From a virus: a stretch of DNA of 25,270 bases. The notes beneath the pieces are model-generated. The model saw only the letters and a program-made list of their open reading frames with translations, was not told the DNA's origin and did no database searches. The translations under genes were made by a program, and so were the position numbers. The stretch lies in the IMG/VR virus record IMGVR_UViG_3300031951_001112, positions 1 to 25,270 of that record, one strand, 5' to 3'. Of the stretch, positions 1 through 25,270 are shown in pieces. The stretch's first letter is position 1; each line of letters begins with the position of its first letter.

Positions 1-698
1 ACGACTTCTCCAATCTTGCACATAATGTCATGGCATTCCAAGCTGGTAAGTTTCCGACCTGCCGCACCTTTAAACTTATTAGTAACAAATTCAAAGAGTT
101 CAGTGAGGGGTTTAGGGCCGCTAGCTCGACCACCAAACGTTTTAAGGCGTGCCCCTGCCGGACGGACTTTAGTAACATCCCATTTCGGAATTTCCCCGGA
201 ATATAGCAAGGCGATGAGTTGACGTAAACTCTTGGCCCAACCTGCTTTGCTATCAGACACAGAGATAGTAGTGTCACTATTAAAGAGTTGCGTAGGTACT
301 TCTGGTAGTTTGTTAACATACTTGCTCTCAACTGAGAATCCAACACCAGTGCCACATAACAAGATGTACATGGCTTCATCAAAGGATTTAACATCATCTA
401 CAGGTAGGTAGGAACAGTTGTACCCTGCTGTATTGTCTCGTGCTAGTGCCTCCCCTGCGGTCATCATAGCTCGCATAGAGGGCATTACTTCGTGATTGAG
501 AATAGCATCATGTAGATCATCGTACAATTCAGGGGTCATCTTGTAACCCATCTTGCCAATGAGGTGACGATGCATGAAGTTCATGTAACGGTCAACTGTC
601 TCAGGCCAATGCTCACGGCGATTCTCTTCTTCTAGGAATCGGCTATAGCGACTCTTAGCAATGAATGTTTCGTAGATACCCATTTCGTGTTTAATCAT
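1..698 (-). CDS. nrdJ: Class II (adenosylcobalamin-dependent) ribonucleotide reductase, N-terminal part
   Basis: Reduces ribonucleotides to deoxyribonucleotides using adenosylcobalamin, supplying dNTPs for phage replication. The gene runs off the left edge, so only the first 232 residues are visible. Residues 71-124 read VMPSMRAMMTAGEALARDN, then AGYNCSYLP, then LCGTGVGFSVE, the pattern of monomeric Lactobacillus-type RTPR; Cys95 in YNCS matches a redox-active cysteine. A GAGG lies 9 nt before the ATG, and the start overlaps the end of the preceding small gene by 8 nt. It closes the visible part of an operon that also holds ThyX, MazG and a deaminase. The class is a confident call from motifs; the radical-site and C-terminal cysteines lie outside the window. 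Confidence 0.93.
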   Translation of the reverse strand, partial: MIKHEMGIYETFIAKSRYSRFLEEENRREHWPETVDRYMNFMHRHLIGKMGYKMTPELYDDLHDAILNHEVMPSMRAMMTAGEALARDNTAGYNCSYLPVDDVKSFDEAMYILLCGTGVGFSVESKYVNKLPEVPTQLFNSDTTISVSDSKAGWAKSLRQLIALLYSGEIPKWDVTKVRPAGARLKTFGGRASGPKPLTELFEFVTNKFKGAAGRKLTSLECHDIMCKIGEV

Positions 699-807
699 CT
701 TCTAATTCCTCTTCGTTATAAAATGCAATTTCTGCAATGCCTAAGTAGATGCTGACATATACACCGGGGCCGGGATTAATCTCAAACCCTAGTGCAAAGC
801 CAGCCAT
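691..807 (-). CDS. Small hypothetical protein, 38 aa
   Basis: Reads MAGFALGFEINPGPGVYVSI and ends in an acidic tail (NEEELEDD). Not a recognised family. The ATG sits in a TAATG overlap with the stop of the upstream gene, and its own stop overlaps the start of the reductase by 8 nt, so it exactly fills the space between two genes of the operon. This is the main support for it being real. The hydrophobic, glycine-rich middle is too short and polar to call a membrane segment. No function is proposed. Confidence 0.65.
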   Translation of the reverse strand: MAGFALGFEINPGPGVYVSIYLGIAEIAFYNEEELEDD

Positions 808-1001
808 TAATCTAATTGCGATGGACATTTGACCTCCATGTTTCGTAACTCACACTCACGCATGTTATTAATAATGAGTTTAGCTTGGTCAGATAACATC
901 TTGTAGAACAAGGGGCCATACTTACCACTGCACACAATGTAATCAAAGTCTTTAATTACACCGTGTAGCCATGCTTCCTCTTCGTTTACATCATCGGTCA
1001 T
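807..1001 (-). CDS. Hypothetical protein, 64 aa
   Basis: Start chosen at MTDDVNEEEAW because AGGA lies 7 nt upstream of that ATG; the open frame continues upstream to 1082, deep inside the MazG gene, without a good site. It begins 11 nt before the MazG gene ends and stops in a TAATG overlap with the next gene. The protein has an acidic N-terminus and two cysteines (one in YIVCSGKYGPLF). No family recognised. Confidence 0.7.
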   Translation of the reverse strand: MTDDVNEEEAWLHGVIKDFDYIVCSGKYGPLFYKMLSDQAKLIINNMRECELRNMEVKCPSQLD

Positions 1002-1305
1002 CACCGCTTCCTTGTAGTGTACCACGTTGCTGTCGGCTACGTAGCTTGTTAATGTTACCAATGGCAACATCTTGTAAGTCAATGTTGTAGTGTTCAGATA
1101 GTACAGCTACAAACCACAACACATCACCCAACTCCTTTTTTAGGCTGTCTCGGTTTACTAGGTTTCCGCTGTCCCTCACTGCTTTTGCGAACAGGGATGC
1201 TACTTCCCCTGCTTCCCCTACTAGCCCTAGGCTTAGGTACTGATCGTTTAACGCTGTCGGCAGTGCTAGCCTTGCCGCCATCTCTTGATACTCTCGTAGA
1301 TTCAT
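991..1305 (-). CDS. MazG-like nucleotide pyrophosphohydrolase
   Basis: Predicted to hydrolyse (d)NTPs to monophosphates and pyrophosphate, cleaning or reshaping the nucleotide pool. The 104-aa protein shows the MazG metal-binding pattern: E31 and E34 in GEAGEV, then E58 and D61 in KKELGDVLWFV, with the typical helical spacing. An AAGGA about 8 nt upstream supports the ATG at 1305. Its first 182 nt lie inside the 3' part of the HNH gene in another frame. Phage MazG proteins of this length are common. Substrate cannot be read from sequence. Confidence 0.88.
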   Translation of the reverse strand: MNLREYQEMAARLALPTALNDQYLSLGLVGEAGEVASLFAKAVRDSGNLVNRDSLKKELGDVLWFVAVLSEHYNIDLQDVAIGNINKLRSRQQRGTLQGSGDDR

Positions 1306-1663
1306 TCTTCTCTTCCTTTGTCTTTACCTTATGGCATGTAGTACACAACACCTGTAAGTTACTCTTCTCACAGAACATACGGTCAATGTACACATCCCAA
1401 GAAACAAAACCAGTAGTCGGGTTAACTACTGGCTCCATATGGTCAACCTGAACATCCTTAGCTGTATACTCATTATTACAACAAGCACACCTATAATGCA
1501 TTGCTAGTTTACCAGACTTCTTATTAGTCTTCCTACCTAACTCTGCCTCTTTAAGTGCTTTCCACTTAGGGGGCCACCTTCGCATTCCACCACGTAGCGT
1601 ACTAGTAATGAAGCTGCGATAGCGGCCTTCTGTCCACTCTCCATCGTTCCTTAAATCACCCAC
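1124..1663 (-). CDS. HNH endonuclease with long basic C-terminal tail
   Basis: HNH nuclease, 179 aa. N-terminal part reads YRSFITSTLRGGMRRWPPKW, usual in phage HNH proteins; the core has a zinc pair at C59/C62, the catalytic region VDHMEPVV (D74-H75), N102 and a second pair C107/C110 followed by H111. Family members usually end soon after this (about residue 118). Here the frame continues 60 residues through a Ser/Arg/Lys-rich tail that coincides with the start of the MazG gene, so the tail is either overprinted coding sequence or a lucky open frame. The start is GTG, overlapping the upstream stop by 13 nt, with a weak ribosome site. It may act as a homing enzyme or in DNA processing. Confidence 0.85.
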   Translation of the reverse strand: MGDLRNDGEWTEGRYRSFITSTLRGGMRRWPPKWKALKEAELGRKTNKKSGKLAMHYRCACCNNEYTAKDVQVDHMEPVVNPTTGFVSWDVYIDRMFCEKSNLQVLCTTCHKVKTKEEKNESTRVSRDGGKASTADSVKRSVPKPRASRGSRGSSIPVRKSSEGQRKPSKPRQPKKGVG

Positions 1664-1887
1664 GGGATTACTTTAGTCCATGCGGCAAAGTGATGAGTAG
1701 TGCCGTTGCTGTCAACACATTTGCTGTACATTCCGTCAATACCCATGAATTTGTATACATCTCCCATTGTAAACGCCTCACTATCTGGCGGTACAGTGAC
1801 AACATCTGTTGGTGCAAGTTTGAAATGCTTACCACGTTCCATGTCATATAGTGCCTTCATGTCTGAAATATCAATTTCACTTATCAT
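1651..1887 (-). CDS. Hypothetical protein, 78 aa
   Basis: Starts at ATG 1887 with GAGG four to five nt upstream. The middle (residues 23-50) looks like a small beta-rich fold, with VVTVPPDSEAFTMGDVYKF and CVDSNGTTHHFAAW. Family not recognised. It overlaps the HNH start by 13 nt and follows a tiny membrane-protein gene after 6 nt. No function is proposed. Confidence 0.75.
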   Translation of the reverse strand: MISEIDISDMKALYDMERGKHFKLAPTDVVTVPPDSEAFTMGDVYKFMGIDGMYSKCVDSNGTTHHFAAWTKVIPWVI

Positions 1888-1893
1888 ACATCC

Positions 1894-2043
1894 TCACTTT
1901 AAGTTTAACCAAAGTCCTACCTGTGCAAAGGCATACCCTGTCCAAATCATGCCGTTAGACATTTCGCCCTTGCTCCATTGTAGCACACCTACGATGAGAT
2001 AGCCAACCCCTGTAGCTCCTACAATAAGATGCTCAAGTGTCAT
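1894..2043 (-). CDS. Small membrane protein, 49 aa
   Basis: Reads MTLEHLIVGATGVGYLIVGV at the start, a clear hydrophobic segment (residues 5-22), then a polar turn (QWSKGEMSNG) and a second hydrophobic segment (residues 31-47). This predicts a two-helix inner-membrane hairpin. The ATG overlaps the upstream stop as ATGA. No homologue recognised. Possible roles include host membrane modification or lysis timing, but the sequence gives no direct evidence for either. Confidence 0.7.
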   Translation of the reverse strand: MTLEHLIVGATGVGYLIVGVLQWSKGEMSNGMIWTGYAFAQVGLWLNLK

Positions 2044-2318
2044 AGCTTTGCTAACTCAGACTTTAATCGGCTGTGAAAACTATCTTCCCCATCATCACCA
2101 CTGACAAGCCAGTCAATACGTTGTACGTACACATGAGCTTGTTTTAATAGTTCTACAGCTTTATCAAACTCTCGCATTGTTTCACGACTGTAGTGGTTGC
2201 CGATAACATCACCCCACTGGTTCTTGTCATTGCAATCATTAGTGTTTATAAGCGCTTCAATATCTTCTGCAATACTTTGTATTTTATATTGTTGGTATTG
2301 AAAGTGTCCACCACTCAT
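2040..2318 (-). CDS. Conserved phage protein of unknown function (MSGGHFxY type), 92 aa
   Basis: Begins MSGGHFQYQQYKIQSIAEDI, an N-terminus seen in many phage and bacterial hypothetical proteins, followed by a helical body (residues 45-92). AAGGAG lies 5 nt before the ATG, one of the best ribosome sites in the operon. It overlaps both neighbours by ATGA. Function unknown. Confidence 0.85.
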   Translation of the reverse strand: MSGGHFQYQQYKIQSIAEDIEALINTNDCNDKNQWGDVIGNHYSRETMREFDKAVELLKQAHVYVQRIDWLVSGDDGEDSFHSRLKSELAKL

Positions 2319-2545
2319 ACTTGCTCCTTAAGCGGCCTATAGATAGTGTTCAGTGTTTCAAAACTACCATCACCATGTTTCTTCACCACAAGGGATGTAC
2401 GAATATTATCTTTCCCTAGTATAGGGTGATCTACTCCGTATACACGGGCATACTCTGCAAATTCATCATCTACTTCTACCTCATAGAATCTAGCCTCACC
2501 TATGTAGTGCACCACAGGTTTAATCATGTTTGTTAAGTCTTCCAT
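2315..2545 (-). CDS. Hypothetical protein, 76 aa
   Basis: Start placed at MEDLTNMIKP because GGAG lies 5 nt upstream; a start at 2569 has no comparable site. The first 13 nt overlap the end of thyX, and the stop overlaps the next start (ATGA). Acidic, with alternating hydrophobics around ARFYEVEVDDEFAEYARVYG. No family recognised; no function is proposed. Confidence 0.75.
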   Translation of the reverse strand: MEDLTNMIKPVVHYIGEARFYEVEVDDEFAEYARVYGVDHPILGKDNIRTSLVVKKHGDGSFETLNTIYRPLKEQV

Positions 2546-3162
2546 AAATACTCCATTGTTGGATAACATTTAAGTAGTTGCTCTTTTATTAGTAACGCTA
2601 CTTCTCGGTGTTCCTTCTGAGTAGCAGGGTCACATCGTACTTCTAGGTAGTGAATCCAATTACGTAGTGTACCCTTCATGTACATCCTACTCATTGTCAA
2701 CCCTTCAGGTAGGATTTTACGTGCAACTTCTTTTGCAACGTTGCGGGATAACGCTTGCTTATAAAGAAACTCAGCATCGTCAATAACTCGTTGCTGTGCT
2801 CGTTGCCACCATACATCTACATCAGGGTTCCCACACTCTAGGCTATTCTGCCTATTCTTACTGTCTTGCATACGGCACTCTGCTCGTTCAAATCCCTGTA
2901 CCTCTGCATATCGCTGGCTAAACTCTTGAAAGTAAAAGCTTCGGTGTCGTAGTATTTGTCGGGCAATGTCTCGTGTAGTGTCAATCTCTACACACATGTC
3001 CACCATATCTAACGGCGACCAATGCTTATTCTTCACAAGGTATTTAACCAACTTACCTGCTGTTGCTTTGTTGTCTTGGTTCTCAGGGTTGGATACTCGT
3101 GCCATGTACGCTACCAAATCCTCCCCTTCCGGGGTACTCCAAATCAATTTTACCTTGCTCAT
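2533..3162 (-). CDS. thyX: FAD-dependent thymidylate synthase ThyX
   Basis: Methylates dUMP to dTMP using methylenetetrahydrofolate, NADPH and FAD. The ThyX signature RHRx7S is complete: R72-H73-R74, then SFYFQEF, then S82, followed by QRY. Start chosen at MSKVKLIWSTPEG because GGAG lies 10 nt upstream; the frame runs up to 3234 but only through a TTG start inside the previous gene. Length 209 aa is normal. It sits with MazG, the reductase and the deaminase, so the phage makes its own thymidylate. A 59-nt gap before it (3163-3221) contains a perfect GTTATTAATAAC palindrome. Confidence 0.96.
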   Translation of the reverse strand: MSKVKLIWSTPEGEDLVAYMARVSNPENQDNKATAGKLVKYLVKNKHWSPLDMVDMCVEIDTTRDIARQILRHRSFYFQEFSQRYAEVQGFERAECRMQDSKNRQNSLECGNPDVDVWWQRAQQRVIDDAEFLYKQALSRNVAKEVARKILPEGLTMSRMYMKGTLRNWIHYLEVRCDPATQKEHREVALLIKEQLLKCYPTMEYLWKT

Positions 3163-3221
3163 AATCTTGTAACTCCTGTGCCCAATCACGTTGTCGTTCG
3201 TTATTAATAACTTCTTTACGT

Positions 3222-3452
3222 TTACTCTTCCCAATCTTCTCCAGTTCCAAAGTCGGGCGGCTCGTCTTCTTCAAGGTCTTCAGTGTCGTCATTTGTTTGA
3301 AAGAATTTATGGTAGTTAGCAACTAATACATCTGGTAGAAGTTGCACTAGGTCATCTACGGACAATCCTAGTGCAATGGTTAGCTCAGTTGGGTCATCAA
3401 AGTTCTCCTCAATGAATTGTTTTACTTGCCATAGCTTGTCGTTATAGTTCAA
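3222..3452 (-). CDS. Hypothetical acidic protein with TTG start, 76 aa
   Basis: The protein reads NYNDKLWQVKQFIEENFDD, then LTIALGLSVDDLVQLLPD, then a strongly acidic tail (NDDTEDLEEDEPPD). The middle looks like a small helical domain. There is no ATG in the frame; the only plausible start is TTG at 3452, preceded by AGGGGGAC and overlapping the upstream stop, so translation is probably coupled. Function unknown. Confidence 0.78.
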   Translation of the reverse strand: MNYNDKLWQVKQFIEENFDDPTELTIALGLSVDDLVQLLPDVLVANYHKFFQTNDDTEDLEEDEPPDFGTGEDWEE

Positions 3453-3774
3453 CAGAGTCCCCCTTCTTTAACTTCTTCTTACGTTCTTTCTCCCGAGTGA
3501 TTAGGTCTTCCTTAATGGCATCGTAGTTGGCTGTGTACACATCTCGAAAGTTACTGATCTCATCAAGCAACAAGTGTAGCTTAGCAATCTTTGTGTCCAA
3601 GTCTTTAACGTCATATACGCTGAAGTCTAGGTTTACTCTTCGTGAACAGTCACTAATTGTAATAGTGCCATCTAGTCCACCACACCAATCTGTACTGCCA
3701 ATGTCACATTCAATTGCTCCTACCCCTGTAGTCTTATTTAAAAACTTACGTGAGTGGTGTTTGATCTTGACCAT
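3442..3774 (-). CDS. Hypothetical protein, 110 aa
   Basis: N-terminal half looks beta-rich (GVGAIECDIGSTDWCGG); C-terminal half is helical and ends in a very basic run (EKERKKKLKKGD). AGGGA precedes the ATG by about 7 nt. It overlaps the metallophosphoesterase end by 29 nt and the next gene by 11 nt. No family recognised. The basic tail could touch nucleic acid, which is speculation. Confidence 0.78.
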   Translation of the reverse strand: MVKIKHHSRKFLNKTTGVGAIECDIGSTDWCGGLDGTITISDCSRRVNLDFSVYDVKDLDTKIAKLHLLLDEISNFRDVYTANYDAIKEDLITREKERKKKLKKGDSVEL

Positions 3775-4528
3775 ATCGCTTCCCTAAATATTCAATTGAT
3801 AAAAACATCTCGTCAAAGTGACCATCATCTACTTCGTTGAGCATAACCAAACCTCGCCAATGTTTGTTGGAAAGTTGATCCATGTAACTCTCATCGTGTA
3901 GATAATAGCTCCCTGCAATTATACCACAAATAGATTTACCATCTGCTCGTTTACCATAGGCTACTTGCTTCCCTTGTTGATGACCAGCAATGCAAGACAT
4001 ATGGAGCTTACTAATAATAGCACTAGCAGTACCAGCGGGCCTGCCCATAGCTCCAACAGGCCAATAATGGTTGAAACCAACACCATTGATAAAAACAGGA
4101 TGGAGGAACTCATGTACTTCCCAATCTTTCTCGTAACCTAAGTCGGCTGTTGATATTAAGCCTTCTAAGGTGGGGTTATTGTTAACTGCACGGTTGATAC
4201 GGTTTTCATGGTTTCCCATTAGCATCACCATACGGGGCTTATATACTTTGTGTTTGGTATCTTTCTGCACCTTCTGTAGGTGTCGCAAAGGGGCTAGCAT
4301 CTCTTGCATAGCCACCTTCGTAACCTCTACATCTTTTTTATACCGTAAACCTTCAAAGTATTTACTGCCCCTAACGTCATGGGTTGACAATGAGGGCATG
4401 TCAGCAAAGTCCCCTAGGTTGACAACTACATCAGGTCGGTAGTCAGCAATTGCTTTACCAACCCAAGGTAGATGCTCCCTAGGTACACCTTCCTTAATCT
4501 GTACATCCGGCACTACTAATATCTTCAT
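3746..4528 (-). CDS. Calcineurin-like metallophosphoesterase
   Basis: Two-metal phosphoesterase, 260 aa. The metal-binding motifs appear in order: VVPDVQ near the N-terminus, NLGDFADM, LMGNHENR, and GHQQGK with an upstream HYW. Start moved to the ATG at 4528 because AAGGA lies 7 nt before it; the longer frame starts with TTG. The start lies 35 nt inside the previous gene. Such phage enzymes may act on nucleic acid ends, cyclic nucleotides or proteins. Its position beside a Cas4-like nuclease and polymerase suggests a DNA-metabolism role, which is inference. Confidence 0.9.
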   Translation of the reverse strand: MKILVVPDVQIKEGVPREHLPWVGKAIADYRPDVVVNLGDFADMPSLSTHDVRGSKYFEGLRYKKDVEVTKVAMQEMLAPLRHLQKVQKDTKHKVYKPRMVMLMGNHENRINRAVNNNPTLEGLISTADLGYEKDWEVHEFLHPVFINGVGFNHYWPVGAMGRPAGTASAIISKLHMSCIAGHQQGKQVAYGKRADGKSICGIIAGSYYLHDESYMDQLSNKHWRGLVMLNEVDDGHFDEMFLSIEYLGKRYGQDQTPLT

Positions 4529-4769
4529 CGTCAATTCCTTTAGTTAGACATTCCCAATCTTCGTCAATGCGCTTGCTAATCTTATCGTGGACACCTACAT
4601 ATCCTGTAGCGTCTAGAAACTTAGCAAACTGCAACAGCACATTGTCCCACCGTGTCTCGTCTGACATTTCAAACTCATGCACTACACGTAGATCAGTTGG
4701 ATATTCAATACCGGGAAATACGTTGTCTTCAATTTCACTAGGCTTAACACATTCAAAACGGAATTGCAT
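4494..4769 (-). CDS. Hypothetical protein, 91 aa
   Basis: Start at MQFRFECVKPSE, with AAGGAG 6 nt upstream. Acidic. Contains RWDNVLLQFAKFLDATGYVG, which looks like an amphipathic helix followed by a turn. It overlaps its upstream neighbour by 17 nt and the phosphoesterase start by 35 nt. No family recognised. Confidence 0.78.
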   Translation of the reverse strand: MQFRFECVKPSEIEDNVFPGIEYPTDLRVVHEFEMSDETRWDNVLLQFAKFLDATGYVGVHDKISKRIDEDWECLTKGIDDEDISSAGCTD

Positions 4770-4974
4770 CACTATCTCCTTCAACAACAATAAAAGCTTT
4801 TACTGGTTTGTATACATTAACACCATCGTTATTGTATTCGGCATGGTAGCTGGCGCTACTAATAGCACTCTTCTCTGATACATACATCTTAGGGGTAGTT
4901 GTGTTTTGTGTACACATAAACTCCCCTAACATTGCTCGGTGCTTTAGCACCCAACCCTCTTTAATTACTTGCAT
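4753..4974 (-). CDS. Hypothetical protein, 73 aa
   Basis: Start at MQVIKEGWVLKHR, with GGAG 7 nt upstream; it begins 14 nt before the nuclease gene ends. Probably a small beta-rich fold (KMYVSEKSAISSASY and VNVYKPVKAFIVVEG). No family recognised. Confidence 0.75.
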   Translation of the reverse strand: MQVIKEGWVLKHRAMLGEFMCTQNTTTPKMYVSEKSAISSASYHAEYNNDGVNVYKPVKAFIVVEGDSDAIPF

Positions 4975-5800
4975 TGGTAATCTCCATAACACGAGGTACA
5001 TCTACCACTTCAACTAGAAACTCTGGGCCACTGGCATATAAGAATGTACGCATCTCTGGGAAACATTCTTTCTTGAAGTTGCAATAACTGCAACTGGTGC
5101 ACAGCTTCTTGTTCTTACTAGTCTTACTGGCTGGAACAGGGTCTAGTCGTTTGATGCTGTCAGGACTGGACAAACCCGCAGTCTCTGCGGCATGTTCAGC
5201 TTGCATCTTAAACAAACCTTTGTTCACTTCAATAGGATAGTAGTTTACATGTCCTAGCTCTTTCTGGATAGTGAGAAAGCCAGCATCGTTATAATTAAGA
5301 GAAGTAGCATAGCCATTAAGTTGTTGGTAATATCCAAAGGGGTCATCGACTAAGTTGTTCTTAAACTTCTCTTCAGAATATTTAGTAACACTCTTAACGT
5401 CAACCATTGCGCCATCAATCACAGCGTCAATGCGTCCCCGTACATACCAACCATCACCAATGTCGTAAATAACTCGCTCTTGCTTCTTCTCTACTGTATG
5501 ACCAGCATCCTCTGCTACATTCAATACCAACTCTTCTAGAATGTCTCCGTAAAAGAATTTGAGTAAGGCACGACCATCAGGCTTCTCAGCAACTGTAGGC
5601 ATGTTGTACTTGTACCATAGTCTACGTGCACATGGATCACCAACTTCTGAGAAGTAAAGGATTTTCTCCTCACGCTCTCTATCTCGTGGGGTAAACCATT
5701 TGTCATAGCTTACATCTACCTTGTTGTTATTAGTAACAGGGGCTAAGCCCCCGCTGACAACACTGTAAATGTCTTCCACCAGTGTGTTGATAGATTTCAT
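4961..5800 (-). CDS. Cas4/RecB-like PD-(D/E)XK nuclease with probable Fe-S cluster
   Basis: Predicted DNA exonuclease of the Cas4/AddB-like group, 279 aa. Core motifs: GDILEE (residues 85-90), GRIDAV (D125), VDVKS (D134, K136) and QQLNGY (Q160, Y164). Cysteine C57 (GDPCARRLWY) and the C-terminal set C234, C237, C240 and C246 fit the split cysteine arrangement that holds a 4Fe-4S cluster. It sits between an OB-fold protein and small genes, downstream of the polymerase, which suggests recombination or end processing during replication. No cas1 or CRISPR array is near, so a role in spacer acquisition is not supported. The start is in a TAATG overlap. Confidence 0.92.
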   Translation of the reverse strand: MKSINTLVEDIYSVVSGGLAPVTNNNKVDVSYDKWFTPRDREREEKILYFSEVGDPCARRLWYKYNMPTVAEKPDGRALLKFFYGDILEELVLNVAEDAGHTVEKKQERVIYDIGDGWYVRGRIDAVIDGAMVDVKSVTKYSEEKFKNNLVDDPFGYYQQLNGYATSLNYNDAGFLTIQKELGHVNYYPIEVNKGLFKMQAEHAAETAGLSSPDSIKRLDPVPASKTSKNKKLCTSCSYCNFKKECFPEMRTFLYASGPEFLVEVVDVPRVMEITNASN

Positions 5801-6291
5801 TAGGCTACCATTGCCTCTGCTGCTTGTGCGTCTAGATCACCACATGAGTATGCTTCAAACATACGAGCAACCTTAATGATTGTTTCAGCATACTGGTCAA
5901 GCGTAAATTCGTCACTGCCAATGCAGTCACACACTGCTTTAGTAGCATTCGTAATGGAGTTCTGTCGAACAATGGCACGATCACCGTGTAGTAGAGGGAT
6001 TGGAAACACCTTGCTAGGAGGGCTGTAAGGGGCTTTGCCGGGGCTAGCTGTTGATGCGCTAGGGGTAGGTGCACCAGCACCCTTCTTAAGCATTTGAACA
6101 GATGCTAGGTCAACGTTCTTACCGTAGGTGTTCTCGGTATATTGAAAGTCAACTTCATCACCAATAGCAAATGCTGGCTTCTTAAAGCCATAGCTGAATC
6201 GTTCACCACCTGCTGTGATGGTGTACGCTGGCTTAGGGCCAAACTTGGTAGTAACTTCTTTAGTCGTGATGTTCTCGATGATATAGCTCAT
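5800..6291 (-). CDS. OB-fold single-stranded DNA-binding protein
   Basis: 163 aa. Residues 1-70 look like an OB-fold (TTKEVTTKFGPKPAYTITAG, then a DEVDFQYTENTYGK strand pair), followed by a Pro/Ser/Ala linker (residues 74-92) and a helical C-terminal part with RAIVRQNSITNATKAV. This layout is common in phage ssDNA-binding proteins encoded beside polymerases. It overlaps the polymerase stop by ATGA and the nuclease start by TAATG. The call rests on fold pattern and context rather than a diagnostic motif. Confidence 0.78.
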   Translation of the reverse strand: MSYIIENITTKEVTTKFGPKPAYTITAGGERFSYGFKKPAFAIGDEVDFQYTENTYGKNVDLASVQMLKKGAGAPTPSASTASPGKAPYSPPSKVFPIPLLHGDRAIVRQNSITNATKAVCDCIGSDEFTLDQYAETIIKVARMFEAYSCGDLDAQAAEAMVA

Positions 6292-8198
6292 TTATCTTCC
6301 TTTAGTAAAACAATTTTGTCTTGCCAGTTTAAACCAGCATCCACACCAACACCTAGTTGGCATGGGAAATCAATGTTGAAAATACTCTTCATGTATTTGG
6401 GCGCATCCTCCAGTGTTTGCTTAGCCAATATAGCACACTTTTCTAACTTGTCAAGCGGTACATCAAGTACCACAGAGTCGTGCACAGTCATTACTAGTTT
6501 CACATCTGGTGTTAGTTTAGCATCTTCCAGCTTGCGTAGCAAGATGCCAACCATCATAGGGACAACATCCCCTGTAGCAAAGCCTTGAATAGGCCAGTTC
6601 TTTAACTCGGTAGGACTGAATGACAGACCTCCTTTGTATTCGTTGGGATACTTGTTAAAGATGTAGTGTCGCCCTGTTGGGCTTGTATGGTAGTAGGTGT
6701 ACTGAGGGCCAGATTTATCTGGGTCATAACTAACTACTGCCTCCTTCTCTGCCTTTGCAACTATTTCTTCATGGTAACGTTTAACTCCTGTGTAACGTGA
6801 ATAGAATGTGTTAATAAACTTCTTAGCTGTTGCTCTATCACAACCGCTTTGCGCCATAAGTGTAGTAGCTCCTCCTCCGTACACGAGTAAGAAGCTAAAT
6901 CGCTTAAAGGGTTTCCGTTCTTTGTCAGTTGGATACCGACCATACATTCCTTTGTAAAGTTCACGGTGCATGTCCCTACCGTTATTAATATCGTCAATGA
7001 GTTGCTTGTCATCGGCTAGGTAGGCCAATGCAACCATCTCTAGTTGGCTGTAGTCAAGCTCCAAGATGTTACCGTTCTCTCCATAACGGCTAACGTATGC
7101 TCGCTTAACATCACCTGTCTCTGTCTGGTTCTGTAGGTTGGGGTTAGTGGCTGACAATCTCCCTGTCTTGGTTGCACAATGGTTGAGGTTGGGATAGATG
7201 TTATCGTCTGGGAATCGTAAGCCAATGAGTCCTTCGTAATAGGTGTCCTTAATCTTGCTGCATTCACGTATGATTAGTAGCTGTTGTGCCACTGTGTCAC
7301 CACCTGATGCCAACTGTTTCAACACTGCATCATCTGTTGAGTAGTAACCACCCTTGCCTAGCTCCCCCGCAGGGGCATACTTGCCAGTAATGGTGCGAAT
7401 TCTCTCCACCGTCTTAGTACGTACATTGCCGTTCTTATAAAAGCCATCATCTACCTTCTCCTTATACTTCTCTTCACCCCCAAAGAAATATAGGGATAGT
7501 TGCTTAGGGCTGGCTGTGTCTAGGTCAGGTGCTTCTTCTGCAACCTCAAGTTGTGCAGCGTTTAACAAGATGGCGTATTGATCTCGCATTGCATGTACAT
7601 ATTCCCAATCAACACGCATACCGTTTCTATTCATCTCAATGGTTGCACGTAGTGCGTCCATCTGTGTGAGCATCAAAGGTAGAATGTCTAAGCCTTCTGC
7701 TTCTGCCCACTGTTGCTCAAAGATTGTGACAGTGTTCTCTACATCACCTTTCAGGTAGTCCATCAACTCCTCACGGGGAATGTCTGGTGTATCCATGCCA
7801 CTCTTCCAGTAGGCTTTAATCTTGTCATCCTTCAGTGCATGTGCACCAATATATTCCTTGGTTAGTTCATCTAGTGAGGCATACAAATGACGCTGACCAC
7901 TGAGTAGGTAGGCGGCTAGCTGTGTGTCCCAGATACGGGGCAATGTGTTATTAGTATCACGATAGATGTACAACAAATCAAACTTAACATTGTGACCAAT
8001 GACAAGTGATGAGGTGTCGCACAAGTTACGCAATGGTGTTAGGTCTAGTCCATCTTTGTCATACTTGTATCCCGCTGTACCACCATCTGTTCCACAACAC
8101 CCCCAAGCAATGACCTTGTTACCTCTCCACATAGGGTTGCCACTGCTGTTACCAACTGGACAACGAATGGTTGTCTCAAGATCAACTACTAGATTCAT
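6288..8198 (-). CDS. Family A DNA polymerase with 3'-5' exonuclease
   Basis: Replicative polymerase, 636 aa, with no 5' nuclease domain. Exonuclease: D6/E8 (VVDLETT), D74 (GHNVKFD), Y148/D152 (YLKGDVENT). Polymerase: TGRLSATNPNLQNQ (346-358), motif A with D382 (LDYSQLEM), motif B with R428, K432, F436 and Y440-G441, motif C with H573-D574 (VHDSVV). Motif B has Phe at the position that is Tyr in T7 polymerase. Motif A departs from the usual DYSQIELR: the Arg two residues after the Glu is Val here. It works with the helicase, primase and ssDNA-binding protein encoded around it. Confidence 0.97.
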   Translation of the reverse strand: MNLVVDLETTIRCPVGNSSGNPMWRGNKVIAWGCCGTDGGTAGYKYDKDGLDLTPLRNLCDTSSLVIGHNVKFDLLYIYRDTNNTLPRIWDTQLAAYLLSGQRHLYASLDELTKEYIGAHALKDDKIKAYWKSGMDTPDIPREELMDYLKGDVENTVTIFEQQWAEAEGLDILPLMLTQMDALRATIEMNRNGMRVDWEYVHAMRDQYAILLNAAQLEVAEEAPDLDTASPKQLSLYFFGGEEKYKEKVDDGFYKNGNVRTKTVERIRTITGKYAPAGELGKGGYYSTDDAVLKQLASGGDTVAQQLLIIRECSKIKDTYYEGLIGLRFPDDNIYPNLNHCATKTGRLSATNPNLQNQTETGDVKRAYVSRYGENGNILELDYSQLEMVALAYLADDKQLIDDINNGRDMHRELYKGMYGRYPTDKERKPFKRFSFLLVYGGGATTLMAQSGCDRATAKKFINTFYSRYTGVKRYHEEIVAKAEKEAVVSYDPDKSGPQYTYYHTSPTGRHYIFNKYPNEYKGGLSFSPTELKNWPIQGFATGDVVPMMVGILLRKLEDAKLTPDVKLVMTVHDSVVLDVPLDKLEKCAILAKQTLEDAPKYMKSIFNIDFPCQLGVGVDAGLNWQDKIVLLKEDK

Positions 8199-8433
8199 CT
8201 CTCAACTCCTTTCTGATTGTTGTTAATAACTCTTTTATGTTCATTACAAACTTGTTGTCATCATGCATGTACACTTCTGGTTTTGGTTCTGCAATCCACA
8301 TATGACCACCTTTATCATCAGGTGCAATGATAACGTCATACCAAGCTCTACTAACATTTTTAAAGTAGATGCGTAGATAACCTTCTTTATCTAAATACAC
8401 ATCACCTTCATTTGGTTTTCCATTTACTGACAT
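8182..8433 (-). CDS. Hypothetical protein, 83 aa
   Basis: Start chosen at MSVNGKPNEGDVYLD, with AAGGGC upstream; the longer frame to 8475 lies inside the helicase gene. The N-terminal half looks beta-rich (GYLRIYFKNVSRAWYDVIIA); the C-terminus is helical. It overlaps the helicase end by 26 nt and the polymerase start by 17 nt. Family not recognised. Confidence 0.75.
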   Translation of the reverse strand: MSVNGKPNEGDVYLDKEGYLRIYFKNVSRAWYDVIIAPDDKGGHMWIAEPKPEVYMHDDNKFVMNIKELLTTIRKELRDESSS

Positions 8434-9670
8434 ATCGTGCCCTTGCTGGTTCAATATCAACTTCAAAGCAACCATGTCTGTGTGCCTCTAGCGTGTCAGG
8501 CCCACCGAACAACTTGTTCTTTGGTACGTGAATGAATCGTTGTAAGTCCATTCCCGGTTCATTACTCTTGCCAATGGTTACAATGGCATCTGCCTCTCCA
8601 ATCTTGTCTGTCTTGCTACCCCGTAGTTGGTTCATCTGAATCCACTTCTCACCCTCACCTGTACCATCAACTTGACTAATGGCAATGACGGGGCAATATT
8701 CTTTAGCCACATCTCGTGCCCACTCGTATAGCTGTCCGATACGCAGGTCTTCCCTATCTTGCTTGAATCCGTGTACTTTGTCAAGCTGGTCAAAGATGAT
8801 GAGTCCCGGCTTGTACTCCTTGAACAACATAGCAATTTTGTGCACACTCTTAATGCCTGAGTCATCGTCCAAGATGAGGAAACGTTGACCACCACCATCT
8901 AGGAAATCTTCCTCGTGCTTCTTAGGATTACTCAACAACTCGCTACTAGTAACTTGGCTGTACGCTTGAATCACACGCATCATAACCTTGTTGCTAGCCT
9001 CCTCATTGTTAATCCAAATCACATGCTCATCAGGTTGCAACTGTTCCATCATGTAGCTGGCTTCACTTGCTGTGAATGTTGTCTTACCTGTCTCAGGTCG
9101 TGCCGCAATGATGATGAAGTCACCCTTACGTATCGGCCCTAGTGCTACGTTCAACTCTCTCAGTCGCCAGTTAAGACCACCGCTTGCAACTACACCAGAC
9201 AAGTAGTCTAGTGATGGTTTAACGAACACATCATCCTTGTCTACAGATGCACCAACTTCTTTCTTATACGCATTAAGTAGCGGCTCAATGCTTTCCAAGT
9301 CACCACCCATACCAGTGCCAATCTTAAGGCACACATCGTAAATCTGTGTTGCATAGTCAGTCTCAATTAGCTTGCCTAACAAGTCCTTGACAATGGGTGA
9401 TGGCTTGTCTAACGCATCCTTAAGGTTGTCGAATGCAACCTCATATGCTGACGGGTCTTTAACCTTCCTACCTTTCACAATTGAAAAGAATGTACGAAAC
9501 TCAGGGTAGTTGATTTCAGTACGTGTTGGGTAGTTGTCCCAATACTCACCTAACACATTGAATATTTCCAACGTAATGGGTGATACGTTATGTTTCTTTA
9601 CATGCTCCTTAAATCTGTTGTAAGTGTCCTTGTTACTAGTAACTGCTAGTAAGTCAATGTCATAGCTCAT
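8408..9670 (-). CDS. DnaB-like replicative helicase
   Basis: RecA-fold 5'-3' helicase, 420 aa. Walker A ARPETGKTT (190-198), Walker B LIIFDQLDKV, the AISQVDG segment and QLRGSK follow in DnaB order. The N-terminal 150 residues are helical and not a clear DnaB N-domain. The Walker A differs from the bacterial GxxGxGKT in having Glu-Thr before GK. Stop and start with the primase gene abut (TGAATG), as expected for proteins that work together at the fork. Confidence 0.94.
   Translation of the reverse strand: MSYDIDLLAVTSNKDTYNRFKEHVKKHNVSPITLEIFNVLGEYWDNYPTRTEINYPEFRTFFSIVKGRKVKDPSAYEVAFDNLKDALDKPSPIVKDLLGKLIETDYATQIYDVCLKIGTGMGGDLESIEPLLNAYKKEVGASVDKDDVFVKPSLDYLSGVVASGGLNWRLRELNVALGPIRKGDFIIIAARPETGKTTFTASEASYMMEQLQPDEHVIWINNEEASNKVMMRVIQAYSQVTSSELLSNPKKHEEDFLDGGGQRFLILDDDSGIKSVHKIAMLFKEYKPGLIIFDQLDKVHGFKQDREDLRIGQLYEWARDVAKEYCPVIAISQVDGTGEGEKWIQMNQLRGSKTDKIGEADAIVTIGKSNEPGMDLQRFIHVPKNKLFGGPDTLEAHRHGCFEVDIEPARARYVSKWKTK
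9632..9643. repeat. Perfect 12-bp palindrome GTTACTAGTAAC
   Basis: Ideal member of the dispersed family, within the helicase gene as AVTSNK. Another perfect 12-mer, GTTATTAATAAC, is at 3200-3211 between thyX and its neighbour. Confidence 0.8.
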
Positions 9671-10492
9671 TCAAAGCTCCATGTCTTTAAGTATCTCAAG
9701 AGATAACTCCTTTGGTTGATGATTGAATATAGCTGAGATGTTAGGGACAATGGGGGATACATCAACAAACAATTTCTTAGCTGCTGAGTGTCCCGCTACA
9801 TCATCGTCTAGCCATAATACCACACGTTTAGTCCTAAACATATGCAACACCTTCTGTGCCTCGCTGTCCAGTTTAGTGCCTAGCAAGCACAAGGTTGGGT
9901 AACCTGCATAACGTAACTTATAACTGCTAAGTAAATCTTCTACAACAACTAGAGGTTTAGTTGTCATATCAGTAATACAATCTAAGAAACTAAATCGTTG
10001 TTTACTATATGTAAGATATTTAGGTTTCTTATTATACTGTCTTACTTGATAACCTTGAATAAATACATTACTAAATATAGGTAGGATAATACCATCATCT
10101 GTTTCAGCGATGCGGCAGTGTCTGACCAGTGTTTCGTTAAAGCCATACTGACCTAACCACAACTGACCTTCAACTTTAAACTTATCATAGTCAAGTTCTT
10201 TTGTCAAGCCTTTGTACTCAGGGGTTGGTTTTCTTGATAATATCGTTGAAGTAGATGCTCTAATGCGTCTAACTGTCTCCTTCGGTCGATAATAACCGCT
10301 ATCTCCACAGTTATGGCAATGCCACATGAATGCACCATCTACGTTTTTAACGTACAACCTCTCCCTGTTATCCATACCATTAGGACAATCAACATGGTTG
10401 TACTTAGCTTGGTCGCCTTCGTCTAGTGTCTCAAAGTCTGGTGCGTTACTAGTAAGCACAGCCAATGCTTCTTGTCCGTAATGTGTTGTCAT
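9671..10492 (-). CDS. DNA primase (zinc ribbon plus Toprim)
   Basis: Makes RNA primers for DNA replication, 273 aa. N-terminal zinc site from H33/C36 (HVDC) and C59/C62 (WHCHNCG); Toprim domain with E185 (VVVEDLL) and D229-D231 (LWLDDDVAGH). The organisation is like the primase half of T7 gp4, but the helicase is a separate gene here. It overlaps its upstream neighbour by ATGA. Confidence 0.93.
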   Translation of the reverse strand: MTTHYGQEALAVLTSNAPDFETLDEGDQAKYNHVDCPNGMDNRERLYVKNVDGAFMWHCHNCGDSGYYRPKETVRRIRASTSTILSRKPTPEYKGLTKELDYDKFKVEGQLWLGQYGFNETLVRHCRIAETDDGIILPIFSNVFIQGYQVRQYNKKPKYLTYSKQRFSFLDCITDMTTKPLVVVEDLLSSYKLRYAGYPTLCLLGTKLDSEAQKVLHMFRTKRVVLWLDDDVAGHSAAKKLFVDVSPIVPNISAIFNHQPKELSLEILKDMEL

Positions 10493-10692
10493 GGTTGTCC
10501 TTCGTTGTCTGCTCTCACAGCTAGGTCGTACAAGTCTTCTTCTGGCTCCTGCTGTGCTGGCTGCTCTGCCATCCTTGCTCTCTCGTCAGCACGGACAAGC
10601 TCGGCAAAGCGATGTATCTCAGGCATAAACTCCCGAAACAAATACCACTCAGCACCAGCCGCTTCACGGGCCAATTCAATAGTAGTCTTCAT
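10489..10692 (-). CDS. Small conserved phage protein, 67 aa
   Basis: Contains FAELVRADERARMAEQ, a segment repeatedly seen in short phage proteins of unknown role. Highly charged and helical, Glu/Gln-rich C-terminus. The ATG overlaps the stop of the homing-endonuclease frame (ATGA), a junction probably inherited from the original deaminase 3' end. Function unknown. Confidence 0.75.
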   Translation of the reverse strand: MKTTIELAREAAGAEWYLFREFMPEIHRFAELVRADERARMAEQPAQQEPEEDLYDLAVRADNEGQP

Positions 10693-11168
10693 GTGTGCTC
10701 CACAATCTTAATGCTTGTCATAGAAATGATCTGATGACAGACCTTATGCTTTGCAGCTAGGTATGCCTGTTGTGCTTCTTCTATTGTGTTGAAAACACCT
10801 AGATGTATTGTTCTTCGATTATATGTAAGTCTAGCTTTAAACTTACTGTTGTGTTTACATACACCTTTAACTCCTGTGTTATTAGTAAACTTATTTACGT
10901 TGTATTGGTTTTCTTGATTAGTAGCAATTCGCAAATTACTAACCCTGTTGTCTGCTCTGCATTGGTTGATATGGTCAAGCATACCTACAGGTAGTTCACC
11001 GTACACATACAACCAAGCAAGCCTGTGTGCTGGATACGCCTTACCATCTACTTGAATGTATACATACCCTCTAAGGGAATATCCTGCTGGCTTATTGTTT
11101 TTAATCCATGTGAATACTCCTGTTGTTTCGTTGTAGCTAAGTTTAGATTTTAATTTGAAACTGTCCAT
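10689..11168 (-). CDS. HNH-AP2 homing endonuclease fused to a deaminase C-terminal remnant
   Basis: 159 aa. Residues 44-90 are an HNH core (AHRLAW with H48, LDHIN with D65-H66, N74, NLRIAT). Residues 98-143 are an AP2-type DNA-binding domain (TGVKGVCKHNSKFKARL to QQAYLAAKHK). The last 18 residues, KVCHQIISMTSIKIVEHT, match the C-terminus of the neighbouring deaminase (KVCYNVISLTNIKVVEWT) at most positions, although their codons differ at most third positions. The gene starts 19 nt before the deaminase ends, and its stop keeps an ATGA junction to the next gene. The likely history is insertion of a homing element into the deaminase PCxxC codons, with the old 3' end left fused to the endonuclease. 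Confidence 0.9.
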   Translation of the reverse strand: MDSFKLKSKLSYNETTGVFTWIKNNKPAGYSLRGYVYIQVDGKAYPAHRLAWLYVYGELPVGMLDHINQCRADNRVSNLRIATNQENQYNVNKFTNNTGVKGVCKHNSKFKARLTYNRRTIHLGVFNTIEEAQQAYLAAKHKVCHQIISMTSIKIVEHT

Positions 11169-11461
11169 TCTACTACCTTTATGTTAGTTAGTGAAATGAC
11201 ATTATAGCATACTTTGCAAGGCTTTGCCACCAGTGGCCTACCATCCTTACCATACCGTGTTACTAGTATGCGATGTGCCTTCTTCCAATCACACTTGAGT
11301 AGTGCGGATACCTCGGCATGTAGGAATACCTTGTGAGGCTCACCCACTTCTGCCGCTATCTTGGCTTGCAATGGATGAGTCTTCACATAGCTGTTCTGAC
11401 CAGAGGAAAGCAATCGCCCCCTCTTGTCATATACGAATGCACTAACGTGCTGTTGACACAT
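11150..11461 (-). CDS. CMP/dCMP-type deaminase family protein
   Basis: Zinc-dependent deaminase, 103 aa, likely acting on a cytidine or deoxycytidine nucleotide to feed dUMP to ThyX (inference). Zinc motifs: H48-A-E50 (FLHAEVSALL) and P81-C82-x-x-C85 (AKPCKVC). It starts in a TAATG overlap with the AAA+ gene. Its final 19 nt also encode the start of the homing endonuclease, so its present C-terminus (VVEWTVSN) probably came with that element. It remains intact and probably active. Tad-like or other deaminase substrates cannot be excluded. Confidence 0.85.
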   Translation of the reverse strand: MCQQHVSAFVYDKRGRLLSSGQNSYVKTHPLQAKIAAEVGEPHKVFLHAEVSALLKCDWKKAHRILVTRYGKDGRPLVAKPCKVCYNVISLTNIKVVEWTVSN

Positions 11462-12510
11462 TAGCCAAACACCTTAGTGAACAACTCTGACACACTCTTG
11501 CTATCGTCAGGTGTCAACTTCTCAAGGTAGCTAACTTGCAATGCATACTGCACATCATAACGCTTCTGCTTACGTGCCCAATTGATAAGGGTACGTGGCG
11601 AGATGGTAAGACCTACCTTACCCTGCTCATACGCTGATCGTACAAGGGATGCAAAGCGCACCATGTCAGTAGCAGTCTTGTTGTCAACACTACTCTTACT
11701 AGTAATGATGTTAACCTCATGCTTCTGAGACAGATAGCCTAAGCGGATAGTGTTGGTGAATCGGTCAATGGTGGCTGTGTTCTGCACACCTACACCAGAG
11801 AATGCACCTGTCACATCACCCTGTCCAACAGTGTTACCTGCAAACACCAGACGGAAATTATTGTCAGGGTGAATGGTACGCTCATCACTAGTACCGGGCT
11901 TCTCCTTAAGGTAGAGATAACCACCATCTTCCAACAAGTTCTGCATACCCATTGCAATCTCTGCTGGCATAAGCTCCCACTCGTCAACAAGGCATACAGC
12001 ACCATACTTAGCTGCCTCAGTGATAGCACCATCCTCCCACACGGTAGCACCACCACGTACAACCAGTGTACCGAACAATGCGGCACTCTCTACGTCACCA
12101 GACATATTGATACGAATGAATGGACGGTTAAGCTTAGCACACACATACTTAACAAGGGAACTCTTGCCGCTACCTGTAGGGCCAGTGATGAGGGTCTTAT
12201 CACCATCCATCATACCTGCTACTAGTAACGCTGCCTCATCCTTCTGCAACACATAGTCTGCATCTATGTTAGGGATGAGTCGTGCAATCTCAGGGTTATC
12301 TGGTGTCTCTAACCACTGCACACCAAAGTCACCAAACTTAGGCTTATAACCAAACACATCACTAAACCACACATGCCCATACTCCAACACGCTAGGTGCT
12401 TTAGTCACTGCTGGTGCGGCTGGTACAACTCGCTCGGATTCCTTAGGGGTCTTACCCAAGTGGGCGGCAATAGCTTTTGCTACACGATCATTCAGTTCTG
12501 TTGTTGCCAT
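11461..12510 (-). CDS. MoxR/CobS-like AAA+ ATPase
   Basis: AAA+ motor, 349 aa. Walker A GPTGSGKS (110-117), Walker B AVCLVDEWE (171-179), a sensor-1 Asn in FAGNTVGQGD and a DRF segment before the second part of the fold. Start chosen at MATTELNDRV, with GGAG 8 nt upstream. It follows the VWA protein gene after one nt, the usual MoxR-VWA pairing, so the two probably form one complex. In chelatases this pair drives metal insertion into cobyrinate; in MoxR systems it remodels or activates proteins. Phage versions are often labelled CobS, but no catalytic chelatase subunit is present here. Confidence 0.9.
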   Translation of the reverse strand: MATTELNDRVAKAIAAHLGKTPKESERVVPAAPAVTKAPSVLEYGHVWFSDVFGYKPKFGDFGVQWLETPDNPEIARLIPNIDADYVLQKDEAALLVAGMMDGDKTLITGPTGSGKSSLVKYVCAKLNRPFIRINMSGDVESAALFGTLVVRGGATVWEDGAITEAAKYGAVCLVDEWELMPAEIAMGMQNLLEDGGYLYLKEKPGTSDERTIHPDNNFRLVFAGNTVGQGDVTGAFSGVGVQNTATIDRFTNTIRLGYLSQKHEVNIITSKSSVDNKTATDMVRFASLVRSAYEQGKVGLTISPRTLINWARKQKRYDVQYALQVSYLEKLTPDDSKSVSELFTKVFG

Positions 12511-12511
12511 G

Positions 12512-14212
12512 TCAAATACTCCTGTCAATGATTGATAAAATTGTCGGGGAAAGATTGTTCAGGTCGTTAACGATTACGTTCTTTTTATAAAAGCGAGTAA
12601 CGTTATCATCACAAATACCAATACCATAAACATCTACCCCCATCTTCTCTGCATGTTGAATTGTCTGCAATGTGTACGCTTCAATGTCACCTGCATGTTC
12701 CCTACCACAAGGGCTACCATCAGACAATACTAGTAACACCTTACGATGTTCCTTGCGTTGTGCTAGTCGTGCTGTTGCGTATGCAATACCATCACCATCA
12801 CTGTTCTGCCACAACCCACCGCTAGCTGTAGCGAATCGCTTAATAAGTTCTGACTGTGTAGTCTTCTCATTAAACTCATTGAACAACCATACAATAGGTT
12901 CTTCCTCGGCTACAGTGTTGGTAAAGCCATAGATAGAGTAGGCAATGTTCAAGGGCTTCAATGCTTCGGCTAGCGTACCAGCACCTGCACATGCCATGTC
13001 AAACTTCCTACCAGACATACTACCACTGCAATCAACTAACAAACACACAGCAGTATCGGTTGTATCGCTTACAACACGCTGACGAAACACACGCTCTGCA
13101 ACCTTGTCATTACCGCTTACAAGGCGATGCAATGAGCCAGTATGTAGCTTACCCTTCTTCTTGCCATACTCATACCTGTCACGGCTACGTGTCTGCAACT
13201 TAATGCGTAACTGGTTAGCCATAGGCCGTGCGTTATTAGTAATGTATGTGTTAACATCACTTGACTTTAAGTAACCACTACTAAAAATCATATCACTAAC
13301 TACACGGGGTAGCTTCTTGTCAAACCCACAGATTACATAGTCGCTAGGCTTAGGGATAGAGTATGCACCCCTGCCCATCTTACCGGGAATCAGGTGAATA
13401 CCTGTACGGCTAGGCTTATGCTCATGCCCAATCTCTTTCATAAGCTTGCTCACTGTGATGATGCGGTCTACATCGTCAGACACTGCCTCACCATCCTTAC
13501 CATCAGCACCCTTACCACCACTAGCTGTACCTGTACCTGAGTCATCATCCTTACCCTTGTACTCCTCAGGGTCTTCATCATACAGGTCTGCAAGGATACG
13601 CTCAGCAAGGGACATTACTTGCTCAGCATCACCACTCTCACGTACATCTAACATCTCTTCTACATACTTGTCTAGCTTGCTCAGACGCTCACTACCCACT
13701 GCATCTAGTGCCTTAAGCATCTGGTTCTTAGCGTCATCTGCTGAATGAATCCAGTTGCGTAGCGATGCATCCCACACAAACAAGGGTAGCGTCAACAGTT
13801 GCTGTTCTTGCAACTCTTTATCTTTACCTGTCATACGCTTGCTAATGTCATCAGCGTACAGATACCAGAAGTCATTACTAATAACACCATCACCCTTGTA
13901 CTCAGCATCATTGCGATAGTCAATGCGATGATCTTCTAACAAGTTGTTGATAAGGGCTAACAACCCGCTAGGGCTAACCTTGTTGAGATATACAAAGTCA
14001 CTGTATACAACGTGGCTTGTCTCATGCTTAACAAAGTAACGCATACGTGTCATCCACTCAGCACTAGTGCTACTAGTAATGGCTGGTAACCACATCTGCT
14101 TACCGTTGGTACGTGGTGTGCTGTCGGGTTCGTCCCAGTGTACGGTTACACCACTCTGCTTAGCACAAGCTGCTACGTACGTATCAAATTGCTGTACGTC
14201 TAGATAGTTCAT
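12512..14212 (-). CDS. VWA-domain protein with HExxH motif (CobT-like)
   Basis: 566 aa, partner of the adjacent AAA+ ATPase. N-terminal domain has HETSH (63-67) and a downstream LLEDHRID (E93), the spacing of a zinc site with Glu as third ligand. An acidic, Gly/Asp-rich linker (about 212-248) follows. The C-terminal VWA domain carries the MIDAS motif DCSGSMSG (394-401) and LSDGS (497-501). The layout resembles CobT-like and metallopeptidase-VWA proteins. It could be a metal-dependent protease or a chaperone adaptor; protease activity is inferred from motif only. GGAGG lies 10 nt before the ATG. Confidence 0.9.
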   Translation of the reverse strand: MNYLDVQQFDTYVAACAKQSGVTVHWDEPDSTPRTNGKQMWLPAITSSTSAEWMTRMRYFVKHETSHVVYSDFVYLNKVSPSGLLALINNLLEDHRIDYRNDAEYKGDGVISNDFWYLYADDISKRMTGKDKELQEQQLLTLPLFVWDASLRNWIHSADDAKNQMLKALDAVGSERLSKLDKYVEEMLDVRESGDAEQVMSLAERILADLYDEDPEEYKGKDDDSGTGTASGGKGADGKDGEAVSDDVDRIITVSKLMKEIGHEHKPSRTGIHLIPGKMGRGAYSIPKPSDYVICGFDKKLPRVVSDMIFSSGYLKSSDVNTYITNNARPMANQLRIKLQTRSRDRYEYGKKKGKLHTGSLHRLVSGNDKVAERVFRQRVVSDTTDTAVCLLVDCSGSMSGRKFDMACAGAGTLAEALKPLNIAYSIYGFTNTVAEEEPIVWLFNEFNEKTTQSELIKRFATASGGLWQNSDGDGIAYATARLAQRKEHRKVLLVLSDGSPCGREHAGDIEAYTLQTIQHAEKMGVDVYGIGICDDNVTRFYKKNVIVNDLNNLSPTILSIIDRSI

Positions 14213-14313
14213 AAGGGTGCGTCCTCCACTGGAATGTTGACTGGTTCGGGTTTGGTTGGTTCCCCGTTACGTACAGGGAAAGGCCATACTACACGCTTTA
14301 CGGGGATGTTCAT
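14209..14313 (-). CDS. Small proline-rich protein, 34 aa
   Basis: Begins MNIPVKRVVWPFPVRNGEP and is rich in Pro and Val. It starts in a TAATG overlap with the upstream stop and ends in an ATGA overlap with the VWA gene, exactly bridging the two. The coupling at both ends is the evidence that it is translated. No family recognised. It could simply serve to bring ribosomes to the VWA gene. Confidence 0.6.
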   Translation of the reverse strand: MNIPVKRVVWPFPVRNGEPTKPEPVNIPVEDAPL

Positions 14314-14582
14314 TAATTCACCTTTGTTACGTCAGGGTATGCATACGCTACATAGATACGATTGAATTCTGAATCTAGCCAGTTTTCTACTGTCGTGTCC
14401 ATCTTGTAGTCGTTGTTGATGAAGAATTTTCTAAGCTCATTTGTAAACTCATCAAGCTCTTCATTACTAGTAATCTCAATGACCCTTGATGACAGACCTT
14501 CGCCATACTTCGCAAAGGTGCTGCCCTCCACTTGGTTCGATAGTTCGCTTAGTTCTTGGTTGTCGTTGTTTCTGTTCGTCAT
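14313..14582 (-). CDS. Hypothetical protein, 89 aa, start uncertain
   Basis: The frame is open from 14621. The ATG at 14582 was chosen; it has no clear ribosome site, while an ATG at 14606 has AAGGGG but only 2-3 nt away. About 107 nt overlap the 3' part of the upstream gene in the +1 frame. Acidic and probably helical (ITSNEELDEFTNELRKFF). A ribosomal frameshift joining it to the upstream gene is a possible alternative. No family recognised. Confidence 0.6.
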   Translation of the reverse strand: MTNRNNDNQELSELSNQVEGSTFAKYGEGLSSRVIEITSNEELDEFTNELRKFFINNDYKMDTTVENWLDSEFNRIYVAYAYPDVTKVN

Positions 14583-14721
14583 GTTCGTGGTATTTCTTGG
14601 TTGCATAACCCCTTGATGCAAGGTAGGTTTTAATGTTACTAGTATCGTTAGGCACAGTAAACACCTGCCAAAAGTATTTATCTGTGCTTAACCCGTGCTT
14701 AACGTACGCTAAGATGTTCAT
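14476..14721 (-). CDS. Hypothetical protein, 81 aa
   Basis: Starts in an ATGA overlap with the upstream gene. Residues 1-45 look like an ordinary small fold (MNILAYVKHGLSTDKYFWQV). The second half is a basic, low-complexity stretch that coincides with the beginning of the next gene in another frame, so it may be overprinted or the gene may be effectively shorter. A near-palindrome TTACTAGTAT lies inside. Function unknown. Confidence 0.65.
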   Translation of the reverse strand: MNILAYVKHGLSTDKYFWQVFTVPNDTSNIKTYLASRGYATKKYHEHDEQKQRQPRTKRTIEPSGGQHLCEVWRRSVIKGH

Positions 14722-14975
14722 TTTGTATATCGTTTGAGCATACGAATAGGTGAGTCGTTGTTACTAGTAATGCTATGGAATGTAAACTTAACACCCAGAT
14801 TCTCTAGTGCATCAACGAATAGCGCAGCATCGCAGTCTTCCTCTAGGTATACCTTATCCCCTGATTGATAACTGTACTGACTGATAGCGTCATCAATGTG
14901 AAGCATTGCTAACTCTTCACGGCTAACCTCAAGCCAGCCATGTCCGGGGTCTGAATGAAAATTGTATGTTGTCAT
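14718..14975 (-). CDS. Conserved phage protein (FHSDPGHGWL type), 85 aa
   Basis: Start at MTTYNFHSDPGHGWLEVSRE. The FHSDPGHGWL and YLEEDCDA signatures occur in a widespread phage and bacterial protein of unknown function. Carries a TTACTAGTAA palindrome as SITSN near the C-terminus. It follows a 27-codon membrane frame after one nt (TAACATG). Confidence 0.85.
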   Translation of the reverse strand: MTTYNFHSDPGHGWLEVSREELAMLHIDDAISQYSYQSGDKVYLEEDCDAALFVDALENLGVKFTFHSITSNNDSPIRMLKRYTK

Positions 14976-14976
14976 G

Positions 14977-15060
14977 TTATTTCCATAGTATATCAAAGAA
15001 ACCTGCCACTGATACTAGTAACACCATTGATACTAGTATTGATTCTAATATGTCTCTCAT
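14977..15060 (-). CDS. Single-helix membrane microprotein, 27 aa
   Basis: The protein starts MRDILESILVSMVLLVSVAG and ends FFDILWK, a single hydrophobic helix with charged ends. The ATG overlaps the upstream stop (ATGA), and its TAA is one nt before the next ATG, so it precisely fills an otherwise empty gap. Its ILVS and LLVS codons are built from ATACTAGTATC and TTACTAGTATC, two members of the dispersed palindrome family. Role unknown; a small membrane regulator is possible. Confidence 0.55.
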   Translation of the reverse strand: MRDILESILVSMVLLVSVAGFFDILWK

Positions 15061-15320
15061 ACCTTAGCCCCTAATGCACGCAGTCTAGATTTTGTGGTAA
15101 CTGTAGGCCACTTGGAGAATGTTACAGGGTTAACATCAAACCTATTGGCACTGTATACGAATGTCCCGATATGATTACCAAATAGAAACACCTTAGCATA
15201 CTCAATACATGATCGTTCATTACTAGTAACCTCTGGTTGATAGACTACCTCTGTGTTAGATTCTTTCCACGATTTCTTTTGACCAATGGCTAGGCACATA
15301 GCCTTCTCAATTTTACGCAT
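15057..15320 (-). CDS. Hypothetical protein, 87 aa
   Basis: Start at MRKIEKAMCLAIGQ, with GGAG 7 nt upstream; the frame upstream runs through a hairpin and is unlikely to be used. Basic, probably beta-rich (AKVFLFGNHIGTFVYSANRF). It carries a TTACTAGTAA palindrome as EVTSNE. No family recognised. Confidence 0.75.
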   Translation of the reverse strand: MRKIEKAMCLAIGQKKSWKESNTEVVYQPEVTSNERSCIEYAKVFLFGNHIGTFVYSANRFDVNPVTFSKWPTVTTKSRLRALGAKV

Positions 15321-15339
15321 GTTGATTCTCCGTTGATTG

Positions 15340-15349
15340 TTACTAATAA
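15340..15349. repeat. Dispersed palindrome TTACTAATAA, non-coding copy
   Basis: One of four exact copies outside genes. With its flanks it reads GTTACTAATAAC, directly beside the 15350-15369 hairpin. Confidence 0.7.
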
Positions 15350-15369
15350 CACGGGGCCGAAACCCCGTG
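15350..15369 (-). terminator. Stem-loop just after the first operon gene
   Basis: Perfect 7-bp stem CACGGGG/CCCCGTG with a 6-nt loop, beginning 4 nt after the stop of the 169-aa gene in the leftward direction. It is not followed by a U-run, so it is more likely a partial terminator, RNA-processing or mRNA-stability hairpin between the first gene and the rest of the operon. Confidence 0.55.
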
Positions 15370-15373
15370 CCTA

Positions 15374-15883
15374 TCATTGTGCTTGCTTAGCTTGATACAC
15401 TGCATCTGCCAACAGTGCAAGCTTAGACCACAGGTCAGACAGTTGCTCAGTGGTGAATGCTTCCCGTGTCTCGCTATCGTATTTCTTTTGAGCAGCATCA
15501 ATGTATGCAACCATCTTCTCATAGTCGCTCTTAGCTTCCTGAAGCTCACTCTTACCCTTAGGCATTGGGTAGCAATCTTCTTGCTCAATATTCCCGCTAT
15601 CGTCACGTTTCCATACGTCAACGTTATTAGTAATGGCCTTACCAATGACACTCTTAGCTGAGCGCAGCGAGTTCTTTTCTTCCTTGCTGAGTTCCCGCAT
15701 TGCTTCCAATGCATCCACTACTCGCTTGTGTTCCTTGTCCAACTCTTCCACATTGGATGGAGTGTTAGGGTAGCATGTTGACCGGACATAATTTGCCCAC
15801 ACTCCAGCGCCAGCTTCCCGGCTAATATCTTTACCCTCTTTAGCTTGTTGAAGTGCAACTCGCAGATTGTTTTCGTATGACAT
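15374..15883 (-). CDS. First gene of leftward operon, unknown 169-aa protein
   Basis: Helical and highly charged, with long regions that look coiled-coil (residues 45-75 and 110-140); contains SREAGAGVWANYVRSTCYPN. AAGGA lies about 7 nt before the ATG. It is the gene nearest the three leftward promoters and has its own hairpin after it, so it may be the most strongly expressed early protein. No family recognised; early takeover roles are speculation. Confidence 0.8.
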   Translation of the reverse strand: MSYENNLRVALQQAKEGKDISREAGAGVWANYVRSTCYPNTPSNVEELDKEHKRVVDALEAMRELSKEEKNSLRSAKSVIGKAITNNVDVWKRDDSGNIEQEDCYPMPKGKSELQEAKSDYEKMVAYIDAAQKKYDSETREAFTTEQLSDLWSKLALLADAVYQAKQAQ

Positions 15884-15957
15884 GTTGATTTCCTTTTACA
15901 GTTTGATTTGATTTACTAAGGCTTGAAAGATAACGCTACTAGTAACGCTATCTCCGA

Positions 15958-15971
15958 AACCCTTTCGGGTT
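15958..15971 (-). other. Leader hairpin with GAAA tetraloop
   Basis: In the leftward RNA it reads AACCC-GAAA-GGGTT, a 5-bp stem closed by a GNRA loop, about 75 nt before the first operon gene. No U-run follows, so it is not a standard terminator; RNA protection or a binding site is more likely. Confidence 0.55.
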
Positions 15972-16003
15972 GTTGGCATATCTCATTGTCAGTGATTCCA
16001 ACT

Positions 16004-16020
16004 GTATCTCTTCCAGATAC
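16004..16020 (-). other. Leader hairpin GTATCT/AGATAC
   Basis: Perfect 6-bp inverted repeat with a 5-nt loop (GGAAG in the leftward RNA). It lies between the nearest promoter and the first gene, together with the neighbouring hairpins at 15958-15971 and 16039-16059. Confidence 0.5.
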
Positions 16021-16038
16021 TTGGGCCTAAGGTACTCG

Positions 16039-16059
16039 CACGGACTCCGCCTAGCCGTG
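16039..16059 (-). other. Leader hairpin CACGG/CCGTG
   Basis: 5-bp GC-rich stem with an 11-nt loop. It is the first hairpin transcribed from the promoter nearest the operon. Weaker than the other two; it may be part of a larger structured leader. Confidence 0.4.
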
Positions 16060-16113
16060 GTCAAAGCTTACCTATACGTTTTGTTAGGGTAACGTATTCC
16101 CTTGCTTGCCTCT

Positions 16114-16145
16114 ATTTTACATGCGAAGCTTACATGAAACTTACA
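16114..16145 (-). promoter_or_regulatory. Leftward promoter C (activator-type)
   Basis: On the minus strand: TGTAAG-N5-TGTAAG-N9-TAAAAT with TG two nt before the -10 box. The same spacing, base for base, occurs at two more places upstream. No -35 box is present at 16-18 nt. It is the closest to the operon and has the weakest -10 of the three. Confidence 0.75.
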
Positions 16146-16197
16146 AAGAACATTTGTTGTCTTTTCACAACACCCGCTTAGTGTCCGATCACACCTT

Positions 16198-16208
16198 GCA
16201 TCGTATGC
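16198..16208 (-). other. Short hairpin at the predicted start of transcript B
   Basis: GCAT-ACG-ATGC in the leftward RNA, beginning about 6 nt after the -10 box of promoter B. A 4-bp stem is weak alone; it is noted because transcript A also begins with a hairpin. Confidence 0.3.
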
Positions 16209-16213
16209 TTTCC

Positions 16214-16245
16214 ATTATACACATCAACCTTACACGAAACTTACA
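16214..16245 (-). promoter_or_regulatory. Leftward promoter B (activator-type)
   Basis: On the minus strand: TGTAAG-N5-TGTAAG-N9-TATAAT, consensus -10 preceded by TGTG. Exactly 100 bp upstream of promoter C and built the same way, so the unit was probably duplicated. Confidence 0.82.
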
Positions 16246-16261
16246 GTGAGAATCATTGTCC

Positions 16262-16271
16262 TTACTAGTAA
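16262..16271. repeat. Dispersed palindrome TTACTAGTAA between promoters A and B
   Basis: Exact non-coding copy of the palindrome family, between two promoters and just downstream of promoter A. Its position would suit an operator. Confidence 0.7.
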
Positions 16272-16273
16272 CG

Positions 16274-16290
16274 TGCACTGCTTCAGTGCA
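16274..16290 (-). other. Hairpin at the predicted 5' end of transcript A
   Basis: TGCACTG-AAG-CAGTGCA in the leftward RNA, a perfect 7-bp stem with a 3-nt loop. It starts about 9 nt after the promoter A -10 box, so the RNA would begin with a hairpin, an arrangement known to protect mRNA 5' ends. It could equally be a protein-binding inverted repeat. Confidence 0.55.
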
Positions 16291-16298
16291 TGGCCTCC

Positions 16299-16330
16299 AT
16301 TATACATAGAAACCTTACATGAACCTTACA
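16299..16330 (-). promoter_or_regulatory. Leftward promoter A (activator-type)
   Basis: On the minus strand: TGTAAG-N5-TGTAAG-N9-TATAAT, consensus -10 with TG just before it. The two 11-bp units are TGTAAGGTTCA and TGTAAGGTTTC. It lies 85 bp upstream of promoter B. Confidence 0.82.
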
Positions 16331-16401
16331 ACCAAACTGAGTACCTTAGTACGTATGAAAAACGCCCCTATATATAGAGGGTAAGTAGTGTAGTACGTAG
16401 A

Positions 16402-16700
16402 TATACAATTATTATCTGTTCAATTATCCATTATCAGATAATGTATTATTAATAATATGTATAAATATTATATAAATACTTGATATATATAATAATATAT
16501 AATATAATAGTATATTAATAATATATAATATGGGGGTATATATAATATAATAGTTGTTATATACTAATATACTATAAACTACTATATAATAGTATATATA
16601 TATAATAGTAGTATATATACTATAATAATAAAGTAATAATAATATATAATATAGTAATAATAAAGTATTACTGTGTTTATATACATGTACAACTTTAGTA
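16402..16700. other. Very A+T-rich block, replication origin candidate
   Basis: About 300 bp of almost pure A/T made of short ATA/TAT/TAATA units, with no credible gene; a 95-codon open frame here is only Tyr/Ile/Leu-rich translation of AT repeats. It sits at the divide between the two transcription directions, next to strong promoters and G-runs. Easily melted DNA in this position is typical of phage origins. Function is inferred from composition and place only. Confidence 0.5.
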
Positions 16701-16720
16701 TTCATGTTCAACTCGACTAA

Positions 16721-16738
16721 GGGGGGTAGGGGGGTTGG
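16721..16738 (+). repeat. G-run element G6-TA-G6-TT-GG
   Basis: Two six-G runs and a GG pair within 18 bp, directly beside the A+T block. It could form a G-quadruplex when single-stranded. The GGGGGTAGG core recurs at 16893 and 16905. Confidence 0.6.
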
Positions 16739-16876
16739 TTTTATATTGCACTGTAGCGTAAAATTATCTCATAAAAATTATCTCATCCAGTACTTATTAG
16801 TATTATTTCTGAATAAAAGGGGTAGAACAGTTCCCACCCACCCACCTCCTTATCTTTTAAACTGATTTTAAGCCCT

Positions 16877-16882
16877 ATTATA
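16877..16882 (-). promoter_or_regulatory. Possible leftward -10 box beside the 12-bp G/C repeats
   Basis: TATAAT on the minus strand (GGCTATAATAGGG), downstream of two CCTACCCCCT repeats in that direction, with no -35 box. A transcript from here would run into the A+T block, which could prime replication. Speculative. Confidence 0.35.
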
Positions 16883-16891
16883 GCCTCTTTT

Positions 16892-16915
16892 AGGGGGTAG
16901 GTAAGGGGGTAGGTG
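16892..16915 (+). repeat. 12-bp tandem repeat AGGGGGTAGGTR
   Basis: Two adjacent units, AGGGGGTAGGTA and AGGGGGTAGGTG. Related to the G-run element at 16721. Possible origin iteron or protein site. Confidence 0.6.
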
Positions 16916-16928
16916 CTTAACAGCACCA

Positions 16929-16948
16929 AAACGCCTTGTAGGGCGTTT
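16929..16948. terminator. Terminator-like hairpin upstream of the late genes
   Basis: 7-bp stem AAACGCC/GGCGTTT with a 6-nt loop, A-rich on one side and T-rich on the other, so it could act in either direction. Leftward it ends in TTTT; rightward in TTTAAAT. Possibly separates the origin region from the late operon. Confidence 0.45.
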
Positions 16949-16979
16949 AAATCGATCTGCCTAAATTACTCAATGTGAT

Positions 16980-17002
16980 GACCTTTGTATATATATAAGG
17001 TC
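16980..17002. promoter_or_regulatory. Inverted repeat GACCTT-N11-AAGGTC around a TATA run
   Basis: Perfect 6-bp arms flank TGTATATATAT, about 68 bp before the first rightward gene. The TATA run could be a -10 element and the arms an operator, or the whole a promoter for a phage polymerase encoded elsewhere. No convincing -35 box. Confidence 0.45.
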
Positions 17003-17069
17003 TAAGCATACCATTAACTGACAACTTTCCTTTATGGAACTGCTACTAATAATATTATTAGGATTACTT

Positions 17070-17546
17070 ATGGCAAAACTTACACTAAATGCAATTGGGA
17101 GTCGATATGGGTCGATTGATGCGCTGAATGACAATTTAGACCTCATCGAAGCCGCATTTGAAAACACTCTCAGCCGGGATGGGACAGGCCCGAACAACAT
17201 GGAGTCCGACCTTGATATGGACTCTAACTCCATCATTAACTTAGCTGATGGTGTTAATAACACGGATGCTGTAAATTTACGACAAGTTAACGGGCTTATA
17301 CAGGGTGCATATGATGGCAACATTGTTAAGTTACGTGAAATTGCAACTGCAACTAGTGGTCAAACTATTTTTAATTTAAGCGGGATAACATATACACCAG
17401 CTTCAAATAACTTATCAGTATACATTCAAGGTATTAAACAACGTTTAACTTCGGCTTATACAGAAACGGATAACAATACAATTACATTTACAGAAGCAGT
17501 GCCTGTAAATGCAGTTGTAGAATTTATTGTTAATGATGACATTTAA
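17070..17546 (+). CDS. Tail fibre / adaptor protein with conserved phage N-terminus
   Basis: 158 aa. Starts MAKLTLNAIGSRYGS with a helical segment LNDNLDLIEAAFENTLSRDG and then MESDLDMDSNSIINLADG, the usual N-terminal layout of podovirus tail fibre proteins that anchor to the tail. Start chosen for AGGA 6 nt upstream; an upstream in-frame ATG at 17034 would add a hydrophobic stretch and has no ribosome site. First gene of the rightward operon. AT-rich like the phage core. Confidence 0.82.
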   Translation: MAKLTLNAIGSRYGSIDALNDNLDLIEAAFENTLSRDGTGPNNMESDLDMDSNSIINLADGVNNTDAVNLRQVNGLIQGAYDGNIVKLREIATATSGQTIFNLSGITYTPASNNLSVYIQGIKQRLTSAYTETDNNTITFTEAVPVNAVVEFIVNDDI

Positions 17547-17557
17547 AGGTAATTAAC

Positions 17558-18178
17558 ATGGCAGATACAAAAATAAGTGCCCTTACAGGTGCTACCACAC
17601 CACTAGCAGGAACAGAAGTAATTCCAGTTGTACAAGGTGGACAAACACGTAAAGTTAGTGTTGCAGATTTAACAACAGGTCGTGCAATTAGTGCCACTAA
17701 CTTAACTTTGACAACTGGCAATTTAATTGTTAGCAGCGGTCAAGGCATTGACTTTTCTGCTACCGGCCAGGATGCTGGCATGACGAGCGAGTTGCTGGAT
17801 GACTACGAGGAAGGGACGTTTACACCAACTGTCTCAAGCGGAGTCGGTTCTCCGACATACACAACGCAAGCTGGAAAATATACAAAAATTGGCAGGCTAG
17901 TTTATTTCAGTATTGCTTTGAAATTGTCTGGAGGAACCCCTGCCGCTGGACAGATCAGATTTTCTGGTCTTCCGTTTACCACTGAAAATGCAGCACCTTA
18001 CGGCGCGGCATATGTTGGTTATTCTGGAAATTTTGTTACTGCTGGAACAACAATTTATTTACCGAACAATAACACCCGTTTGGATTTTTACAAATCTGAC
18101 GGAACTATTTTCGCTGGTACAGATTCCCCTGCAATTACGGGAGATATTTACGTCAACGGTTTTTATGTGACAGCGTAA
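17558..18178 (+). CDS. Tail fibre protein
   Basis: 206 aa. N-terminal part (MADTKISALTGATTPLAGTE, VIPVVQGGQTRKVSVADL) is a common attachment segment of phage fibres; the middle has LLDDYEEGTFTPTV and AGKYTKIGRLVYF, a repeated theme in receptor-binding fibres. Composition changes near 17755 from AT-rich to GC-rich within the gene, which suggests a recombination joint between the anchor and the distal domain. Confidence 0.82.
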   Translation: MADTKISALTGATTPLAGTEVIPVVQGGQTRKVSVADLTTGRAISATNLTLTTGNLIVSSGQGIDFSATGQDAGMTSELLDDYEEGTFTPTVSSGVGSPTYTTQAGKYTKIGRLVYFSIALKLSGGTPAAGQIRFSGLPFTTENAAPYGAAYVGYSGNFVTAGTTIYLPNNNTRLDFYKSDGTIFAGTDSPAITGDIYVNGFYVTA

Positions 18179-18188
18179 GGAAATAATC

Positions 18189-19634
18189 ATGGCACTTACA
18201 AAAGTCACTTATTCGATGATCCAAGGCGCTGTTTTCAACGTCTTAGATTTTGGCGCAGTTGGCGACAATAGCAACAACGACACCACGGCTATTCAAACAG
18301 CTATTGATGCCGCGTTTGCGGCTGGTGGCGGCGTTGTCTATTTGCCAGCCGACAAGACTTTCAAGGTCACTGCTTCACTTGTAAACAAGCAAAACGTCAC
18401 GATCCGTGGCGAGGGGTTTACTTCCGTCATTAAGTCGGCCACTAACTTCAAGGTGTTTCAGCAAAACACTGGTGTCGTTGCTTACGACATGGCATGGGAA
18501 AACTTCCGCATCACCGGCGCAGCCACTGGTGTTGTGGCATCGAATCATGGCATCAACTTGTTTGAGTCTGAGCGTTCAGCAATCCGCAATATGTGGTTTG
18601 AGGAACTGGACGGCGACGGTATCTACATTCGCACAAACAACGTCACGGTCGAAAACATCTACTGCAAGAACTGCTACCGTCAAGGCATTGCAGTGACAGA
18701 CGGTGACTACATCAGCATCGACGGTGTGCGTGGCGAAGGCACAATGATTACACTGGTGGACGTTGAGCCTAACCCCGGCGATCAGATCAACTATCTGTCC
18801 ATCAACGATGTTGAGTTTTATGACCCGGCAATTCCCGCGCTGCGTGTGTACCACGCTGCTGTCGTGTATGACGCCGTGACCAAGATGACGCTTTCAAATA
18901 TCGTCAGTCATGGCATTCCGTTGCAAAGCATTGAAGGGTTGGTGGCAACCAATTTGACATCACGCAACACTGATAGCGTGGAATCGTTCCAGTTGTTCTT
19001 GTGCAAAGACGTGACGGTCAACAACGTGTCCATTACTGGAACAACCAGCGGCACACAAGAAAAAGTTGTCATGTCGTCGGTTGAGAACGCAGTTGTCAAC
19101 AACGTGTCAATCTATGGCGGCGCAAACATTGAAATTGATTTGCTTGGCCTTACAAACTGCACGTTGTCCAACTTTGTCATGCGTAACTCAGGCGCAAATG
19201 CGGTGCGCTTGCGAGATTCAACTGGCACGACGATCAACGGCATCAACTTGGACGGAACAATCACCAATGCGCTGCTTTTGAATCCGACAACATCACTCAG
19301 CAAGACAATCATCAAGAATGCCGTGGTCAATGGCGCAACCAATGGCCTTGTGGCTTCTGGAACCGTCAATGACATTTACATTGACGGAAATCTTGACGGC
19401 GCAACCACACCCATTAACCAGTCAGGCGTGACGACCGGCTACATTAGCGTCGGCGTATTAGGTGCTCTGCGAAGAAATGCTTTTGGTTTCGGTGCAGCAC
19501 CGACAGTTGGAACTTGGAATCGTGGGGACATTGTTTGGAACTCATCCCCGTCAGCTGGTGGTGTTCCGGGGTGGGTTTGCGTTGCGTCAGGTACTCCCGG
19601 TACTTGGAAAGCAATGGCAGCAGTTGCTGCGTAA
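18189..19634 (+). CDS. Tailspike with right-handed beta-helix (pectate-lyase-like)
   Basis: 481 aa. Residues 16-90 (FNVLDFGAVGDNSNNDT, AGGGVVYLPADKTFKV) match the pectate-lyase superfamily start of phage tailspikes, then many short strand repeats (NNVTVENIYCKNCYRQG and similar) form the helix. The C-terminal segment (RGDIVWNSSPSAGGVPGWVC, GTWKAMAAV) is a common capping/attachment module. It probably recognises or cleaves a host surface polysaccharide; catalytic residues cannot be assigned. GC-richer than the core genes and free of the palindrome family, consistent with transfer. Confidence 0.9.
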   Translation: MALTKVTYSMIQGAVFNVLDFGAVGDNSNNDTTAIQTAIDAAFAAGGGVVYLPADKTFKVTASLVNKQNVTIRGEGFTSVIKSATNFKVFQQNTGVVAYDMAWENFRITGAATGVVASNHGINLFESERSAIRNMWFEELDGDGIYIRTNNVTVENIYCKNCYRQGIAVTDGDYISIDGVRGEGTMITLVDVEPNPGDQINYLSINDVEFYDPAIPALRVYHAAVVYDAVTKMTLSNIVSHGIPLQSIEGLVATNLTSRNTDSVESFQLFLCKDVTVNNVSITGTTSGTQEKVVMSSVENAVVNNVSIYGGANIEIDLLGLTNCTLSNFVMRNSGANAVRLRDSTGTTINGINLDGTITNALLLNPTTSLSKTIIKNAVVNGATNGLVASGTVNDIYIDGNLDGATTPINQSGVTTGYISVGVLGALRRNAFGFGAAPTVGTWNRGDIVWNSSPSAGGVPGWVCVASGTPGTWKAMAAVAA

Positions 19635-19648
19635 ACGAAAGGAAAAAA

Positions 19649-19903
19649 ATGGCTTTGAAAAAAACTGTCGTTACAGCGCACGGAATTGAAGCGCAAAACG
19701 CATACCACAGAGTTGAGGCATTGAGTCTTGAAACAAAAAACAGAATTCAGTTTCGTGTTCGATCTTCTGTAGACGGGGTGCTGCCTCATTTTGCGGATGT
19801 AGCGTTTCAGTGTGCGTATGTGATTGACGGCGACAACCCGATTAAGCAAGCCTACGAGCACCTGAAAACTCTGCCAGAATTCGCTGGCGCAACCGATTGT
19901 TAA
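19649..19903 (+). CDS. Hypothetical protein after the tailspike, 84 aa
   Basis: Starts MALKKTVVTAHGIEAQNAYH with AAAGGA just upstream. Probably beta-rich (NRIQFRVRSSVDG, FADVAFQCAYVIDGD). It shares the GC-rich composition of the tailspike and may be a small chaperone or fibre accessory; function unknown. Confidence 0.75.
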   Translation: MALKKTVVTAHGIEAQNAYHRVEALSLETKNRIQFRVRSSVDGVLPHFADVAFQCAYVIDGDNPIKQAYEHLKTLPEFAGATDC

Positions 19904-19945
19904 ACCAAGGCCCGAGTGGATTCTCAGGCAAGAAAGGAAAGCATC

Positions 19946-20209
19946 ATGCTGGAAAAAGTAACCGTAGTTGACCGCATCGAAGTGGTCGAAAATGGCTGCG
20001 TACAAGTTCGCATCAAGACCGCCATCATGGAAGATGGCAAACAGATCAGTGGCAACTTCCACCGCCATGTCGTTGCCCCCGGCGATGACTATTCGGCTGA
20101 AAGCGACAAGGTGAAAGCCATCTGTGCAGCAACGCACACTGCTGACGTAATCGCTGCATACAAAGCCGCCCAAGAAGCCGCACAAACACCTGTTGCACAA
20201 CCAGAGTAA
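19946..20209 (+). CDS. Hypothetical protein, 87 aa
   Basis: Start at MLEKVTVVDRIEVVENGCVQ, with AAAGGA upstream. The CVQVRIKTAIMEDGKQI segment and NFHRHVVAPGDD resemble small proteins found beside fibre genes in other phages. Last gene of the GC-rich tail module; the Ala/Gln-rich C-terminus is probably flexible. No function is proposed. Confidence 0.75.
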   Translation: MLEKVTVVDRIEVVENGCVQVRIKTAIMEDGKQISGNFHRHVVAPGDDYSAESDKVKAICAATHTADVIAAYKAAQEAAQTPVAQPE

Positions 20210-20216
20210 TTAGTTT

Positions 20217-20438
20217 ATGTCTGAAGTAAGCCATAACGAAATATACGAGCGCCTCATTGCTGTAGAAAGCAAAGTTGATAAGGTTGCACAAGACACCAAA
20301 GACGTAGTGGATGCCTTTCATGCAGCGCAAGGGGCGTTCGTTGTTTTGGATTGGCTTTCTAAGATAGCTAAACCACTGTTATTTATTAGTGGTCTAGTAG
20401 CTGCATTAGCAACAGTTTGGTCTAACCACAAGGTGTAA
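20217..20438 (+). CDS. Small membrane protein, holin-like
   Basis: 73 aa. Hydrophilic helical N-terminus (SEVSHNEIYERLIAVESKVD) then a single transmembrane helix (about residues 50-68, PLLFISGLVAALATVW). It lies directly before a three-helix holin and the endolysin, so it is probably part of the lysis cassette, as a second holin or antiholin. AT-rich composition resumes here. Confidence 0.72.
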   Translation: MSEVSHNEIYERLIAVESKVDKVAQDTKDVVDAFHAAQGAFVVLDWLSKIAKPLLFISGLVAALATVWSNHKV

Positions 20439-20439
20439 T

Positions 20440-20808
20440 ATGTTACTAGAAACAATTATAGGTGCATTAGTACCTATTGGTGTAGAAGGTATTAAACAAG
20501 CCGTTGGTAAGTGGGCAGGAAGTGTTAAAGCCACTACTGTTGATGAACAAATTAAACTAGATGAAGCAGATGTGCGGCGGCTAGAAGCTGTCGCTAAAAT
20601 GGACACTCCCATTGGTCAACCTAGCCAGTGGGTAGTGGACTTAAGAGCTTCAGCACGGTATATAGGTGCATTACTAGTAATTGCTGTAGGTATTTCAACA
20701 TTATATGTACCTGTAGATGTGCACATTCAGCAACTAGCTATTGAAGCTGCCAATATTGCGTTTGGCTTTTTATTTGGTAGTCGCATAATTGCAGGGTTTA
20801 AGAAATGA
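20440..20808 (+). CDS. Holin of the three-helix type
   Basis: 122 aa. Hydrophobic segments at residues 2-17 (LLETIIGALVPIGVEG), 74-90 (IGALLVIAVGISTLYV) and 98-117 (ending GFLFGSRIIAGF), with a charged middle that ends in WVVDLRASARY. The pattern fits the 3-TM holin family described for gene-transfer agents and phages. It overlaps the endolysin start by ATGA. It carries a TTACTAGTAA palindrome in the second helix (ALLVIAV). Confidence 0.82.
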   Translation: MLLETIIGALVPIGVEGIKQAVGKWAGSVKATTVDEQIKLDEADVRRLEAVAKMDTPIGQPSQWVVDLRASARYIGALLVIAVGISTLYVPVDVHIQQLAIEAANIAFGFLFGSRIIAGFKK

Positions 20809-21173
20809 CATTTAAACTATCACAAAGGTCTTTAAACAACTTAAAAGGTGTAGATGAAGATTTAGTTGCAGTAGTTAAACGTGCAATTGAAATAACTGAG
20901 ATTGATTTTGGTATCACTGAAGGTATCCGAACATTAGATAGACAAGAAGAACTATTTAAAAAGGGTTTATCTAAAACAATGAAAAGTAAACACCTTATTG
21001 GTAGAGCAGTAGATTTAGTAGCTTATGTAGATGGTAAAGTAAGTTGGGAAAAAGAAGATTACTACCCAATTGCATTAGCTATGGAGCGTGCAGCTATTGA
21101 GTTAAATGTAAAGATTAAATGGGGTGGTGACTTTAAAAGCTTTTTTGATGGCCCACATTTTGAACTTATTTAA
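20805..21173 (+). CDS. Endolysin, M15 L-alanyl-D-glutamate type peptidase
   Basis: Cuts the peptide part of peptidoglycan at the end of infection; 122 aa. M15 zinc motifs: H63 and D70 (SKHLIGRAVD), W106-G107-G108-D109, and H118 (GPHFEL). No signal peptide, so release depends on the adjacent holin. Size and layout match T5-like and other short M15 endolysins. Confidence 0.93.
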   Translation: MTFKLSQRSLNNLKGVDEDLVAVVKRAIEITEIDFGITEGIRTLDRQEELFKKGLSKTMKSKHLIGRAVDLVAYVDGKVSWEKEDYYPIALAMERAAIELNVKIKWGGDFKSFFDGPHFELI

Positions 21174-21182
21174 GGAACTATT

Positions 21183-21350
21183 ATGCCGTTAAAAGAAGGT
21201 AAGGGTAAATCAACAATTTCTAAAAATATTAAAAAAGAAATGGAAAGTGGTAAGAGTCAGAAACAAGCAGTGGCAATTGCCATGTCTAAAGCAGGTAAAA
21301 GCTTACCCAAACGAGGTGAGCGTACCGCTAAGAACAAAGCTAAAAAATGA
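21183..21350 (+). CDS. Small basic phage protein, 55 aa
   Basis: Starts MPLKEGKGKSTISKNIKKEM and contains KSQKQAVAIAMSKAGKS, a sequence style common in small phage proteins annotated as unknown near packaging genes. AAGGA lies 6 nt upstream of the ATG. Ends in an ATGA overlap with the next gene. Very Lys-rich; may bind DNA, which is inference. Confidence 0.82.
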   Translation: MPLKEGKGKSTISKNIKKEMESGKSQKQAVAIAMSKAGKSLPKRGERTAKNKAKK

Positions 21351-21613
21351 AACTAGCTTACATAATTTGGGAAGATGCTTCAGAGTTAGATGTTACAGCT
21401 TGGGCTGTACACGAAGAAGAGTTTGTGTATGTTCCAGTGTTATGTAAGCAAGTAGGGTGGGTTGTTTATGATGGCCCCGAAGGTATTATTCTTACGCAAG
21501 CAGTTACTAGTAATGGTGAAATAGCTAGGCGTAATCAAATACCTAAACAAATGATTAGGAGTATTGAATGGTTGACCGAACCAAGTTCCTTGATGGCAGT
21601 GGCAAGCGAGTAA
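21347..21613 (+). CDS. Hypothetical protein, 88 aa
   Basis: Translation is probably coupled through the ATGA overlap, since no ribosome site precedes it. Beta-rich (KLAYIIWEDASELDVTAWAV, FVYVPVLCKQVGWVVYD). Overlaps the small terminase gene by 46 nt. It carries a TTACTAGTAA palindrome as AVTSNG. No family recognised. Confidence 0.75.
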   Translation: MKLAYIIWEDASELDVTAWAVHEEEFVYVPVLCKQVGWVVYDGPEGIILTQAVTSNGEIARRNQIPKQMIRSIEWLTEPSSLMAVASE

Positions 21614-22047
21614 TATTACAACTCTTTAAAGAGTTTGCTCGTCCTGACGTTAAGTTTAAACCAGTGTATACGTTGCAACAGTGGAAAGAAGTGTTCCTTG
21701 ATTGTCGTGATCCGTCTGAATATCTTCCAGCACAAACCTTGTTAGGGGATTGGGAGCACTGGCTTGAAGTACGTAACCATGTCCTAATCAAACCCCATGT
21801 AGACAAGTGGCAAGCTGAGTTAGAAGTTAAGCTACGCTCTGAAGCTATTCAACAAATGAAAAGTCATGCTAAACAACCCGGAGGAACTGCTGCTGCCAAG
21901 TGGTTGGCTGATAAGGGATATGCCACAGAAGCCGTTAAAAAGCCTGTAGGAAGGCCTAAAAAGGAAGAGGTAGAGCTACCCCCTTTGCCAAGTCGTATTG
22001 CAGGTGATATAGCTCGTTTAGGAATTGTAATTGGAGGTAAACGATGA
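21568..22047 (+). CDS. Small terminase subunit (putative)
   Basis: 159 aa. Helical, with FKEFARPDVKFKPVYTLQQW at the N-terminus and AKWLADKGYA followed by an AT-hook-like KPVGRPKK (126-132). This fits small terminase subunits of T7-like phages that recognise DNA for packaging. AGGAG lies 6 nt before the ATG although the start is within the previous gene. Assignment rests on pattern and on the large subunit 0.9 kb downstream. Confidence 0.75.
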   Translation: MVDRTKFLDGSGKRVILQLFKEFARPDVKFKPVYTLQQWKEVFLDCRDPSEYLPAQTLLGDWEHWLEVRNHVLIKPHVDKWQAELEVKLRSEAIQQMKSHAKQPGGTAAAKWLADKGYATEAVKKPVGRPKKEEVELPPLPSRIAGDIARLGIVIGGKR

Positions 22048-22385
22048 GTTTAAATATTCAAGCTAAGTGGAATGCGTTACGCACTCTCGGGTACGCAGGT
22101 ACACAAGAGGATATGGAACTGTCGTTTTATTTAGCTAATGGTGCTACTAGTTATTCACTACGTGATGCTGAGATGCAGTTTTTAACTGCTAAAGGATATA
22201 CCACTGGTGCTGTTGAAGATGAGTGGAAAGCCTATCTACTTGCCCAAGGGTTTGTTGGTGCAGTGGATGACATGATGGTGAGTTTTTGGAATGATGTTGC
22301 CGATATTCTTGTTAACAACCTATTGCTAGAAACTGGCGATGCGTTGTTAAAAGAAGATGGCGGCTTTATTGTTTTGGAGAGTTAA
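22044..22385 (+). CDS. Hypothetical phage protein, 113 aa
   Basis: Starts in an ATGA overlap. The sequence SLNIQAKWNALRTLGYAGTQ and later KAYLLAQGFVGAVDDMMVSF show two related helical units (LxxxGYxG/LxxQGFxG), perhaps a degenerate repeat. Acidic. Located between the terminase subunits; a packaging or virion role is possible but not shown. Confidence 0.75.
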   Translation: MSLNIQAKWNALRTLGYAGTQEDMELSFYLANGATSYSLRDAEMQFLTAKGYTTGAVEDEWKAYLLAQGFVGAVDDMMVSFWNDVADILVNNLLLETGDALLKEDGGFIVLES

Positions 22386-22386
22386 T

Positions 22387-22656
22387 ATGCCATTTATGAC
22401 CAACGGTAAACGTGATTATAAGAAACAATACGAAAAGTATGATGGTAAAGAAGGTGTAAAGAAAGATCGGGCTAAACGTAACGGTGCACGCCGTATGTTG
22501 GAACGTGAAGGTAAGGTTAGCAAAGGTGATGGTAAAGATGTAGACCATAAGAAGCCACTAAGTAAAGGTGGCAGTGCTGGTCGTAGTAATTTACGTGTTA
22601 CTAGTAAGAGTGCTAACCGTAGTTTTGCTCGTAAAAAGAATGGAGCTATGAAATGA
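22387..22656 (+). CDS. Small HNH-type nuclease in packaging region
   Basis: 89 aa, strongly basic. The C-terminal half has DVDHKKPLSKGG (D53-H54), then NLR (N68) and ANRSFARK (N77), the HNH core order; the N-terminal half is Lys/Tyr-rich. HNH proteins beside terminases assist packaging in several phages, which is the likeliest role. It carries a TTACTAGTAA palindrome as RVTSKS. Confidence 0.82.
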   Translation: MPFMTNGKRDYKKQYEKYDGKEGVKKDRAKRNGARRMLEREGKVSKGDGKDVDHKKPLSKGGSAGRSNLRVTSKSANRSFARKKNGAMK

Positions 22657-22916
22657 GTGAAAAAGATAGCCGTTTAAAAACCGCTGGAGTAAGTGGTTAT
22701 AACAAACCTAAACGCACTCCTAGTCATCCTACTAAATCACACGTAGTCGTTGCTAAAGAAGGCGATAAAGTAAAGACCATTCGATTTGGTCAGCAAGGTG
22801 TTAGTGGGGACAAAGAACCTACAGCACGTCAAAAGAGTTTTAAAGCACGACATGCTACCAACATTGCCAAAGGTAAGATGAGTGCTGCATATTGGAGCGA
22901 CAAAGTCAAATGGTAA
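22653..22916 (+). CDS. Conserved phage protein, 87 aa
   Basis: Reads SRLKTAGVSGYNKPKRTPSH and FGQQGVSG, then RQKSFKARHATNIAKGKMSA and SAAYWSDKVKW. This sequence style is common in podoviruses next to the terminase; function is unknown. Basic. The stop overlaps the terminase start (TAATG). Confidence 0.82.
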   Translation: MSEKDSRLKTAGVSGYNKPKRTPSHPTKSHVVVAKEGDKVKTIRFGQQGVSGDKEPTARQKSFKARHATNIAKGKMSAAYWSDKVKW

Positions 22917-24439
22917 TGACTGAAAAAGAACTAGTAAAGCAAGCGGCAGAGGCAGACTTACTCACGTTTATTCGACTAGTTGCACCACACCGTGTATTAG
23001 GCGCTGTGCATGAAGAGTTGTGTGCTTGGTGGCAACGTCAAGATGCCAAGGATAACCAACTTGTGTTGCTTCCTCGTGACCACCAGAAAAGTGCAATGAT
23101 TGCCTATCGTGTGGCACACCACATTACTAAGCACCCTGAAGCTACGGTGTTGTACGTATCTGCTACAGCTAACTTGGCTGAAAAGCAGTTAAAAGCTGTT
23201 AAAGACATTCTATTATCTGACATTTATCGTTTCTACTGGCCTGAGATGGTTAATGAAATGGAAGGTAAACGAGAGCGTTGGGCTGCTGATGAGATTAGCG
23301 TAGACCACCCTAAGCGTAAAGCAGAGGGTGTTCGTGACGCAACTATTAAAGCCGCAGGTATTACAGCTAACGTAACAGGATTACATTGTTCTGTTGCTGT
23401 GCTAGATGACGTAGTGGTTCCTGATAACGCTTATTCTCAAATTGGTCGTGACCAAGTTAGAGCATTCTATTCACAACTATCTTCCATTGAATCTACAGGT
23501 GCTAAAGAGTGGGCTGTAGGTACACGTTACCATCCCGGTGACTTGTACAAAGATATGATGGAAATGACCGAGTCCTACTATGACGAGGATAAGGATGAAG
23601 AAGTTGAGTTAGAAGTGTATGAAACATTTGAACGTGTTGTAGAGACTAACGGTGAATTCCTATGGCCTAAACAACGGCGTACAGATGGTAAGACTTTTGG
23701 TTTTGACCAAAAAGAATTAGCCCGTAAAAAAGCAAAGTATTTGGACATTACTCAGTTCTATGCCCAATACTACAACAACCCTAACGCTGTGGAAACACAG
23801 CTTATTGACCGTAGTAGATTCAACTACTATGAAAGGGATAAGATTGAAAACTTTAGCGGTGCTTGGTACTTTGGTGATAAGCTTCTCCATGTCTATGCAG
23901 CTATGGACTTTGCTTACACAGTCAGTAACCACTCAGACTACACTGTTATTGCTGTGGTAGGTGTAGACGAAGATAATAACTATTATGTACTTGACATTGA
24001 CAGATTTAAAACAAACAAGATTTCTGTTATGTACGATAGGGCTGAATCAGTGTTTAGGAAGTGGCGCTTTAAAAAGATGCGTTGTGAGATTGTAGCTGCA
24101 CAGCGACTCATTGTAAGCCAGTTCCGTGACTACATGCGTAGTCAAAACATTGTGTTCACCATTGATGAATATAACCCTCCTAAGACTATGAACAAAGCAG
24201 AACGCATTGCTTCTATCTTAGAGCCACGTTATACCAACAATCAAATCTGGCACTACAAAGGTGGTAACTGCCAAGTGCTAGAAGAAGAACTCATTATGAA
24301 TAACCCTGAGCATGATGACGTTAAAGATGCTTTAGCGGCTTGTGTTGAGATTTGTAAGTCCCCTGTATCCAGTAGGTCATGGGGTAAAAAATCAAACATC
24401 ATTGCATTTAATTCTAAGTATGGGGGAGTAGCATTTTAG
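22916..24439 (+). CDS. terL: Large terminase subunit
   Basis: Packaging motor and nuclease, 507 aa. ATPase: a Walker A-like LLPRDHQKS (51-59) that has Asp and Gln where Gly is usual; Walker B VAVLDD (160-165); the coupling segment VGTRYHPGD. Nuclease domain in the C-terminal third with AAMDFAYT, the DYTVIAVVGVDEDNN strand pair and acidic residues near HDDVKDALA. T7-type architecture. Start taken at the TAATG junction; an ATG two codons earlier (22910) is equally possible. Confidence 0.95.
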   Translation: MTEKELVKQAAEADLLTFIRLVAPHRVLGAVHEELCAWWQRQDAKDNQLVLLPRDHQKSAMIAYRVAHHITKHPEATVLYVSATANLAEKQLKAVKDILLSDIYRFYWPEMVNEMEGKRERWAADEISVDHPKRKAEGVRDATIKAAGITANVTGLHCSVAVLDDVVVPDNAYSQIGRDQVRAFYSQLSSIESTGAKEWAVGTRYHPGDLYKDMMEMTESYYDEDKDEEVELEVYETFERVVETNGEFLWPKQRRTDGKTFGFDQKELARKKAKYLDITQFYAQYYNNPNAVETQLIDRSRFNYYERDKIENFSGAWYFGDKLLHVYAAMDFAYTVSNHSDYTVIAVVGVDEDNNYYVLDIDRFKTNKISVMYDRAESVFRKWRFKKMRCEIVAAQRLIVSQFRDYMRSQNIVFTIDEYNPPKTMNKAERIASILEPRYTNNQIWHYKGGNCQVLEEELIMNNPEHDDVKDALAACVEICKSPVSSRSWGKKSNIIAFNSKYGGVAF

Positions 24440-24440
24440 A

Positions 24441-24899
24441 ATGAGAACTCATAAAAAACAATACAGTAATGTTTGTGTAGAGTGTGGTACAGATTATTTA
24501 GCAGTACAAAAACGATTTAAATTTTGTAGCCCTACATGTGCACACAGAAACAATTATAACGCACGAATGTTAGATTATAAGTGGCGATTATCTAAATTAT
24601 TAGCTATGGCTAAAAATCGAGCACAAGAAAAATCAGTGCCTTTTAATTTAACACACGAACATTTAATTGAACTGTGGGATGAAAACTTAGGATGTTGTGC
24701 AGTTACAGGCAGGGATTTTGATTTAATGCAATCAACTAAACACTCTGTAAATATAAACGCACCATCTTTAGATAGAATTATACCATCTAAAGGATATACA
24801 GTAGGTAATGTACGATTAGTCGTATACATTTTAAACTGTGCTATGGGTGAGTATGGTTTAGATGAACTACGTAATTTAGCTAAAGATTTAGCCTACTAA
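24441..24899 (+). CDS. HNH endonuclease with N-terminal zinc ribbon (free-standing homing type)
   Basis: 152 aa. Zinc site C12/C15 and C29/C33 (CVECG, FCSPTC), then LGCCAVTG and PSLDRIIPSKGYTVGNVRLV (D111, N123, N132), the pattern of HNH homing enzymes. It is more AT-rich than the genes on both sides and sits between terminase and portal with 1 nt and 9 nt spacers, which suggests insertion of a mobile gene. No intron or split gene is visible around it. Confidence 0.85.
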   Translation: MRTHKKQYSNVCVECGTDYLAVQKRFKFCSPTCAHRNNYNARMLDYKWRLSKLLAMAKNRAQEKSVPFNLTHEHLIELWDENLGCCAVTGRDFDLMQSTKHSVNINAPSLDRIIPSKGYTVGNVRLVVYILNCAMGEYGLDELRNLAKDLAY

Positions 24900-24908
24900 G
24901 AGGACAAT

Positions 24909-25270
24909 ATGAACGAAAACGTACAAGTAAGTTTTGATGACGATAGCCTAGCAAATAAAATTGCTGATATGTGGGTTAAGTGGGACACTAACCGTGCCGT
25001 ATGGAAATCAGATCAGCAAGAGTTACGTAACTACTTGTTTGCTACTGATACACGTAAAACTAGTAACAGTAAACTACCTTGGAAAAACTCTACAGTAACT
25101 CCTAAACTAACTCAGATTCGGGATAACTTACATGCCAACTACATGGCTGCGTTGTTTCCATCTGAGACTTGGTTCTTTTGGGAAGCTACTGACAAGAGTG
25201 AAGAGTTAACTAAAAAGCGTTATGCCATTACTAACTACATGAAACAGAAGCTAAAAGCTTCTAACTTTCA
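24909..25270 (+). CDS. Portal protein (head-tail connector), N-terminal part
   Basis: First 120 codons only; the gene leaves the window on the right. Reads DMWVKWDTNRAVW, then LPWKNSTVTPKLTQIRDNLH and ANYMAALFPS, the start of T7-like portal proteins through which DNA enters the head. AGGA lies 4 nt before the ATG. Follows the large terminase, as expected. Confidence 0.88.
   Translation, partial: MNENVQVSFDDDSLANKIADMWVKWDTNRAVWKSDQQELRNYLFATDTRKTSNSKLPWKNSTVTPKLTQIRDNLHANYMAALFPSETWFFWEATDKSEELTKKRYAITNYMKQKLKASNF

Follow-up and report, generated by a model that had tools for sequence, protein, structure and literature searches.

The stretch of DNA analysed (the window) is a virus record of 25,270 bp, the minus strand of which carries a replication operon. 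Located on this strand are a VWA/CobT-like gene of that operon, a MoxR/CbbQ-like ATPase gene (11461-12528), a dCMP-deaminase-like gene (whole open reading frame 11150-11461, ending KPCKVCYNVISLTNIKVVEWTVSN), an HNH-AP2 open reading frame (ORF) of 159 amino acids for a homing endonuclease (10689-11168, ending AAKHKVCHQIISMTSIKIVEHT), a 67-aa gene (10489-10692) and the primase gene of the operon (9671-10492). The ATG of the HNH-AP2 ORF sits within the deaminase frame, and the ORF overlaps the 67-aa gene by ATGA. The adjoining of the MoxR/CbbQ-like ATPase and the CobT-like VWA protein (11461-14212, minus strand) is found in the replication operon of this phage group. Two more HNH-like ORFs are present in the window, at 1124-1663 (minus strand) and 24441-24899 (plus strand), the latter directly after a terminase-like gene, and the 67-aa gene family is represented by two tandem copies in another phage contig (L063:3470-4165).

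The deaminase gene was found to be composite. Its native 5' part (11217-11461, minus strand), running from the start to ...AKPC, contains the HAE motif and the first zinc cysteine and matches Pfam dCMP_cyt_deam_1 (E=1.2e-5). The remaining 67 bp (11150-11216, minus strand), which form the first part of an inserted element and encode KVCYNVISLTNIKVVEWTVSN followed by a stop codon, begin right after the first zinc cysteine and provide the second zinc cysteine, the last helix and the last strand. An AlphaFold model of this hybrid protein (pLDDT 93.8; H83-90, E96-99) has HAE and PCxxC in place, with the foreign part predicted to give the last strand and a helix that starts at the zinc cysteines.

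The HNH-AP2 ORF was matched by Pfam HNH_3 (E=6.9e-14) and phrog_99 (E=3.7e-54), the HNH_3 catalytic domain (AHRLAW...DHIN...NLR) occupying residues 45-88 (10905-11036, minus strand) with its motif intact and the DH/N columns of the family alignment conserved. Alignment with phrog_99 and with family members, of which some are annotated as AP2 proteins, extends to residue 142 of the ORF, and no separate AP2 Pfam match was reported. The short HxEFA-like C-terminal tail usual in this family is missing at the junction, where the last 18 residues are instead a displaced deaminase end (10689-10745, minus strand) in frame with the endonuclease. Each of the two gene ends holds a likely ribosome-binding site: AAAGG (11176-11180, minus strand) in the foreign deaminase end, 7 nt before the HNH ATG, and GGAG (10698-10701, minus strand) in the displaced native end, 5 nt before the ATG of the 67-aa gene, the GGAG region (GTGGAGCACACATGA) being conserved in many relatives. 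As the foreign end has the site for the HNH gene and the native end keeps that of the next gene, translational coupling appears to be kept at both joints, an inference from sequence.

The insert was delimited exactly by comparison with two IMG/VR relatives, L008 and L009, which have MoxR, then an uninterrupted deaminase and then the same 67-aa gene, with ATGA joining the last two. Relative to these, the whole element (foreign deaminase end plus HNH-AP2 gene) measures 471 bp (10746-11216, minus strand), with CCTTG / AAGG borders and at most one base replaced, and interrupts the deaminase between both zinc cysteines (PC^KVC), which bears out the insertion point proposed in a sequence-only reading of this locus. 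Empty alleles occur in close relatives, the element being absent from L008, L009 and more than 20 others. The last 57 nt of the L008/L009 deaminase (AAGGTCTGTCATCAGATCATTTCTATGACAAGCATTAAGATTGTGGAGCACACATGA) are identical to the end of the HNH-AP2 ORF at 57/57 positions, whilst the present tail of the window deaminase matches this native end at 34/57 nt only. The deaminase body (the 245 nt before) is shared at 240/245 nt (98%) with L008 and 233/245 nt (95%) with L009, and the break in identity between body and present tail is highly significant (Fisher p = 1.6e-14). The sequence-only reading had held that the displaced native 3' end is fused to the endonuclease, beginning after the first Cys of PCxxC and keeping an ATGA junction, and that phages with an uninterrupted deaminase followed by the 67-aa gene should have a native end fitting the endonuclease tail better than the present deaminase tail; the relatives confirm each of these points.

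The same arrangement was present in one further contig, L003 (IMGVR_UViG_3300008450_004073), identical to the window at 4969/4970 nt. Amongst the deaminase loci compared, the native ending is common to close relatives, KVCHQII.MTNIKIVEHT being a common deaminase end, and the window's ending occurs in the window and L003 only. The element in the deaminase is therefore known from only these two contigs, which may stem from the same single population. Two observations that could have refuted the earlier proposal were not made: no uninterrupted deaminase with the EWTVSN end was present in the relative loci fetched, and every other HNH-AP2 protein examined lacked the deaminase-like tail.

The tail of the deaminase (KVCYNVISLTNIKVVEWT) and that of the HNH-AP2 ORF (KVCHQIISMTSIKIVEHT) share 11/18 amino acids and about 63% of nucleotides, differing mainly at synonymous sites, almost all of which are changed (pS 0.87, pN 0.24), so that the two homologous tails with mostly different third codon positions, noticed at the outset, were borne out. 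When the record was searched at the protein level with the deaminase, the second tail was recovered unprompted (E = 7e-4), and the resemblance cannot be put down to chance, since the HNH-AP2 ORF tail equals, at 57/57 nt, the 3' end of the uninterrupted deaminase in two relatives. The GC content (GC3) was 0.50 (0.49) in the deaminase body, 0.30 (0.28) in the foreign end, 0.37 (0.30) in the HNH core and 0.39 (0.56) in the displaced end; by these values the present end resembles the endonuclease, and the displaced end resembles the host gene at third positions.

No donor of the present end was identified. A degenerate DNA pattern for TNIKVVEWT retrieved only the same element from viral contigs, no further tail of the present kind turned up in a profile search with 18 deaminases (the closest, L035/L363, matching at 37/54 nt), and a phage megablast with 12 kb of the window gave no match. 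The deaminase of L394 ends IKIIEWS and has no HNH gene beside it. With no deaminase identified as the donor of the present tail, its foreign origin rests on sequence contrast. The earlier suggestion of a recoded 3' end brought by the element is refined by these results: the end looks like a diverged homologous gene end that arrived with the element and not like codons rewritten in place.

Some further features of the native deaminase 3' end were observed. In distant relatives, the DNA of this end (window 10689-10745 and its homologues in L004-L037) is more conserved than the body despite a variable next gene, at 93% vs 78% in L013 and 88% vs 70% in L035, for which the GGAG ribosome-binding site accounts in part only. 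A 13-nt block in the native end, AGGTCTGTCATCA, is common to the allele types but stands in different reading frames (L036:1050-1131 and L037:3900-3987 vs L008:4198-4300), as if 8 nt had been lost on one side of it and a compensating 8 nt gained on the other, directly at the point where HNH inserted. This frame-shifted block is possibly the scar of an imprecise break repair.

In a survey of 163 non-redundant HNH-AP2 loci, drawn from phage and bacterial genomes and from viral contigs, we looked for similar peptides encoded before and after the endonuclease, using an ungapped, stop-penalised score with a threshold of at least 54; gapped scoring was dropped due to high-GC false positives and one slicing artefact (L292). 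The threshold was reached by 8/163 loci (about 5%): the window, L132 (terminase), L302 (tape measure), L290 (portal), L258, L200 and L311 (both NinB) and L184. Two weaker cases, L304 (RusA) and L327, backed by position and composition, bring the total to 10. Controls reached the threshold in 3/3000 mismatched pairs and 9/1000 same-genome pseudo-elements (Fisher p = 0.001; 0.003 without the window), a null of about 0.1-0.9%. Further candidates from the survey, among them L137, L187, L308 and L321, were put down to composition and discarded.

In all ten cases (10/10) the element-side copy, joined to the intact gene, had a GC3 below that of the displaced copy, shifted toward the endonuclease (sign test p = 0.002), and the differences between duplicated ends were mostly synonymous (pooled pS 0.84, pN 0.18; third positions 125/198). 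The tape-measure C-terminus duplicated around HNH in L302 (1370-2100) is identical at 29/29 residues and 63/87 nt (24 differ). As in the window, the displaced end forms an in-frame fusion with the endonuclease in L302 and L311, and in L311 it shares an ATGA overlap with the following gene as well. The arrangement is mirrored in L304 and L184, where the downstream gene receives a new 5' end from the element; in L304 (1450-2420), the displaced RusA start MAYVISFTVPGTPVGK is joined in frame to the beginning of HNH, and the new start of RusA lies after HNH. Uninterrupted RusA relatives fit the displaced start better in 9/10 relatives (up to 32/36 vs 22/36, in L427), and the displaced end was likewise the better match in 9/10 relatives of the L327 host gene. 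Empty sites for L302 and L290 were not found in the genomes searched, and those for NinB of L311 were distant only. The same anatomy was also seen in isolate and MAG prophages. The phenomenon is therefore more general than the sequence-only reading had supposed, and gene-end-restoring HNH-AP2 elements are probably a recurrent class in phages. No gene-end duplication was present at about 95% of HNH-AP2 loci, hence rescue is not a general requirement.

We are confident, short of certainty, that an HNH-AP2 element invaded the deaminase between its zinc-cysteine codons, brought a diverged homologous 3' end that restored the frame, and displaced the native end to become the endonuclease C-terminus. 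The data show an exactly delimited insertion, a displaced end that derives from the native gene, a present end set apart as foreign by its sequence and composition, operon genes that all read intact, and the same anatomy around several other HNH-AP2 genes. The steps of the process are inferred, with homing as the simplest account. The nuclease would cut the uninterrupted allele near PC^KVC, for which there are no cleavage data, and repair would copy the gene end together with HNH from a co-infecting donor, whose end would restore the gene; mobility is likewise inferred without data. On one side this repair would rely on homology within the deaminase body and on the other on little or none (AAG), with the recipient's own gene end left behind downstream as the endonuclease C-terminus. 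As the downstream junction is at AAG only, the transfer may have been partly illegitimate and not routine homing. Without an intact cut site in the foreign end, the repaired gene may escape self-cutting, a resistance for which data are also lacking, and the synonymous divergence of that end may keep the element from being lost by recombination between direct repeats; on this account a foreign, synonymously diverged end would be required on both counts. With the endonuclease's ribosome-binding site held in the foreign end and that of the next gene in the native end, the translational chain would be unbroken.

The most serious competitor, which we nevertheless consider unlikely, is that recombination between two phages at the deaminase end passively carried the HNH gene along without being driven by the endonuclease. 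Borders between phage genes are points of recombination, relatives differ widely in the gene that follows the deaminase, and the lack of cleavage data and the downstream junction almost without homology leave room for such an exchange. However, gene-end duplications were about five times commoner around HNH-AP2 genes than elsewhere in the same contigs (8/163 vs 9/1000), and they affect unrelated host genes and occur on either side. An assembly chimera, conceivable for any metagenomic contig, is very hard to reconcile with two contigs agreeing at 4969/4970 nt, with frames and overlaps that are all intact, and with the same anatomy in isolate and MAG prophages.

Two further histories would each account for one aspect of the locus. 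Had the deaminase been duplicated in tandem, with HNH then entering and the second copy decaying, two homologous ends would lie in tandem, yet this history predicts the reverse of what is observed, as here the body is native (98%) but its tail is not, the tail behind HNH is the native allele, and no second deaminase body is present; we give it almost no credence. An intron or intein with an HNH gene, the removal of which restores the native deaminase, has in its favour that exact excision of the 471 bp would give a native-like deaminase. Against an intron, there was no Rfam match in the window or in three other cases, merely about 48 bp lie outside the endonuclease core, and the insert start encodes a homologous complete deaminase end with a stop codon, for which an intron has no need. 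An intein is excluded by the TAA inside the insert at which the deaminase frame stops, and this explanation as a whole is highly improbable. Invasion by an HNH-AP2 element carrying its own deaminase end remains the preferred reading, and we lean slightly towards a wider one, that phage HNH-AP2 elements include recurrent natural home-and-rescue cassettes that cut important genes near either end and carry a diverged 3' or 5' end by which the gene is restored and cutting is avoided, the displaced native end often becoming fused to the endonuclease.

On this evidence, an important coding gene can harbour a selfish nuclease gene with no need of splicing and without being destroyed. Phage genes, among them those for terminases, portals and recombinases, can end in codons of foreign origin, with consequences for phage phylogenies and gene calling. 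Gene ends that are duplicated on the two sides of an endonuclease and have diverged at synonymous sites provide a signature for the targets of phage homing endonucleases.

Amongst known systems, the free-standing HNH endonucleases of phages (T4 mob genes, HNH-AP2) are of the same enzyme type and lie between conserved phage genes; in the portions of the sources available, the cases described lie between genes or split a gene, without gene-end replacement (PMC2988022, PMC10448857). The split genes of Aeh1 (nrdA/mobE) and T4 (gene 39/60 with mobA) resemble the window in having an endonuclease in a functionally critical part of a phage gene (PMC2988022, PMC5009743), and a role in protection from homing-endonuclease self-cutting has been proposed for the insert of T4 gene 60 (PMC5009743). 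In such split genes of the nrdA/mobE type the protein is in pieces, whereas the window deaminase is one complete polypeptide with both zinc cysteines. The ShiLan element of phage methylases is also an HNH insertion in a phage gene, the first 11 in-frame residues of which resemble the post-insertion host sequence, more in protein than in DNA; its host gene, however, reads through the insert, and the authors weighed the resemblance, which does not amount to a full gene end, as a possible intron sign (PMC11855218). No report of gene-end-restoring endonuclease elements in phages was found in the literature searched, which did not cover subscription papers. The engineered HomeR drive places a nuclease cassette in a gene with a re-coded 3' end that restores the gene, as in the window, but is a Cas9 system in flies, so that the analogy is of logic only (PMC7968924); the home-and-rescue logic of such drives seems to have arisen naturally, and repeatedly.

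The closest precedents, as the sequence-only reading had suggested for atp6, are the fungal mitochondrial hybrids with mobile ORFs, known for atp6 of Allomyces macrogynus and for atp6, atp9, cox2 and nad3 of Glomus (PMC3630166). As in the window, an endonuclease ORF lies in the gene, with a foreign C-terminus in frame upstream and the native C-terminus retained downstream (PMC3630166), and in both the native copy is closer to uninterrupted relatives, at 91-98% vs 64-81% in fungi (PMC3630166) and 100% vs 60% in the window. The fungal enzymes are of the LAGLIDADG or GIY-YIG type and mitochondrial (PMC3630166), whilst that of the window is an HNH-AP2 enzyme in a phage, and the fusion of the native end to the endonuclease, the ribosome-binding sites inside the gene ends and the 5'-end mirror cases are further differences from the fungal hybrids. 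With its HNH enzyme and phage setting, the element works like the fungal hybrids without being a member of that group, and it extends their gene-repair logic to phages, where co-infection tests are simple.
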